Positions 1 through 64,000 of a stretch of 64,000 nucleotides of DNA are shown here, in pieces (the first letter of the stretch is position 1; each line of letters begins with the position of its first letter). Where the stretch lies: NCBI RefSeq assembly GCF_011752065.1, contig NZ_JAAIJY010000006.1, forward strand, positions 62,001 to 126,000, given 5' to 3'. This DNA is from Actinomyces sp. ZJ308. GTDB lineage: Bacteria > Actinomycetota > Actinomycetes > Actinomycetales > Actinomycetaceae. The position numbers were made by a program, and so were the translations under genes. Below the pieces are notes generated by a model. That model was not told the origin of the DNA. It saw only the letters and a program-made list of their open reading frames with translations, and did not search any database.

Positions 1-148
1 CTGCGGTCGACGTCTTTCCAACGCCGCCCTTCTGGTTGGCGACCGCGACGACGCGGGTCCGCTCGGGATGTGGGAACTCTCCACCCGCTACCTCGTCTAA
101 GGCGAGGTGCTCGGCCTGGAGCTGATCGAAGATAGACGATCCGGACAA
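1..148 (-). CDS. parA: Chromosome partitioning ATPase ParA, N-terminal part only
   Basis: The minus strand reads into the left edge with RVVAVANQKGGVGKTSTA, the deviant Walker A motif of ParA/Soj ATPases, which segregate origins together with ParB and parS. There is no ATG in the open frame. The best start is TTG at 148, because GAGGAG lies 8 bases upstream (157-162); it gives about 30 residues before the Walker motif. The gene lies downstream of rsmG in the same direction, the usual actinobacterial order. The rest of parA, and presumably parB, lie outside the window. The family is certain; the start is inferred. Confidence 0.85.
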   Translation of the reverse strand, partial: MSGSSIFDQLQAEHLALDEVAGGEFPHPERTRVVAVANQKGGVGKTSTA

Positions 149-255
149 ACCTGCTTCTCCTCGGACGACGATCCAACGGCCCGAGCCAGTCGGGCAGTTA
201 CGAGTCTACGCGAGCAGGTCGATCCTTACGCGTTACACCGAACGCGCGCCGTATC

Positions 256-900
256 TCACCGGTTCTTCGGCCGGCGAATCTCAACCACAGCAGTAGTTTC
301 ATCGCCGGGAGTAACAACCTCATGAACTACGGCGACTGATAATTTTGCCTTCTTAATGACGTACTTGGCGTCGTCGACCTCATCGTGCGCCCGCATCCCC
401 TTGAGGGCGAGCAGTGCACCCCCTGGCCGCAGCAACGGTGCCGTCAGCCTCACGAGCTTGGACAGGTTCGCCACCGCGCGAGCCGTGACCACGTCATAGC
501 GGTCCTTGACCTCCTCGGCCCGTGCCCGCCGAACAGTCACGTTGTCCAGGTCCAGCTCCTCGACGACGTCTAAGAGCCACTGCGTGCGGCGCTCCATCGT
601 CTCAATGAGCGTCACATCGAGATCGGGTCGCAGCAGCGCGACCACCACACCGGGAAAACCGGCCCCGGAGCCGATGTCGGCCACACTTCCCCGAGCCGGC
701 AGGAAGGGGACCACGGCGGCCGAGTTGACGATGTGCCGGCTCCACAGGCGAGGAAGCTCGCGCGGTCCCACGAGACCGCGCAGCTCACCCTCCTCAGCGA
801 GCATCTGTGCGAAGTGCTCCGCCGCGGAGAAGGAGACCCCGAAGATCTCCCGCATCTCCGGCGTCGGCTCCTCCACCTGGGCCCGCTGCTCCTCGCTCAT
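256..900 (-). CDS. rsmG: 16S rRNA (guanine-527-N7) methyltransferase RsmG (GidB)
   Basis: A protein of 214 residues, normal for the family. It methylates N7 of G527 in 16S rRNA with S-adenosylmethionine, in the cytoplasm. The SAM-binding glycine-rich loop DIGSGAGFPG is at residues 75-84, and the conserved RLWSRHI segment precedes it at about 51-57. It follows jag by two bases and precedes parA, as in most actinobacteria, so it is probably cotranscribed with yidC and jag. Loss of this enzyme is a known route to low-level streptomycin resistance in other bacteria. Confidence 0.95.
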   Translation of the reverse strand: MSEEQRAQVEEPTPEMREIFGVSFSAAEHFAQMLAEEGELRGLVGPRELPRLWSRHIVNSAAVVPFLPARGSVADIGSGAGFPGVVVALLRPDLDVTLIETMERRTQWLLDVVEELDLDNVTVRRARAEEVKDRYDVVTARAVANLSKLVRLTAPLLRPGGALLALKGMRAHDEVDDAKYVIKKAKLSVAVVHEVVTPGDETTAVVEIRRPKNR

Positions 901-902
901 GC

Positions 903-1508
903 TCAGGCCTGCTCCACAACCGGCTCGACGTCGACCTCGTCGACGTCATCAACGTCCTCGTCCTCCACCTCGTCGGCCGGCAGGACCACGACGTAGCGGT
1001 GCGGCTCGGCGCCCTCGGACTCGGAGACCAGACCGGCGGAGGCGACGACGTCGTGGCACACCTTGCGCTCGAAGGGGTTCATCGGCTCCAGGCTGACGGA
1101 CTCCCCGGTGGTGAGCACCTTGGTGACGGCCTCCTGGGCGACCTTGGTGAGCTCGGTGCGGCGATCGGCGCGGTAGCCGTTGATATCGAGCATGAGCCGC
1201 GATCGGTTGCCGGTGCGCGCCTGGACCGCGAGACGGGTCAGCTCCTGGACCGCCTCAAGAACCTCTCCGTCACGTCCGACAAGATCGGCGAGCTCTCGCT
1301 CGTCGCCCTCCTCGGAGGCGACCACGGCGATCGAGGCGCGCCCGTGGTCGATATCGATGTCGATGTCGCCGCCCAGGTCGGCGATGTCGAGAAGCTCCTC
1401 GAGGTAGTCGGCGCCGATCTCGCCCTCCTCCTCGAGGCGCGAGACGGTGTTGCTCACAGGCTTGCCTGCGGACTGCTGGGAGGAGTCATTACTGTGCTGC
1501 TCACTCAT
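903..1508 (-). CDS. jag: Jag/KhpB family RNA-binding protein (KH plus R3H domains)
   Basis: A protein of 201 residues. An acidic N-terminal stretch (about 25-60) is followed by a KH domain with GRDG at about 78-81. A C-terminal R3H domain has the defining Arg-x3-His at R148 and H152. Family members bind RNA and in firmicutes act with KhpA in controlling cell elongation and division; the target in actinobacteria is unclear. It sits between yidC and rsmG, its usual place. The C-terminus is very acidic (DVDDVDEVDVE). The Jag_N domain found in firmicutes is absent, as is normal for actinobacteria. Confidence 0.93.
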   Translation of the reverse strand: MSEQHSNDSSQQSAGKPVSNTVSRLEEEGEIGADYLEELLDIADLGGDIDIDIDHGRASIAVVASEEGDERELADLVGRDGEVLEAVQELTRLAVQARTGNRSRLMLDINGYRADRRTELTKVAQEAVTKVLTTGESVSLEPMNPFERKVCHDVVASAGLVSESEGAEPHRYVVVLPADEVEDEDVDDVDEVDVEPVVEQA

Positions 1509-1561
1509 GATGTCATCCGTATCTGTGATGGGAACCGGGTTGTCTCACCGCTGAGCACGTC

Positions 1562-2770
1562 TCAGCGGTTGCGCTTCTTCTTGGCCTGGGCCTTGCGTCG
1601 GGCCGCCGCCTCGCGACGCTGACGGGCTCGGCGCTCGTAACGACGTCGGGCGATCTCCTCATCGCTGAGGCCACCGCTCTTGGATGCCGAGCTCTTGGAG
1701 CCGCCGCCCTTGGAGTCGCTCGCGTCCTCGCCGGGCTCGACGTCGGAGTCGCCGACGCCGTCAGCACGCGCCTCGTCACGAGACTCGCCCTGGCCACCGG
1801 ACCTCTTCTGCCGGTTCTTCCGTACCGGCTGCACCCGCTGACCGCCGGTACGCCCCTCGGCCTCGGCCTTGGCGACCGCCTCGGCCCGCTCCTCCTCCTC
1901 CAGGGAGGGCAGGCCCTTGCGCGCCCGCTTGGCGTTGACCCGGGCCCGGTACTTCTTCTCGGCCTCACTGCCGGGCGCGGGCATGTTGCGGATGGTGAAG
2001 AACTGCTGGCCCATGGTCCACAGGTTGGAGACGACCCAGTAGACGAGCACGCCGATCTGGAAGTTGACGCCGGAGACGGCGAAGATCACCGGCATCACGT
2101 ACATCATCATCCGCTGGGACCGGATCATGGGGTTGTCGGAGTTCATGGACTCCGCTGACATGTTCTTCATCGTCAGCTGCGCCATGGTGTACCACTGCGT
2201 CACCGACATGATGATGATCATGGCGACCGTGACGACCTTGACCTGCGTGTTGTCGCCACTGCTCATGAAGGACGAGGACAGGCTGGCGCCGAAGACGCTG
2301 GAGTGCTGGACCTGTTCGGCCAGCTCCTGGGTGAGCGGACCGATGGAGGAGCGTCCGTAGGTGCCGCCCGCAACGGCACCCAGTGAGGCCAGCACGCGGA
2401 AGAGGGCGAAGAAGATGGGCATCTGCACCAGGATCGGCAGGCAGGAGGCCATGGGGTTGGTCCCGTGCTTGCGGTAGAGCGCCATCATCTCTTCGTTCAT
2501 GCGCTGGCGCGACTCGGGATCCTTCTTGCCCTTGTACTTGGCCTGGAGCGCCTGCATCTCCGGCTGGAGGAGCTGCATCCCCCGCGAGGCCCGGATCTGC
2601 TTGACGAACAGCGGCATGATGAGCAGCCGCACCACGATCGTCAGACCAATGATGGACAGCACCCAGGCGATACCCGGCCCATCGGGGAACCCGATGAGGA
2701 CCAGGCCCTTGTGGATCGTGACCATGACCCAGGCCACGGCCACTTTGAGGGGCCACAGCAATGTGTCCAT
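1562..2770 (-). CDS. yidC: Membrane protein insertase YidC/Oxa1
   Basis: A protein of 402 residues that inserts and folds inner-membrane proteins with or without SecYEG. It lacks the large periplasmic domain of Gram-negative YidC. The first core helix carries the groove arginine R48 in TIVVRLLIMPLF. The cytoplasmic helical hairpin (about 60-115, with KYKGKKDPESRQRMNEEM) and the later core helices are present. The last 100 residues form a Lys/Arg/Ser-rich tail, typical of actinobacterial YidC and probably ribosome-contacting. AAGGAG lies just upstream of the ATG. It is in an operon with yidD, rnpA and rpmH upstream and jag downstream. Confidence 0.95.
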   Translation of the reverse strand: MDTLLWPLKVAVAWVMVTIHKGLVLIGFPDGPGIAWVLSIIGLTIVVRLLIMPLFVKQIRASRGMQLLQPEMQALQAKYKGKKDPESRQRMNEEMMALYRKHGTNPMASCLPILVQMPIFFALFRVLASLGAVAGGTYGRSSIGPLTQELAEQVQHSSVFGASLSSSFMSSGDNTQVKVVTVAMIIIMSVTQWYTMAQLTMKNMSAESMNSDNPMIRSQRMMMYVMPVIFAVSGVNFQIGVLVYWVVSNLWTMGQQFFTIRNMPAPGSEAEKKYRARVNAKRARKGLPSLEEEERAEAVAKAEAEGRTGGQRVQPVRKNRQKRSGGQGESRDEARADGVGDSDVEPGEDASDSKGGGSKSSASKSGGLSDEEIARRRYERRARQRREAAARRKAQAKKKRNR

Positions 2771-2838
2771 CCGTACTCCTTGTGTGGGGTTGTCGTGGGA
2801 GAGCAGTTCAGCGCGAGCTCAGGGTGCGAGCCCGCATG

Positions 2839-3171
2839 TCAATCGGTTCGTCGAGACTGATCAGAGCTTGTCGATCGTGAGGCAACCATGAACCGGGGAA
2901 CATCGCGGGGATGGTCGTAGCGCCAGCGCCCCTTGTCCGGAACATGATCGACCCCACCGGGGGTCAACGGGTTGCATCGCAGCAGGCGCCAGGCGGCCAG
3001 CAGCGCGCCCTTGATCGGACCGTGCACCTCCAGCGCCGTGACGGCGTAGGCCGAGCAGGTCGGGTAGTAACGGCAGGAGGCCGGCAGCAGCGGGGAGATG
3101 AAGCGCTGGTAGAGACGTACCGGAGCCAGAAGAACTCGCGTCAGCCATCGACTCATCGTTTCATCGCTCAC
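2839..3171 (-). CDS. yidD: Membrane protein insertion efficiency factor YidD
   Basis: A protein of 110 residues. The conserved core includes [20 protein letters not shown] and then [16 protein letters not shown], which defines the YidD (DUF37) family of small amphipathic proteins that assist YidC at the inner face of the membrane. It lies between rnpA and yidC, the universal location. The C-terminal 25 residues are not conserved in character. The gap to rnpA is only 15 bases, so the two are surely cotranscribed. Confidence 0.95.
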
Positions 3172-3186
3172 TCGTGTCCGGTCGGC

Positions 3187-3567
3187 TCACCGCTGCCGCC
3201 CCTGGGGCTGAGGCTCAGCGTGACGCTCACGGCACCGATTCAGAAGCCGGTCCAGGTCCCTCCCCAGGGTGGTGCTGTCCGCACCGTCGGCACCGGCCAG
3301 TCCGCGCACGACGACGCGGGCTCCCGGTTCGAGTGCATCGACCCGCTGAGCCATGAGGGCTCTCACGCGACGCTTGACGCGGTTGCGACGGGTCGCCAAC
3401 GGGATCTGCTTCTTGGGCACGACGACGCCGACGAGAGCCGGGGAGTCATCCCCTCTCCCGCCGGCGTGGTAGTGCACGACCAGCCTGCGGTTCCCGCAAC
3501 GCGTACCCCGACGAATCGCGGTAGTGAAGTCCTCACCCCGCGCCAACCGGTGCGCCGCGCCGAGCAC
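3187..3567 (-). CDS. rnpA: Ribonuclease P protein component
   Basis: The open frame runs further upstream into rpmH, but the family N-terminus (LGAAHRLARGEDFTTAIRRG) begins at GTG 3567, one base after the rpmH stop, giving 126 residues. The protein binds M1 RNA and helps it process the 5' leaders of tRNAs. The RNR signature is seen as RRNRVKRRVRAL. Tight coupling to rpmH suggests translational linkage; no strong separate ribosome binding site is visible. Confidence 0.92.
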   Translation of the reverse strand: MLGAAHRLARGEDFTTAIRRGTRCGNRRLVVHYHAGGRGDDSPALVGVVVPKKQIPLATRRNRVKRRVRALMAQRVDALEPGARVVVRGLAGADGADSTTLGRDLDRLLNRCRERHAEPQPQGRQR

Positions 3568-3568
3568 C

Positions 3569-3706
3569 TCAGGCCGCGAGGCGAGCGCGACCCTTGCGGC
3601 GTCGCGAAGCGAGGACAGCGCGACCTGCGCGGGTGGACATGCGCTTGCGGAAGCCGTGCACCTTGGCACGACGACGGTTGTTCGGCTGATAGGTCCGCTT
3701 GCTCAC
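3569..3706 (-). CDS. rpmH: 50S ribosomal protein L34
   Basis: The GTG start at 3706 has GCAGGAG upstream at good spacing and gives exactly 45 residues beginning [20 protein letters not shown] and ending RKGRARLAA, the classic L34 sequence. A longer in-frame extension exists upstream but has no family support. It is the first gene of the leftward rpmH-rnpA-yidD-yidC-jag-rsmG operon, reading away from the DnaA-box region. Confidence 0.97.
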
Positions 3707-4313
3707 GGGCTTAACTCCTGCTTGAGGTGATCGGAACAGTGCATCGCGAGGCTCGCGGCACTGTCGCTCGTGCGGCTGCCCCATGGATCGGGACCTGACT
3801 CCGCGCGAACGTCTGCAACAGCCTACGTTTGGCCCTCTTGCCGGTCAAACGGATGCGGCCGACTGTGACCACTGTGACCGATGACGTTATCCACACCCCG
3901 TCCACACCTCATCCACAACGGGGTCCGTCCGTGTCCACCCCTGTGGGAAGCCACCCGTCCACAACCATGCGGATATGTGGATAACTCACTGATCTGTGTG
4001 CACCTTCTCAGTCACGCGGAGAATGGCTACGCAACGGCTACACATCTGTCATTCCCCGGGCTCGTGCCACATGATCGAGGACGACAAAACCTGGTAGTAC
4101 CAGAGTTTTTTCTGAATACTGCCTGTGAGTCATTGCTCGACTTGTCCCCAGATGTGGACAAGTCTGTGGAGAGACAGCATGATGGGACGCCCGGCCAAGA
4201 CCGTCCGGTTCGCCAGGTCCACACATCCCTGTCATCATCGACGCAGCGCCCTGGCCGACGCCGGTCGGGTTGCCGTCACCGGGTTCACCAACCATGCCGA
4301 TCAGGAGTCCGTC
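3707..4313. other. Putative oriC: DnaA-box cluster between rpmH and dnaA
   Basis: This 607-base region between divergent rpmH and dnaA holds the densest DnaA-box set in the window. Perfect boxes are TTATCCACA at 3887-3895, its reverse at 3976-3984, and TTGTCCACA in reverse at 4153-4161. Near matches include 3909-3917 and TTGTCCCCA at 4142-4150. A less GC-rich stretch (about 4085-4125, with a run of T) could be an unwinding site. The dnaA promoter must also lie here. In some actinobacteria oriC is instead between dnaA and dnaN, so the exact origin is inferred. Confidence 0.7.
4091..4103. promoter_or_regulatory. 13-bp perfect palindrome CTGGTAGTACCAG upstream of dnaA
   Basis: Arms CTGGTA and TACCAG flank a single G. 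It lies about 210 bases before the dnaA start, next to a T-rich run and between DnaA boxes. It may be a regulator site for dnaA or the origin; no regulator can be named. Confidence 0.4.
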
Positions 4314-6011
4314 GTGCCCGACGCCGCCAACACCAAATGGCTCTCCGCCCTCGAGGTGCTCTCCAGCTCCGGAGAGCTGGGCCAGGGCAAGATGTCCATG
4401 ATTCGCATGACCCACCTCATCGACGTCGACGGCACCCTCGTCCTCGTCGTCGGCTCGGCCTTCGCCAAGGACATCGTCGAGCAGGCGCGCGGTCCCATCA
4501 GCGCCGCCATCACCCAGGTCTGGGGACGTCCCATGCCCATCGAGGTCACGGTCGACACCTCCTCGGAGGTGTCGCGAGCGCCGCTGCCGCCAGTGGCCCC
4601 CGAGCCCGTCAACCTGGCCACCGTCTCACCCGCGCCGTCATCCTCACCGGCACCCTCACCGTCGTCCTCACCAGTCATCTCGGGACCGTCCCCCCTCTCG
4701 GCCCCACCCGCAGCGGCCGGCGCCGTCTCCGTTCCCTCTCCGACCGCCTCCCCAACCGTGCCCGCTTACGGCGAGCAGCTCGGGGACCGGCCGAGCTATC
4801 CGGCATCCGCCTCCTCACCGGTACCCCACTCCCAGGCATCCGCGGCATCGGCCCCCTCGCCGACGTCGGGCTCCGCTCCATCCATGTCGGCCTTCCCCGG
4901 CGCCTACGGTCCCCAGAGCTCCACCGGGCTGCTCACCCCGACGGCGGCCCATGACGTCTCCCAGCTCAATCCGCGCTACACCTTCGACACCTACGTCACC
5001 GGTTCGTCCAACCGGTTCGCCCACGCCACGGCCCTGGCCGTCGCCGAGGCTCCGGCCCGCGCCTACAACCCCCTGTTCATCTACGGCGGCTCCGGCCTGG
5101 GCAAGACCCACCTGCTGCACGCCATCGGTCACTACTCCCAGACGCTCAATCCGGGGATTCGCGTCAAGTACGTCAACTCCGAGGTCTTCGTCTCCGACTT
5201 CATCGCCTGCGTGCGCGACGGCAACCAGGACGACGGACGCATGGAGGGCTTCAAGCGCCGCTACCGAGAGGTCGACATTCTCCTGGTGGACGACATCCAG
5301 TTCCTCCAGGGAAAGGAGTCGACTCTCGAGGAGTTCTTCCATACCTTCAACTCCCTGCACTCCTCGGGCAAGCAGGTCGTCCTCACCTCCGACCAGCCCC
5401 CCAAGGCCCTGGGCGGGCTCGACGAGCGCCTTCGCTCCCGCTTCGAGTGGGGCTTGCTGGCCGACGTCCAGCCGCCGGACCTGGAGACCCGCATCGCGAT
5501 CCTCTCCCGCAAGGGCACCGCCGAGGGCCTCGACCTGCCCTTCGACGTCCTGGAGTACATCGCCTCGCGCATCACCACCAACATCCGCGAGCTCGAGGGC
5601 GCACTCATCCGCGTGACGGCCTTCGCATCCCTCAACAAGCAACCCGTCGACCAGACCCTGGCCGAGATGGTCCTCAAGGACATCATCTCCGACCCCGAGG
5701 GCCAGGAGATCACCATCTCCCTCATCATGGCGCAGACCGCCGACTACTTCGGCATCACCATCGATGACCTGTGCTCGGCCAACCGCTCGCGCACCATGGT
5801 CTCGGCCCGCCATATCGCCATGTACCTGTGCCGTGAGCTCACCGACCTCTCCCTGCCCAAGATCGGTCGGGAGTTCGGCGGGCGCGACCACACCACCGTC
5901 ATGAGCGCCGACAAGAAGATCCGCACCCTCATGGCCGAGCGGCGCTCCACCTTCAACCAGGTCACCGAGCTGACCAGCCGCATCAAGCAGGCCGCCCAGT
6001 CACCCGCCTGA
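4314..6011 (+). CDS. dnaA: Chromosomal replication initiator protein DnaA
   Basis: The open frame extends 63 codons upstream, but GTG 4314 has AGGAG at 4303-4307 and starts the homologous N-terminus ([16 protein letters not shown]), giving 565 residues. DnaA binds TTATCCACA boxes, melts oriC and helps load DnaB. An N-terminal domain I of about 90 residues is followed by a long Pro/Ser-rich linker (about 95-215), as in other high-GC actinobacteria. The AAA+ domain has Walker [10 protein letters not shown] at about 257-265 and Walker B LLVDDIQF near 323-330. The C-terminal DNA-binding helix-turn-helix has [11 protein letters not shown] near 520. Confidence 0.97.
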
Positions 6012-6597
6012 CCCCCGTCCGACCCCCGTCCAACCACCGGCCCGTCCCCGGCGTTCCACGTCGCGACGGTGATGGAGGCGGGTGTGGACGGTGCTGAGGA
6101 CGGCACGTGGAGGAGTGAGCGTGTCGTTGTGGAGGCCCGCCGCCCTCACTGTGGAATGACAGGGATGTCATTTGCTCCCTCCACCGGGACCCCCTCTGAC
6201 TCACCAGAACCACCCACCTGTGCTTCCCCAACGGGATCGGCGTCCTGACGAGGAAAGATCCTGTTATCCCCAGCATCCACACGTGCTACTACACCTACAA
6301 AACAAGATGACAGGAATCGCGAAGCACGATCGGCCAACAAGGCCGGCCCGGACCCCGAGGAGCTTGTCATTCAGGGAGGCTCATGGGATGAGGATGGGTG
6401 ATCGCTGGTGACGGAAGCGATTGGTACGGTCTACCGTCTACACTCTCGACCCAGGACTGTGCACCCAGCGGCGCGGTTCCTGTCACGACTACCTGCCGGC
6501 GACCTGCCGGCACGCATGTTCCGCATGTTCCTTATTCGGCTCAGCGGTGCCACGACGCCCGCTGACCGACCTACCACGATTGACGGAGGCACCTACC
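6012..6597. other. dnaA-dnaN intergenic region with weak DnaA-like boxes
   Basis: This stretch of 586 bases has no convincing gene. It has scattered imperfect DnaA-box-like sites: TTATCCCCA at 6264-6272, then GCATCCACA directly after it, and TGTGGA-type sites near 6084, 6130 and 6150. A moderately AT-richer patch at about 6285-6310 could assist unwinding. It could contribute to the origin, since several actinobacteria place oriC here, but box density is lower than upstream of dnaA. The dnaN promoter must also be here; no clear -35/-10 pair stands out. Confidence 0.45.
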
Positions 6598-7728
6598 GTG
6601 AAGCTCAGGGTTGACCGAGACATCCTCGCCGAAGCCGTCACCTGGACTGCACGGTCCGTGCCCGCCCGCCCACCGGTGCCGGTGCTCGCCGGGGTGAGGC
6701 TGGAGGCCAAGGGCTCCAGCCTGGTCCTGGCCTCCTTCGACTACGAGGTCTCGGCGCACTGCGAGGTGGCCGCCGACGTCGAGGAGGACGGCGTCGTCCT
6801 CGTCTCCGGAAGACTTCTGGCCGATATCGCCAAGGCACTGCCGAACAAGCCCGTCGATCTGGAGGTCGAGGGCAACAAGGTGGCCGTCTCCTGCGGATCG
6901 GCCCGTTTCTCCCTGGCGGCCATGGCGGCCGACGACTATCCGGCGCTGCCGGTCATGCCCGCCGTCGCCGGAACGATCGACGCCCACGACCTGGCCCGCG
7001 CCGTCGCCCAGGTCTCCATCGCGGCCTCCCGCGATGACACCCTGCCCCTGCTCACCAGCGTGCAGATGGAGGTCGAGGGCAGCTCCCTGGTGCTCATGGC
7101 CACCGACCGCTACCGCCTGGCCATGCGGGAGCTGACCTGGTCCCCGGCCAACACGGAACTGTCCACCACGGCGCTGCTCAAGGCCCGCACCCTGTCCGAC
7201 GTCGCCAAGTCCCTGACCTCCTCGGGCGACGTGACCGTGGCCCTGAGCAGCGAGTCGGCGGCCTCCAGCCTCATCGGCTTCGAGGCCGGTGGCAGGCGCA
7301 CCACCTCCCTGCTCACCGACGGCGACTACCCGCCGGTGCGCCGCCTCTTCCCGGAGTCGACCTCGATCCACGCCACCGTGGGCACCGACGAGCTCATGGC
7401 GGCGGTGCGCCGCGTCAGCCTCGTCGCCGACCGCTCCACCCCCATCCACATGTCCTTCACCCAGGGCAACCTGGAACTCGACGCCGGACAGGGCGACGAC
7501 GCCCAGGCCACCGAGCAGCTCGTCGCCCACCTCGAGGGCGACGACATCTCCACCGCCTTCAACCCCGGCTACCTCCTCGACGGCCTGGGCGCACTCAACC
7601 AGCCCTACGTCCGTCTCGACTTCACCCACGCCTCCAAGCCGGCGGTGCTCACGGGCATGGACTCCATCGGCGGAACCGAGGACTCCACCTTCCGCTACCT
7701 GCTCATGCCGATCCGCTTCGGAGCCTGA
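6598..7728 (+). CDS. dnaN: DNA polymerase III beta sliding clamp
   Basis: GTG 6598 is chosen because GGAGG lies at 6585-6589 and the family N-terminus VKLRVDRDILAEAVTW begins there. The longer open frame upstream has no homology. The product of 376 residues has the usual length and three repeated clamp domains; it encircles DNA and tethers Pol III and other enzymes. The C-terminus ends RYLLMPIRF, the conserved end of the clamp. recF starts 13 bases downstream, so dnaN, recF and dciA form one unit. Confidence 0.97.
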   Translation: MKLRVDRDILAEAVTWTARSVPARPPVPVLAGVRLEAKGSSLVLASFDYEVSAHCEVAADVEEDGVVLVSGRLLADIAKALPNKPVDLEVEGNKVAVSCGSARFSLAAMAADDYPALPVMPAVAGTIDAHDLARAVAQVSIAASRDDTLPLLTSVQMEVEGSSLVLMATDRYRLAMRELTWSPANTELSTTALLKARTLSDVAKSLTSSGDVTVALSSESAASSLIGFEAGGRRTTSLLTDGDYPPVRRLFPESTSIHATVGTDELMAAVRRVSLVADRSTPIHMSFTQGNLELDAGQGDDAQATEQLVAHLEGDDISTAFNPGYLLDGLGALNQPYVRLDFTHASKPAVLTGMDSIGGTEDSTFRYLLMPIRFGA

Positions 7729-7741
7729 GACCTCACGGTGC

Positions 7742-8959
7742 ATGTACGTCTCTGACCTCTCCCTGGACGACTTCCGCTCCTACCACAACCTGATCCTGTC
7801 CCTGGAGCCCGGCCCCAGCGCCTTCGTGGGCTCCAACGGGCAGGGCAAGACCAACCTGGTCGAGGCCGTCGTCTACCTGGCGACGCTCTCCTCCCACCGG
7901 ATCGGAGCCGACACCGCCCTGGTGCGCCGAGCGGTGCCCGGTCAGAGCCAGCCGGCCGGCGCCGTCGTTAGAGCCCGGGCCGTCCACGGCGAGCGGCCCA
8001 GCGTCCTGGAGATCGAGATCATCGCGGGCAAGGCCAACCGGGCCCGCCTCAACCGGGGCGGCTGCCGGCCCCGCGACCTGCTCGGGGTGCTGCGCACGGT
8101 CGTCTTCGCACCCGAGGACCTCTCGCTGGTACGCGCCGAGCCCGGACTGCGTCGAGGATTCCTCGACGACCTGGTGGTCACCCTGCGCCCGGGCCTGGCC
8201 GGGGTGCGCAATGAGCACGACAAGATCCTCGCCCAGCGCGCCAGCCTCCTGAAGTCCGCCCGCGCCGCCCGCTCGTCGACGGCCTCCATGCTCTCCACCC
8301 TGGAGATCTGGGACGCCCAGCTCGCCGCGGCGGCCGCCCGGCTCATCGCCGCCCGGGTCGACGTCGTCCGGCGTCTGCGCCCCTGGGCGGCCTCCGCCTA
8401 CGAGACCGTCTCCGGCAGCACCGGGGAGCGCTCGTGCGCCCAGCTCGCCTACCGCTCGAGCCTGCTCACCCATGAGGGATCCCCCGAGCCCGATCCCCAC
8501 GACGAGGCGGCCTGGCTCGCCGGCGAGGAGTCGCTCCTCGACGAGGCCGCCGTCGCCGCCCGCCTGGAGAGCGCCATGGGTGAGCTCCACGCCCGCGAGA
8601 TCGACCGCGGCGCCAACCTCGTCGGCGCGCACCGCGACGACCTCTCCCTGTTCCTGACCGGCCTGCCCGCCCGCGGGTTCGCCTCCCACGGCGAGCAGTG
8701 GTCGCTGGCCCTCGCGCTGCGCCTGGCCTCCTACGACATGCTGCGCACCGACGTCGACGCCTACGGCGGGGACGGTGAGCCCGTCCTCATCCTCGACGAC
8801 GTCTTCGCCTCCCTCGACGAGCAGCGCCGCCGCGCCCTGGCCCGGATGGTGGCCGGGGCCCAGCAGGTCCTGCTGACCGCCGCCGTCGACGACGACGTCC
8901 CCGCCGAGCTCGCCGGCGCTCGGTACCGCGTGGCCGACGGCGAGGTCACCCGTGACTGA
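7742..8959 (+). CDS. recF: DNA replication and repair protein RecF
   Basis: ATG 7742 begins MYVSDLSLDDFRSYHNL, the standard RecF start, for 405 residues. It is an SMC-like ABC ATPase that loads RecA at gaps with RecO and RecR. Walker A GSNGQGKTN is at about 30-38, the ABC signature region (FASHGEQWSLALALRLA) is near 320-336, and Walker B LILDDVFASLD follows. The N-terminal FRSY motif is conserved. The stop overlaps the next gene by 8 bases. Confidence 0.96.
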   Translation: MYVSDLSLDDFRSYHNLILSLEPGPSAFVGSNGQGKTNLVEAVVYLATLSSHRIGADTALVRRAVPGQSQPAGAVVRARAVHGERPSVLEIEIIAGKANRARLNRGGCRPRDLLGVLRTVVFAPEDLSLVRAEPGLRRGFLDDLVVTLRPGLAGVRNEHDKILAQRASLLKSARAARSSTASMLSTLEIWDAQLAAAAARLIAARVDVVRRLRPWAASAYETVSGSTGERSCAQLAYRSSLLTHEGSPEPDPHDEAAWLAGEESLLDEAAVAARLESAMGELHAREIDRGANLVGAHRDDLSLFLTGLPARGFASHGEQWSLALALRLASYDMLRTDVDAYGGDGEPVLILDDVFASLDEQRRRALARMVAGAQQVLLTAAVDDDVPAELAGARYRVADGEVTRD

Positions 8960-9698
8960 GCGCCCCCGAGCCACCGGTGACGGGTCCGCCGGCGAAGGCG
9001 GTGGAGCCGGTGGCGCTGCTGGTACCGGTGGCGCCGACCCGCTTCCCGACGTCCTGGCCCAGCGCGCGCTGACCCGCCAGCGCGCCCGCGCCTGGGAGAA
9101 GGGCGACAGCCGGATACCGACCCGCAGGCTGCGTGAGCCGGTCCGGGGAGGTCGCTCCGGAGATAGTGCGCAGGAGGCTGCGGAGAGGATCGCCCCCTGG
9201 GACCAGCGTCGCGAGCTGGCCCGGGCACTGGGACAGAACCCGGACGACCCGGCCGACCGCGGTCCCGGGCTGGCGCGCGGCCGCGACCGGCCCGGCCCCA
9301 CCCCCTTCGACCCCCGCACCGGGCAGCGGGAGCTGCGCCGCATGGTGGCCGACAACGGCTGGGCCGGAAAGCTCGCGGTGGCCGGCGTCGTCGCCCGGTG
9401 GAAGACCATCGTGGGCGACCAGGTGGCCGAGCACTGCACCATCGAGTCCTTCGAGGCCGGACGCATCACCCTGCGCGCCTCGTCGTCGAGCTGGGCCCAG
9501 CAGCTGCGCCTCCTCCAACCGACCATCGAGGCCCGGATCGTCGAGGCCCTGCGCTCGGGCCCCGGCGGACGCCAGGCCGGGGGCATCAGCACCGCCGACG
9601 GGGTCGAGCTGCGGATCCTGGGACCGGCCGGACCCTCCTGGAAGCGCCGCGGCGTCGGCCTGCGCGGCACCCGTGGTCCGCGCGATACATACGGTTAG
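8952..9698 (+). CDS. dciA: DUF721 protein, probable DciA-type replicative helicase loader
   Basis: GTG 8952 overlaps the recF stop by 8 bases, indicating translational coupling. The product has 248 residues. The first 120 are low-complexity and rich in Gly, Arg and Asp. The DUF721 domain follows (WAGKLAVAGVVARWKTIVGD and later WAQQLRLLQPTIEARI). DciA proteins load or recruit DnaB in bacteria that lack DnaC or DnaI, which fits the position between recF and gyrB. The role is taken from the family; the domain call is firm. Confidence 0.88.
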   Translation: MTERPRATGDGSAGEGGGAGGAAGTGGADPLPDVLAQRALTRQRARAWEKGDSRIPTRRLREPVRGGRSGDSAQEAAERIAPWDQRRELARALGQNPDDPADRGPGLARGRDRPGPTPFDPRTGQRELRRMVADNGWAGKLAVAGVVARWKTIVGDQVAEHCTIESFEAGRITLRASSSSWAQQLRLLQPTIEARIVEALRSGPGGRQAGGISTADGVELRILGPAGPSWKRRGVGLRGTRGPRDTYG

Positions 9699-10027
9699 CG
9701 CTACCATGGGCAACACGTGTTCAACGCACCGGCCGCCGACCGTCGTCGGCACAAGGCACGAGGAGGGACACGAGGCGGCGGGCGACTCGGTGACCCGCGC
9801 GCGACAGAGGTGACCACGGGCACGCTCCCAGCTGCCCCCTGCACAGCGGGTCGAGAGCCTTTCTACGCTAGAATGCGGTGAAACCGCCCAAGGTGCGCCC
9901 AGGACCGTCCTGATGTACCCACCTACGTGTGCGCATGATCCTCCTCAGGATCGTCGCGTGAAGGGCTCGGACGGAGACATCGGACCACTGAGGTCCCGAT
10001 GCGCACAGATTGAGGAGCAACTGACAC
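9699..10027. other. dciA-gyrB intergenic region
   Basis: No gene is visible in these 329 bases. TAGAAT at 9869-9874 resembles a -10 hexamer but has no matching -35 at normal spacing. A short inverted repeat GATCCT/AGGATC lies at 9937-9952. The region probably carries the gyrB promoter, which in other bacteria responds to supercoiling. Confidence 0.35.
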
Positions 10028-12055
10028 GTGTCTGACCAGGACGCCACTGTGAATCATGATTACGGAGCCTCGGACATCACCGTCCTCGAAGGGCTCGAAG
10101 CGGTCCGGAAGCGCCCCGGCATGTACATCGGTTCCACCGGTGAGCGCGGCCTGCACCACCTCGTCTACGAGGTCGTCGACAACTCCGTCGACGAGGCCCT
10201 GGCCGGCTACTGCGACCACATCGAGGTCACTATCCTGGCCGACGGCGGCGTGCGCGTCAGCGACAACGGCCGCGGCATCCCGGTCGACGAGCACCCCACC
10301 GAGCACAGGCCGACCGTCGAGGTCGTCATGACGATCCTGCACGCCGGAGGCAAGTTCGGCGGCGGCGGCTACGCGGTCTCCGGCGGCCTGCACGGCGTGG
10401 GCATCTCCGTGGTCAACGCCCTGTCCACCCGGGTGGACACCGAGGTCCGCCGGCAGGGATTCGTCTGGCGCATGTCCTTCGCCGACGGCGGCCGCCCCAT
10501 CACCGAACTGGTCAAGGGCGAGGCCACCGAGTCCACCGGCACCACCCAGACCTTCTACCCGGACCCGAGCATCTTCGAGACGGTCGACTTCGACTACGAG
10601 ACGCTGCGCCGTCGCTTCCAGCAGATGGCCTTCCTCAACAAGGGCCTGCGCATCACCCTGACCGACGAGCGCGTCGGTGTCCAGGACGCCGGGGACGAGA
10701 TCACCGGTGACGACTCCGCCCCCGACGCCCCCGAGGTCGGCTTCCGCACCGACTCCTACTGCTACGAGCACGGCCTGCGCGACTACGTCACCTTCCTCAA
10801 CAAGTCCAAGAAGGCCGAGCTCGTCCACCCCGAGATCATCGACTTCGAGGCCGAGCAGACCCTGGGCGAGACCCACTCCATCAGCCTCGAGATCGCCATG
10901 CAGTGGACCAGCTCCTACTCCGAGTCGGTCCACACCTACGCCAACACGATCAACACCACCGAGGGCGGCACCCACGAGGAGGGCTTCCGCACGGCGCTGA
11001 CCACGCTGGTCAACAAGTACGCCCGGGACAAGGGCCTGCTCAAGGAGCGCGACGACAACCTCACCGGTGACGACATCCGTGAGGGTCTGACGGCCGTCAT
11101 CTCGGTCAAGCTCTCCGAACCGCAGTTCGAGGGCCAGACCAAGACCAAGCTCGGCAACACCGAGGCCCGCACCTTCGTCCAGCAGACGGTCTACGGGCAG
11201 CTCGGCGACTGGCTGGACTCTCACCCCTCCGACGCCCGCGCCATCATCACCAAGGCCTCCCAGGCCGCCGCCGCGCGCCTGGCCGCCCGCAAGGCCCGCG
11301 AGGCCACCCGCCGCAAGGGCGTCCTGGAGTCGGCCTCCATGCCCGGCAAGCTGAGGGACTGCTCCTCGAAGAACGCTGCGGACTCGGAGATCTTCATCGT
11401 CGAGGGAGACTCGGCCGGCGGCTCCGCCGTCGGCGGCCGCGACCCCGAGCACCAGGCGATCATGCCGATCCGCGGCAAGATCCTCAACGTGGAGAAGGCG
11501 CGCCTGGATCGGGCCCTGTCCTCCGACACGATCCGCAGCCTCATCACCGCCTTCGGCACCGGTATCGGCGAGGACTTCGACATCACCAAGCTGCGCTACG
11601 GCAAGATCGTCATCATGGCCGACGCCGACGTCGACGGCCAGCACATCGCCACCCTCCTGCTGACCCTCCTGTTCCGCTACATGCGCCCGCTCATCGAGCA
11701 CGGCCACACCTACATCGCGATGCCGCCGCTGTACCGGCTCAAGTGGTCCAACGCCGATCACGAGTTCGCCTACTCCGACGCCGAGCGCGACAAGCTGCTG
11801 GCCGCCGGCCAGGACAAGGGCCGCCGCCTGCCCAAGGACGGCGGGATCCAGCGCTACAAGGGTCTGGGCGAGATGAACGACCACGAGCTGTGGGAGACCA
11901 CCATGGACCCCACGACCCGCATCCTCAAGCAGGTCACGCTCGATGAGGCGGCCGACGCCGACGAGACCTTCGCGATCCTCATGGGCGACGACGTCGAGCA
12001 GCGGCGCTCCTTCATCCAGCGCAACGCCTCCGACGTCCGCTTCCTGGACATCTGA
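10028..12055 (+). CDS. gyrB: DNA gyrase subunit B
   Basis: GTG 10028, with GAGGAG upstream, gives 675 residues. GyrB supplies the ATPase that drives negative supercoiling by the GyrA2B2 enzyme. The GHKL ATP-binding domain has VDNSVDEAL and [11 protein letters not shown]; the ATP lid [14 protein letters not shown] follows. The TOPRIM domain has [10 protein letters not shown] and [11 protein letters not shown], which bind Mg. The C-terminus ends [12 protein letters not shown], the standard end. gyrA follows after 98 bases in the same direction. Confidence 0.98.
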
Positions 12056-12153
12056 GCGGTCCCGATCGGCACTGATGGGCACTTGATGGGCACTGAGCCA
12101 CCCGTGAACCGCCGACGCACCCCGGCGACATCCTCTGAACACGAAGGAATCCT

Positions 12154-14835
12154 GTGAGCGACGAAGTTGAAGAGATCATCGGCAACGAGGGGCTGACGGA
12201 CGTCGTCACCCCCGAGCGCATCCAGCCGGTCGACCTCCAGATGGAGATGCAGCGCTCCTACCTCGACTACGCGATGAGCGTCATCGTGGGTCGGGCTCTG
12301 CCCGACGTGCGCGACGGGCTCAAGCCGGTCCACCGCCGCGTCCTGTACGCCATGTATGACGGCGGCTACCGCCCCACCGCCTCCTTCTCCAAGTCCTCCC
12401 GCGTCGTCGGCGACGTCATGGGGACCTATCACCCCCACGGCGACAGCGCCATCTACGATGCCCTGGCCCGCCTGGTCCAGTGGTGGTCGATGCGCTACCC
12501 GCTGGTGGCCGGTCAGGGGAACTTCGGCACGCCGGGCAACCTCGGGCCCGCCGCCCCCCGGTACACCGAGTGCAAGATGGCCCCCCTGGCCATGGAGATG
12601 CTCCGGGACATCGACGAGGACAGCGTCGACTTCCAGGACAACTACGACGGGCGCAACCAGGAGCCGGTCATCCTGCCGGCCCGGTTCCCCAACCTCCTGG
12701 TCAACGGCTCCGAGGGCATCGCCGTCGGCATGGCCACCCGCATCCCGCCGCACAACCTGCGCGAGATCGCCCGCGGCGCCCAGTGGTACCTCGAGCACCC
12801 CGACGCCTCGCGCGAGGAGCTGCTCGACGCCCTCATCGAGCGGATCCCCGGACCCGACTTCCCCACGGGCGCCACGATCCTGGGCCGCCGGGGCATCGAG
12901 GAGGCCTACCGCACCGGCCGCGGCTCCATCACCCAGCGCGCCGTGGTCAACGTCGAGGAGATCCAGGGGCGCCAGTGCCTCGTGGTCACCGAGCTTCCCT
13001 ACCAGGTCAACCCCGACAACCTGGCCGACAAGATCGCCCAGCTCGTGCGCGACGGCCAGGTCACCGGCATCGCCGACATCCGTGACGAGACCTCCGGGCG
13101 CACCGGCCAGCGGCTCGTCATCGTCCTCAAGCGCGACGCCGTCGCCAAGGTGGTCCTCAACAACCTCTACAAGCGCACCCAGCTCCAGGACAACTTCCCG
13201 GCCAACATGCTCGCCCTGGTCGACGGGGTGCCGCGCACGCTGAGCCTGGACGGGTTCGTACGCCACTGGGTCACCCACCAGATCGACGTCATCGTGCGCC
13301 GCTCGCGCTTCCGCCTGCGCAAGGCCGAGGAGCGCCTCCACATCCTCGAGGGCCTGCTCAAGGCGATCGACGCCCTCGACGCCGTCATCGCCCTCATCCG
13401 GCGCTCGCCCACCACCGAGGAGGCCCGCACCGGCCTCATGGGCCTGCTGGACGTCGACGAGGCTCAGGCCGAGGCGATCCTCTCCCTCCAGCTGCGCCGC
13501 CTGGCCGCCCTCGAGCGCCTCAAGATCCAGGAGGAGTCCGAGGAGCTGCGCGCCCGGGTCAAGGACCTGCGCGAGATCATCGCCTCCCCGGAGCGCCAGC
13601 GGAGCATCGTCTCCGACGAGCTCGCCGAGGTCGTCGACAAGTACGGCGACGAGCGCCGCACCAGGATCGTGCCCTTCGACGGCGAGATGAGCATGGAGGA
13701 CCTCATCCCCGAGGAGGACGTGGTCGTCACCATCACCCGCTCCGGCTACGCCAAGCGCACCCGCACCGACTCCTACCGCTCCCAGCACCGCGGCGGCAAG
13801 GGCATCCGCGGGGCCACGCTGCGCGAGGACGACGTCGTCGACCACTTCTTCGTCACGACGACGCACCGCTGGCTGCTGTTCTTCACCAACTACGGTCGCG
13901 TCTACCGGGCCAAGGGATACGAGCTGCCCGAGGGCGGCCGCGACTCCAAGGGCCAGCACGTGGCCAACCTCCTGGCCTTCCAGCCCGGTGAGGAGATCGC
14001 CCAGGTCATGGAGCTCCAGGACTACGACCAGGCCGACTTCCTGGTCCTGGCCACCCGCCGCGGCCTGGTGAAGAAGACGCGCCTGAGCGAGTACAACTCC
14101 AACCGCTCCGGCGGCGTCATCGCCATCAACCTGCGTCAGGACGAGGAGGGCAACTACGACGAGCTCGTCTCCGCCAGGCTCCTGAGCACCGGCCAGGACC
14201 TCCTCCTGGTCTCCCACGCCGGCCAGTCGCTGCGCTTCCACGCCGACGACGACACCCTGCGCCCCACCGGCCGGGCCACCAGCGGCGTGACCGGCATGCG
14301 GTTCCGTCCCGGCGACTACCTGTTGGCCATGGACGTCGTCGACCCCTCCTGGCAGGACGCCGACCTGTTCGTCGTCACCGAGGGCGGCTACGCCAAGCGC
14401 ACCAACGTCGTCGACTACCCGGTCAAGGGCCGCGGAGGCCTGGGCGTCAAGGTCGCCAACCTCGTCGAGGCCCGGGGCAACCTCGTGGGCGCCCTGGTGA
14501 CCGACTCCGGCGACGAGGTCCTGTGCATCATGGCCTCGGGCAAGGTGGTCCGCTCCGCCGTCGGCGAGGTCTCGCGCACCGGACGAACCACCCAGGGCGT
14601 GACTTTCGCCAAGCCCGACGCCGGAGACCGCATCATCGCGGTGGCCCGCAACACCGAGCGGGACATGGAGGAGGCGGTCGACGCCGCCGATAGCGGCCCG
14701 AGCGCCGACTCGGCCGACTCCGCCGGCCAGGTGCAGGCCGACGCGGCCCCAGAAGGTGAGACTGGCGACTCTCCTGCGGACTCAGCGGCTGACACGGTAG
14801 CGTTGGAAGACAACGAGAGTGAGGTTGAAGCATGA
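12154..14835 (+). CDS. gyrA: DNA gyrase subunit A
   Basis: GTG 12154, with GAAGGA upstream, gives 893 residues. The catalytic tyrosine is Y137 in APRYTEC. The quinolone-determining region [14 protein letters not shown] has Ser98 and Asp102, the positions equal to E. coli Ser83 and Asp87, so no classic fluoroquinolone-resistance change is present. The GyrA box is QHRGGKG. The last 50 residues are an acidic, Ala/Asp/Ser-rich tail of the kind known to tune supercoiling in other gyrases. The stop overlaps the start of the next gene by 4 bases. Confidence 0.98.
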
Positions 14836-15317
14836 GCCAGCCGGTTTCCATGTCCCCTGACGGCGGGCAGTCCGCGGGTGCCGCATCCATTGTGGGTGGC
14901 GCGGATGCCTCGGGTGGCAAGAGCAAGAAGAGCAAGAAGACCATCGCCGGGCCGCGCCGTGTGCGTCTGGCCCTGACCAGGGTGGACCCCTGGTCGGTGA
15001 TGAAGGCGAGCTTCCTGCTCAGCTTCGCCGGCGGCATCATGCTCATCGTCGCCACGGCGGTCGTGTGGTTCATGCTGGACGCCATGCACGTCTTCTCCAC
15101 CATCGAGGACCTGGTCAAGACGGTGGCCGGAGAGCGATCCAACACCTTCTCCGCCATCGTGGCCTACCTGGAGCTGCCGCGAGCCCTGGCGGTCTCCACG
15201 ATCATCGCCGTGGTGGACATGGTGCTGGTGACGGCGCTGACCACCCTGGGCGCCTTTCTTTACAACATCACCGCCACCCTGGTCGGTGGGATCCATCTCA
15301 CGCTCGCGGACGAGTGA
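14832..15317 (+). CDS. DUF3566 transmembrane protein
   Basis: A protein of 161 residues whose ATG overlaps the gyrA stop. A Ser/Gly/Lys-rich cytoplasmic N-terminus of about 45 residues precedes [20 protein letters not shown]. Two hydrophobic segments follow, at about 58-80 and 115-150. This is the actinobacterial DUF3566 protein always found after gyrA, as at the equivalent mycobacterial locus. Its function is not established; the context suggests a membrane role tied to growth or division. The family is certain, the role unknown. Confidence 0.88.
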
Positions 15318-15366
15318 TCGGATTTGGTCTCCCGTGGCCGGGTGGGTTAATCTCTTCCGGTCGCAA

Positions 15367-15440
15367 GGGCCTATAGCTCAGTTGGTTAGAGCGCATCCCT
15401 GATAAGGATGAGGTCGCTGGTTCGAGTCCAGCTAGGCCCA
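15367..15440 (+). tRNA. tRNA-Ile (anticodon GAT)
   Basis: A 74-base gene with acceptor arms GGGCCTA and TAGGCCC, D-loop AGCTCAGTTGGTTAGAGC, anticodon loop CTGATAA and T-loop GGTTCGAGTCC. CCA is not fully encoded. It is followed by a microprotein gene and tRNA-Ala, the usual order near actinobacterial origins. Confidence 0.97.
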
Positions 15441-15470
15441 CCGTCCGCGGTGAGACGATGAGGAGGTTTC

Positions 15471-15605
15471 ATGAGGAACCGGGCAGTCGTATCAGCCGCG
15501 GTCTTTTCGTTCCTGGCCGCCGCCGGCTATGCCGCATGGCTCAGGTTCGAGGCGGCTCGCATGGAGCGCGCCGCATGGGCCGAGGTCACCGATCCCGTCG
15601 ATTAA
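15471..15605 (+). CDS. DLW-39 family membrane microprotein
   Basis: A 44-residue reading frame with AGGAGG 4 bases before the ATG. It has a single hydrophobic helix (about 5-22, AVVSAAVFSFLAAAGYAAW) and ends AAWAEVTDPVD, which matches the DLWAEATD-type tail of the actinobacterial DLW-39 proteins encoded between tRNA-Ile and tRNA-Ala. The position between these two tRNA genes is a further family hallmark. Its function is unknown; it is presumably a small membrane-anchored protein. Confidence 0.82.
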   Translation: MRNRAVVSAAVFSFLAAAGYAAWLRFEAARMERAAWAEVTDPVD

Positions 15606-15637
15606 ACGCCGGCGGAATAGGCGATCATTCTCCCTAA

Positions 15638-15713
15638 GGGGCCATGGCGCAATTGGTAGCGCACCTGCTTTGCAAGCAGGGGGTTACGGGTTCGAGTCCC
15701 GTTGGCTCCACCA
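15638..15713 (+). tRNA. tRNA-Ala (anticodon TGC)
   Basis: A 76-base gene including an encoded CCA end. The acceptor arms are GGGGCCA and TGGCTCC (one G-T pair), the anticodon loop is TTTGCAA and the T-arm is CGGGTTCGAGTCCCG. It closes the tRNA-Ile, microprotein, tRNA-Ala unit. Confidence 0.97.
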
Positions 15714-15738
15714 GCTACTTCTTCTTCACATTCTCCGA

Positions 15739-15783
15739 TCCCTGAGACGGACCATCAAGGCGGTCCACCTCGGGGACTTTTTT
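15739..15783 (+). terminator. Rho-independent terminator after tRNA-Ala
   Basis: A nested stem: TCCCTGAG pairs with CTCGGGGA (one G-T) around an inner GGACC/GGTCC stem, followed by a run of six T at 15778-15783. This is one of the few canonical T-tailed terminators in the window. Confidence 0.85.
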
Positions 15784-15811
15784 GTGTACCGTCGATATCG
15801 GAGGTGATGAC

Positions 15812-16327
15812 ATGGACTCCGTCTCACTGGTCACCGGAGGCCTGTTCTTCTCATGGCTGGCTCACGATGTCGAGGAGCTGGCGACGATGCCGGGATGGAC
15901 CCACCCGGCCTTGGACAAGATCCCCTTCCTGCCCGACGATATCCGGCGCAACGGCTGCTCGCGCGAGCAGGTCTACCTGGGAATCGGTCTGATGGGCGGC
16001 CTCATGGCGGCCGCCTCGATCGACGGCTACCGCACGCGCGGGCGTTCGTTCCTCTATCAGGCCGTGCTCTACGGCTACGGCATGCACGCCTTCAGCCACC
16101 TGGCCACGGCCGCCCTCGCCCGGCGCTACACCCCGGGGTCGGCGACGGCGCTGCCGATCGTCCTGCCCTTCTGGATCTTCGCGAAGCGGACACTGCGAGC
16201 CCACGGGGTCGAGGTGCGATCTCATCCATGGGTCATTCCCGCCTTCCCGGTCGTTGTCGGCAGTGCCCTCGCAAGCGCGTACATGGTGACCAGAAGGTTG
16301 TCGAGAAATGGAAGGATATCGTCATAA
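15812..16327 (+). CDS. HXXEE-domain membrane protein
   Basis: ATG 15812 is preferred over an upstream in-frame start because GGAGGTGATGAC precedes it; the product has 171 residues. HDVEE at 18-22 near the N-terminus is the family-defining His-x-x-Glu-Glu motif. Several hydrophobic segments follow (about 52-66, 75-95, 105-125 and 142-160), and later histidines (GYGMHAFSHL) could complete a metal site in the membrane. The family has no proven reaction, although the motif suggests a metal-dependent enzyme. The gene stands alone after the tRNA terminator. Confidence 0.72.
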   Translation: MDSVSLVTGGLFFSWLAHDVEELATMPGWTHPALDKIPFLPDDIRRNGCSREQVYLGIGLMGGLMAAASIDGYRTRGRSFLYQAVLYGYGMHAFSHLATAALARRYTPGSATALPIVLPFWIFAKRTLRAHGVEVRSHPWVIPAFPVVVGSALASAYMVTRRLSRNGRISS

Positions 16328-16330
16328 AGG

Positions 16331-16368
16331 AAAGTAACCTTGACTGAATGACAAGGTAACTTTATAGT
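16331..16368 (+). promoter_or_regulatory. Promoter with overlapping operator for the membrane protein / XRE pair
   Basis: TTGACT (16340-16345) and TATAGT (16363-16368) are 17 bases apart, a near-consensus sigma-70-type promoter. Two copies of an AA[AG]GTAAC[CT]TT element at 16331-16341 and 16353-16363 lie over the -35 and the spacer in inverted-repeat-like register. This is a likely operator for the XRE regulator encoded at the end of the operon. Confidence 0.65.
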
Positions 16369-16445
16369 GGTGCTGGTAGCCGGGGCGAGTCGAACTGAAC
16401 CTGCCGACCGATCCGCCCCATTGTCTCCATCGACGGAAGGCAGCC

Positions 16446-16835
16446 ATGACCAGTGAACACAAGGCGGGTATCGCCTACTTCGCCCGCTTCGGCACCGGTG
16501 CCGTTCTCTACTCCGTCGGCGTCCTGCTCGGCATGCCCTGGGCCCGATCCCTGGGTGACAGTCCGTGGCGCTTCCTCGTCGCGCTGCTTCCGATGGCCGG
16601 GGTCGGTGTGTGCGCGTGGGCGATGATGAAGCTGGCCCACGAGGCGGATGAGATGCAGGCGCGCAAGGTGATGGAGGCACTCGTCATCTCGGCCGCCGGA
16701 ACGGTGACGACCTCGATTGCCTACAGCTTCATGGAGGAGGTTGGGGCGCCCCGTGTCGACATCGAGTGGGTCGGCGGTGTGTGGGCCCTGTTCTTCGGCG
16801 TCGGGATGCTGTGGTCCAGCTGGCGGTACCGGTGA
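16446..16835 (+). CDS. Four-helix membrane protein partnered with XRE regulator
   Basis: A protein of 129 residues with about four hydrophobic segments (12-30, 42-62, 78-95 and 108-124) and a polar loop HEADEMQARKVMEAL. The arrangement of a small four-helix protein followed by an overlapping 70-residue XRE regulator is common in Gram-positive bacteria (DUF2178-like pairs), but I cannot assign a family with certainty. It shares 4 bases with the next gene, so the two are translated together. It may sense a membrane or envelope state; that is inference. Confidence 0.65.
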   Translation: MTSEHKAGIAYFARFGTGAVLYSVGVLLGMPWARSLGDSPWRFLVALLPMAGVGVCAWAMMKLAHEADEMQARKVMEALVISAAGTVTTSIAYSFMEEVGAPRVDIEWVGGVWALFFGVGMLWSSWRYR

Positions 16836-17041
16836 GGAACGATCTCAAGGTGCTGCGCGCGCAGCGCAGCTGGACCCAGGCCCGGCTCGCCGAGGAGCTG
16901 GGAGTCTCCCGCCAGACGGTCAACGCCCTGGAGGCCGGCCGCTACGACCCCTCCCTGCCGCTGGCCTTCACCATCGCGCGCGTCTTCGGTCTGACCATCG
17001 AGGAGATCTTCTTCCCCGACGACGACTCGACCGCCTCTTAA
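16832..17041 (+). CDS. Small XRE-family transcriptional regulator
   Basis: GTG 16832 overlaps the preceding stop (GTGA), giving 69 residues. The protein is almost only a helix-turn-helix: LKVLRAQRSWTQARLAEELG then VSRQTVNALEAGRYDPSLPL, ending in EEIFFPDD. This is the compact regulator type that usually represses its own operon with a membrane partner. The inverted repeat over the promoter at 16331-16368 is the likely target. Confidence 0.88.
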   Translation: MRNDLKVLRAQRSWTQARLAEELGVSRQTVNALEAGRYDPSLPLAFTIARVFGLTIEEIFFPDDDSTAS

Positions 17042-17042
17042 G

Positions 17043-17546
17043 ATGACCACCATGAGCCGCTCCGTTACGATCCCGCACCCGAGGCGGGGTCGCCGTGCGC
17101 TCGTCGAGGACACCAGGGTGCGACTCGGCCTGCACATCAAGGCCGCGGAGCAGGCCATGATGGCCGCCAAGACCGAGGCCCTGCGGGGCTTCGGCATCAC
17201 GGTCGCCCAGTACGCCGCCATGCTCTCCCTCTACTACGTGCCCGAGCAGTCCTCGGCGCAGCTGGCGAGAGCCGCGGCAGTCACCCCGCAGACGATGGCC
17301 ACCGTCATCTCCAAGCTGGAGCAGAAGAATCTCGTCACTCGCCACCCCTCCTCCGATCATGCCAAGGTGCTTATCGCCTCACTGACCCCCGCCGGAGAGG
17401 CGCTGGTGCTGCGCGCCGACGAGGTCGCGCGGCGCATCGAGCAGCGCATGGCCGAGGCCTTCTCCGCCGAGGAACGTGAGCAGCTGACCGAGATGCTCGC
17501 GCGCGTCACCGCCGTCCTGCGCGACGAGCCGGCCGTCGGCCAGTAG
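17043..17546 (+). CDS. MarR-family transcriptional regulator
   Basis: A protein of 167 residues starting one base after the XRE stop; a second ATG at codon 4 is also possible. The winged helix-turn-helix includes ITVAQYAAMLSLYYVPEQSS, then LARAAAVTPQTMATVISKLE, and a wing with HPSSDHAKVLIASLTPAG. MarR proteins are dimers that release DNA on binding phenolic or oxidative ligands. The palindrome at 17631-17648 just downstream and the following quinone-oxidoreductase-type gene suggest it controls that gene, a common MarR and oxidoreductase pairing. Confidence 0.88.
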   Translation: MTTMSRSVTIPHPRRGRRALVEDTRVRLGLHIKAAEQAMMAAKTEALRGFGITVAQYAAMLSLYYVPEQSSAQLARAAAVTPQTMATVISKLEQKNLVTRHPSSDHAKVLIASLTPAGEALVLRADEVARRIEQRMAEAFSAEEREQLTEMLARVTAVLRDEPAVGQ

Positions 17547-17630
17547 AAACCGAGCCCGGGCCGGGTCCCCCGCATCCGCGGTCGAGACCCGATGATGATC
17601 TCCATATGCCCTCCTGTCGGCCGCCTTCAA

Positions 17631-17666
17631 GTATCAGATAACTGATACAGTGCTGATGACTGATAC
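17631..17666 (+). promoter_or_regulatory. Probable MarR operator: GTATCAG-N4-CTGATAC plus extra half site
   Basis: A perfect inverted repeat with 7-bp arms occupies 17631-17648. A third copy of ACTGATAC is at 17659-17666, 18 bases from the copy at 17641. It ends 14 bases before the oxidoreductase start, where bound repressor would block transcription or initiation. Confidence 0.7.
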
Positions 17667-17680
17667 AGGAAGGTGAATCC

Positions 17681-18655
17681 ATGAAGGCCATGCAGATCAT
17701 CAGCTTCAACGGCCCCTCCGGGCTGCGCTACCAGGATGCTCCCGTCCCCGAGCCCGGGCCGGGAGAGATCGCGGTCGACGTGGACCATGCCGGTGTCGGC
17801 TACGTCGAGGCGCTCTTCGCCGAAGGACTCGTTCCCATCGAGCTGCCCTGGACGCCGGGGCTCGAGGTGAGCGGCCACGTCAGAGCCCTTGGCGAAGGTG
17901 TGAGCGACTACCGGATCGGAGACGCCGTCGCCGCTCTGACCATCACCGCGGGAGGAGGCTACGGCCAGGTTGCTGTGACGCCCGCTGAGCTGGTGACCCC
18001 TCTGCCCACCGGACTCGATCCGGTCCTGGCCGCCGCCGTCCCGGCCAACACGACGACGGCGCTCATCGCCTTGGAGGAGGCCGCCCACCTGCGCGGCGGG
18101 GAGAGTGTGCTCGTCCACGCCGCGGCCGGGGGCCTCGGCTCACAGATGGGCCAGGTCGCCCGGATCCTCGGAGCCGGACGCGTCGTCGGCGTCACCCGCA
18201 GCGAGGCCAAGCGTCAGGAGATCCTTGACCTGGGTTACGACGAGGCCTGGCTGACCGAGGACCTGGCCGAGGCCGAACCGGCCCAGTTCGACGTCGTGGC
18301 CGACCCGGTTGCCGGTCCGGCCAGGCTGCGCAGCCTTGAGCTGCTGCGTACGGGTGGCCGGCTGCTGGTTCTGGGAGATGCCGCTCAAGAGGAGGATCAG
18401 CAGGTGAGCACCACGTCGCTCTGGCTCCGGGGTGTCGGGGTCATCGGCTTCAACCTCGGGGCGCTCAGCAGTATCGACGCGGCGCTCGTCGGGCGCTACC
18501 TGCGGCGCGCGGTGGAGCTCGTGGCCTGCGGAGACCTCACCGTTCGCGTCACCGGTCGGATCCCGATCCAGGACGCCGCCCGAGCCGTCACCACCGTCCG
18601 GTCCGGGGCCACCACCGGCAAGATCGTCCTGACCCACGAGACTCACGCGGACTGA
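17681..18655 (+). CDS. Zinc-type alcohol dehydrogenase / quinone oxidoreductase (MDR family)
   Basis: A protein of 324 residues. It has the GroES-like N-terminal domain (PGPGEIAVDVDHAGVGYVEA) and a Rossmann NADPH-binding domain with VHAAAGGLGSQMGQVA near 147-162. No Cys/His zinc ligands are seen, so it fits the zinc-free quinone oxidoreductase branch, which reduces quinones or reactive alkenals with NADPH. AGGAAGGTG precedes the ATG. The upstream MarR gene and operator suggest induction by electrophiles or phenolics. The exact substrate cannot be read from the sequence. Confidence 0.85.
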   Translation: MKAMQIISFNGPSGLRYQDAPVPEPGPGEIAVDVDHAGVGYVEALFAEGLVPIELPWTPGLEVSGHVRALGEGVSDYRIGDAVAALTITAGGGYGQVAVTPAELVTPLPTGLDPVLAAAVPANTTTALIALEEAAHLRGGESVLVHAAAGGLGSQMGQVARILGAGRVVGVTRSEAKRQEILDLGYDEAWLTEDLAEAEPAQFDVVADPVAGPARLRSLELLRTGGRLLVLGDAAQEEDQQVSTTSLWLRGVGVIGFNLGALSSIDAALVGRYLRRAVELVACGDLTVRVTGRIPIQDAARAVTTVRSGATTGKIVLTHETHAD

Positions 18656-18657
18656 GG

Positions 18658-18701
18658 CCTGACGGGCGCTGCCGATGTCGAGGCATCGGCAGCCCGTCAG
18701 G
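18658..18701. terminator. Hairpin between the oxidoreductase and the adhesin gene
   Basis: A long stem CCTGACGGGC...GCCCGTCAGG with a two-base bulge and a six-base loop, starting at the oxidoreductase stop. The convergent adhesin gene ends at 18737, so it may serve both directions. Confidence 0.7.
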
Positions 18702-18736
18702 TGAGTTCCAGCGGTCCGTTCAGATCATGAATCGAG

Positions 18737-21583
18737 TCATGAATTCAGCGCTCGACGGCGTTTGCGTGCTTGGATCGCCATGACCAGCGCCGTGATTCCC
18801 AGGAGGACCCCTCCGGCGATGAGGTAGGTGGTGGTGGCGCTGCCGCCGGTGAGGGGAATGGCGGGAACGGTGGTCCTGCGGTTGGTGATGGTACCCAGGT
18901 CGATGACCTGGTTATGGGTGGTGATGGTGATGGTGCGGGGTGTGGCATCGAGGATGTAGCCGGTGGGGGCCTTGGTCTCGGTGAGCTGGTAGCTGCCGTA
19001 GGTGAGGCCTGGGAGCGTGAAGGCGCCGGGTTGACTGTTGGTGTCGAGGCCGTCTTGGGGACAGGTGGTGGTGCAGTCGGTGACGGTACGGGTCTTGTCG
19101 GGAACGGGTTGGCCGTTGGCGTCCAGGGGGGTGAGGGACCACTGGGAGCCCTGGAGGGGGTGGCCGGTCTCGTCGGTCTTGGTCCAGGTGGCTGTGCCTT
19201 GGATGGGGTTGTTGGTGATGTGGCCGAGGTCGAGGCTGGGGGTGGTGTCGGTGGCGCTGGCGGGAGGCGCGGAACCGTCAAGGGTCTTGGTGATGGGGAC
19301 CTCGGAGAGCTGGTAGCCGGTGGGGGCCTGGGTCTCGGTGAGGGTGTACTGGTCCCAGGTGAGGTTGGTGACCTTGAAGTAGCCGGGTCGGGGGTCCTGG
19401 TCGGGTGAGTCGGTGGGGCAGGCGGCTCCGCCTCCGTTGTCGTTGTCGCAGTCGGCAACGGTGACCTGGCCGCCGGTGAGGGCGGTGGCGGCCAGGGTGA
19501 AGACGGTGCCGGCCAGGGGGTTGTTGTCCTGGTCGGTCTTGGTCCAGGTGATCTGGCCGGCTTGCGCGGTGTTGGTGATGGTGCAGTGCATCCACTCGCC
19601 GGTGGCCAGGTGGAGGGTGCTGGTGGCCTCGTCGAAGGATGAGATGGCTTGGGCCAGGTCGGAGCTGGCGTGGGGGGTGCAGGTGATGCTGGGCTTGTAT
19701 CCGGCTGCCTTGGGTGAGGTGGAGGACTCCGACAGGACGGTGTCGCCCTCGGGCTGGTAGGCGGTGAAGCCTCCGGGGCCGGTGGCGGGAGTGCCGGTGG
19801 TGGGGGTGGCGGTCAGGGTCCAGTCGTTGGGGCTCAGGCCCTGGGTGCCGGCGGCGGTGTTGTCGACGGTCTTGGTCATGGTCAGGTTGGGGAGCTGGAC
19901 CTGGACGGGGTGGTCCTCGACCTCGCCGTTGAGGGCGATGCCGGTGGGTTGGGGGTCCTCCGCGCCCTGGCCGTTGGCCAGGGGGCCGGTGATGCGCAGG
20001 CGCATGAAGGTGGTGGCCTGGTTGCCGGTCAGGGTGGTGCGTTGGGCGTCCTGGGGGACGGTCCAGGTCAGGGTGGCGGTGCCCTGGCTGGTGCAGGTGG
20101 TGACCTCGGAGCGTTCGGTGGAGTCGAAGGAGCCGTTATGGTTCCAGTCGACCCAGCCGGCGATCTTGGTTCCCTGGCCCGAGCAGGTGATCCGCTGGCT
20201 CCACTGCTTGCCGATGTCGGTCCAGATGACCCGGTCCCAGCCTGCGGGCAGGGCGTCCTCGTCGGCCGTGCCGGTGGTGTCGTCGGCACTGGCGTCGGCG
20301 CTGTAGACGATCGACTCGTCGTTATCCGTCAACCCGCCCAAACGAACCACAGCCGGACCGGCCGAGGCGAGGCGCTGCCGCCTGGCTGCCTGAGAGAGGT
20401 TGTGCCAGGAGCCGTCCTCCGCCTGGGCGGGTCCGCGCTGGGAGGAGATGTCGAGTGCGCCGTAGCCGGAGAGCTGTCCACCGGCCCAAGAGGGCTGGTA
20501 GGCGCTTCCCGCACTGCCGTAGCTGCTGGGCGCGTCACCGTAGTCGATGTAGGAGACAACACCCAGAGCCACAGCGCTCTTACCGCCTCCGTGAACCTCA
20601 ACATAACCACTCTGCGTATTACTGATCAGCATGACCGACGACGGACCATAACCCCCACGGACTTGACTGCTGCACTCGCTTCCATCCGGGCGCAGCTTGA
20701 TGCCGTTGCGGTTTCCCACAGGAGTGGACATAGTGATCAGCCCGCCCCAGGAGCTGGTGCTGCACCCTGTTGCTGGTTGAGCGGTCTCAAGTAGGCGGTA
20801 TGAGACGTCGCGGTTGGTGTCGTAAGGAGTCGGAGAGACCCCGATGTACTCCCTCTGGCCGCCGGCTCCCTGCCAGTTGGATCCCTCGGCGTCGGCGAAG
20901 ACCATACCCTCCATCGGCAGCTCCACCTTGTTGGGAAGAGCGTCGAGCTGATTCTTGGCGGGCTTGGTGGATGAACTGACGAGATAGGCCTTGCAGTCCA
21001 CGTGGAATTGGTGGGTGGAAGAATCCTGAAGATTAACGATGCCGACTAATAGGTTGGAACGGAAGTTGCTGCCCTTGGCGACACCATTATTGTAGTTCGA
21101 TCCGTCGTTGTAGAGACGGGCCAATCCGTCTCCCTGCCAGTTCCCGGTATTATATTCGACCTCAATTCCCCTGCGAGTAGTCAGCCTGGAGTTGTTCCTT
21201 CCCACTTCCGTCGTGATGATGTTGGAGATCGTGCATCGGCTCGTACGCCACATGTCATCGGAGATCTGAGTCGGGGTGGACCAGGCGACACCGGTGGCTC
21301 CGTCAGGAAGGATGCGCGTCCAGTTCTCCACCCGGGTGTTGGTGATGCCGGTCCAGTCGATCCAGTCGATGACAGGGGTGAATCGACCCAGGCCTCCGGC
21401 GGGGTTTCCGTGGACGGCCTCGGCCGGAGGGGTCGGGAGCGTGACGGTACCCAGAGCCGCCCCTGCCAGCGCCAGCGCGCAGAGGGCGGCGCCACGCCGC
21501 CGGCGGATGCGCGAGGACCTCAGCGCGTGACGTGCTGAGGGAGATTCCGTCGTGGCTGCGCGGGCGAGGAGACGGCGAAGCAT
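18737..21583 (-). CDS. LPXTG-type cell-wall adhesin with CshA-like N-terminus and SpaA-like repeats
   Basis: ATG 21583 (GAGG 9 bases upstream) gives 948 residues; a longer frame upstream has no signal peptide logic. An Arg-rich stretch and hydrophobic core ending PAEAVHG form a Sec signal peptide. The early region with RFTPVIDWIDW resembles CshA/CshB fibrillar adhesins. A middle region ends GEVEDHPVQV. Two or three SpaA-type modules follow, with E-boxes YTLTETQAPTGY and YQLTETKAPTGY that support isopeptide bonds. IPLTG at 909-913, a hydrophobic helix and an RKRRR tail form the sorting signal. The sortase at 26912 is the likely anchoring enzyme. The ligand is unknown. Confidence 0.85.
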   Translation of the reverse strand: MLRRLLARAATTESPSARHALRSSRIRRRRGAALCALALAGAALGTVTLPTPPAEAVHGNPAGGLGRFTPVIDWIDWTGITNTRVENWTRILPDGATGVAWSTPTQISDDMWRTSRCTISNIITTEVGRNNSRLTTRRGIEVEYNTGNWQGDGLARLYNDGSNYNNGVAKGSNFRSNLLVGIVNLQDSSTHQFHVDCKAYLVSSSTKPAKNQLDALPNKVELPMEGMVFADAEGSNWQGAGGQREYIGVSPTPYDTNRDVSYRLLETAQPATGCSTSSWGGLITMSTPVGNRNGIKLRPDGSECSSQVRGGYGPSSVMLISNTQSGYVEVHGGGKSAVALGVVSYIDYGDAPSSYGSAGSAYQPSWAGGQLSGYGALDISSQRGPAQAEDGSWHNLSQAARRQRLASAGPAVVRLGGLTDNDESIVYSADASADDTTGTADEDALPAGWDRVIWTDIGKQWSQRITCSGQGTKIAGWVDWNHNGSFDSTERSEVTTCTSQGTATLTWTVPQDAQRTTLTGNQATTFMRLRITGPLANGQGAEDPQPTGIALNGEVEDHPVQVQLPNLTMTKTVDNTAAGTQGLSPNDWTLTATPTTGTPATGPGGFTAYQPEGDTVLSESSTSPKAAGYKPSITCTPHASSDLAQAISSFDEATSTLHLATGEWMHCTITNTAQAGQITWTKTDQDNNPLAGTVFTLAATALTGGQVTVADCDNDNGGGAACPTDSPDQDPRPGYFKVTNLTWDQYTLTETQAPTGYQLSEVPITKTLDGSAPPASATDTTPSLDLGHITNNPIQGTATWTKTDETGHPLQGSQWSLTPLDANGQPVPDKTRTVTDCTTTCPQDGLDTNSQPGAFTLPGLTYGSYQLTETKAPTGYILDATPRTITITTHNQVIDLGTITNRRTTVPAIPLTGGSATTTYLIAGGVLLGITALVMAIQARKRRRALNS

Positions 21584-21865
21584 GAAGCAGTACCTCGATC
21601 TAGGGGTATGGGCCCAGTCAAGGTAGCATCGGTAGAAATCGCCGAATATCCGGTGCGACTTCTTGCAATGCAACAGCAATCCGGGTCACGGAAAAGTCTC
21701 CGCTGCTAATTCTGTACTCTGGTGAAATAGTTATCCCGCCATTCTTCCTTGGATGCGAACACATAGCGTTGTGCCCGCCGCCGGTGCACTCCGAGGGCCT
21801 GTGCGATCGGCCGGCGGCGCCTACGATGGTCAGGACAGGCTGCACTTACTGAAAGGTGACCCCTC

Positions 21866-22624
21866 ATGTCTCACCCGTGGGAGATCTACGACGCGCTTCT
21901 CGACGAGCTGCCCGGCGACGTCGTCGTGCGCGCGGCCGGCCGGGGACCGCGCTGGAGCCGCGTCCTCAACTCCGTAGGCGGCGTCGGCTCGGCCTGGACC
22001 ATGGACGTCCAGAGCCGTCCGGCCCTCGTCGAGGGACCGCTTGAGGACCGCCCGCTGCGCGACGTCGCCGCCCTGGTGAGGTCCTGGAACCTTGCCGAGG
22101 CCAGCATCGGCCAGGCCGCCATCAACTCCTGGTACTCGCGTGAGGAGACCGCCTTAGCCAACGGCTTCGAGCCCACCGGTGAAGGACTCACCTGGCGCCA
22201 GGTCTTCGACCCCTACCGGGAGATGATCGTGGGCAAGAGGGTCGCGGTCATCGGTCACTTCCCCTTCGCCGAGGCCGCTCTGGCCACCGCCGGGGAGTAC
22301 ATCTGTCTTGAGCGCAACCTGCAGCCCGGCGACTGGCCGGACAGCGCCTGCGAGTACGTCCTGCCCGAGTGCGACGTCGTCTTCATCTCCTCGTCGAGCT
22401 TCGTCAACAAGACCGCGCCCAGGCTCATCGAGCTCTCCCGCCACGCGCACACGGTCCTCGTCGGTCCCTCGACGCCGCTCAACCCCGTGCTCCTCGACTA
22501 CGGCGTCGACACCATCACCGGCTTCGTCGCAGCGCGCTCGCTGTCCGATCCGGCCGCGCTGGCCGAGCTGGTGCCGGCCGGCGACATCGGGCCGGGCTTC
22601 CGCGTCCACCGCCACCGCTCCTGA
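21866..22624 (+). CDS. Putative heavy-metal-chelation protein (DUF364 / DUF4213)
   Basis: A protein of 252 residues with AAAGGTG before the ATG. The N-terminal third (WEIYDALLDELPGDVVV...ASIGQAAINSWYS) resembles DUF4213. The C-terminal Rossmann-like domain (VGKRVAVIGHFPFAE, ECDVVFISSSSFVNKTAPRLIEL, VLVGPSTPLNPVL) is DUF364. Homologues are annotated as heavy-metal chelation proteins or found near metal or cobalamin genes, but no reaction is proven. It stands alone here, convergent with the aldo/keto reductase gene. Confidence 0.75.
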   Translation: MSHPWEIYDALLDELPGDVVVRAAGRGPRWSRVLNSVGGVGSAWTMDVQSRPALVEGPLEDRPLRDVAALVRSWNLAEASIGQAAINSWYSREETALANGFEPTGEGLTWRQVFDPYREMIVGKRVAVIGHFPFAEAALATAGEYICLERNLQPGDWPDSACEYVLPECDVVFISSSSFVNKTAPRLIELSRHAHTVLVGPSTPLNPVLLDYGVDTITGFVAARSLSDPAALAELVPAGDIGPGFRVHRHRS

Positions 22625-22658
22625 CGGCGGTCCGACGCCGCAGCCCGGCCCGCAGCGC

Positions 22659-23513
22659 TCACACCTGAATCCGATCGGGGTGCGAGCCGGTGCGCACGTC
22701 CCGGTCCAGGGCGTCCAGCGCGGCCATGCGGCCGTCGTCGAGCGTGAAGGTGAGGACGTCGGCATTGGCCGCCATACGCCGGCGATGAATCGACTTGGGG
22801 ATGACCACCAGACCGCTTTGCAGGTGCCAGCGAATGATGACCTGCGACGGGCTCACCCCAAGACTCTCGGCGATCTCCACGACGACGGGATCGGCCAGCA
22901 GCCTGCCCCGTCCCAGCGGCGACCAGGACTCCGTGGCGATACCCAGCTGCGCGTGCACGCGGCGCAGCTCGGACTGGACCAGCCAGGGGTGCAGCTCGAT
23001 CTGATTGACCGCCGGGACCACGCCCGTGGCCTCGATAATCCGGTGCAGGTGCTCGGGCTGGAAGTTGGACACCCCGATGGCGCGTACCCGTCCGCTGTGA
23101 AGGATCTCGATCATGGTGCGCCAGGTGTCCACCAGGTCGATCCCGGGGGAGTCCGCCAGGGGCCAGTGGACGAGGAACAGGTCGAGGACCTCCAGTCCCA
23201 GCGCCTCCATCGTCGCCTCGAAGCTGCGCAGCGCGTCGTCGCGCCGATGGTTGGGATTGTTGAGCTTGGAGGTGATGAACAGGTCCTGGCGCGGCAGGCC
23301 GCAGGTCGCGATCGCCCGTCCCACACCCGCCTCGTTGCCGTACATCTGGGCGGTGTCGATGTGCCGGTAGCCCACGTCCAGGGCCTCGCGGACAACGTGC
23401 TCGGCCTCGGCGTCGGCCACCTTGTAGGTTCCGGCGCCCAACTGGGGGATGAGCACCTCCTCCCCATTGGTTCCGCGGGTCAGGGTGATGGCGGGAACGG
23501 ACAGAGCGCTCAT
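22659..23513 (-). CDS. Aldo/keto reductase
   Basis: A protein of 284 residues, the length of the AKR5-type prokaryotic reductases. The catalytic tetrad is visible: Asp53 and Tyr58 in HIDTAQMYGNE, Lys83 in ITSKL and His116 in LVHWPL. NADPH-binding residues lie in VIPKSIHRRRMAANADV. Such enzymes reduce aldehydes or ketones such as 2,5-diketogluconate or methylglyoxal; the substrate cannot be told. It is monocistronic. Confidence 0.92.
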   Translation of the reverse strand: MSALSVPAITLTRGTNGEEVLIPQLGAGTYKVADAEAEHVVREALDVGYRHIDTAQMYGNEAGVGRAIATCGLPRQDLFITSKLNNPNHRRDDALRSFEATMEALGLEVLDLFLVHWPLADSPGIDLVDTWRTMIEILHSGRVRAIGVSNFQPEHLHRIIEATGVVPAVNQIELHPWLVQSELRRVHAQLGIATESWSPLGRGRLLADPVVVEIAESLGVSPSQVIIRWHLQSGLVVIPKSIHRRRMAANADVLTFTLDDGRMAALDALDRDVRTGSHPDRIQV

Positions 23514-23536
23514 GCCTCCAGGTTACCCACGGCGCA

Positions 23537-23583
23537 CGACGACGGCGCCGTGTGGTCAGGAGACCGGCACGGCGCCGTCGTCG
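23537..23583 (-). terminator. Hairpin terminator after the 181-residue membrane protein gene
   Basis: A perfect 16-bp stem CGACGACGGCGCCGTG / CACGGCGCCGTCGTCG with a 15-base loop lies just beyond the stop at 23599 on the minus strand. Confidence 0.75.
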
Positions 23584-23598
23584 ACGGGTCTGGGGGTG

Positions 23599-24144
23599 TC
23601 AGGCCTGAGCGTCCTCGGGGCTGATGCCGTAGCCGGCCTCCTCCTCGGTGGAGTCGGCCCAGTACTCCTCGGCCCACGGGTCCTCGACCGGCTGGCTACG
23701 ACGCCATACGACGTAGGCGCCGGCAGCGGCCGCGCCGGCGACGGCGAGCCAACCCAGGGTCTTGAGCACGCGGTGCTTCTTCTGCTTCTTCACGGGAACC
23801 TCCAATGCGGCGGACTTTGCGGCAACAGCCACGCGCTGGGCGCGCTCTGTCAGGGTACCGTCCGTACCCGCTGCGGCCTGGGCAGCCACGGCGGCGCGCT
23901 GCGCACGCGGAATGTAGTCCTCGACAACCCGCTGGCGAGCGTCGTTGACCACTGGCTCCAGACGCTCCTGTGCGTCCTTGGCGGCGCGGGCCACCTCCTC
24001 AGCGGCCTTGCTCACGTGCGGTGCCGCCCACAGGGCGGCCCGCTCAGCCTGATCGACGACGGACCCGGCGAGGGATGCTGCCTCCTTGCGCAGATGAGTA
24101 GTGTCGAGCTTCTTGTCGCAGCATGTCTTCGTCAGGCAGGACAT
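23599..24144 (-). CDS. Hypothetical single-pass membrane protein with N-terminal Cys cluster
   Basis: ATG 24144 (GGGAGG upstream) gives 181 residues. The N-terminus MSCLTKTCCDKK is unusual in carrying three cysteines within nine residues. An Ala-rich helical region (about 20-110) follows, probably amphipathic or coiled. There is then one transmembrane segment (KTLGWLAVAGAAAAGAYVVW, about 128-148) and an acidic C-terminal tail (DPWAEEYWADSTEEEAGY). I do not recognise a characterised family; similar Ala-rich proteins occur in actinobacteria. It is probably anchored near its C-terminus with most of its mass on the other face. Confidence 0.6.
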   Translation of the reverse strand: MSCLTKTCCDKKLDTTHLRKEAASLAGSVVDQAERAALWAAPHVSKAAEEVARAAKDAQERLEPVVNDARQRVVEDYIPRAQRAAVAAQAAAGTDGTLTERAQRVAVAAKSAALEVPVKKQKKHRVLKTLGWLAVAGAAAAGAYVVWRRSQPVEDPWAEEYWADSTEEEAGYGISPEDAQA

Positions 24145-24311
24145 GATCGCCTCCCAGGTCGGATACGGATACAGACGGTCGTTGTGCAACGTGCACTAAT
24201 GGTTGCACCGTTGAGCGATCGCGCCCACAAGATGTCCAGGCGTTTTGCCTGGGGTGAACAGCGCCGCACACCGTTCAGGGTTCGTACCGATAGACGCGGG
24301 AGCGTGCCACC

Positions 24312-24842
24312 ATGGCCCCTATGGAAGCGACTCTTCACACCAACCTCGGCGATATCCGGCTGGAGCTCTATCCCGAGCAGGCTCCCGAGACCGTCACCAA
24401 CTTCGTGGGGCTGGCCACCGGCCAGAAGGCCTGGACGGATCCTCGCACCGGCGAGGAGTCCCACGCGCCCCTGTACGACAATGTCATCTTCCACCGCGTC
24501 ATCCCCGGCTTCATGATTCAGGGCGGTGACCCGCTGGGCACCGGCACCGGCGGCCCCGGCTACGTCTTCGACGACGAGATCGACGCCTCCCTGACCTTCG
24601 CCGCCCCCTATGTCCTGGCCATGGCCAACGCCGGCCGTCGCCTGGGCAAGGGCACCAACGGCTCGCAGTTCTTCATCACCACCGCGCCCACCGAGTGGCT
24701 CCAGGGCAAGCACACGATCTTCGGTGCCGTCACCGACGAGGCCTCCCGCGCCGTCGTCGACGCGATCTCCGCCGTCGAGACCGACCCCCGAGACCGCCCG
24801 GTTCAGGACGTCATCATCACCTCGGTGGAGATCACCGAGTAG
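24312..24842 (+). CDS. ppiA: Cyclophilin-type peptidyl-prolyl cis-trans isomerase
   Basis: A protein of 176 residues, cytoplasmic because it has no signal peptide. It catalyses proline isomerisation. The active-site segment FHRVIPGFMIQGGD holds the catalytic arginine, GSQFFITTAPTEWLQGKHTIFG follows with the Phe/Gln/His pocket, and the family start ATLHTNLGDIRLELYPEQAPE is intact. A second ATG lies three codons in. The place near oriC upstream of a rhomboid gene matches actinobacterial ppiA loci. Confidence 0.95.
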   Translation: MAPMEATLHTNLGDIRLELYPEQAPETVTNFVGLATGQKAWTDPRTGEESHAPLYDNVIFHRVIPGFMIQGGDPLGTGTGGPGYVFDDEIDASLTFAAPYVLAMANAGRRLGKGTNGSQFFITTAPTEWLQGKHTIFGAVTDEASRAVVDAISAVETDPRDRPVQDVIITSVEITE

Positions 24843-24935
24843 TCGTCAGGAGATAGCGGGTCGGTCGCCCGTCGGCAACCGCCCCGCTACCGATCCGCCG
24901 CTGAAACACCGGAATCGGGTGTGATTCGCCCCTGT

Positions 24936-24967
24936 GACGCCGCTGGGACACGGGTCCCGGCGGCGTC
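24936..24967 (+). terminator. Hairpin terminator after ppiA
   Basis: A 14-bp stem GACGCCGCTGGGAC / GTCCCGGCGGCGTC (one G-T pair) with a short loop, followed by GTTGTA. It lies between ppiA and the rhomboid gene. Confidence 0.65.
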
Positions 24968-25020
24968 GTTGTACCCGGTCCCACCCGCCGAGCCCCGACC
25001 TTTCCACCCAGGAGTACTCG

Positions 25021-25860
25021 ATGACCTCAGTGAACTCGTCCGCCGAGCAGGCGCCGCCGGTGTGCCCCCGCCACCCGGACACGGTGGCCTACGTGCGCTG
25101 CCAGCGCTGCGAGAGGCCCACCTGCCCCGCCTGCCAGGTGCCCAGCACCGTGGGCGTGCACTGCGTGGACTGCGCCCGCCGGTCTCAGTCCGGCCGGCGC
25201 CAGGCGCGCACGCTGCTGGGCGGAACCGTGGTGTCCGACGCCGTCGTCACCAAGGTGCTGATCGGCCTGTGCGTGGCGGCCTATGTGCTTCAGGTCCTCG
25301 CACCGGCCCTCGACGCCCGACTGGCCTTCGTACCGGCGCTGGCCGCCGGCGAGCCCTGGCGGTTCCTGACGACCGCCTTCCTCCACGCGAACTACATGCA
25401 CCTCGGCTTCAACATGTGGGCCCTGTGGGTGCTGGGCGGTGCACTGGAACCGGTGCTCGGGCGCTGGCGGTTCACCGCCGTCTACCTGCTCAGTGCCCTG
25501 GGCGGCTCGACGGCGATCTACTGGCTCGCCTGGCCGGGCACCGACTCCTGGGTCACGACGACGGTGGGGGCCTCGGGGGCGGTCTTCGGCCTGTTCTCCA
25601 CCATGTTCGTGGTCCAACGGCGCTTCGGGCGGGACACCTCGGGAATCGTGGCGCTGCTGGCGATCAACGCGGTCATCTCCTTCCTGGGAGCCAACATCTC
25701 CTGGCAGGGGCACCTCGGCGGGCTCATCGTCGGTGGAGTCGTCGCAGTGGTCTACGCGTGGGCTCCCCGCGGGAGGCGACAGGCTGTCGGGGTGGCGGGA
25801 ACCGTCGCGATCGCGCTGGTGCTCGTGGGGCTCAACGTCGTGCGGGCCTTCATCGCCTGA
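25021..25860 (+). CDS. Rhomboid-family intramembrane serine protease with zinc-ribbon N-terminus
   Basis: ATG 25021 (CAGGAG upstream) gives 279 residues. An N-terminal Cys/His cluster (C15, H18, C27, C30, C35, C38, H47, C48, C51) looks like a B-box zinc finger. Six hydrophobic segments follow. The catalytic Ser185 is in GASGAVFG and His231 in GHLGG; HLGFNMWALW is the conserved second-helix motif. Rhomboids cleave transmembrane substrates. No substrate is evident, but nearby surface proteins and the neighbouring sortase are possible clients. Confidence 0.92.
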   Translation: MTSVNSSAEQAPPVCPRHPDTVAYVRCQRCERPTCPACQVPSTVGVHCVDCARRSQSGRRQARTLLGGTVVSDAVVTKVLIGLCVAAYVLQVLAPALDARLAFVPALAAGEPWRFLTTAFLHANYMHLGFNMWALWVLGGALEPVLGRWRFTAVYLLSALGGSTAIYWLAWPGTDSWVTTTVGASGAVFGLFSTMFVVQRRFGRDTSGIVALLAINAVISFLGANISWQGHLGGLIVGGVVAVVYAWAPRGRRQAVGVAGTVAIALVLVGLNVVRAFIA

Positions 25861-26076
25861 CAGACCGAGCAGCCCGCAGGAGGCTCAATGACATCGGTGG
25901 AAGAACACGGGTGTGTTTCATCCACACCTGGGGACACAGATGTGGAAACACACCCGTGTAGTTATCCACAGGTGTGTCTACACTTGGGGAAAGTCCGGGT
26001 GGGTTGTGGGGAGCGAGTTGTCCACTGATCCACAGGAGGTCTGTGGAGTGCCGTGGCCGCCCGGGCACGACTGCTG
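25861..26076. other. DnaA-box-like cluster between the rhomboid gene and crgA
   Basis: A non-coding stretch with a perfect TTATCCACA at 25962-25970. Many related sites surround it, including ATCCACA at about 25919-25925, TGTGGAAAC near 25941, TTGTCCACT near 26018 and TGATCCACA near 26027, in both orientations. GTGTGT/ACACAC stretches recur between them. It is not adjacent to replication genes. It may be a DnaA-titration or regulatory cluster. Confidence 0.5.
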
Positions 26077-26122
26077 ACAGCCGCGAGGCCCCCGAGCCTG
26101 TGCTCGGGGGCCTCGCGGCTGT
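26077..26122. terminator. Strong bidirectional hairpin after crgA
   Basis: A perfect 21-bp stem (arms 26077-26097 and 26102-26122) with a CTGT loop. It lies between the end of the rhomboid transcript and the crgA stop at 26157 on the other strand. Confidence 0.8.
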
Positions 26123-26156
26123 GTCGGTTGAGCGTGCGGAACGCTGTCGGGACTCG

Positions 26157-26717
26157 TTACTTCCAGCGCAGCAGGCCGAGGAAGCCCGACATCATGATGA
26201 GGAAGCCGATGTAGAGGTTGCCGTTGAACAGCCAGTCGGTGGCATGGTGCTTGGCGAAGTAGGGCAGCGGGTACAGGCCGTTGAACAGATAGGTGGTGAC
26301 CACCCACAGCAGCCCGATCACCATGAGCGTCACCATGGTGGGGGCGTACCAGCGCGGTGAGGCGGTGTCCTTGATCTTGGCGGGGGTGCGCGAGACCCGG
26401 TTCGCCGCGGCGCGCGACTCCTCCTCCAGGACCTTGGCGGCCTTGGCCGGGTTGCCCGAGCGCTCAGGGTGCTTCTTCTTCGACGACGAGCTCTTCTTGG
26501 AGCCCTTGTCCGCCTTGCCCTTCCTCTCAGACTTCTCGGACGCGGCCGAGCTCTTCTGAGAGTCCTTCGCGGAGCTCCTCCCGGACTTCGCCGAGTCCTT
26601 GTCCTTCGTCGAGGCCTTCTCAGTGCTCTTCCCGCTGCTCTCGCCGGAGCTCTTCCTCGAGACCTTCTCCGAGCTCTTGTCGGCGTCGTCCTTCGTGGAC
26701 TTCTTCTCCAAGGCCAC
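26157..26717 (-). CDS. crgA: Cell division protein CrgA with long Lys/Ser-rich N-terminus
   Basis: GTG 26717 has GAGGAG 7 bases upstream and gives 186 residues. CrgA is an actinobacterial septal protein that interacts with FtsZ-ring and peptidoglycan-synthesis proteins. The conserved part is C-terminal: RWYAPTMVTLMVIGLLWVVT (first helix) and GNLYIGFLIMMSGFLGLLRW (second helix). Classical CrgA has about 85-95 residues; here about 100 extra residues of Ser/Lys repeats (KSSGESSGKSTEKASTKDKD and similar) precede it. The tail is highly charged and probably disordered and cytoplasmic. Confidence 0.88.
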   Translation of the reverse strand: MALEKKSTKDDADKSSEKVSRKSSGESSGKSTEKASTKDKDSAKSGRSSAKDSQKSSAASEKSERKGKADKGSKKSSSSKKKHPERSGNPAKAAKVLEEESRAAANRVSRTPAKIKDTASPRWYAPTMVTLMVIGLLWVVTTYLFNGLYPLPYFAKHHATDWLFNGNLYIGFLIMMSGFLGLLRWK

Positions 26718-26911
26718 CCTGGGTCTCCTCACTGGTTGGGGATGGTGGCGTGAGACCACCGCAATACATCCGGGCCTAGCCTAGGACATGCGCAGAAGCT
26801 TCCTCACGGTGTGCTCTGTGATACGTCCACCACTCCGGGCTGGTCACGGGCGGGGTGTGCCGCCTTAGACTGGCCGTTACACTCATGAAGTCTCAGTCCT
26901 GAGGAGGGGCG

Positions 26912-27685
26912 ATGGCCAGAGGAGGTCTTGTGCGACACCGAGCGCCCGGCCAGAGCCGCGCTGTACGAATCTTCAATGGCACTTTGACCGGGATCGGCGA
27001 GCTGCTCATCACCGCCGGTCTCGTCGTCGCGCTCTTCCTGTGCTGGCAGCTGTGGTGGACCGGCATCGACGCCAACGCCAGCGCGCAGGCGGTGGCCACC
27101 CAGTTCCACGACAAGCAGGTGGAGTCCCCCAAGACCGAGGGGACCAAGCACTACGACGATCCTCCGGTGATGGACAAGGCCGGCTACGGCGAAACCATCG
27201 GGATGCTCGTCGTCCCCAAGTGGTACGGCGTCACCAACAACAACATGCCGATCCTGGAGGGGACCGGATCCGACGTCCTGGACCAGGCCGCCGCGGGCCA
27301 CTACCCGGACACCCAGCAGCTCGGGGAGCTCGGCAACTTCGCCATCGCCGGGCACCGCCGCACCTACGGCAACTCCTTCCGTCGCATCGACCTGCTGCAG
27401 GAGGGCGACGAGATCGTCGTCTCCACCGCCAGCACCTGGTACGTGTTCACGGTGACCAACCATGAGATCGTCCAGCCCGAGCAGGTGGAGGTCATCGCCC
27501 CGGTGCCCGACCAGCCCGATGCCCAGCCCACCGAGCGGTACATCACCCTGACCACCTGCCACGGCTCGACCGCGGGCGAGTTCGGCAACGATCAGCGCTG
27601 GATCGTCCACGCGAAGTTCTCCTACTGGATGGACCGCGCCGAGGGGCGCCCGGCCTCCGTGCTCAACGATCCGGGGGTCAACTGA
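26912..27685 (+). CDS. srtA: Class E housekeeping sortase
   Basis: A protein of 257 residues: an N-terminal membrane anchor (about 28-49), then the extracytoplasmic sortase barrel. The catalytic residues are His148 in AGHRRTYG, Cys216 in TLTTCHG and Arg229 in NDQRW. TLTTC and the sequence around it indicate class E. Such sortases attach LPXTG-type proteins to peptidoglycan, and in Actinomyces oris the housekeeping enzyme SrtA is of this kind. The adhesin at 18737-21583 is a likely substrate. The stop overlaps the next small gene by one base. Confidence 0.92.
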   Translation: MARGGLVRHRAPGQSRAVRIFNGTLTGIGELLITAGLVVALFLCWQLWWTGIDANASAQAVATQFHDKQVESPKTEGTKHYDDPPVMDKAGYGETIGMLVVPKWYGVTNNNMPILEGTGSDVLDQAAAGHYPDTQQLGELGNFAIAGHRRTYGNSFRRIDLLQEGDEIVVSTASTWYVFTVTNHEIVQPEQVEVIAPVPDQPDAQPTERYITLTTCHGSTAGEFGNDQRWIVHAKFSYWMDRAEGRPASVLNDPGVN

Positions 27686-27843
27686 TGTACGGCTTCATCT
27701 GGAGGCACCTTCCAGGACCCGCATGGCTCAAGGCCATCGAGGCACTCATCCTCGCCGCTGGGATCGTCTATGTGCTCATGCAGTACGTCTTCCCCTGGGC
27801 CAACGAGACCTGGCACCTCTCCGGCAACGCGGACGTCGGCTGA
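27685..27843 (+). CDS. safA: Sortase-associated small membrane protein (SafA-like)
   Basis: A 52-residue protein whose ATG shares its A with the sortase stop. It has one transmembrane helix (about 15-33, KAIEALILAAGIVYVLMQYV) followed by a short outside tail FPWANETWHLSGNADVG. From memory of Actinomyces oris work, a small protein of this type called SafA, encoded with srtA and carrying an FPW motif, protects SrtA from cleavage by a signal peptidase. The coupling, size and FPW motif all fit. The name rests on that recollection. Confidence 0.75.
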   Translation: MYGFIWRHLPGPAWLKAIEALILAAGIVYVLMQYVFPWANETWHLSGNADVG

Positions 27844-27902
27844 GCGCCGCGGCCGGCTGCGGCCGGCCACCGCTCCCGGCCGACTCCGGACTCAGAACCA
27901 AG

Positions 27903-27934
27903 GGGGCCCGACCGTCACCAGACGGCCGGGCCCC
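27903..27934. terminator. Bidirectional hairpin between safA and the ATPase gene
   Basis: Stem GGGGCCCG/CGGGCCCC continued by CCGTC/GACGG across single-base mismatches, with a four-base loop. The convergent ATPase gene ends at 27960. Confidence 0.75.
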
Positions 27935-27959
27935 TTCGAGTGTCCTGAGCCTTCACGCC

Positions 27960-30848
<2,889 letters not shown>

Positions 30849-30909
30849 GGGCGCTATCCCATCAACGGCTGTAGCCCCTCACAAGCCTCCGCAAGCGTTT
30901 TTAGGGTGA

Positions 30910-30938
30910 GTCACACGGGTAGTAGTTCCCAGTGTGAC
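30910..30938. promoter_or_regulatory. Interrupted palindrome GTCACAC...GTGTGAC upstream of the ATPase
   Basis: Arms GTCACAC-GGG and CCC-A-GTGTGAC surround an eight-base centre, about 60 bases before the ATPase start. It looks like a dimeric regulator site for that gene. Confidence 0.5.
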
Positions 30939-30949
30939 AGTTGAAGCGA

Positions 30950-30992
30950 TTTCAGTGTGAACTTTGGTGGGTTTTCAGTGTGAACTTTGGTG
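30950..30992. repeat. Two 20-bp direct repeats TTTCAGTGTGAACTTTGGTG
   Basis: Identical copies at 30950-30969 and 30973-30992, spaced 23 bases start to start. They share the AGTGTGA word with the adjacent palindrome at 30910-30938. They lie on the divergent side of the ATPase promoter region. They may be regulator half sites or a remnant of a duplicated sequence. Confidence 0.6.
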
Positions 30993-31039
30993 AGAGCGTC
31001 GTCGTCGGGCGTTCCGGTGCCGCTGCCCGGCACGTCCAC

Positions 31040-31130
31040 CGCGCTCTGCGGGGACAAAACGCACGGTGGGGGACGGAACACGCGTGCGGGGACAGAATTT
31101 CTGTCCCCGCACGCGTGGAAGGTCCCCGTC
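31040..31130. repeat. Dispersed intergenic palindrome element (GGGGACAGAA type), copy 1
   Basis: The core 31079-31117 is a perfect palindrome with 18-bp arms and a three-base centre, containing CACGCGTGCGGGGACAGA. Further GGGGAC or GTCCCC words flank it (near 31049, 31068 and 31120). A related element lies at 49850-49965. It is located just beyond the stop of the PEP carboxykinase gene and could work as its terminator, but the sequence conservation with the distant copy suggests a repeat family. The window has no transposase gene nearby. Confidence 0.65.
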
Positions 31131-31175
31131 AGTGAGAGGGGGTGCGTCAGGCGCGCACGCCGGCCGGCGTCAGCC

Positions 31176-34100
31176 TCAGGCCAGCGAGGGCTGGAGGCCG
31201 AGCGTGCCCACGAGGTGCTCGCGGTAGGCCGGGGAGCTGACCTTGTCCAGCCAGGCGCGGGCCTCGGCCAGGCGGCCCTCGATGCCCAGGCGCTCGATGA
31301 CCTCCTCGTTGTTCTCCCCGGTGTAGAAGCGGGTGAGGTCCTCGATGGCCTGGTGGGCCTGGCGGGTGTCGCGGGCGACCTTGGCGTCCAGGCGCGCCGC
31401 GTACCACGACGAGCTCAGGATGTTCTCACGCTCGAACAGGGCGCGGAACTCCGGGCTCGTCAGGTCCCAGCCCTCACGGGAGGTGCCGTCGATCATGATC
31501 TCCAGCAGGGCCCGCAGCGGCGGCACGGCCCACTCGATGGAGCCGTCGGCCCGGTAGTGCTCGGCCACGACCTTGTGCGTGGTGACGATGATGTCCACCG
31601 AGTCGGCGAAGACCGCCTCGTCCTGCAGCTCGGGACGCAGCATCTCCTCGGTGAAGACGACGTCGGGGTGCAGGAAGATCCTCCCGAAGAAGGTCGAGGC
31701 GAAGGCCTGGTTCATGCGGTAGCCCAGGCGCGAGGCCTGAACGGTGCGGCCCTCGTACTCGAAGTCCTCGATGCGCTCGAGGTAGCCGCCCTCGATGAGG
31801 CTGCGGGCGTCGCGCTCCTCGGTGCTCATGCGGGAGAAGATCTCCGGGATGAGCAGCGAGATGTCGTGGGCCACCTGGACCTTCGGGCCGATGTAGCCGG
31901 CCGAGGACAGCCAGCCGTCGTAACCGCTGAGGGCGTAGGACAGCAGGGCCGCGTTGAGGTCGTAGATGGCCGGCAGGGCGTTGAACGGGGACTTGGTGAG
32001 CGCCCCCTCACTGCCGGCACCCGTCGTCGAGGGGGACTTGCCGGTCATGGAGGAGATGAACTCCATGAACAGCTCGGGCAGCTCCATGTAGTGCAGCGGG
32101 TTGTAGGCGCACAGCGGCGGAACCCCGTCCTCGGGCGGGTTGTTGCGGCGCCCGGCGGCGACGACGTCGACGCTGTGGCGCAGCGGCTCGACCAGCGGCA
32201 CGTCGCGGAAGAGGTGGTTGGTGAGGTCCGCCAGCGCCACGTCCCTCGGGTTGGCGATGTCCGGGCGCACCTGGAGGTAGCGGGGGTTCTTGGTGGGGGT
32301 CCCGCCCACCAGGCGCGGGTCGGCCGTGGAGACCCAGTAGGTCTCCTCGGCGGCATCCTCGGCCTCGGGCAGGGCGGCGGCGCGGGCCACGAGGTCCTGC
32401 ATGGGCCGGGTGAAGCGGGACAGGCCGGGGGCGTCGGCCGCCATCGCCCGGGCGTCGTCGGGGGTGAGCGGCTCGAAGTTCGAGATGAACAGGTCCGCCT
32501 CCGGATCGGACATGTCCGACTCGGTCTGCTTGTCGTAGCCGCGCACGATCGCGTCGTCGGGCCGCTGGAAGAGCAGGGACTCGCAGTTGGTGACGAACTT
32601 GCGCGACAGCTGCGAGTCCGGGGTCGAGACCAGGCCGCCGGGAGCCACGATCGAGGCGGTGATGTCGTCCTCGGTCTGGACCTTGGCGGCCGGGGAGAAG
32701 TCCGGGCGCAGGGACAGCAGGCGCCAGGCGCCGTCGTCCTCGAAGCCCACCCGCAGCATGTTGACCTTGATGAGCTCCTCATCCAGGCGCAGGGAGTTGC
32801 CCTTGCGGCCGTTGATGATGCCCACGGAGAAGTGGCTGCGCCAGTCCTTGTCCCAGCTGGGCTGGTAGAAGCGCTTGACGGTGAAGATGAGCTCCTTGAT
32901 GTGGGCCGGGATCGACTCCAGGAAGGCGTTGTACTCGTCGGTGTACAGCGACGAGGGCGTCAGCAGCTTGATGACGCTTCCCAGCGAGCGGCGCTCGGAG
33001 AGGATCGAGCGGTGGTTGTCGCTCTTGTTGGCCGGGTCGACGAAGCGGTCGGCGTAGTTGCCGTCGAGGATCTTCTGGACGGTGTCGAAGTCCTCGTCGA
33101 CGTCGCCGACGTAGGCCTCGCCGAAGACGAAGGCGTCCAGGAGGGACTTGGAGATCTCCGACTTGCCGCCGCCGGAGACCGTGGCGGGCTTGTGGGCCTG
33201 CGTGGACCAGGGGGCGGTGCCCACCAGGTGCCACTGGGTGGCGTCGCCCTCGCGGTGCTTGGCGTGGACCCGGTAGCCGTTGGGGGCCACGTAGGTGTTG
33301 CTCACCAGCAGCGGGATCGAGGCCTCCTGGCCGTCGGGGCGCCTCCAGGTGATCGTCTGGTTGCGCATCGAGTAGTGGGCGCCGGCCGGCACCAGCACCA
33401 CGGTCGGGTCCTCCACCACGACGGCGGAGCCGTCCTCGCGCACCTCGAAGCGGCCGGGGTTGCGCTCGACGACGTGCTCGAGGGTCAGGCCCTCGGGCGT
33501 GTGGATGTCGGTGTACTCCTGGCCCAGGTTGTAGCGCGGGTAGGCGACGGCGCCGCCGGCGTGCTCCTCCTCCACGCAGCCGAAGAGGTTGGCCGAGTAC
33601 CCGATCTGGGTCTTGACCTCCTTCTTGCAGTAGCCGAAGTAGTTGTCCGCGATGACGGTGACGATGACGCCGCGCTCGTCGCGGGCCACGCACTTGAAGG
33701 CCTTGCCGCCGTTGTAGAGCTCGTCCTCGGTCTTCCAGCACTGGCCATCGCGGCGCTGGCGCTCGGTGGCCTCCTCCCAGGAGGGCAGGCCCAGCTCCTT
33801 CTTGGTCAGGGTGGTCAGGTGCGGGGCGAGGATGACGCAGCCGGTGTGGCCGGTCCAGGACTCCGGGGCCAGGGAGGCGTCGTTCTCCGGCAGGTAGGGG
33901 TCGCCGCCGTTGCCGAAGATGCCCTCGACGAAGTCCAGGTTGGAGACCAGGCCGCCGGGGGCGATGAAGCGGATCTCCATGGAGCGCTCCGCGGAGAAGC
34001 CGGGGACCTCGGGCACGACGACGGGGCGCAGCAGCAGGGAGACGAAGCAGCGGGCCGGGTCCTCCTGCCCGGAGGCCCACGGCAGGGTCAGCAGGTCCTC

Positions 34101-34592
34101 GGGGGCCTCGACGGCGTGGGCCAGGAGGCGGGCGAAGACGTCGCGCGGGACGGCGATCTTGTCGTCGGGGATCGGCAGGCCGCCCTCGGCGACGTGGAAG
34201 ACGCCGGCGGTGGTGCGGCGGTCGTTGCGGGGGTTGTGCAGGACGCCGCCGAGCACCTTGTAGCTCTCGACGTAGTCTGAGGTGAAGCTGGTGGAGTCCG
34301 CCGGCAGAGACAGGGCCCGCGCCAGGCCGGGCTGGTCCAGGACGAAGGTCGAGCGCGGCAGCTGCGGGGTGGCGGCCGCACCCTCCAGGTAGGAGTCCAG
34401 GAAGGTCTGAATGCGCTGGTCGGCGGCACAGGGGCGGTGAGCCAGCCGGCGGGAGAGCTCGCGCTGGCGCGCCAGGATCGGGGACATGAGGCGGTCCGCC
34501 TCACTCTGCTCGACCTGTGCCGGGGCGGAGATCCCCAGCAGCTCCAAACGCAGGGCGATGGCGGAAGTAGTGGCCGCGTCTGTAGTTGTCAT
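31176..34592 (-). CDS. Probable PPi-type phosphoenolpyruvate carboxykinase
   Basis: A protein of 1138 residues (about 125 kDa), far longer than ATP- or GTP-PEPCK. Size and sequence character match the PPi-dependent PEPCK described from Entamoeba and Propionibacterium, which interconverts PEP, CO2 and Pi with oxaloacetate and PPi. Visible motifs are the P-loop-like VSGGGKSEISKSL with Lys477, FSVGIINGRKGNSLRLDEEL, and a highly conserved-looking block MTGKSPSTTGAGSEGALTKS. It has no signal peptide. A C4-dicarboxylate carrier lies upstream in the same direction, fitting CO2 fixation towards succinate. The family call is from recollection of length and motifs; no database was searched. Confidence 0.75.
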   Translation of the reverse strand: MTTTDAATTSAIALRLELLGISAPAQVEQSEADRLMSPILARQRELSRRLAHRPCAADQRIQTFLDSYLEGAAATPQLPRSTFVLDQPGLARALSLPADSTSFTSDYVESYKVLGGVLHNPRNDRRTTAGVFHVAEGGLPIPDDKIAVPRDVFARLLAHAVEAPEDLLTLPWASGQEDPARCFVSLLLRPVVVPEVPGFSAERSMEIRFIAPGGLVSNLDFVEGIFGNGGDPYLPENDASLAPESWTGHTGCVILAPHLTTLTKKELGLPSWEEATERQRRDGQCWKTEDELYNGGKAFKCVARDERGVIVTVIADNYFGYCKKEVKTQIGYSANLFGCVEEEHAGGAVAYPRYNLGQEYTDIHTPEGLTLEHVVERNPGRFEVREDGSAVVVEDPTVVLVPAGAHYSMRNQTITWRRPDGQEASIPLLVSNTYVAPNGYRVHAKHREGDATQWHLVGTAPWSTQAHKPATVSGGGKSEISKSLLDAFVFGEAYVGDVDEDFDTVQKILDGNYADRFVDPANKSDNHRSILSERRSLGSVIKLLTPSSLYTDEYNAFLESIPAHIKELIFTVKRFYQPSWDKDWRSHFSVGIINGRKGNSLRLDEELIKVNMLRVGFEDDGAWRLLSLRPDFSPAAKVQTEDDITASIVAPGGLVSTPDSQLSRKFVTNCESLLFQRPDDAIVRGYDKQTESDMSDPEADLFISNFEPLTPDDARAMAADAPGLSRFTRPMQDLVARAAALPEAEDAAEETYWVSTADPRLVGGTPTKNPRYLQVRPDIANPRDVALADLTNHLFRDVPLVEPLRHSVDVVAAGRRNNPPEDGVPPLCAYNPLHYMELPELFMEFISSMTGKSPSTTGAGSEGALTKSPFNALPAIYDLNAALLSYALSGYDGWLSSAGYIGPKVQVAHDISLLIPEIFSRMSTEERDARSLIEGGYLERIEDFEYEGRTVQASRLGYRMNQAFASTFFGRIFLHPDVVFTEEMLRPELQDEAVFADSVDIIVTTHKVVAEHYRADGSIEWAVPPLRALLEIMIDGTSREGWDLTSPEFRALFERENILSSSWYAARLDAKVARDTRQAHQAIEDLTRFYTGENNEEVIERLGIEGRLAEARAWLDKVSSPAYREHLVGTLGLQPSLA

Positions 34593-34783
34593 GGCACGAG
34601 CCTAGTCAGACGGGACGACACTCTCTTGTTACGTTCTGCCCAGAAGGACGGCTTCAGGAGTGTGTTCGCCGTCGCACTGACGCCAGGGTCCGTGGATGCC
34701 CACGTCGACGCACTCGTCACAGGCGACATCGGGCCGCGTCCTCTTCGACGAATGCGTCGGTAGTGACAGTGGTGACAACCGGC

Positions 34784-36160
34784 TCAGGACAGGAGCAGCT
34801 GGGACAGGGCGGTGCCCACGAGGCAGGAGGTGATGACGCCGATGAGCCCGGGCACCAGGAAGGAGTGGTTGATGACGTACTTGCCGATGTGCGTGGTACC
34901 GGTGGGGTCGAAGCCGATCGCAGCCAGGTCCGAGGGGTAGGTGGGAAGAATGAAGTACCCGTAGGAGGCGCCGATGAACCCGACGACGACGACCGGGCTC
35001 ACCCCGAGTGACAGTGCCATGGGGGCGACGATGAGGAGTCCGGCCGCCTGGGAGTTGACCAGCTTGCCGATGATGAACAGGACGATGGCGTACATCCACA
35101 CATGGCTCGACAGGACGCCGGCGAGGCTGTGCTCCAGGGCCTCCAGGTGGGCGTGAACGACCGTCTCAGTCATCCAGGCGACTCCGAAGATGGAGAACAT
35201 GGCGGTGGCGCCGGCCTTGAACACGGGGGTGGAGGCGATCTTGCCGGCCTGCACCCTGCAGGTCAGCAGAATGAGGGCCCCGGCGGCGAGCATGACCATC
35301 TGGATGACGAGGTTCATGCTCAGGTGCTCCATCTTGCCGCCGTCGCCCGTGGGGAACTCGGGACGCAGCACGTCGAAGGCGCCCAGGACGACGACGGCGG
35401 CGATGGCGCCCAGGAAGATCCAGGTGGCGCGGTAGGCCTCGGGCGAGAACACCTTCCCGATGAGGGTCTCGGAGCTGGACTGGACGGTGGCCCGGAACTC
35501 CGGGTCCTCCAGGCGCTTCTGGTACTCCTCGTCCTTGTCCAGGTCCTTGCCGCGACGCATCGACCACAGGGCGGCCAGGAGCACTCCGCACAGCGACGCC
35601 GGAATGGAGATCGCCAGGATCTGGAGGACCGACCAGTGCCGGTCGGTGTTCTTGGCGATGATGGAGACGATCGAGACCGTGGCCACGGAGACCGGTGAGG
35701 CGGTGATCCCCATCTGGGCGGCGACCGAGGAGGCGGCCATGGGGCGCTCGGGTCGGATGTCCTTCTTGATGGCGATGTCCGCGATGATCGGGAGCATCGT
35801 GTAGACCACGTGCCCGGTTCCGCACAGAACGGTGAGGAACCAGGTGACGCACGGACCCAGGATGGTGATCTGCTCGGGATGTCGGCGCAGGACCCGTTCG
35901 GCCATCTGCATCATGACGTCCAGGCCGCCGGACTGCTGGAGGGTGGCGGCGCATCCGATGACGGCCAGGATGGTGAGGATGACGTCGACCGGCGCCTCGC
36001 CCGGCTCCAGGCGGAATCCGAAGACGAGGATCAGCAGGCCGATCCCGGCGATGAGACCGAGGGCGATCCCTCCCTTCTTCGCCCCGACGATGAGGCAGGA
36101 GAGGATGATGACGACCTGGAGAATGATGCTGAGGGTCTGGAGGGCGGTGCTGGCGTCCAT
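34784..36160 (-). CDS. Anaerobic C4-dicarboxylate transporter (DcuA/DcuB family)
   Basis: A protein of 458 residues with about 10-12 transmembrane helices. The family segments GCAATLQQSGGLDVMMQMAERVLRR (early), CGTGHVVYTMLPIIADIAIK and, near the end, PTYPSDLAAIGFDPTGTTHIGKYV are clear. Dcu carriers exchange fumarate, malate or aspartate for succinate during anaerobic growth. The neighbouring PEPCK would make oxaloacetate, so the pair suits succinate fermentation, typical of Actinomyces in CO2-rich plaque. Direction of transport is inferred. The gap of 191 bases before PEPCK leaves room for a separate promoter. Confidence 0.92.
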   Translation of the reverse strand: MDASTALQTLSIILQVVIILSCLIVGAKKGGIALGLIAGIGLLILVFGFRLEPGEAPVDVILTILAVIGCAATLQQSGGLDVMMQMAERVLRRHPEQITILGPCVTWFLTVLCGTGHVVYTMLPIIADIAIKKDIRPERPMAASSVAAQMGITASPVSVATVSIVSIIAKNTDRHWSVLQILAISIPASLCGVLLAALWSMRRGKDLDKDEEYQKRLEDPEFRATVQSSSETLIGKVFSPEAYRATWIFLGAIAAVVVLGAFDVLRPEFPTGDGGKMEHLSMNLVIQMVMLAAGALILLTCRVQAGKIASTPVFKAGATAMFSIFGVAWMTETVVHAHLEALEHSLAGVLSSHVWMYAIVLFIIGKLVNSQAAGLLIVAPMALSLGVSPVVVVGFIGASYGYFILPTYPSDLAAIGFDPTGTTHIGKYVINHSFLVPGLIGVITSCLVGTALSQLLLS

Positions 36161-36682
36161 GGCGGATCTCCCCAGTGAGCTGGACGGGCGGTAGCCGGCG
36201 CTCCTCGCGTGGACGAGGATCTGATGCGTGGAACTGACACTCTGTCAGCGTCGTGTCCAGTGTCTCACTGCTGGGCGGGGACCATTGTCCCGATCGATGC
36301 CGGCTGTTCCCGGTGCGCCTCGATGCCCGCTGGGCGCGAACTCACATTCTGGTTCCGCAACCACCTGCAAACGGTTCTCAAAGCGCGTGAGCGCGCTGGT
36401 CAGGGCGAATCAGGTAGCGCTCAGGTAACGTCCTGCGGAAGCGTCATGGCTGGTTCCCAGGTGCGCATCGCTACCGTCACTGCCCACTGTTCCCCCATAC
36501 TGGACCGCAGTCGACGCCCGATGCGGCTTGCCCGCAGCGATCGCGCCTGATCGCCGTCGGCAGTCTTGCAGGACGGCGACCGGTGCTCGAGTCGGCGCCG
36601 ACAGCCAACATCGGTCATGATGGAACCGAAGACCGCAACCGGAGCGTTATCCCCCGCGCCGTCGCGGAACCCAGTCACATCC
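36161..36682. other. Divergent promoter region between dcu and the PBP gene, with palindrome
   Basis: No gene is visible in 522 bases. CTGACA-CTC-TGTCAG at 36234-36248 is a perfect inverted repeat about 75 bases upstream of the carrier gene and is a likely operator for it. The PBP promoter is presumably nearer 36560. Base composition in 36290-36400 is slightly lower in GC than the flanks. Confidence 0.45.
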
Positions 36683-39205
36683 ATGACAGTCAACCGAAAC
36701 GAGGAGCGCGTGGCAGAAGGCACGAACGGGGGCGGACCCAGCCGCCCCGTCGGCAAGAAGCTGTCCCAGGTGACCAGCGCCGGCCGGCAGGCGCTGAGCA
36801 AGGCCTCAGGGTCCGCCAGGAAGTCCGGGAAGGATCGCAGGCCCGCACAGGCCGAGCGGTCCAAGGACGCCGCCTCGGGGCGCAAGCGCCGTTTCTTCAA
36901 CTACCCTCGCGCCGGCAAGGGCAAGATCCATCGCTGGATCCCCAGCTGGCGGTTCGTCCTGGGCACCTTCCTGCTGGGGGTGCTGAGCCTCATCGCCGCC
37001 TTCGCGTGGGCCTACAACACGATCAAGGTCCCCAAGCCCAGTGAGTTCGCCCTCGCGCAGAGCAGCACCGTCTACTACGCCGACGGGACCACGGAGATGG
37101 GCCGGTTCGCCGAGATCAACCGCACCTCCGTGGACACCTCCACTCTGCCGGAGTACGTGGGCAACTCGGTCGTGGCCTCCGAGGACCGCTCCTTCTACTC
37201 CAACCAGGGCGTCGACCCCAAGGGCATCGCCCGCGCCCTGGTGAACAACCTGCGCGGAGGCGACACGCAGGGCGCCTCGACCCTGACGCAGCAGTACGTG
37301 AAGAACTACTACGTCGACACCACCAGCTCCTACAGCGGCAAGTTCAAGCAGGCCATCATGGCCATCAAGATCGATCGGGAGAAGTCCAAGAAGGAGATTC
37401 TGGGCGACTACCTCAACACGGTCTACTTCGGTCGCGGCGCCTACGGCATCGAGGCGGCCTCGCAGGCGTTCTTCGGCAAGGCCGCTAAGGACCTGAGCCC
37501 GTCCGAGACCGCGCTCCTGGCGGGGATCCTGCCCTCCCCCAGTGCCTGGGACCCGACTGAGAATCCGGACAAGGCCGAGGAGCGCTGGGCCCGAGTCCTC
37601 CAGTTCATGGCCGACGACGGCTACATCACCCAGGAGCAGTACAACACCGCCAAGCAGGCGGGCATGCCGGCGACCATCGAGTCTCAGACCAAGCAGGTGT
37701 ACTCCGGGACCAACGGGTACCTGCTTCAGATGGTGCGCACCGAGCTCGAGGACAAGGCCGGACTGGCGCCGGAGCAGATCGACACCGGGGGCTTCAAGAT
37801 CGTCACCACGATCAATCAGAAGGATCAGGACGCGGCTGTCAATGCGGTCAACTCCCTGCCCGCGGGCGCCTCCCCGAACCTGCGCAAGGCGCTGGTGTCC
37901 ATCGACCCCAAGACGGGGGGCATCCTGGCGCTCTACGGAGGTGAGGACTATCTGACCAGTCAGGTCAACACCTCGACCAATGCCATTGCCCAGGCGGGCT
38001 CCACCTTCAAGCCCTTCGCGCTGGTGGCGGCCCTGGAGAACGGGTGGGCCCTGGGAAGCAGCTACCCGGCCACCTCGCCGATGACCATCGAGGGGCACGA
38101 GTTCCAGAACTTCAAGAACGTCTCACTGAAGTCGGCCAGCCTGACTGAGGCCACGGAGCAGTCGCTCAACACGCCCTACCTCCAGCTCAACCGGGATCTG
38201 TCCAACCAGGTCGACCCGCAGGCGACGGCCGAGGTGGCCAACCGCGCCGGCTATCCCCAGAAGACCAAGGGGCTGGAGTCCGACGAGGAACGGCAGTTCG
38301 TGCAGAACGTCCTGGGATCGGCCTCGCCGCACACGATCGACATCGCCTCGGCCTACTCCACCTTCGCCGCTCAGGGGGTCAAGCGCGACACCCATATCGT
38401 GGCCTCCGTCAAGAACTCCGACGGCGCGGACCACTACACCCCGGCGACCGAGGGGAAGCGGGAGTTCGAGGAGGACGTCATGGCGGACACGACCTACGCC
38501 CTCCAGCAGGTCGTCTCCGGGGCGAACGGCAGCGCGGACAAGGTGGCCGTCCAGATGGATCGTCCGGTCGCCGCGAAGACCGGGTCGTCGTCGGACAACA
38601 AGTCCGCCCAGTTCGTGGGCTTCACTCCGCAGGTGGTCACCGCGGTGACCCTCTACCAGACCGGTGAGGACGGTTCGGAGGAGTCGATCGAGCCCTGGGG
38701 CGAGTATGACGAGATCACCGGCTCGACCTACCCGGCAGACATCTTCATCGACTACATGAAGGTCGCCCACGAGGGACTGAAGGTCGAGGAGTTCCCGGAG
38801 CCCGCCGAGATCCCCGCGACGCGCGGCGGAGGCACCGGTACCGCCAAGCCCACCGCCGAGCCGGAGGACGAGTCCACTATGGCCCCCACCAGCCCGCCCG
38901 AGGAGACCCAGGCGCCCACCACCGAGCCCACGCCCGAGGTGACCCAGCAGCCCGAGGGCACGCAGCCGCCGGAGGGTCAGCAGACTAGCCGACCGGAGTC
39001 CACAGGTGACGCCAATAACAATGGCGGCAACGGTGGCAATGGTGGCAATGGTGGCAACCAAGGTGGCGGTAACCAAGGTGGCAATAATGGCGGCAACAAC
39101 GGCGGCAATGGTGGCAACAACGGAGGTGGAGGCCTGCAACCTGGGGACCCGGGTGGCGATCAAGGCAATGCTGGTCAAGATGGTCAGCAGGGCGGCGTCC
39201 GCTAA
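36683..39205 (+). CDS. ponA: Bifunctional penicillin-binding protein (class A PBP1)
   Basis: ATG 36683 gives 840 residues; GTG 36710 (GAGGAG three bases before it) is an alternative, so the start is uncertain. It has a basic cytoplasmic tail, one transmembrane helix (WRFVLGTFLLGVLSLIAAFAWA), and a GT51 transglycosylase with Glu167 in ASEDRSFYSNQG and GASTLTQQYVKN. The transpeptidase has S440-x-x-K in GSTFKPF, SLN at 494-496 and KTG at 632-634. It polymerises and crosslinks peptidoglycan. The last 130 residues are Pro/Thr/Glu-rich and then Gly/Asn-rich repeats. Its place upstream of rpsF resembles mycobacterial ponA1. Confidence 0.93.
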   Translation: MTVNRNEERVAEGTNGGGPSRPVGKKLSQVTSAGRQALSKASGSARKSGKDRRPAQAERSKDAASGRKRRFFNYPRAGKGKIHRWIPSWRFVLGTFLLGVLSLIAAFAWAYNTIKVPKPSEFALAQSSTVYYADGTTEMGRFAEINRTSVDTSTLPEYVGNSVVASEDRSFYSNQGVDPKGIARALVNNLRGGDTQGASTLTQQYVKNYYVDTTSSYSGKFKQAIMAIKIDREKSKKEILGDYLNTVYFGRGAYGIEAASQAFFGKAAKDLSPSETALLAGILPSPSAWDPTENPDKAEERWARVLQFMADDGYITQEQYNTAKQAGMPATIESQTKQVYSGTNGYLLQMVRTELEDKAGLAPEQIDTGGFKIVTTINQKDQDAAVNAVNSLPAGASPNLRKALVSIDPKTGGILALYGGEDYLTSQVNTSTNAIAQAGSTFKPFALVAALENGWALGSSYPATSPMTIEGHEFQNFKNVSLKSASLTEATEQSLNTPYLQLNRDLSNQVDPQATAEVANRAGYPQKTKGLESDEERQFVQNVLGSASPHTIDIASAYSTFAAQGVKRDTHIVASVKNSDGADHYTPATEGKREFEEDVMADTTYALQQVVSGANGSADKVAVQMDRPVAAKTGSSSDNKSAQFVGFTPQVVTAVTLYQTGEDGSEESIEPWGEYDEITGSTYPADIFIDYMKVAHEGLKVEEFPEPAEIPATRGGGTGTAKPTAEPEDESTMAPTSPPEETQAPTTEPTPEVTQQPEGTQPPEGQQTSRPESTGDANNNGGNGGNGGNGGNQGGGNQGGNNGGNNGGNGGNNGGGGLQPGDPGGDQGNAGQDGQQGGVR

Positions 39206-39250
39206 CGTCCCACTTCTCCGCGGCTGACACCCGCATTCCGGTAGGCACCC

Positions 39251-39298
39251 GACGGTGGGCCGACGACGTGTTGCACGGCACGTCGTCGGCCCACCGTC
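39251..39298 (+). terminator. Strong hairpin terminator after the PBP gene
   Basis: A perfect 20-bp stem (39251-39270 with 39279-39298) and an eight-base loop. Only CTCGGCTTT follows, so it is a GC-type terminator without a true T tail. Confidence 0.8.
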
Positions 39299-39455
39299 TC
39301 GGCTTTCAGCGTCACCGGGTTGTCCGGTAATGTGGCGAACTGGCTGCGTCGTCGGGCGGATGAGCCTTTTTCCGCCGGATGGTGCGCCGCACGCATCACC
39401 CTCCTGTCACGGAAGGACCGTGACCGCCACAGACCAGAGGAGGTGGGTACCAAGC

Positions 39456-39743
39456 ATGCGTCACTACGAGATCATGATCATCCTCGACCCCGAGACGGAC
39501 GAGCGCACCGCCAACGCGACGCTCGAGAAGCTGCTGCAGGTCGTCCCCAGCAACGGGGGCACCGTGGACAAGGTCGACATCTGGGGCAAGCGCCGGCTGG
39601 CCTACGACATCAAGAAGAAGTCCGAGGGCTTCTACGCCGTCGTGGACATGACCACCACGCCCGAGACCGCCCAGGAGCTCGACCGCCAGCTCGGCCTCAA
39701 CGAGACCGTCCTGCGCACCAAGCTGCTGCGTCCCGAGGCCTGA
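39456..39743 (+). CDS. rpsF: 30S ribosomal protein S6
   Basis: ATG 39456 (GAGGAGG upstream) gives 95 residues starting [18 protein letters not shown], with [18 protein letters not shown], the classic S6 pattern. It binds S18 and 16S rRNA in the platform of the small subunit. It is the first gene of rpsF-ssb-rpsR-rplI; S6-S18 binding to the leader often gives autoregulation in this operon, though I did not identify that RNA motif. Confidence 0.97.
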
Positions 39744-39770
39744 GCCTCTACCGGGAACGGAGACAACGCC

Positions 39771-40370
39771 ATGGCCGGAGACACCATCATCACCATCGTC
39801 GGGAACCTCACCGCGGACCCCGAGATGCGCTTCACGCCCTCCGGGGCAGCGGTGGCCTCCTTCACCGTCGCCTCCACACCGCGCACCTTCGACCGCCAGG
39901 CCGGTGAGTGGAAGGACGGGGAGACCCTGTTCATGCGCTGCTCGATCTGGCGCGACGCCGCGGAGAACGTGGCCGAGTCGCTGACCAAGGGCACACGCGT
40001 CATCGTCCAGGGCCGCCTGGTCCAGCGCTCCTTCACCACCCGTGAGGGCGAGAACCGCACGGTCGTGGAGATGCAGGTCGATGAGATCGGCCCCTCCCTG
40101 CGCTACGCCAAGGCCCAGGTCACCCGCCAGCCCCGCGGGGGCGGTCAGGGCGGCTTCGGCGGCGGCCAGGGCGGACCCCAGGGCGGCGGCTTCGGCAACC
40201 AGGGTCAGGGCGGATACAACCAGGGCGGCCCCCAGCAGGGCGGTTACAACGGCGGTGGCGGCTTCGGCGGCCAGGGCCAGTCCGGGTACAACGCCCCCGC
40301 CGGCGGCGCCGCGGACGACCCATGGGCCACGGGCGGCTCCACCTCCTTCGGTGACGAGCCCCCGTTCTAA
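39771..40370 (+). CDS. ssb: Single-stranded DNA-binding protein
   Basis: A protein of 199 residues. The OB fold covers about 1-115 ([38 protein letters not shown]). A Gly/Gln-rich flexible linker (about 120-180) follows, then the acidic tip SFGDEPPF that recruits replication and repair proteins. It coats single-stranded DNA as a tetramer. It sits between rpsF and rpsR as in most actinobacteria. Confidence 0.97.
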
Positions 40371-40458
40371 AGCCACGACGTCGTCGGCACGTTCCCTCAA
40401 ACACACCACACTTTTCATCTCGTAGAGCGCCCAGGCGCTCAGACCAAGGAGTACCACC

Positions 40459-40695
40459 ATGGCGAAGCCCCAACTTCGCAAGCCGAAGAAGAAGGTCAGC
40501 CCCGTCAAGGCCATCAAGGTCGGCACCATCGACTACAAGGACACCGCCACGCTGCGGAAGTTCATCTCCGACCGCGGCAAGATCCGCGCCCGTCGCGTCA
40601 CCGGCGTCTCCGTCCAGGAGCAGCGCAAGATCGCCAAGGCCGTGAAGAACGCCCGCGAGATGGCTCTGCTGCCCTACTCGAGCTCGGCTCGCTGA
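40459..40695 (+). CDS. rpsR: 30S ribosomal protein S18
   Basis: A protein of 78 residues with [20 protein letters not shown] and [20 protein letters not shown], the S18 signature. No CxxC zinc motif is present, so it is the zinc-independent form (Cys-minus), which in mycobacteria is the low-zinc type when a second copy exists. Basic N-terminus [12 protein letters not shown]. It lies 15 bases before rplI. Confidence 0.95.
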
Positions 40696-40710
40696 TCGGA
40701 GGCACGCGCA

Positions 40711-41166
40711 ATGACCACCAAGCTCATCCTCACGCACGACGTCTCCCACCTCGGCTCCGCCGGCGAGGTCGTGGAGGTCAAGGACGGCTACGCCCGTAAC
40801 TACCTCCTGCCCCGCAAGCTGGCCACCCCGTGGACCAAGGGCGCCCAGCGCCAGATCGACCAGATGACCGAGGCGCGTCGCAAGCGCTCCATCGAGTCCC
40901 TCGAGCACGCCCAGACCGCGCGCACCTGGCTGCAGGAGAACGTCGTGACCGTCTCCGCCACCGCGGGCGACAACGGCCGTCTCTTCGGCGCCGTGACCAC
41001 CGCAACCCTGGCCGACGCCGTCAAGGCCGCCGGCGGCCCCGCCGTCGACCGCCGCAAGATCCAGGTCGTGCCGCCGATCAAGTCGACCGGCCGTCACAGC
41101 GCCTCCGTGCGCCTGCACGCCGACGTCGTGGCCCCCCTCGAGGTCAACGTCGTCCCCGCGCGCTGA
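40711..41166 (+). CDS. rplI: 50S ribosomal protein L9
   Basis: A protein of 151 residues. The N-terminal rRNA-binding domain is typical: KLILTHDVSHLGSAGEVVEV then DGYARNYLLPRKLATPW. A long connecting helix and a C-terminal domain (GDNGRLFGAVTTATLADAVK) complete it. It binds 23S rRNA at the base of the L1 stalk and supports frame maintenance. It is the last gene of the ribosomal operon before a terminator. Confidence 0.97.
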   Translation: MTTKLILTHDVSHLGSAGEVVEVKDGYARNYLLPRKLATPWTKGAQRQIDQMTEARRKRSIESLEHAQTARTWLQENVVTVSATAGDNGRLFGAVTTATLADAVKAAGGPAVDRRKIQVVPPIKSTGRHSASVRLHADVVAPLEVNVVPAR

Positions 41167-41185
41167 GAGCCTCCGGGCTTCTTTC

Positions 41186-41236
41186 CGCCGTCGGGCCGGG
41201 TCTCCTCCTTCCGGGGAGGGATCTGGCCCGACGGCG
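41186..41236 (+). terminator. Terminator after rplI
   Basis: The outer stem CGCCGTCGGGCC / GGCCCGACGGCG encloses an inner CTCCTCC...GGGGAGGG stem. It starts about 20 bases after the rplI stop. Confidence 0.78.
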
Positions 41237-41377
41237 TCGTCCTGAGGGTGCCTCGGCCTCGTGCTGACCTCCGGTTCGTGGGGTAGGTCGCGCGGTCGTA
41301 CCCTCTACCCCTCGATCGCGCGATACAAGGTACGACCGCGCGCGTAGGGACTGGCGAGGGCGGCGCGCCGGGGCGGC

Positions 41378-42844
41378 TCAGTGGCGCCAGGCGGTGCCGC
41401 GGGCGCGCAGGTAGGTGGTGGCGCCGCGGGCGGCCATGAACACGCAGGCGAAGGCGACCCACAGCTCGACCAGGCCCGACGTCGAACCGGTGGCGCCCGG
41501 CAGCACGCCGCCGCCGATGAGCAGAGCCAGGGGGACATAGGGCGCCAGCGTCACCAGACCCGCCCACGCCAGGTAGCGGCCGTCGCCGGCGCCCATGAGT
41601 ACGCCGTCGAGCAGGTAGACGACCCCGGCCAGCGGCAGCGCGCTCGCCGCCACGAGCAGGGTCGGAGTCGCGGCCGCGATGACGCCGGCGTCGGAGGTGA
41701 AGGCGCGGGGCAGCCAGGCGGCACCGGCCGCCATGAGCACCCCGATGAGCACACCGGTCCCGGCGCCCCAGGTGAGCATGCGTCGCAGGAGCTCGTCAAT
41801 GGACCAGCCCGCCGTGGCCGAGGCGGTCTGAGCCTCCGCGTCGGTGCCGGCCGAGGTATCGGTCGCGGTGGACTCGCCGTCGGCTCTCTGCGCCTGTCCC
41901 AGGGCGGTGCCGATGAGTGCCTGCGCCGCCACCGCCAGCGCGTCCAGGGCGAAGGCCGCGAAGGTCCACAGGACGTTGACCACCTGGTGGGCCGCCAGCG
42001 ATACGTCCCCGAGCGCCGTCGCCGCCCACACGGTGGCCAGGATCGCCACCCGCAGGCTCAGCGAGCGGATGAGCAGCGGGGTGCCGCTGCCCAGTGAGGC
42101 TCGCAGGCCATCACGGCGGGGGAGCAGACCGACGCCGGCCGCCCGGGCCTCACGAAGGATCGGGCGGGCCAGCGCCAGCGCCATGGCCGTCTGTGCGATC
42201 GCGGTGCCGGCGCCCGAGCCCGCGATCCCCATCCCGACGCCGTAGAGCAGGATCGCGTTGACGGCGACGTTGAGGACCGCGCCGCCGGAGGCCACGACGA
42301 AGGGCGTGCGCGTGTCCAGCAGACCGCGTAGCACCCCGGTGGCCGCCAGGACGACGAACATGCCCGGCAGTCCCGGGCAGGAGGCGCGCAGGTAGGCCAC
42401 AGCGGCCTGCGCCACCGGACCATGGGCGCCCATCGCCTGTGTCAGCCACGGGGCGCCCAGTCCCAGGAGGGTTCCCGCTCCCAGCCCCAGCAGGAGGGCC
42501 AGCCACATCCCGTCGACGCCGGCCCGCAGGCCCTGCGTGCGCCGGCCCGCGCCGAACAGGCGCGCCGTCGTCGCCGTGGTGGCGTAGGCCAGGAAGACGA
42601 ACAGGCCCACCGTCGTCGTCAGGATCGTCGAGGCCAGCGACAGGCCCGCCAGGCTGACCGCTCCGAGGTGACCGACCATCGCCGAGTCCGCCAGGACGAA
42701 GAGCGGCTCGGCGATCAGCGCCCCCAGCGCGGGCAGGGCCAGCGACAGGACCTGGCGGTTGAGACTGGTGGAAACGGGGCTGCTGGCGTCGGGCACCGCC
42801 CCATTGTGGACCACGGTGGACCGGAGGGGACCACTGGAGGTCAT
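41378..42844 (-). CDS. MATE-family multidrug / cation exporter
   Basis: ATG 42844 gives 488 residues; a later GTG near 42796 is also possible and no strong ribosome site decides. Twelve hydrophobic segments are expected. Both MATE halves are visible: LSLALPALGALIAEPLFVLADSAMVGHLG at the start of the first and SLRVAILATVWAATALGDVSLAAHQVV in the second. It is close to the DinF branch, known to export drugs or oxidised products using H+ or Na+. The loop near 355-385 has an unusual insertion rich in Thr/Ala/Glu. Confidence 0.88.
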   Translation of the reverse strand: MTSSGPLRSTVVHNGAVPDASSPVSTSLNRQVLSLALPALGALIAEPLFVLADSAMVGHLGAVSLAGLSLASTILTTTVGLFVFLAYATTATTARLFGAGRRTQGLRAGVDGMWLALLLGLGAGTLLGLGAPWLTQAMGAHGPVAQAAVAYLRASCPGLPGMFVVLAATGVLRGLLDTRTPFVVASGGAVLNVAVNAILLYGVGMGIAGSGAGTAIAQTAMALALARPILREARAAGVGLLPRRDGLRASLGSGTPLLIRSLSLRVAILATVWAATALGDVSLAAHQVVNVLWTFAAFALDALAVAAQALIGTALGQAQRADGESTATDTSAGTDAEAQTASATAGWSIDELLRRMLTWGAGTGVLIGVLMAAGAAWLPRAFTSDAGVIAAATPTLLVAASALPLAGVVYLLDGVLMGAGDGRYLAWAGLVTLAPYVPLALLIGGGVLPGATGSTSGLVELWVAFACVFMAARGATTYLRARGTAWRH

Positions 42845-43595
42845 GGGCGGTTGCCGGGTGGGCGCGGTGGGCCGCACGGAGCCTGCTCGACGGCGCGCAC
42901 ACACCGCACGCCACCGCGCGGGATGAGTTCGTTGAGACGAACCTGCCTGTGCCGAAGCGGTCCTCATGGCCAGGTTGAGGATCAGGTTGAGGGCGGGCCG
43001 GCGTCCACGGCCCCCGCGTCATCGATCGGGCGAACAACCCGGATTCTCTGGAGGATCGCACAACTATTCTCCAGAAAGAAAAGTAGGTACATACTGAAAG
43101 AATCCTGGAAATGCGACTGGTGAGGCCGTTGTCCGCCGGAGTGCGAGCAACCTGGGGATAACTGGTGCGGACATCCCTGTAGGAGAGCCACAAACGGTGT
43201 GGACCTCAAGTCGAGCGTCATGTTTGTCCACAGGTTTACCCACTTGTCCACAGATCACATTGTGATGTCGTGGGAAGTGCCTATAGGAAGCCTGAACTCG
43301 CAGATGTCAGTGATGGCAACGAAAAGTCGACAGTCCCTGGTACGGCTGCACCAGATGCGCACATCTGTATCCACAGTGGATGCGCTTCTGTCCCCAGGGA
43401 TGGGGGGTCTTCCCACAGTGGCGGTGCGGATATCCCCAAGACTGGCGAACTTGAGAGTTTGCCAGGTCTGCGCGATGGCGTTATCGTCACGCGCGCGCTC
43501 CACGCGGGCGAGCGTCTTCCTGGCACGGCGCTCCGTCGTCGGGAGTGGTAGGAGGGGCCGGTACCAACCGGCGTGATCGTGCGGAAGGTGGCCGG
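42845..43595. other. 751-base intergenic region upstream of dnaB with DnaA boxes
   Basis: No gene is supported. An AT-richer part lies at about 43055-43120. Beyond it are perfect TTGTCCACA boxes at 43224-43232 and 43244-43252, 20 bases apart in the same orientation. Near matches include TGGGGATAA (43153-43161) and GTATCCACA (43377-43385), with CCCCA or CCACA variants near 43390, 43410 and 43432. The layout of an AT-rich patch plus box cluster resembles a small origin or a DnaA-controlled dnaB promoter. Confidence 0.55.
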
Positions 43596-45020
43596 ATGGA
43601 CAACGGCATGGGCGGGCAGGCCGGCTCGGAGGGCGCCGGCGGCGGGAGCGTCCGGACCGACAGCGCCGCCTTCGACCGCCTCCCGCCCCAGGACCTTGAG
43701 GCCGAGATGGCCACGTTGGGCGGCATGCTCCTGAGCAAGGAGGCCATCACCGACGTCATCGACGTCCTGCGCGGACCGGAGTTCTACCGCTCGGCCCACG
43801 AGTCGATCTTCGACGCCATCGTCGAGGTCTACAACCGCTCCGAGCCCGCCGATCCGCTCATCGTGGCCGACGAGCTCTCCCGGCGCGGCGAGCTCGAGCG
43901 CGTCGGCGGCGCCCCCTACCTGGCCTCCCTCATGGCCACCGTCCCCACGGCGGCCAACGCCGGCTACTACGCCCGCATCGTCAAGGACAAGGCGCTCATG
44001 CGCGGCCTGGTCCAGGCCGGAACCCGCATCACCCAGCTGGGGTACTCCACCGACGCCGGCGACATCGCCGAGCTCGTCACCCTGGCCGAGGCCGAGGTCT
44101 ACTCGGTGGCCCACCACGACGGCGAGAAGGAGGACTACGTCGCCGTCTCCGAGCTCCTGGGTGAAGCCAACCTTGAGATTGAGGCCGCCCAGAACCGCGA
44201 GAACGGGGCCATGACCGGCGTCCCCACCGACTTCATCGAGCTCGACGAGCTCACCGGCGGGCTGCATCCCGGCCAGATGATCATCGTGGCCGCGCGTCCC
44301 GCCATGGGCAAGTCCACCCTCGCCGTCGACTTCTGCCGCTCGGCCTCGATCCACCACGGCATCACCAGCTGCTACTTCTCCCTGGAGATGGGCCGCATGG
44401 AGCTCATGATGCGCATCCTGGCCGCCGAGTCCAGCGTGGACATGAACAAGCTGCGCGGCTCGCGCCAGATGGAGGACCGGGACTGGACCGACGTCGCCGT
44501 GGCCTACAACCCCGTGTCCAACGCGCCGCTGTTCATCGACGACTCGCCCAACCTCACGATGCCGGAGATCCGCTCCAAGGCGCTGCGCATGAAGCAGCAG
44601 CACGACCTGGGGCTCATGGTCATCGACTACCTCCAGCTCATGAGCTCGGGCAAGCGGGTCGAGTCGCGCCAGCAGGAGGTCTCCGAGTTCTCCCGGTCCC
44701 TCAAGCTGCTGGCCAAGGAGCTGGAGATCCCGGTCATCGCCGTCGCCCAGCTCAACCGCGGTCCCGAGCAGCGCACCGGCAACAAGCCCCAGATGAGCGA
44801 CCTGCGCGAGTCCGGGTCGTTGGAGCAGGACGCCGACATCATCATCCTGCTGCACCGTCCGGAGTACTACAACAACGAGGAGCGCCCCGGCGAGGCCGAC
44901 ATCATCGTGGCCAAGCACCGCAACGGGCAGACCCGCACCATTCCGGTGGCCTTCCAGGGGCACGTCTCGCGCTTCGCCAACATGGCGCGCGACGTCACTC
45001 CCGAGCCCGCCTACGAGTAG
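43596..45020 (+). CDS. dnaB: Replicative DNA helicase DnaB
   Basis: ATG 43596 (GGAAGGTGG upstream) gives 474 residues without an intein. The N-terminal domain (RLPPQDLEAEMATLGGMLLS) is followed by the RecA-like ATPase with Walker A ARPAMGKST near 233-241, Walker B LMVIDYLQLM and the DLRESGSLEQDADIIILLHR region. It is a hexamer that unwinds DNA 5' to 3' at the fork. DciA at 8952 is its likely loader. Its stop lies within CTACGAGTAG, where the convergent permease gene also stops. Confidence 0.97.
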   Translation: MDNGMGGQAGSEGAGGGSVRTDSAAFDRLPPQDLEAEMATLGGMLLSKEAITDVIDVLRGPEFYRSAHESIFDAIVEVYNRSEPADPLIVADELSRRGELERVGGAPYLASLMATVPTAANAGYYARIVKDKALMRGLVQAGTRITQLGYSTDAGDIAELVTLAEAEVYSVAHHDGEKEDYVAVSELLGEANLEIEAAQNRENGAMTGVPTDFIELDELTGGLHPGQMIIVAARPAMGKSTLAVDFCRSASIHHGITSCYFSLEMGRMELMMRILAAESSVDMNKLRGSRQMEDRDWTDVAVAYNPVSNAPLFIDDSPNLTMPEIRSKALRMKQQHDLGLMVIDYLQLMSSGKRVESRQQEVSEFSRSLKLLAKELEIPVIAVAQLNRGPEQRTGNKPQMSDLRESGSLEQDADIIILLHRPEYYNNEERPGEADIIVAKHRNGQTRTIPVAFQGHVSRFANMARDVTPEPAYE

Positions 45021-45805
45021 GCCGGCTCGGCAGGACTCGGGGCCGGGATGCGCACCGTGCGCAGTCGCAGGGCGCCCACGGCCCAGCTCGCCGCGGTCAG
45101 CAGGACGGCCGTCGCAACGCCATGCGCCAGTCCTCGGTGCAGGTAGGTCGCGGTCTGCGACCCCAGGTTCTCCACGACGACGCTGGCCAGCTCCCGGGTC
45201 GACCACAGGGGCAGGACGCGGGTCCAGCCCTCCGAGGGGTCGACGAGCACCTGGATGGCCATGACCGACAGCAGCAGGAGCGCCCCCTCCAGGTCCCGTG
45301 GGACCAGAGCGGCGGCCAACGAGCCCAGGGGAGCGGCGACGGCGGCCGTCAGCAGCAGCATGACCGGGACTGTCCCCGGGCGGGTGAGCTCGTCGCCGAT
45401 CGTGGTCAGCACAAGCCCGCTGTAGAGCAGGCCGACGGCCCACCCCAGGCCGAGGACGGCGAGGTGGCGGCCCAGCAGCAGAGCCGTGGGGTCCGCTCCG
45501 TTCACGGTCAGGCGGCGGTCCACCGACCGGGAGGAGACCTGCGTGAACAGCGCCAGCGTCGCCGTCGCCCAGCCCAGGCCGATCGACAGGAGCCGGATGG
45601 CGGTCCAGTGCGCCTCCAGGCGCACCAGGTAGAAGACCAACGGCAGAAGAGTCGCCAGCGCGAGGGCGCCGCGCCGTCGGGCGAGCTCACGCAGGGTGAT
45701 GAGGGCGACGAGGCCCGTGGTCGCCGCCGTCGATCGGAACCGGGAGGCCTCGGTGTGGGGAGGTCCGGCTTGCGAGGCGGGTGGCTGAGGGGGCGGTGTG
45801 CTCAT
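45011..45805 (-). CDS. ABC exporter permease subunit
   Basis: ATG 45805 gives 264 residues. A Pro/Gln-rich start is followed by about six hydrophobic segments (for example LALATLLPLVFYLV and VPVMLLLTAAVAAPLGSLAAALVP). It overlaps the ATPase gene by 4 bases and dnaB by 10 bases; the two convergent stops share a near-palindromic decamer. No further family can be named; it resembles ABC-2-type exporters. With the ATPase it would export an unknown substrate under PadR control. Confidence 0.75.
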   Translation of the reverse strand: MSTPPPQPPASQAGPPHTEASRFRSTAATTGLVALITLRELARRRGALALATLLPLVFYLVRLEAHWTAIRLLSIGLGWATATLALFTQVSSRSVDRRLTVNGADPTALLLGRHLAVLGLGWAVGLLYSGLVLTTIGDELTRPGTVPVMLLLTAAVAAPLGSLAAALVPRDLEGALLLLSVMAIQVLVDPSEGWTRVLPLWSTRELASVVVENLGSQTATYLHRGLAHGVATAVLLTAASWAVGALRLRTVRIPAPSPAEPAYS

Positions 45806-46845
45806 GCGGGTTCCTTCCGCCGTGTCCATCGGGGTGCCCAACGGGCTGACCGGCCGCTGCCCTCCTGCGGCGCCGGAAGCTCGATGACACGGTCGACCAG
45901 GTCGACGTCGCGCAGCAGGTGGGTGACCAGCAGGACCCCCGCACCCGAGGCGCGCCAGGAGGAGATGAGTGCCCACAGGTCCTCGTAGGCCAGGGCGTCC
46001 AGGCCCTGGTAGGGCTCGTCCAGCAGCAGCAGGTCGGGTGCGTCGAGCTGGGCGAGGGCGACGTTGAGCTTCTGCTGGGTCCCGCCGGAGAGTGTTCCGG
46101 CGTTCTGGTCTCCTCGGGCGGTCCAGCCCAGGCGGGTCAGGAGCCGGTGCCCCGTCGAGACCGAGCGGCCCCGCGGCATGCCGCGTGCCGCGCCGAAGAG
46201 CCTGAGGTGCTCGTCGACCGTGAGCAGGGGAGCCAGGGAGTCGAGCTGGGGTGCGTAGCCGAAGCGTGGTGTCCGCTCGATACGTCCGCTCTCGGCGCGC
46301 AGCAGGCCCGCACAGAGCTGGAGCAGGGTCGACTTGCCGGCGCCGTTGGCCCCGACGACGGCGACGACCTCACCTCGGTGGACGGTGAGGCTGATGCCGG
46401 ACAGGACCGTGCGCCTGCCGCGGTGCACGGACACGTTCGTCAGGCGCAGGACGACGGGGGCGATGGACGGGACGGCGTCAGCCGGGATGGTGGTTGCGGT
46501 AGGCGCCTGCTCGGCGGAGTCGACCGGGACGCTATGGTCGGAGGCGTCGACGAGATCAGTCGAGCTGAGGTCGGTGGGGTTGCCGGTCCATGAGCCGGGC
46601 GCCGGAGGGGCGACCGTTCCCTGGTAGTCGCGCAGAGCGGAGGCGACCTCGCGGGCGTAGAGGACTGCCGGCCCGTACATCTCGAAGGGCGGCACGCCGG
46701 CCGCCTCCGCCTCGGCGCGGGTCGAGGTGGAGGTGCGTGAGACCTCGGGGACCGGAAGGCCGTGGCAGGCGAGCTCCGTCTCGAAGGTCCGGTACCAGTC
46801 GGGCGGGTCCGGCGCGGGGCCGCAAGGCTCTTGAGCGCGGTTCAT
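45802..46845 (-). CDS. ABC transporter ATP-binding protein with N-terminal extension
   Basis: ATG 46845 overlaps the PadR stop (ATGA) and gives 347 residues. The first 130 residues are not ABC; residues 15-75 (DWYRTFETELACHGLPVPEV and on) may be a small helical domain, then a low-complexity linker follows. The ATPase has Walker A GANGAGKST at about 165-173, the signature LSGGTQQKLNVAL and Walker B LLLLDEPYQGLD. It drives the permease encoded next. The N-terminal extension is unusual for an exporter ATPase and resembles the HAAS-like segments of PadR-linked proteins. Confidence 0.85.
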   Translation of the reverse strand: MNRAQEPCGPAPDPPDWYRTFETELACHGLPVPEVSRTSTSTRAEAEAAGVPPFEMYGPAVLYAREVASALRDYQGTVAPPAPGSWTGNPTDLSSTDLVDASDHSVPVDSAEQAPTATTIPADAVPSIAPVVLRLTNVSVHRGRRTVLSGISLTVHRGEVVAVVGANGAGKSTLLQLCAGLLRAESGRIERTPRFGYAPQLDSLAPLLTVDEHLRLFGAARGMPRGRSVSTGHRLLTRLGWTARGDQNAGTLSGGTQQKLNVALAQLDAPDLLLLDEPYQGLDALAYEDLWALISSWRASGAGVLLVTHLLRDVDLVDRVIELPAPQEGSGRSARWAPRWTRRKEPA

Positions 46846-47192
46846 GAGGAGGCCTCCGCCCGGGCCGACCGGCCCTCGATGAGGGCGCCAACGGCTGTGG
46901 AGAAGGCCCGCCACTCGGTCCGCCGTGCGGCGAGCTCTGTGCGTCCGGCCTCCGTCAGCGCGTAGTACTTGCGCGCGGGGCCCGAGGTGGAGGGGCGCCA
47001 GGAGACCGCGACGAGGCCGCGCTTCTCCAGTCGCATGAGGGCCGGGTAGAGCGTGCCGCCCGGAACCTCGTCCAGCCCGGCGGCGGCGAGGCGCTGAGCC
47101 AGTGACAGGCCATAGTCGGCGTGCTCGGCCAGCAGGGAGAGCAGGCAGGGTTCCAGGAAGCCGCGCAGGAGACGGGCCGTCGAGGTGTCCAT
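46842..47192 (-). CDS. PadR-family transcriptional regulator
   Basis: A protein of 116 residues. The winged helix domain has FLEPCLLSLLAEHADYGLSLAQRL, then EVPGGTLYPALMRLEKRGLV and a wing ending GPARKYYALTEAGRTEL, the PadR signature. It is the first gene of a three-gene unit with the ABC ATPase and permease. PadR proteins usually repress such exporters until a drug or toxic ligand binds. The palindrome at 47206-47218 is just upstream. Confidence 0.9.
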   Translation of the reverse strand: MDTSTARLLRGFLEPCLLSLLAEHADYGLSLAQRLAAAGLDEVPGGTLYPALMRLEKRGLVAVSWRPSTSGPARKYYALTEAGRTELAARRTEWRAFSTAVGALIEGRSARAEASS

Positions 47193-47205
47193 GGTTCATA
47201 GACTA

Positions 47206-47218
47206 CCTAGTTACTAGG
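47206..47218 (-). promoter_or_regulatory. Likely PadR operator CCTAGTTACTAGG
   Basis: A perfect palindrome with 6-bp arms around one T, 14 bases upstream of the padR-like start, in an AT-rich patch of otherwise GC-rich DNA. It fits autorepression of the exporter operon. Confidence 0.6.
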
Positions 47219-47527
47219 CAATCTATCTACCGGAACGTGTACACGCGCCGGATCGCACGGTCGAAAGTGTCACTGGTGGCGACTTTTAGGTCGCCCGAGT
47301 GCTGCTTCTCGGCGGGAGGGCGGCATATCCTCCCAGGTCAGAGCCCTGTGTGTGGGATTGTGGCGGCGTCAGGTCAAGGGAAAAGTCTCCCTGAGTGACA
47401 AAATGACCCGACTTTGACGGACGTCCGCCGTCAGCGGCACTGGAGGCCGTCGACGGCGGACGTACAGATGGCAAGCGGGCAGTCAGGTCTGTGCATGACC
47501 CTGGAAGACTGCGGGAGGCCATGGATA
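47219..47527. other. Intergenic region between padR and thiD with two hairpins
   Basis: No gene is visible. GGCGAC-TTTTAG-GTCGCC forms a small hairpin at 47279-47296. A larger one has 12-bp arms ACGTCCGCCGTC (47421-47432) and GACGGCGGACGT (47452-47463). The second could be a terminator for an unseen transcript or part of a small RNA. Confidence 0.4.
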
Positions 47528-47545
47528 ACCGCGGAGAACCGCGGT
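47528..47545 (-). terminator. Short hairpin after thiD
   Basis: Stem ACCGCGG/CCGCGGT with an AGAA loop, 9 bases beyond the thiD stop on the minus strand; the following bases are not T-rich. Confidence 0.5.
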
Positions 47546-47553
47546 GAAGGGCC

Positions 47554-48360
47554 TCAGGCCGGCCGGTACTCGCCCTGGTAGACGTAGAGGAAGGGCATGT
47601 TGCCGCGCAGCCCGTGCCGGATGGAGGAGGAGACGACCTCCTTGGCGGTGACGGCGGCCTCCAGTGGGGTGGCGCCCTTGGAGAGCTCGGCGGTGACCGC
47701 GGCCGCCAGGGTGCAGCCGGCGCCGTGGACGCGCTCGGTGCCCACGGCCTCGACCTCGAGGACCTCCAGGGTGGTGCCGTCGTAGAAGACGTCCAGCGCG
47801 GTGCCGGTGCCCAGCGACGGGCCGGCCTTGGCCAGGACGTTGGGGACGCCCTGGTCGTGGATGCGCTTGGCGGCGTCCTTGAGCTGATCGACCGTCGTGA
47901 TCTCCTCCACGCCCGCCAGGGTGGCGGCCTCGAAGAGGTTCGGGGTGGTCATCGTGGCGCGCGGCAGGATCTTGGAGCGCAGCGCGTTGTCCACCTCCAG
48001 GGCGCCCCCGAACTCCTGGCCCTTGCAGATGAGGACCGGGTCGAGCACCACGGTGGGGAAGTCGTAGGTCTCCAGTGCCTGCTCGACGACGTCGATGGTG
48101 GCCGCCGTGCCCAGCATGCCGATCTTGACGGCGTCGACGCGCGAGTGGACGGCGGCGCAGGTCTCGATCTGGTCGGCGATGACACCGGGGTCCACCGGGA
48201 CGAAGCGGTGGTTCCAGCTGTCCTTGGGGTCCATGGACACGATGCAGGTCAGGGCCGTGCAGCCGAAGACGCCGAGGGTGTGGAAGGTCTTGAGGTCGGT
48301 CTGGGCGCCGGCGCCGCCCGAGGCCTCGGAGCCGGCGATGGTCAGGGCGATGGGAGTCAT
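47554..48360 (-). CDS. thiD: Hydroxymethylpyrimidine/phosphomethylpyrimidine kinase
   Basis: ATG 48360 gives 268 residues. ThiD phosphorylates HMP and HMP-phosphate for thiamine synthesis or salvage; some relatives act on pyridoxine. The start [20 protein letters not shown], the middle [14 protein letters not shown] and the end [18 protein letters not shown] (anion hole and catalytic Cys/Asp-like position) mark the ribokinase-like ThiD fold. The hallmark GAGCTL is the form with Cys seen in PdxK/ThiD-like kinases, so pyridoxal kinase activity is possible. No other thi gene and no TPP riboswitch is near. Confidence 0.85.
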
Positions 48361-48391
48361 GGATCTAGCGTGCACCGCTCGGGGCGTGCCG

Positions 48392-48431
48392 GCCAAGCCG
48401 GGCCGATCACGAGGAACCGGCCCGGCTTGGC
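48392..48431 (-). terminator. Hairpin terminator of the NAD(P)-binding protein gene
   Basis: A perfect 13-bp stem GCCAAGCCGGGCC / GGCCCGGCTTGGC with a 14-base loop lies between the stop at 48455 and the thiD start. Confidence 0.75.
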
Positions 48432-48454
48432 GAGGGGATGTGAAAAGCTGTGGC

Positions 48455-49066
48455 TCAGGCGTTGGCGATGGTCCAGCGCCGGCCGCGGTGGGCGTCCTTC
48501 TCGGCCTCGTCGACCAGGGCGACGGCGAAGTCGGCCACGGAGATCTCGCCGCCCGCGGGCTCGTCCGTTCCCTCGACGTAGCTGCCGGTGCGGGGCTTGT
48601 CGGTGAAGGCCGGGGCGGGGGAGAGGAAGGTCCAGCGCAGGGCGTCGTCGGCCCCGCGGTAGAGGTCGAGAACCTCGGAGAAGGCCAGGGCCTCGGGCTT
48701 GTACTCCTCGGGGAAGCCGGGGCTGTCCACCAGGCGGGCGCCGTCGGGCGTCAGCAGGGAGCCGGCACCGCCGACGACCACGAGCCGGCCGGTGGGGGCG
48801 GCGGCGATGAGGGCGCGGTGGGCGTCGATGGCCGGCTGGGCGGACTCGCCGCGGCCCGCGGAGACGGAGATGATCGTGGCGTCGGAGGCGTTGATGAGGT
48901 CGACGAGGGCCCGGGTGTCTGACAGGGTGAGGCTGACGTCCTGCGCGGCGCCCTCGGCGTGGCGCCCCGAGCGGGAGGCCGAGACGACCTCGTGCCCGCG
49001 GCCCGCGGCCTCGGCGACGACGGCCGAGCCGACCATTCCGGTTCCTCCGATGACGGCGATCTTCAT
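48455..49066 (-). CDS. NAD(P)H-binding oxidoreductase (atypical SDR)
   Basis: A protein of 203 residues. The Rossmann motif GGTGMVG is at 8-14 ([20 protein letters not shown]), followed by SASRSGRH, which suggests NADPH preference. The C-terminal part ([21 protein letters not shown]) is typical of the YwnB/NmrA-like NAD(P)H-binding group. It is divergent from an HxlR regulator with a shared operator, a common arrangement for quinone or aldehyde stress genes. The substrate is unknown. Confidence 0.86.
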
Positions 49067-49160
49067 GACTTTTCCTCCTGTTGGATGAGGGAGCGGCGTT
49101 TGCGGACGAGTGTGCGCGACGGGATGTCGCCGTGCTCGCGATGGCTTGATGGTATGCTTA

Positions 49161-49175
49161 AGGTACCAAGTACCT
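49161..49175. promoter_or_regulatory. Likely HxlR operator AGGTAC-CAA-GTACCT
   Basis: A perfect 6-bp-arm palindrome in the 132-base divergent gap, followed by a related word AAAGTAACT at 49177-49185. It lies about 25 bases before the HxlR start and 95 before the oxidoreductase start. Confidence 0.65.
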
Positions 49176-49198
49176 CAAAGTAACTATAGGAGTGTGTT

Positions 49199-49804
49199 GT
49201 GTCACGTTCTGTCGGGCTGATGGGGCGCCAGCAGGAGGAGCGCCATGGCAGCGGTGGTGCCGCTACCGACGATTCGTCCCCGAGTGCGTCGGCTCCGCAT
49301 GAGTCGGAGGGCTCGGTGCGGGCCGATGGCGACGGCGCCGCAGGGGCCTGCCCAGGCGCGCCTGCCGCACGCGAGTCGAGGGGCTCGGTGCGCCGCGACG
49401 ACACGGAGAGCGGTGCCGTGGGCCGCGGCGTCGAGGCGGCGGTCTTCGACTTCGACATCCTGTCGCCGGCCTGCCCGTCGCGCACGGTACTGCGCCACGT
49501 CGTCGACCGCTGGACCCCACTCGTGGTGACGGTCCTGGCCGACGGGCCGAGCCGCTTCGGCGAGCTGCGCTCGCGGGTCGGCGGAGTCACCCCCAAGGTC
49601 CTCACCCAGACGCTGCGCTCCATGGAGCGCGACGGACTGGTCACGCGCACCCAGCTGCCGGGGGTGCCGCCGCACGTCGACTACGAGCTGACCGACCTGG
49701 GCCGCAGCCTCCAGGCGCCCATCGGCGTGCTGCGCACCTGGATCCAGGACAACGCCGCCCAGATCCTGGCCCATCGCGAGCGTTACGACGCCGCCGAATC
49801 CTGA
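49199..49804 (+). CDS. HxlR-family transcriptional regulator with long N-terminal extension
   Basis: GTG 49199 gives 201 residues. About 85 low-complexity residues (Ser/Gly/Asp/Ala-rich) precede the HxlR winged helix: CPSRTVLRHVVDRWTPLVVTVLADG, then RFGELRSRVGGVTPKVLTQTLRSME and RTQLPGVPPHVDYELTDLG. The CPS cysteine is at the site used by redox-sensing HxlR/DUF24 proteins. HxlR regulators of this size usually lack the extension, so a later start is possible, but none has a better ribosome site. It likely controls the divergent oxidoreductase. Confidence 0.86.
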   Translation: MSRSVGLMGRQQEERHGSGGAATDDSSPSASAPHESEGSVRADGDGAAGACPGAPAARESRGSVRRDDTESGAVGRGVEAAVFDFDILSPACPSRTVLRHVVDRWTPLVVTVLADGPSRFGELRSRVGGVTPKVLTQTLRSMERDGLVTRTQLPGVPPHVDYELTDLGRSLQAPIGVLRTWIQDNAAQILAHRERYDAAES

Positions 49805-50109
49805 TCTTCCTGCGCCTGTGGGGCCGTCGGTCGCCCGTCTCTCGCGGCCGGGGACATTCGACGCCGTCGGGGACCTTTCCTCCCGGGCGGGGGCGTTCCA
49901 CCCGGCCGGGGACAGAAATTCCGTCCCCGTACGCGTGACATGTCCCCGTCTGATCGGGCGATGCACCCGGCCGCGCGGAATGTCCCCGCCGGTGGTCGGG
50001 GCGGGCTCTGTCGGCAGCGGCTTGTCCTGCTGCCCGTCCGCGGTCGCCGGCCGGTGGGACGGTGAGGAAATCAGTACCGCGGCGACGTCGAATCGGGGAC
50101 CATGGATCC
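49805..50109. repeat. Intergenic GGGGACAGAA-type repeat, copy 2
   Basis: The 305-base gap before the amylosucrase-like gene is filled with GGGGAC or GTCCCC words (about 49851, 49869, 49908, 49924, 49941 and 49980). The core 49907-49929 is CGGGGACAGAA with an inverted TTCCGTCCCCG (one mismatch), then ACGCGTGACATGTCCCCGTC. The same order GGGGACAGAA, TTCTGTCCCCG, ACGCGTG, GTCCCCGTC occurs at 31088-31130. No promoter is evident. Confidence 0.6.
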
Positions 50110-52113
50110 ATGAGCGCCACCCCTCCCCTCCCGTCCTCCCTCGACGACATCGTCTTCCACGTCCTGGACCCGCTTGAGGCCGCCGAGCGCGACATCTTCC
50201 TCACGCGCGTGGAGGCCTGGTACCCCGACCTCATCGACGGGCTCACCACCCTTTACGGGGACACTGCCGAGGACACGGCCCTCAACCTGCTGGCCCTGGC
50301 CGCCCGGGCCTACGTGGAGCGTGAGCACGAGCTGCGCCGCCTGGACCTGGCCCGCACCCTCGACCCCGCCTGGGCCCAGCACCCCGGCCGCGTCGGCTAC
50401 GCCGCCTACACCGAGCGCTTCGCCGGCACCCTGCGCGGCGTGGAGGACCGCATCGACTACCTGCGTGAGCTCGGCGTCAGCTACCTCCACCTCATGCCCC
50501 TGCTCACCCCGCGCCCCGGCGACTCCGACGGCGGCTACGCGGTGGCCGACTACCGCACCGTGCGTCCGGACCTGGGCACCATGGATGACCTCGAGCACCT
50601 GGCCGGCGAGCTGCGCGCCGAGGGTATCTCCCTGGTGGTGGACCTCGTCCTCAACCACGTGGCCGCCGAGCACGAGTGGGCGGCCCGGGCGCGCGCCGGC
50701 GAGCAGCGCTACCGCGACTACTTCCTCATCTTCCCCGACCGCACCGAGCCCGATGCCTACGAGCGCACCCTGCCGGAGGTCTTCCCCGACTTCGCCCCCG
50801 GCAACTTCACCTGGGACGAGGATGTCAGCGGCTGGGTGTGGACCACCTTCAACTCCTTCCAGTGGGACCTCAACTGGCGCAACCCACGCGTCATGGCCGA
50901 GTTCGCCGGGATCGTCCTGGATCTGGCCAACCGCGGCGTCGAGGTGCTGCGCCTGGGCGCCATCGCCTTCACCATCAAGCGCCTGGGCACCGACTGCCAG
51001 GGCCAGCCCGAGGTCCACGCCATCACCGAGGTGCTGCGCGCCCTGACCCGCATCGCATGCCCCGCCGTCGACCTCAAGGCCGAGGCGATCGTCGCCCCCA
51101 CCGAGCTCCTCCAGTACCTGGGCCAGGGCAAGTACACCGGCAAGGTCTCCGACCTGGCCTACCACAACTCCCTCATGGTCCAGATCTGGTCCATGCTCGC
51201 CGCGCGCGACACGACGCTGGCCGTCGAGGCGCTCCAGAGCCTGCCGGTCGAGCCGTCCACGGCCACCTGGATCACCTACCTGCGCTGCCACGACGACATC
51301 GGCTGGGCCATCGATGACGACGACGCGGCCGCCGTCGGCCTCAGCGGCTACGACCACCGGGCCTTCCTCGCGGACTGGTACAGCGGCGAGTATCCCTCCT
51401 CCGACGCCGCGGGCCTGGTCTTCCAGCACAACCCGGCCACCGGGGACCGGCGCATCGCCGGGACCGCGGCCTCACTCATCGGGATCGAGGCCGCCGCGGA
51501 GGCCTGGGAGGGCGTCACCGACGAGGCCCCCGAGCACGAGGTGGAGTCCTTGTGGACCTGGCGCGAGGAGCGGATCCACGCCCTGCGCATGGCTCACGCC
51601 ATCCTCTACGGCTGGGGCGGCGTCCCCGTCCTGTGGAGCGGCGACGAGCTCGCCCAGCCCAACGACCCCAACTGGGACACCGAGCCCGGCCACGAGGCCG
51701 ACTCGCGCTGGGCCGGGCGGCCCCGGCTCGACGAGACGCGGATGGCCAACCGGCACGACCGCTCCACCGTCGAGGGGCGCGTCTTCACCGACCTGGCCCA
51801 CATGGCGCGGGTGCGCGCGGGCCTGCCCCAGCTCGACGCCGTCGTGCGCACCCAGGTCCAGGACGTCGACGACCCCGGCGTGCTGGTGATCTACCGCGAC
51901 CACCCGCGCGGCAGCTTCGTGGGCGTGTACAACGTGACGCCGCAGTGGCGCTCGGTCGCCGCCGACCAGCTCGCCCGGCTCGGCGTCATGGGGGCCACCG
52001 ACGTCCTGACCGACACGATCCCCTTCGGGTCCACCTCGCTGGAGGGGGCAGGCGACGGCCGCGTGCCGGTGCCGCCCTACGCCGCCTGGTGGCTGGTGCG
52101 CCCCACCGACTGA
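50110..52113 (+). CDS. Amylosucrase-like GH13 protein lacking the nucleophile Asp
   Basis: ATG 50110 gives 667 residues, the amylosucrase length. Amylosucrase makes alpha-1,4-glucan from sucrose. [34 protein letters not shown], acid/base Glu325 in KAEAIV, and transition-state Asp395 in LRCHDDIGW are present, as are the later RWAGRPR and NRHDRST segments. The nucleophile expected in LRMDAVAF-type sequence is Gly283 (LRLGAIAF); codon GGC at 50956-50958 is one change from GAC. As read it should not hydrolyse or transfer by the normal double-displacement route. It may be a dead or neofunctionalised enzyme, a recent mutation, or a sequence error. Confidence 0.85.
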
Positions 52114-52271
52114 CGGCCGCCGAGATCGCAGGAATCGGAGCCCGGGCACGGGGCCGCGCCGTCGGCCTCGACACCGTCATTGAGACGATGCATCAGACCG
52201 GCGAGGATATGCTCGCCAAGTACAAGGAGACTTTCCGCGGCGGCCTGGCCGTCAACGTCGTAGAGTGCTGA
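52110..52271 (+). pseudogene. 3' remnant of L-serine ammonia-lyase (sdaA)
   Basis: The frame from the amylosucrase stop to TGA 52271 reads [20 protein letters not shown], then [20 protein letters not shown] and [13 protein letters not shown]. This is the C-terminal end of iron-sulfur L-serine ammonia-lyases, whose last 50 residues have VIETM...TGxDMxxKYxETxxGGLA. No start, no catalytic domain and no Fe-S cysteines other than the last residue remain. It abuts the amylosucrase stop, so a deletion fused the two. It is almost certainly not expressed as an enzyme. Confidence 0.8.
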
Positions 52272-52283
52272 GAAACCGGTGTT

Positions 52284-54212
52284 TCACTTCGTAGCGATAG
52301 ACCGGCGCAGCATTTTAGCCTCCTCTTTCCGGCCAAAACCTTCAAGGAGATCAGCCGCCTTGTCAACTTCTTCCGTTGCTTCTTTTAAGTCTATGAGATC
52401 TGACTGATCTTGATCACTTTTGTAAAACATGCCACTATAACCTGATGCGCCGTCTAATAAATAGTATAAGTTATCATAGATTTCCGTAGAGACTAGAGTT
52501 CTCCATAGGACTACAGTGCGAAATCTAAAGAATCGTTTAAAATTCTGTTTCTCAAACTCCCTATACATGTCGCAGGTAATTGGCTTCTTTAGAATGTCAA
52601 AAAGCCACTCTAGTGCGCCTCCATCGCGGATATTCATGAGAGTCATATTTAATGGTCTGCTATCAAACTTATATATCATTTCCTTTACTTTACCTGCTTC
52701 AAACTTCAGTAAATCAGAGTCGTATTGCAGTGGCTCATCAACAAATTCGTCTTTCGACGTTAGGTCGACAGGTTCAATTTCCTGCGTTAAGTACTCGGCC
52801 AGCTTCAGATCGAAAGATTCCTTGTTTTTGAATAGAGTTACAAACAGGTTTGCAATCCGCAAGTTATATGAAGTGAACTTCAGAAGATTTTTATAGGATC
52901 CATTTGGCAAGCTCTCTCCAGAGATTATCTTCCGCTCAGCAAATGAAAATGCTAGTTTCCTCAACATGCATTCATCTCCGATCGGGTCGGCGTAGGGGTT
53001 GAGATAAGGCATGGCTTCAACGATATTAATGTTTAGCTGAGGATTCCCGAAATTCAAAAATGATGCTGTGAAGATGGCTTCAATCAACTGTTTTGCAGCG
53101 TACTCTTTCGTTGCCTGGTGCTTAATATTGTCGATCGAAGATACTAGAACTCTCAAGTCCTTTTGGCTGAGGTTAATCTTGCCCTCATGAATTTTGTAAG
53201 AAATTTCGTTGTATGTGACTGCAGGTATTACCTGCACTGTTTTATCGAACTTACTACTCTCAGGTGTGAGTAGGCGGATGCGAGAAACTTGATCCTCGCT
53301 GCAAACCGTGAGTTTTTCCGAGTTTTTACTATTCAAGTTGCCGCTTGCATTCTGGTGTATTTCGACAGTGTTTGAAATTAACTGAAATAGCTCGTTAATT
53401 GTTCTCGGGTCGTCAGTTTCTTCAAGGTGCTCAATCAGCGCCTGGAGGCGCCCTGAAAGGAAGTCATAAATTGGGCCAGAGGAAATTTTTGGTGGAGAAC
53501 TTAAAAGAGTATAGATGGCGGAATCGATGGGGCTGAGATTGTTAAGAATGTACTTTAGATAATCGCTGTGGTCCTCTGGTTTGATTGCCTCATACTCAAG
53601 CAAGTAATACTTGTGCCATGCATATGAGTCATAGGGGGTGGTTGATTTACTGAGAACCCCATTCACAAAGGCATGCCATTTTTTGATTTTATGCTTTCTT
53701 ATGCGAAATCGAATGTACTGCGGACGAATTATCGAGATAGTGTTAAGGATGTTTAAAAGCAGAAGGGAAGAGATTATTCCAAATAGAGACCACCAGAGTG
53801 GTATAACAACGATTGATGCTAATGCAGGAATCTCAAAATAAATGATCGGAAGTAAGAATAGAAGAGAAACCCCTATCTTGAAAGGCAGTCCTGAAATGAT
53901 TCTAGTGAAAGCTGAGTGAATTAAAAAGAAAGAGTTAACCTCAACACCTAAGTATGTGTTGTTTCTGTTGAAATTATCCTTAGATGTTCCTATCATTATA
54001 TTTGCCGTAAAAGTCAGTATCGCAAGCAGTCCAACTGAATTTGTAAGCATTGTTCGAATCATGATATTATGTTCGTAATCTGGGATGAGAGTGGGCCAAG
54101 TATACAGCATTATGAATAATGCTATCGTACCGCCAATAAGCGCCATCAAGGTTGGGTTATCTTTGATGTAATCCCAGCATTTGCTGTACCATGGTTCTTT
54201 GGGTGTTGTCAT
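52284..54212 (-). CDS. AT-rich, probably acquired membrane protein of unknown function
   Basis: ATG 54212 (GAGG five bases upstream) gives 642 residues. The gene is strikingly AT-rich and uses AT-ending codons, unlike every neighbour. Four hydrophobic segments lie at about 21-42, 57-77, 112-130 and 132-162, with WPTLIPDYEHN between the first two. A large soluble part of 470 residues follows, starting RFRIRKHKIKKWH and rich in Lys, Glu, Asn and helical character; no nuclease, ATPase or kinase motif is evident. It lies alone between the sdaA remnant and the terminator of the next operon. I do not recognise the family; anti-phage or membrane-stress roles are only guesses. Confidence 0.72.
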   Translation of the reverse strand: MTTPKEPWYSKCWDYIKDNPTLMALIGGTIALFIMLYTWPTLIPDYEHNIMIRTMLTNSVGLLAILTFTANIMIGTSKDNFNRNNTYLGVEVNSFFLIHSAFTRIISGLPFKIGVSLLFLLPIIYFEIPALASIVVIPLWWSLFGIISSLLLLNILNTISIIRPQYIRFRIRKHKIKKWHAFVNGVLSKSTTPYDSYAWHKYYLLEYEAIKPEDHSDYLKYILNNLSPIDSAIYTLLSSPPKISSGPIYDFLSGRLQALIEHLEETDDPRTINELFQLISNTVEIHQNASGNLNSKNSEKLTVCSEDQVSRIRLLTPESSKFDKTVQVIPAVTYNEISYKIHEGKINLSQKDLRVLVSSIDNIKHQATKEYAAKQLIEAIFTASFLNFGNPQLNINIVEAMPYLNPYADPIGDECMLRKLAFSFAERKIISGESLPNGSYKNLLKFTSYNLRIANLFVTLFKNKESFDLKLAEYLTQEIEPVDLTSKDEFVDEPLQYDSDLLKFEAGKVKEMIYKFDSRPLNMTLMNIRDGGALEWLFDILKKPITCDMYREFEKQNFKRFFRFRTVVLWRTLVSTEIYDNLYYLLDGASGYSGMFYKSDQDQSDLIDLKEATEEVDKAADLLEGFGRKEEAKMLRRSIATK

Positions 54213-54329
54213 TTGTTTCCTCGTCCGCTTGATTGCCTCGAACTTTTCTTCATGTTGAGGTGTGTCATATGGTAGCGCAAATTTTATCTTCAGTGAAGAT
54301 TGAATATAGTTGAAAATGTTAAAATAGAT

Positions 54330-54358
54330 GGGGGCCGCAGCGTGATGCTGCGGCCCCC
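54330..54358 (-). terminator. Terminator of the lipoprotein / VTC cluster
   Basis: A 12-bp stem GGGGGCCGCAGC / GCTGCGGCCCCC with loop GTGAT. On the minus strand it is followed by ATCTATTTTAAC, a T-rich tail, so it ends the cluster upstream. The AT-rich gene begins 118 bases further on. Confidence 0.82.
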
Positions 54359-54387
54359 CGTTCGGCTTCTGGTCGGCTCGGCTCAGA

Positions 54388-56169
54388 TCAGCTGCTCTGG
54401 GCGGTGCCGGACTGGCTGTTCGACTGACCGTTCTGGTTGCTCTGGTTGCCGGGCTGCTGGCCGCCACCGGGCTGGCCGCCGCTGGGCGGCTGGCCGCCCT
54501 GACCACCGGGGCCGCCCTGGCCACCGCCGCCCATGGGGCCGCCCATCCCGGATGACAGCGCCGAGGCCGTCCCCGTGGCCGAGCCGCCCGACGACGTCGC
54601 CACCGTGTACTCCTGGCCCTCGGTCAGCCCCAGCACGGTGATCGCCTCGGCCGTGAAGTCGACCTTGACGGAGGCCATCTGGGACCCGGAGGAGTCGGTG
54701 ACGGTGAGCGTGTCGCCCGCGGTCACCGACGGCGAGCCCGTCAGCCCCACGAGCTGGGTCTCCCCGTTGGCGTCCACCGACCCGTCCATGTTGCCGGCCT
54801 CGCCGGAGACCACCACGATCCCGCCCTTGACGTAGGCCGAGCCGTTGGAGTCGATGCCGTCCGAGGAGGCGTAGGAGACCTCCACCTCGCCGCCGCTGAT
54901 CGTCAGCACCGAGCCGTCGTCGGACTCGGAGTCCGCGTTCTCGTGGCCCTCGATGACGTGGTCGCCGTTGGAGGCGTTGATGCCGTCGTCGCCCGCCGCG
55001 ATGGACAGCTCGCCACCGGCCACGTTGATGAACGGGGCCTGAAGCCCCTCGTCGGCCGCGTCGATGGCGACGGTCCCGGAGTCCTGCGTGTAGCTCACGC
55101 CGGCATTGATGCCCTTGGGTGAGGGCGTGGTGGAGTCCGCGGTCGACTCCTGCCCGGGAGCCGCCTTCTCCTCAACGGTGGCGTTGGCCTGCCCGCCCCC
55201 GGCCGTGATCGTCAGCGTGGTGTCCTTGACGGTGACGTCGGTGATCGCTGAGATCGCGTCGTCGGAGGAGGTCAGCGTGATGCTCGCCTTGCCCAGGGAC
55301 ACGAAGCCCTTCGTCTTGTCGTCGCCCTCACTGGACTTCAGGCCGTCGCCTCCGGCCTCGACCGTCAGCGTCCCGGACTCGACCACCAGGTAGTCCTTGC
55401 CGCGCAGGCCGTCGTCGGCGGCCTTGACGCTGATCGTGGTGCTCCCGGTGATGATAAGGCCGTTCTTGGAGGAGATGCCGTCCTTGTAGGAGCCGGTCAC
55501 GTCCAGCGAGCCGGTCCCGGTGACGGTGAGCGTGTCCGAGGAGAACAGGGCCGCGGTGGCCTCCTGCCCGGAGGCGTAGGTGGCGCCGTCGGTCAGCGTG
55601 TTCTTGGAGTCCTTGGCCAGGACCACGATCGCGTTGCCGGCGTCCTGGATGTCGATGGCGGGGCCGTCCGAGCTCGTGATGCTCGCGCCGCTGAGGACCA
55701 GACGCACGTCGGCATCCGGGGCGTTGACGACGATCCGCCCGTCGGTCAGCTCCCCGCTGATGACGTAGGTGCCGCCGCTGCTGATGGTCACGGTGCCCCC
55801 GTCGACCTTCACGTTGCCCGACGACGACCCGCCGACCGAGGCCGACGAACCCGACAGGGTGATCGTGGTGGCCGACGACGTGTCCGTGGTCCCGGCGTCG
55901 TCCTCGGAGCTGGAGGCGTCCTCCACCGAGGCGTTGACGCCCAGGATGTCGGAGACGCTCGCACCGGTCGACGCCGTGGCCACCGATGAGGAGATCGTCG
56001 TCCACGTGGTCTCCGACTCGCTCGAGCCGGAGGCGCTCGCGTTGCCGGAGGCCGAGGAGGTCGAGCAGCCGGCCGCCAGGGCGAGCGCGGCCAGGACCGC
56101 GACGGCTCCGGTCGCGCGGCGGCGAAGTCGGGTCAGGGGCTTGGTCGTCATCGTCTTGGTGGTCTTCAT
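54388..56169 (-). CDS. Carbohydrate-binding-domain lipoprotein (DUF4353-like)
   Basis: ATG 56169 gives 593 residues. A lipobox LAAGC with Cys35 marks a lipoprotein. Ser/Ala-rich residues (36-110) precede repeated parallel-beta-helix-like strands such as GTVTISSGGTYVISG, ADVRLVLSGASITSSDGPAI and DGLRGKDYLVVESGTLTVEAGGDGL, the pattern of the DUF4353 carbohydrate-binding family. A small Ig-like segment (SPSVTAGDTLTVTDSSGSQM) and a Gly/Gln/Pro-rich tail end the protein. It is the last gene of the VTC/DUF4956 cluster, as in other bacteria where such proteins accompany VTC genes. Its ligand and role are unknown. Confidence 0.8.
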   Translation of the reverse strand: MKTTKTMTTKPLTRLRRRATGAVAVLAALALAAGCSTSSASGNASASGSSESETTWTTISSSVATASTGASVSDILGVNASVEDASSSEDDAGTTDTSSATTITLSGSSASVGGSSSGNVKVDGGTVTISSGGTYVISGELTDGRIVVNAPDADVRLVLSGASITSSDGPAIDIQDAGNAIVVLAKDSKNTLTDGATYASGQEATAALFSSDTLTVTGTGSLDVTGSYKDGISSKNGLIITGSTTISVKAADDGLRGKDYLVVESGTLTVEAGGDGLKSSEGDDKTKGFVSLGKASITLTSSDDAISAITDVTVKDTTLTITAGGGQANATVEEKAAPGQESTADSTTPSPKGINAGVSYTQDSGTVAIDAADEGLQAPFINVAGGELSIAAGDDGINASNGDHVIEGHENADSESDDGSVLTISGGEVEVSYASSDGIDSNGSAYVKGGIVVVSGEAGNMDGSVDANGETQLVGLTGSPSVTAGDTLTVTDSSGSQMASVKVDFTAEAITVLGLTEGQEYTVATSSGGSATGTASALSSGMGGPMGGGGQGGPGGQGGQPPSGGQPGGGQQPGNQSNQNGQSNSQSGTAQSS

Positions 56170-56196
56170 CGTTTCTGTTTCTCTTCTTCTCGGGTC

Positions 56197-56222
56197 CGGT
56201 TGATCGGATCGGTTGATCGGAT
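56197..56222. repeat. 13-bp tandem direct repeat CGGTTGATCGGAT x2
   Basis: Two identical units back to back, upstream of the lipoprotein start (28 bases). It may result from slippage or be a double regulator site. Confidence 0.5.
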
Positions 56223-56258
56223 CGTGGGTCGGGTCTGCGGATGGTCTGGGCGCGGCGC

Positions 56259-57269
56259 TCAGGCGGCGCTGCTGGCCGTCGCGGCGAGGCGGCGGCCGTG
56301 GTGGTGAGCGCCGGTGATGCTCTCCAGGCTGGAGCGGTCGGTGCCGAACAGGTCGGCGAGCTCGTGGGTCAGGGTGCGGTACCACCTGTTGGCGGGCAGC
56401 TCTGGGTGGAGCAGCGCCATCCCGGTGGCGTACTTCGAGATGCGGGTGGGGCGGTACCCGGCGTCCCACAGGGCGCGGTCCGCCGGCGACGGCGTGGCCG
56501 GGTTCTTCGTCTCGACGACGGCGATATCCGCCACCGCCACCGGCTCGCCGTCGTTGATGGCAGCGGCCAGGTGGGCCGGGTGCAGCGCCTGCGGGCCCGC
56601 AGGGGGCACCGGCCCCAGGCGTCGCCAGCTCAGGGCCGTGTCGATGGTGGCCCGGGCCTCGGCGTGCGGCAGGTGCAGGGTGGTGCGCTGGTAGGTGGTG
56701 GCCAGCACCGGCCTGAGCGCAGCGGCGACCTCGTGGGCGGCGGCCGAGCCGGTGACCCCCGTGCTCGCCAGACAGGCCGCCACGAAGGCGCGACCGGGGC
56801 CGGTGAGGCGGGAGGCGTCGTCGGCCTGGTAGCCCATGCGCCGCTTGACGGTGGTGCCGCGCGCGCCGCGGGTCTTGACCTCCAGGAAGCACAGGCCGGA
56901 GTCCAGGTAGGTGCGGGTGCGGACCTTGAAGCGCCGACGCCGCTTGCGGGCCGTGAGCATGAAGGCGTCCAGCTCCGGGGTGTCGAAGTAGGCCGACGCG
57001 TAGGAGAAGCGACGCCGCTCATCGATGGCCAGGACCTGGGCGTGAGGCGCGAGCCCGTCCACGAGGTCCTGCGCGCAGGCCAGGGGCACCAGGTACTTGC
57101 GGTCCACGCGGGTGAGCAGACCGGCGGCGCTGTTGAGCTCGGTGAGGGTGGTCGTGGCCAGGTGCTCCGTGCTGAGGCGGGTCGGTGCCTGAGGAGCCGT
57201 CCGGCTCGTGCGGGGCGTCGACGCCGCAGCTCCCGAGGTCGCGGTGGAGATCATCGTGGAGGCAGTCAT
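56259..57269 (-). CDS. VTC-domain protein, polyphosphate-polymerase-like (copy 2)
   Basis: ATG 57269 (AAGGAC upstream) gives 336 residues. The VTC tunnel fold is clear. Lys58 is in RVDRKYLVP, YFDT at 94-97, Arg117, Arg119 and Tyr121 in VRTRTYLDSG, Glu130 and Lys132 in CFLEVKTRG, Glu253 and Lys255 in VVETKN, and Lys279 in RISKYATGM. These match the ATP- and phosphate-binding ring of yeast Vtc4, so chemistry on polyphosphate is plausible. About 40 Thr/Ala-rich residues at the N-terminus and a longer segment at about 218-245 distinguish it from copy 1. It has no signal peptide. Confidence 0.82.
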   Translation of the reverse strand: MTASTMISTATSGAAASTPRTSRTAPQAPTRLSTEHLATTTLTELNSAAGLLTRVDRKYLVPLACAQDLVDGLAPHAQVLAIDERRRFSYASAYFDTPELDAFMLTARKRRRRFKVRTRTYLDSGLCFLEVKTRGARGTTVKRRMGYQADDASRLTGPGRAFVAACLASTGVTGSAAAHEVAAALRPVLATTYQRTTLHLPHAEARATIDTALSWRRLGPVPPAGPQALHPAHLAAAINDGEPVAVADIAVVETKNPATPSPADRALWDAGYRPTRISKYATGMALLHPELPANRWYRTLTHELADLFGTDRSSLESITGAHHHGRRLAATASSAA

Positions 57270-57300
57270 CGCAGTCCTTTCGGTTCTGTCGGTCGCCGTG

Positions 57301-57348
57301 ACGGTCACTGTGACGGTCACTGTGGCGGTCACTGTGGAGGTCACTGTG
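57301..57348. repeat. Tandem 12-bp repeat, four copies, between DUF4956-2 and VTC-2
   Basis: Units of [AG][CA]GGTCACTGTG run head to tail from 57301 to 57348, with a degenerate partial unit on each side. The gap between the two genes is 86 bases, so the repeats fill most of it. A change in copy number would alter spacing but not reading frame; it could vary translation or mRNA stability of VTC-2. Confidence 0.75.
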
Positions 57349-57355
57349 GGCGGTC

Positions 57356-58222
57356 TCAGCGCGCGGCCATGACGGTCTGGGTGGCCGTCTGGGTGCTGGA
57401 CTGGGCGGCGGACGGTGCTGTCTGCGGTGCGGAGCGGGTGACGTACTGGGCGGCCGGCCTGATGGTGATGGGCTGGGTGTCGGTCCGGCTCGTGCGGGTA
57501 TCGGGCTGCACGGTGCTCAGGGGGGTACCGGTCCAGGACTGCCCGGGTGAGACGGCGGGCGCACCGGCGGGCGCACCGGACGGCGCAGTGATCGGCGCAG
57601 TGATCGGCTCCGGGGCGGGGGCGACGTCGTCGGACATCTCGGAGAGCTCGGGCTCCAGCTCGGCGGGAGTCTGGCGAGGCACCCGGAAGCGGACGTCGAC
57701 GATGGTGGTGTCGTTGACCAGGTCGAGGCGCTGGACCTCCACCGAGCGGACCTGCCCGCCCAGGGTGCGCTCCAGGTGGGCGATGAGGGCGGTCTCGTCG
57801 GTGATGGCGTGGTCGAGCACGATCACCTGATGGCGGTTGCGGCGCATGAGTGCGGGGTGGTCGCCGATCCACAGGGCGGCGACCACGGTGCCCATGAGGG
57901 CGGCCACCATCCCGATCGGCGCGGTCTGGATCCCGCCGAGCAGGCCCAGGGCCAGGGCCGCGAAGAAGTAGGCGACCTCGTGCTGGGCCAGCTCGGTCGA
58001 GCGCAGGCGGATGATGGACAGGACGCCGAAGAGTCCCAGGCCCAGGCCGGCCGCGACGCTCGCGGTCGACAGCAGCAGGGTGACGGCCAGGACGCCCACG
58101 TTGACGCCGATGTAGGCGGCCATGAGGTCCTTGCGGGCGTGGCGTGGGGCGTAGAGGGCCCCGACCAGGACGGTGAGGGCGATCAGGTCGGCGGCGATGT
58201 AGGTCAGGGTGGTCAGGCTCAT
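57356..58222 (-). CDS. DUF4956 membrane protein (copy 2)
   Basis: A protein of 288 residues. About four transmembrane segments lie in the first 125 residues (TLTYIAADLIALTVLVGALY, DLMAAYIGVNVGVLAVTLLL, VAAGLGLGLFGVLSIIRLRS and VAYFFAALALGLLGG). A cytosolic alpha/beta domain to about 195 (DHAITDETALIAHLERTLGG, TTIVDVRFRVPR) follows, then a Pro/Ala/Thr tail of 90 residues. DUF4956 genes travel with VTC-domain genes in bacteria; the protein may export, anchor or steer the VTC product. SIIRLRS is identical in character to copy 1. Confidence 0.82.
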   Translation of the reverse strand: MSLTTLTYIAADLIALTVLVGALYAPRHARKDLMAAYIGVNVGVLAVTLLLSTASVAAGLGLGLFGVLSIIRLRSTELAQHEVAYFFAALALGLLGGIQTAPIGMVAALMGTVVAALWIGDHPALMRRNRHQVIVLDHAITDETALIAHLERTLGGQVRSVEVQRLDLVNDTTIVDVRFRVPRQTPAELEPELSEMSDDVAPAPEPITAPITAPSGAPAGAPAVSPGQSWTGTPLSTVQPDTRTSRTDTQPITIRPAAQYVTRSAPQTAPSAAQSSTQTATQTVMAAR

Positions 58223-58425
58223 CGGGAGGCTCCTGTCGGGATCATTCGGACCGGTGCCGGGGCCTGTCGGGGTGGGCGCCTCAAGGTCGAGCGTGTGCTC
58301 GGGGCGCGCCGCGGCGGCGTGACTCCGTCCGGTGAATAGCAGTCAACGGGCGCATTCCATGAGCGGGCTGTGAATGGGTCATGGGGGAGGCATGACTTGT
58401 TCCGTCGCCGGTGTGAAGCAGCGAA

Positions 58426-58470
58426 CAGCGCCTCCGGGGCGGGCGGTGCCCGTTAGTCCCGGAGGCGCTG
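58426..58470 (-). terminator. Hairpin between the two DUF4956/VTC modules
   Basis: A perfect 13-bp stem CAGCGCCTCCGGG / CCCGGAGGCGCTG with a 19-base loop that can form an inner CGGG/CCCG pair. It lies 39 bases after the VTC-1 stop. It may end the first module or act as an attenuator before the second. Confidence 0.65.
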
Positions 58471-58508
58471 GTGATGAGGTGGGGTGCGGCCGAACAGACG
58501 CGGCCGGA

Positions 58509-59330
58509 TCAGGCTGCTAGCTGGCGCAGCGGGGCCTGACGCTTGTAGCGGCCCAGGTCGCGGTTGATGGTGCGGTGCCAGCGGTTGGTGGGCAGGTTGG
58601 CGTACAGCAGCGCCATCCCGGTGGCGTACTTCGAGATGCGCGCCGGCCGGTGGCCCCGGTTCCACAGGAGCCGGTCGGTGGGGGAGGCGGTGGACGGGTT
58701 CTTCGTCTCGACGACGTTGAGGTGGCCCACCGAGACGCCTTGCTTCAGACGGCGCCCGTCGGGGTCGAACAGGTCCCAGGTGAGCTCGGTGTCGAAGGTG
58801 GCGCGGGCCTCGTCGTGGGGCAGGTGCAGGGTGGTGCGGCTGTAGGTGGAGTCCATGACCGGGACGAGGGCCTCGGCGATGGTGCGCGCCTCGTCCGAGG
58901 AGCAGGTGGAGGACTCCACCAGGCGCTCGATGACGAACAGGCGTCCGTCGGGTGTGATGCGGTCGGCGTCGTCGGGGTCGTACTTGAAGCGGTCCTTGAC
59001 GGTGGACTCGCGTGAGCCGTTGGTCTTGACCTCCAGGAAGCACAGGCCGGAGTCCAGGTAGGTGCGGGTGCGGATCTTGTAGCGCCGACGGCGCTTGTGG
59101 GCGGCAAGGAAGTAGGCGTCCAGGCCGGGGGTGTCGAAGTAGGTCGAGGCGTAGCGGAAGTGGCGCAGGCCGTCGATCTGGAGGACCTGCGCTCGCGGAG
59201 CGAGGTAGTCGACGACGTCCTGGGTGTCGCCAGGGGGCACCAGGTACTTACGGTCCATGCGGGTCAGGAGGCTCGCCTCGGAGTTGAGCTCGGCGAGGGT
59301 GATCGTGTCGATGCCTTCGGTATTCGGCAC
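58509..59330 (-). CDS. VTC-domain protein, polyphosphate-polymerase-like (copy 1)
   Basis: A protein of 273 residues, a compact VTC domain. Lys28 in RMDRKYLVP, YFDT at 64-67, Arg87, Arg89 and Tyr91 in IRTRTYLDSG, Glu100 and Lys102 in FLEVKTNG, and later VVETKN and RISKYATGM mirror copy 2 and the yeast Vtc4 catalytic ring. The two copies are clearly paralogous but diverged throughout. It follows DUF4956 copy 1 by 136 bases. Substrate and product in bacteria are not settled; polyphosphate is the leading idea. Confidence 0.83.
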   Translation of the reverse strand: MPNTEGIDTITLAELNSEASLLTRMDRKYLVPPGDTQDVVDYLAPRAQVLQIDGLRHFRYASTYFDTPGLDAYFLAAHKRRRRYKIRTRTYLDSGLCFLEVKTNGSRESTVKDRFKYDPDDADRITPDGRLFVIERLVESSTCSSDEARTIAEALVPVMDSTYSRTTLHLPHDEARATFDTELTWDLFDPDGRRLKQGVSVGHLNVVETKNPSTASPTDRLLWNRGHRPARISKYATGMALLYANLPTNRWHRTINRDLGRYKRQAPLRQLAA

Positions 59331-59466
59331 GGTGCGGTCCTTTCCGGGATCGGGAGTCTCGGGGTGGGGCGGTCGGTCGGTGCGGGTCGGTGGTGAGGTA
59401 GCGGTGAGGTAGTGATGAGCGGGTCGTGTTGGCGTCGTCGGTGTGGTCGTGCGGTCGGCCCGCTGG

Positions 59467-60345
59467 TCAGTTGTAGCGGGGATGCACCACGGGCGGCGGC
59501 GGGGCGCTCGACTGAGTGTGCTGCTGGGAGACGTGCTGCTGCCGGTTGCCGACGATCCAGTCGTAGCGGGGCGGGGCGGTGGCCGCCGACGCGGCGCTGT
59601 CGTGCGAGGGGGCCTCGGGCCAGACCTGCTGCCCGGTGGGCTGGATCTGGGCGGGAGCCTGCGGCGGAACCTCCTGGACCGGGTAAGGGCCCCGCGGTGC
59701 GACCTCCTGACGCGGCTGCGAGCTCTGCGATGCGCCGGCGGCCTCCGGTTGAGTGGTCGGCTGCGCTGCGCGGGGCCGACGACCCAGGCGGTAGTGCACC
59801 TCGACGATGGTGGTGTCGTTGACCAGGTCCAGGCTCTTGAGGTCGACGCTGCGCACCTGGGCGCCGAGCAGGTCCTCGAGCTCGGTGATGAGCTCGTTCT
59901 CGTCGCTGATGGCCCGGTCGAGGGTGACGGTCTGATTGCGGTTGTTGCGCACGAGCCCGGGGTGGTCGCCGACCCACAGGGAACCGAGGATGAGGACCAT
60001 GAGGATGGCCACGATGATGAGGTGGCTCTTGATGCCGCCGAGCAGACCGAGGGCCAGGGCCGCGAAGAAGTAGGCCACCTCGCCCTGGGCCAAGGAGGAG
60101 GAGCGCAGGCGGATGATGGATAGGACGCCGAAGAGCCCCAGGCCCAGGCCGGCGCCGACGTTGTTACTCGTTGACAGCAGCAGGGTGACGGCCAGGACGC
60201 CCACGTTGACGCCGATGTAGGCGGCCACGAGGTCGCGACGCCCGTGGCGCGGGATGTAGAGCGCTCCGACCAGCAGGGCGATGGCCACCAGGTCGGCGCC
60301 GATATAGGCCAGCGTCAGGGGAAGTTCTTGCATCAGCTGCTGCAT
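59467..60345 (-). CDS. DUF4956 membrane protein (copy 1)
   Basis: ATG 60345 (AAGGAC upstream) gives 292 residues; a second ATG is at 60333. The membrane part matches copy 2 closely (ADLVAIALLVGALYIPRHGR, YIGVNVGVLAVTLLLSTSNN, GLGLFGVLSIIRLRSS), as does the soluble part (VDLKSLDLVNDTTIVEVHYR). The tail differs: here Pro/Gln-rich (EVPPQAPAQIQPTGQQVWPE) rather than Thr-rich. It is the first gene of the five-gene cluster and lies next to an AT-rich promoter region with direct repeats. Confidence 0.83.
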   Translation of the reverse strand: MQQLMQELPLTLAYIGADLVAIALLVGALYIPRHGRRDLVAAYIGVNVGVLAVTLLLSTSNNVGAGLGLGLFGVLSIIRLRSSSLAQGEVAYFFAALALGLLGGIKSHLIIVAILMVLILGSLWVGDHPGLVRNNRNQTVTLDRAISDENELITELEDLLGAQVRSVDLKSLDLVNDTTIVEVHYRLGRRPRAAQPTTQPEAAGASQSSQPRQEVAPRGPYPVQEVPPQAPAQIQPTGQQVWPEAPSHDSAASAATAPPRYDWIVGNRQQHVSQQHTQSSAPPPPVVHPRYN

Positions 60346-60393
60346 GCTGAGTCCTTGAGAGTCTTTGGGGAAGGAGGTGGGTCGGGAACCGGA

Positions 60394-60415
60394 TTATTAC
60401 GATACAGTAACGATA
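60394..60415 (-). promoter_or_regulatory. 11-bp direct repeat in AT-rich leader of the VTC cluster
   Basis: ACGATA recurs at 60399-60404 and 60410-60415, exactly 11 bases apart, inside an AT-rich patch 50-70 bases before the DUF4956-1 start. An 11-bp direct-repeat format is used by PhoP-type response regulators in actinobacteria, but the word itself is not a PHO-box consensus known to me. Confidence 0.4.
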
Positions 60416-60868
60416 AATCGACCTATGCAAATAATGCTAGAGCAGGGGCCTCTCGCCAGGTGTGAGACTGCGTACCCTCGGTGCTCTTGTCGGGCTCTTC
60501 CGTCCCGTGGTGGGACGTGGGCCGTGGGTGGCCACCGGAACAATCACCTTCAACTACCTCGTGAGGTCCGGCTGTTTTCTGACTGTTTGCTGAGTGCTGC
60601 GACACGCCGAGAGCGCGCGTGTTCGGAGGCGAATTTTTCATCTTCGTCCCCAGGGCTGGGGGTAGAGCGTCGGCAACCGCCGGTCCCCCCTGTGGTTAAG
60701 GGGGTCGAATAGATGTCACACCCGTGTAAGACCATCGTTCTGCGGATCGTGGAGTCGGACTCGGGTGTCGCCCCCGGGATGGCCGCCGGAGCGTCTCCAC
60801 CAGCCGTCCACAGCCTGGCGAGCGTTTTCCACAGAAGGGAGGGGTGGTGTGCACAGGGCCACGTCAGA
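60416..60868. other. Intergenic region between the VTC cluster and nrdH
   Basis: No gene is supported. DnaA-box-like words occur at 60825-60833 (TTTTCCACA) and near 60803 (CCGTCCACA). The stretch separates two divergent transcripts and should contain both promoters; only the nrd side has a clear motif. Confidence 0.35.
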
Positions 60869-60916
60869 CACAGCATCTTGGGGTGGTGGACCAGCCCCAC
60901 CCCAAGGGGTAGTGTC
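60869..60916 (+). promoter_or_regulatory. Two candidate NrdR boxes upstream of nrdH
   Basis: ACACAGCATCTTGGGG (60869-60884) and CCCCAAGGGGTAGTGT (60901-60916) are 16-base elements with starts 32 bases apart, three helical turns, as for paired NrdR boxes. They also form an inverted pair, CTTGGGGTGG with CCACCCCAAG. Each carries only half of the usual ACAC...GTGT consensus, so the call is inferred from spacing and from the nrd genes downstream. Confidence 0.55.
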
Positions 60917-61034
60917 TTACTCCGCGGGGCCGTTCTGGCCTCCCGTGAATGACAAGCGTGTGGTGCCGCCGGCGCAGTCCCTGCCCAGGGACGGGCCGCA
61001 GTCACCGCCACCGGACCCTGAGGAAGAGACGGCC

Positions 61035-61280
61035 ATGGCGATCACCATCTACAGCAAGCCCAACTGCGTCCAGTGCACGGCCACCTACCGCGCCATGGAC
61101 AAGGCCGGTCTGTCCTACGAGACGGTGGACATTTCCCTGGATGCTCAGGCTCTCGAGCAGGTCAAGTCGCTGGGCTACGCCCAGGCTCCCGTCGTCGTCG
61201 CCGGAGAGGACCACTGGTCCGGCTTCCGTCCGGACAAGATCAAGACCCTCGCCCTGGCCGTCGAGTCCGTCGCGGTCTGA
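61035..61280 (+). CDS. nrdH: Glutaredoxin-like protein NrdH
   Basis: ATG 61035 gives 81 residues, the NrdH length. The redox motif CVQC is at 11-14, and the C-terminal WSGFRPDKI is the NrdH hallmark (WSGFRPD). It passes electrons from thioredoxin reductase to the class Ib ribonucleotide reductase. An open frame continues upstream without homology. It is the first gene of nrdH-nrdI-nrdE. Confidence 0.96.
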
Positions 61281-61297
61281 AGACCCCGGGGCGCGCC

Positions 61298-61708
61298 GTG
61301 AGCAGCAGGCCCCTGCTGGTCTACTTCTCCTCCACCTCGGAGAACACGCACCGGTTCGTGGGCAAGCTCGGCTTCCCGACGGCGCGCATCCCCCTGCGGC
61401 GTACGGATCCGCCGCTGACTGTGGATGAGGAGTACGTCCTGGTCGTACCCACCTACGGCGGCGGATCCGTCAAGGGGGCGGTGCCCAAGCAGGTCATCGC
61501 CTTCCTCAACAACCCGGACAACCGGGCCCTGTGCCGGGGCGTCATCGCCTCGGGCAACACCAACTTCGGCCAGGCCTACTGCCTGGCGGGTGACATCATC
61601 GCCAGCAAGCTGGGGGTGCCGTTCCTGTACCGCTACGAGCTGCTCGGCACCCCCACGGACGTCGCACGCGTCAAAGAAGGATTGGAAGACTTTTGGCAGA
61701 CACGCTGA
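61298..61708 (+). CDS. nrdI: Flavodoxin-like protein NrdI
   Basis: GTG 61298 gives 136 residues. FMN-binding loops are seen as [21 protein letters not shown] and [14 protein letters not shown]. NrdI reduces oxygen to the oxidant that assembles the Mn(III)2-tyrosyl radical of NrdF. It starts 17 bases after nrdH and overlaps nrdE by 16 bases. Ribosome binding sequence before the GTG is weak, so translation is probably coupled to nrdH. Confidence 0.94.
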
Positions 61709-63849
61709 CGGACATCGGCTCAGAGACCGTGTCCTCCCCGGATCTGGACTACCACGCGCTCAACGCGAAGCTGAACCTCTACGACGCGAACGGCAGGATC
61801 CAGTTCGACGCCGACCATGAGGCGGCCCGGCAGTACTTCCTGCAGCACGTCAACCAGAACACGGTGTTCTTCCATGACCTGGAGGAGAAGCTCGAGTACC
61901 TGGTCGAGGAGGGCTACTACGAGGGCCACATCCTGGACAAGTACTCCCCGGAGTTCGTCAAGGACGCCTTCAAGGCCGCCTACGCCCACAAGTTCCGCTT
62001 CGAGACCTTCCTGGGCGCCTTCAAGTACTACACGTCCTACACGCTCAAGACCTTCGACGGGAAGCGCTACCTGGAGCGCTTCGAGGACCGCGTCACCATG
62101 GTGGCCCTCACCCTGGCCGACGGCGACGAGCAGCTGGCCCTCGACCTCATCGACGAGATGATGTCCGGCCGCTTCCAGCCGGCCACCCCCACCTTCCTCA
62201 ACGAGGGCAAGGCTCAGCGCGGCGAACCCGTGTCCTGCTTCCTGGTGCGCATCGAGGACAACATGGAGTCGATCGCCCGCGGTATCAACTCCGCCCTCCA
62301 GCTGTCCAAGCGCGGCGGGGGAGTGGCCCTGCTGCTGAGCAACCTGCGTGAGATGGGCGCTCCCATCAAGCGCATCGAGAACCAGTCCAGCGGCGTCATC
62401 CCCGTCATGAAGCTGTTGGAGGACTCCTTCTCCTATGCCAACCAGCTGGGGGCCCGCCAGGGCGCCGGGGCCGTGTACCTGCATGCCCACCACCCCGACA
62501 TCATGCGGTTCCTGGACACCAAGCGGGAGAACGCCGACGAGAAGATCCGCATCAAGACCCTCTCCCTGGGCGTCGTCATCCCGGACATCACCTTCGAGCT
62601 GGCCCGCAAGAACGAGGACATGTACCTCTTCAGCCCCTACGACGTCGAGCGCGTCTACGGCATGCCCTTCGCGGACGTCAACGTCACGGAGAAGTACCAC
62701 GAGATGGTGGATGACGGGCGCATCAAGAAGAAGAAGATCAACGCCCGCACCTTCTTCCAGACCCTGGCCGAGATCCAGTTCGAGTCCGGCTACCCGTACG
62801 TCATGTTCGAGGACACGGTCAACAGGGCCAACCCCATCAAGGGCAAGGTCGTCATGTCCAACCTGTGCTCCGAGATCCTCCAGGTCTCCGAGCCCAGCGA
62901 GCTCAACGAGGACCTCACCTTCGCCCACGTGGGCAAGGACATCTCCTGCAACCTGGGCAGCCTCAATATCGCCAAGACGATGGACTCCCCGGACTTCGCC
63001 CGCACGATCCGCACCGCGGTGCGCGGCCTGACGGCCGTCAGCGACCAGACCCACCTGCCCAGCGTGCCCTCCATCGACCGGGGCAACCACGAGTCGCACG
63101 CCATCGGCCTGGGGCAGATGAACCTCCACGGCTTCCTGGCGCGCGAGCGCATCCACTACGGCTCCGAGGAAGGCCTGGACTTCACCAACGTCTACTTCGC
63201 CAGCGTCCTGTTCGCCGCCCTGACGGCGTCGAACGAGATGGCCGTGGAGCGCGGGGAGAGCTTCGTGGGCTTCGAGGACTCGACCTACGCCAGCGGCGAG
63301 TTCTTCGAGAAGTACGTGACCCAGGACTTCGTGCCGGTCACCGAGCGCGTCAAGGAGATCTTTGAGGCCTCCAGCGTGGACGTGCCCACACGTGAGGACT
63401 GGGCCGCTCTGGCCGCCAAGGTCAAGGAGGGCGGCCTGTACAACCGCAACCTGCAGGCCGTGCCGCCCACCGGCTCGATCTCCTACATCAACAACTCCAC
63501 CTCCTCGATCCACCCGATCGTGGCCAAGGTGGAGATTCGCAAGGAGGGCAAGATCGGCCGCGTCTACTACCCGGCGCCCTTCATGACGAATGACAACCTC
63601 GAGTACTACCAGGACGCCTACGAGATCGGCCCCGAGAAGATCATCGACACCTACGCCGCGGCCACCCAGCACGTGGACCAGGGCCTGAGCCTCACGCTGT
63701 TCTTCCCGGACACGGCCACCACCCGTGACGTCAACCGCGCCCAGATCTACGCGTGGCGCAAGGGCATCAAGACCCTCTACTACATTCGCCTGCGCCAGGC
63801 GGCCCTGACCGGCACCGAGGTCGAGGGCTGCGTGTCCTGCATGCTGTGA
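61693..63849 (+). CDS. nrdE: Class Ib ribonucleoside-diphosphate reductase alpha subunit
   Basis: The TTG start at 61693 gives 718 residues and overlaps nrdI by 16 bases; GAAGGA precedes it. NrdE reduces ribonucleotides to deoxyribonucleotides with Nrd[21 protein letters not shown] holds the first active-site Cys, and NLCSEILQ the radical Cys region; the C-terminal redox pair is C713 and C716 in CVSCML. The N-terminal ATP cone is absent, as expected for class Ib. nrdF is not in the window and may lie to the right. Confidence 0.96.
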
Positions 63850-63893
63850 ACCGGTCGTCGTCGGCCATCTGCCGTTGACCGATGTCACCGATA

Positions 63894-63929
63894 CCGGGGC
63901 CGGAAGGACGTGATTCCTTCCGGCCCCGG
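63894..63929 (+). terminator. Strong hairpin after nrdE
   Basis: A perfect 15-bp stem CCGGGGCCGGAAGGA / TCCTTCCGGCCCCGG with loop CGTGAT, 45 bases after the nrdE stop and without a T tail. It suggests that nrdHIE is transcribed apart from any nrdF further right. The remaining 71 bases to the window edge show no gene. Confidence 0.82.
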
Positions 63930-64000
63930 CGTCGTGCCGGATAGGGAGCTGTCCTTGCCAACCGTCTCTCATGGTGCGCGAAACCCGGCTCGCCCACCGT

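Follow-up and report, generated by a model that had tools for sequence, protein, structure and literature searches.

An AT-rich membrane-protein gene in a variable slot between two conserved genes of Actinomyces, with a possible role in conflict

A four-helix membrane protein with a role in defence is known in KwaA of the Kiwa system. Places in which accessory genes gather have been described as well. Integrase-free hotspots of horizontal gene transfer, flanked by core genes, were documented by Oliveira et al. (2017; PMC5635113), and the core defence hotspots cDHS1/2 are described in Pseudomonas aeruginosa (PMC10250203). Here we describe a slot in Actinomyces that is occupied, in the window (the whole 64-kb stretch of DNA that was analysed), by a single gene whose product we call P0001. 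Genomes are designated by G numbers, G000 being that of the window.

The P0001 gene covers positions 52284–54212 on the minus strand, with an ATG start and no internal stop. A first-pass annotation had described an AT-rich gene of 642 residues with AT-ending codons, and this was borne out, with the frame intact: its GC content is 40.4%, against 68.4% in the rest of the window, and its GC3 is 44%. Thirty-two open reading frames picked as probable genes have a mean GC3 of 90% (minimum 75%), and the codon adaptation of the P0001 gene to them is 0.137, compared with 0.677 for their own mean (s.d. 0.107, minimum 0.423); as these frames were chosen with a GC3 of at least 75%, the codon and GC3 contrast is partly selected. 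A scan of GC content in 1-kb windows, moved in steps of 100 over the whole 64 kb, is safer. All 1-kb windows below 60% GC start between 51701 and 53901, over the P0001 gene, in agreement with the claim that every other gene is high in GC. The AT-rich leader noted at the same time is found at 54213–54329 (minus strand; GC content 35%), where it separates the start codon from the terminator of the upstream gene, and presumably holds the gene's own promoter. The annotation left the strand unnamed; that the same slot is found in relatives could not be seen from one sequence.

The gene lies between two convergent conserved genes. The left flank is a gene for a Cthe_2159 carbohydrate-binding domain protein (54388–56250, minus strand; PF14262, 1.8e-75), where 56250 is the end used in searches, not a mapped start codon. 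Its terminator, a 12-pair hairpin at 54330–54358 on the minus strand, had been recognised in the first reading and forms the left edge of the slot. The right edge is the stop codon of sdaA. A 3′ remnant of sdaA had been claimed in the window, and it is real but short: ~37 codons at 52158–52271 (plus strand), identified by sequence match to A. oris sdaA and near-identical in frame to the end of that intact gene. The remnant adjoins an alpha-amylase-family gene with an amylosucrase C-terminal-like domain (50062–52113, plus strand; 93.8% identical in DNA to its A. oris counterpart). An intact sdaA stands between the slot and the alpha-amylase-family gene in A. oris CCUG 34288 (G020). sdaA is cut down to 3′ pieces in G001, G019 and G032 too, and 14 of 49 genomes of the genus gave no match to the A. 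oris SdaA protein.

For comparison with this locus, the sequence that follows the Cthe_2159 gene was taken from 41 other genomes of the genus (43 loci against 18 reference proteins); several of the 41 stretches end at contig ends, and some genomes have sdaA elsewhere. Twelve close species have a Cthe_2159 protein 86–100% identical to that of the window. The hairpin is present in all 12, imperfectly in G031 (read by eye), and the sequences diverge directly after it. They also diverge directly before the sdaA stop codon in 10 of the 12 (by eye), G045 having no sdaA match and the slot of G031 being broken by contig ends. The “typical insertion site” of the earlier reading is thereby supported, and can be narrowed to the slot bounded by the terminator hairpin and the stop codon of sdaA.

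The slots of these 12 species fall into five kinds by content, apart from one in which none was recognised. The P0001 family is found in G000, G020 and G014, and an AT-rich membrane protein of ~255 residues in G018 and G031. A 236-residue putative membrane protein is accompanied by a MerR gene and a metallo-beta-lactamase-fold gene in G021, G023 and G040; G039 has the MerR and metallo-beta-lactamase-fold genes without the 236-residue protein. GmrSD_N and HipA genes lie in G022 (Pfam: GmrSD_N 9.9e-28, HipA_C 9.9e-46), and G045 carries a 267-residue protein without Pfam match, a relative of which is on the sdaA-side contig of G031. No cargo was recognised in G001. Many more distant species have an alpha-amylase-family gene in the slot region.

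Defence-type matches in the slots of some species comprise GmrSD_N, HipA and AAA_21 domains and candidate PADLOC models, with no complete established system shown. A HipA-like gene occurs in 15 of the 41 fetched genomes, 12 of these 15 also having a GmrSD_N-like gene (Pfam covered the G022 copies only), and the two are common neighbours downstream of the Cthe_2159 gene (e.g., L036:373-3224). Together they may form a unit of restriction or toxin type. ATPases of the AAA_21 “putative AbiEii toxin” type were seen at L072:1700-2983 (G025) and L080:1481-2710 (G010); that of G025 has a Pfam E-value of 3.8e-28, and its best PADLOC match is the candidate model HEC-01A (3e-117). Another candidate model, PDC-M55C, was matched among slot genes at 9.2e-44.

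The second AT-rich membrane family (L039:386-1159 in G018, 257 residues; L046:254-1012 in G031, 252 residues) has a mutual identity of 34%, and the flank proteins of both species are 90–91% identical to those of the window. Its Pfam matches are all sub-threshold, the best being DUF373 with E 0.00048 for the G031 copy. Beside this cassette in G031, the contig end (L046:1-70) carries a short decayed piece resembling the last sdaA codons with bases altered, and the intact sdaA end is on another contig, L045. The latter also has a second, partial copy of flank sequence and open reading frames that we take to be transposase-like, which suggests that an insertion element invaded the G031 slot.

The P0001 gene had been called an orphan. 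It has at least five relatives, one of them outside the genus, so that the word holds only in the sense that none is of known function. Of 49 Actinomyces genomes, five have a member of the family by profile search (G000, G014, G020, G025, G026); a single-protein search of the genus had given 4 of 49, missing the G025 copy. In overlapping wider samples, also searched by profile, there was no further relative in 213 genomes of the taxonomic family, none besides the window's own in 394 genomes of the class, one more in 396 genomes of the order (G863), and none besides P0001 itself at a convincing E-value in 396 genomes of the phylum. Weak matches in 11 order genomes (E 0.002–0.8), 9 phylum genomes (E 0.01–1) and three genus genomes (E 0.004–0.06), each covering fewer than 105 profile positions, were set aside as chance. 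Two further scans of genome collections gave no match in one and a single match, to A. oris CCUG 34288, in the other. No relative was found in phage records, plasmid records or IMG/VR, and thus no carrier is known.

The relatives are 18–32% identical to P0001, with the A. oris CCUG 34288 copy at ~32%. H365, T368, W536, L537, T546 and W570 (P0001 numbering) are invariant in the six alignment rows, and the family has in common a YxG motif after the second helix, and a His-x-x-Thr motif and two Trp toward the C-terminus. The copies of G000, G020 and G014, in high-GC genomes, have a GC3 of 39–44%, compared with 68–85% for those of G025, G026 and G863. All five Actinomyces copies sit downstream of the Cthe_2159 gene, in the same orientation relative to it; the other neighbour is sdaA, or the alpha-amylase-family gene in G000 and G025, which have a reduced sdaA or none. 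Those of G026 and G025 adjoin GmrSD_N/HipA-like genes. A frameshift divides the copy of G025, which indicates that a gene of this type is dispensable there. Directly after it lies a Phd/YefM-type antitoxin-like frame (L072:10099-10422; PF02604, 1.2e-08), and the HipA-like gene of this slot region is split as well.

The relative outside the genus, in G863, belongs to another family of the same order. It has 778 residues (E 7.5e-27), was found in 1 of 47 genomes of that family, and stands by itself, flanked by a convergent pair of genes that are presumably GntR-like and MlrC-like. In both genera, therefore, the P0001 family sits between convergent genes. Nine other genomes of G863's genus had no P0001 relative within the fetched stretches; the GntR-like neighbour was seen in one of these stretches, that of G1291, and not in the other eight. 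In G1291 the counterparts of the two neighbours are ~120 bases apart with no P0001 relative between them. This single empty site is not pristine, as the GntR-like gene of G1291 is without an internal stretch.

The first-pass annotation had predicted four N-terminal helices followed by about 470 soluble residues without recognised motifs. Hydropathy and AlphaFold2 agree on the N-terminal membrane helices, modelled at residues ~20–42, 50–81, 109–127 and 129–162. The remaining ~480 residues are modelled as helices only (six alignment rows, mean pLDDT 64.8), and modelling the soluble part alone again gave an all-helical structure at similarly low confidence (mean pLDDT 61.7). Searches of P0001 and its relatives gave no significant match in Pfam, NCBIfam, PADLOC, PHROGs or PDB sequences. 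The best Pfam score of P0001 is to DUF4097 (E 0.017), below the cut-off of that family. The PADLOC scan took in four family members and had no match for P0001 (E up to 10) or the G020, G026 and G863 members (E up to 0.01). Foldseek found no PDB match at E 0.001 or less for the P0001 models, and no BFVD match at that threshold for the full-length model, the only one compared there. With VIA-align the PDB look-alikes of the models were generic helical bundles and designed repeats with best Z of 9.6 and 10.4, values that helical models can also attain by chance; the pLDDT of the models is 62–65.

Just behind the second membrane helix, P0001 has a short motif reminiscent of the DUF2254 membrane proteins (PF10011). 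Kinship was not supported: hhalign with a four-sequence DUF2254 alignment gave a probability of 0.3% (E 0.18), the profile alignment picking 25 columns at this motif. No Pfam match to DUF2254 was obtained for P0001 (E up to 10), for the G020, G014, G026 and G025 members (E up to 1) or for that of G863 (E up to 0.01).

What might such a protein do? The first-pass annotation had offered, as a guess, a membrane effector for phage defence or competition. We tentatively favor a stand-alone conflict factor, a single-gene, membrane-anchored helical protein that most likely serves in phage defence. The four-helix part would be an effector or anchor. The all-helical soluble part, possibly a repeat-like scaffold, might bind a phage-derived or phage-altered partner and, once bound, switch the membrane part; the cell would then stop growing, or its membrane lose integrity, before phage could be released. 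Pointers to a conflict role are the patchy presence, the lone gene, the strong divergence at a fixed site and the defence-type genes in some slots. Against defence stand the four members without a PADLOC match, the absence of relatives from phage and plasmid records and IMG/VR, the low-confidence fold models, whose look-alikes are within the range of chance, and the broken copy in G025. Moreover, the slot region also holds metabolic genes, and the company of the gene is thus weak evidence for such a role.

That same company, namely the alpha-amylase-family genes and the MerR/metallo-beta-lactamase cassette, would suit a doubtful yet still plausible alternative, an accessory envelope or stress protein without conflict role, for example a niche membrane scaffold, gained and lost with the slot. 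Against this, proteins of the P0001 family are 18–32% identical at the same site, unlike the MerR/lactamase cassette, which shows 78–97% identity in species of the same clade: the three genes of the cassette in G021 and G023 share 92–97% protein identity with those of G040, and the two in G039 share 78 and 90%.

Somewhat less probable, in our estimate an unlikely explanation, is a membrane protein of immunity or self-recognition that shields its carrier from a bacteriocin or toxin secreted by neighbours and has diversified since such toxins differ between strains. A lone membrane protein with strongly diverged homologues in the same slot would be expected of it, as would near species with different slot contents, and the short membrane proteins of G018 and G031, the other such family in this slot, present a similar picture (34% identity). 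No secreted-toxin gene was recognised beside any of the six members, however, when their neighbourhoods were read by eye, and at ~480 residues the soluble part exceeds what is usual in immunity proteins. The neighbours that can be recognised (G025, G026) are GmrSD_N/HipA-like genes and a Phd/YefM-type antitoxin, which act inside the cell. We rate an anti-phage role of P0001 above one in toxin immunity.

The P0001 gene makes up, by itself, an accessory cassette in a variable slot; in its place related Actinomyces have diverged relatives, genes of other families or no recognised cargo. The foreign character first read from composition is supported independently of composition by the five carriers among 49 genomes of the genus and by the different contents that close species have at this position; the gene is not conserved in all relatives, and housekeeping homology was not found. 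The cassette of the window has one plausible gene and no integrase-sized second gene. Neither an integrase or transposase nor end repeats of 14 nt or more were found in this particular cassette, and a tRNA-targeting integrase was set aside, the two tRNAs of the window lying near 15 kb.

Between the window and A. oris CCUG 34288 the main collinear flanking pieces have 81–94% DNA identity and the cargo proteins ~32%. Homology of the right, sdaA-side flank extends 43 bases into the 3′ end of the cargo: the last 43 bases of the P0001 gene (52284–52326, minus strand) lie inside a 180-column alignment with A. oris CCUG 34288 that is 87% identical in DNA. In a tree of the flank gene the nearest species carry unlike cargo, G000 with G045 (support 89/100) and G020 with G021 (93/92); with two starred among 11 inner branches, and five open, these pairs are moderately supported. 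Together with the GC3 split and the contrast to the MerR/lactamase cassette, the divergence of cargo against flanks and the unlike cargo in nearest species fit a repeated import of diverged cassettes by way of the conserved flanks better than slow divergence in place.

Divergence in place would make P0001 a fast-evolving local gene, descended from one ancestral cassette without swapping. The shared slot and orientation of the five Actinomyces copies agree with this, as does the 87% identical stretch, into which the G000 and G020 copies reach with their 3′ ends. We nevertheless regard it as improbable, because the nearest species of carriers hold unrelated contents and the copies split into AT-rich and GC-richer groups, the split pointing to several acquisitions. 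The cassette, then, is accessory and has been repeatedly exchanged, most likely via homologous recombination in the flanks. Import of this kind is suggested by the shared edges, by the lack of integrase and repeats at the window's cassette, and by the general model set out in PMC5635113; the cassette would move without integrase, its cargo being swapped between conserved flanks. That P0001 is instead the decaying passenger frame of a vanished mobile element, in line with its AT-rich foreign composition and the frameshifted G025 copy, is highly improbable given 642 intact codons in the window, long intact frames in G020, G014, G026 and G863, and residues shared at about 20% identity, which together argue for selection on the protein.

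A broader proposal, which we advance with greater reserve, is that P0001 founds a new family in which a four-helix membrane module and a non-enzymatic helical sensor make a single-gene defence, diversifying and swapped between Actinomyces species through one slot, which would thus be a natural library of candidate conflict genes. The slot itself gives an exact address for unknown accessory genes in Actinomyces, from the Cthe_2159 terminator to the sdaA stop codon. If P0001 does protect against phage, it would represent a new and apparently non-enzymatic single-gene defence family; if it does not, the slot still offers clean natural swaps for studying integrase-free cargo exchange. Among the matches listed in the literature searched, the slot and the P0001 protein are named nowhere, which does not establish their absence from print.

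By its general description, Kiwa KwaA resembles P0001, whose defence role is a guess, in having four membrane helices. P0001 differs in the absence of a partner gene, the long soluble part in the same chain and the lack of a PADLOC match (four members). As a place, the slot can be compared with the hotspots of Oliveira et al. (2017; PMC5635113). Like the Actinomyces slot they have fixed flanks, which could serve double homologous recombination, and cargo that differs between genomes; the same flanks with different contents were found here in the 12 close species. Hotspots of this kind, like the window's cassette, have no recognised mobile element; the search for integrase, transposase and end repeats covered the window's cassette, and the G031 slot has transposase-like frames. 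The Actinomyces slot differs in that it spans species of one genus and often holds only one to three genes. It is also unlike cDHS1/2 (PMC10250203) in its defence-type content, which was seen in some species and goes no further than candidate PADLOC models and domains of the GmrSD_N, HipA and ATPase kinds. Constant flanks, turnover of content and defence-type genes among many unknown genes are common to both. Taken together, the slot and the P0001 family are solid, and the kind of place is one already known.
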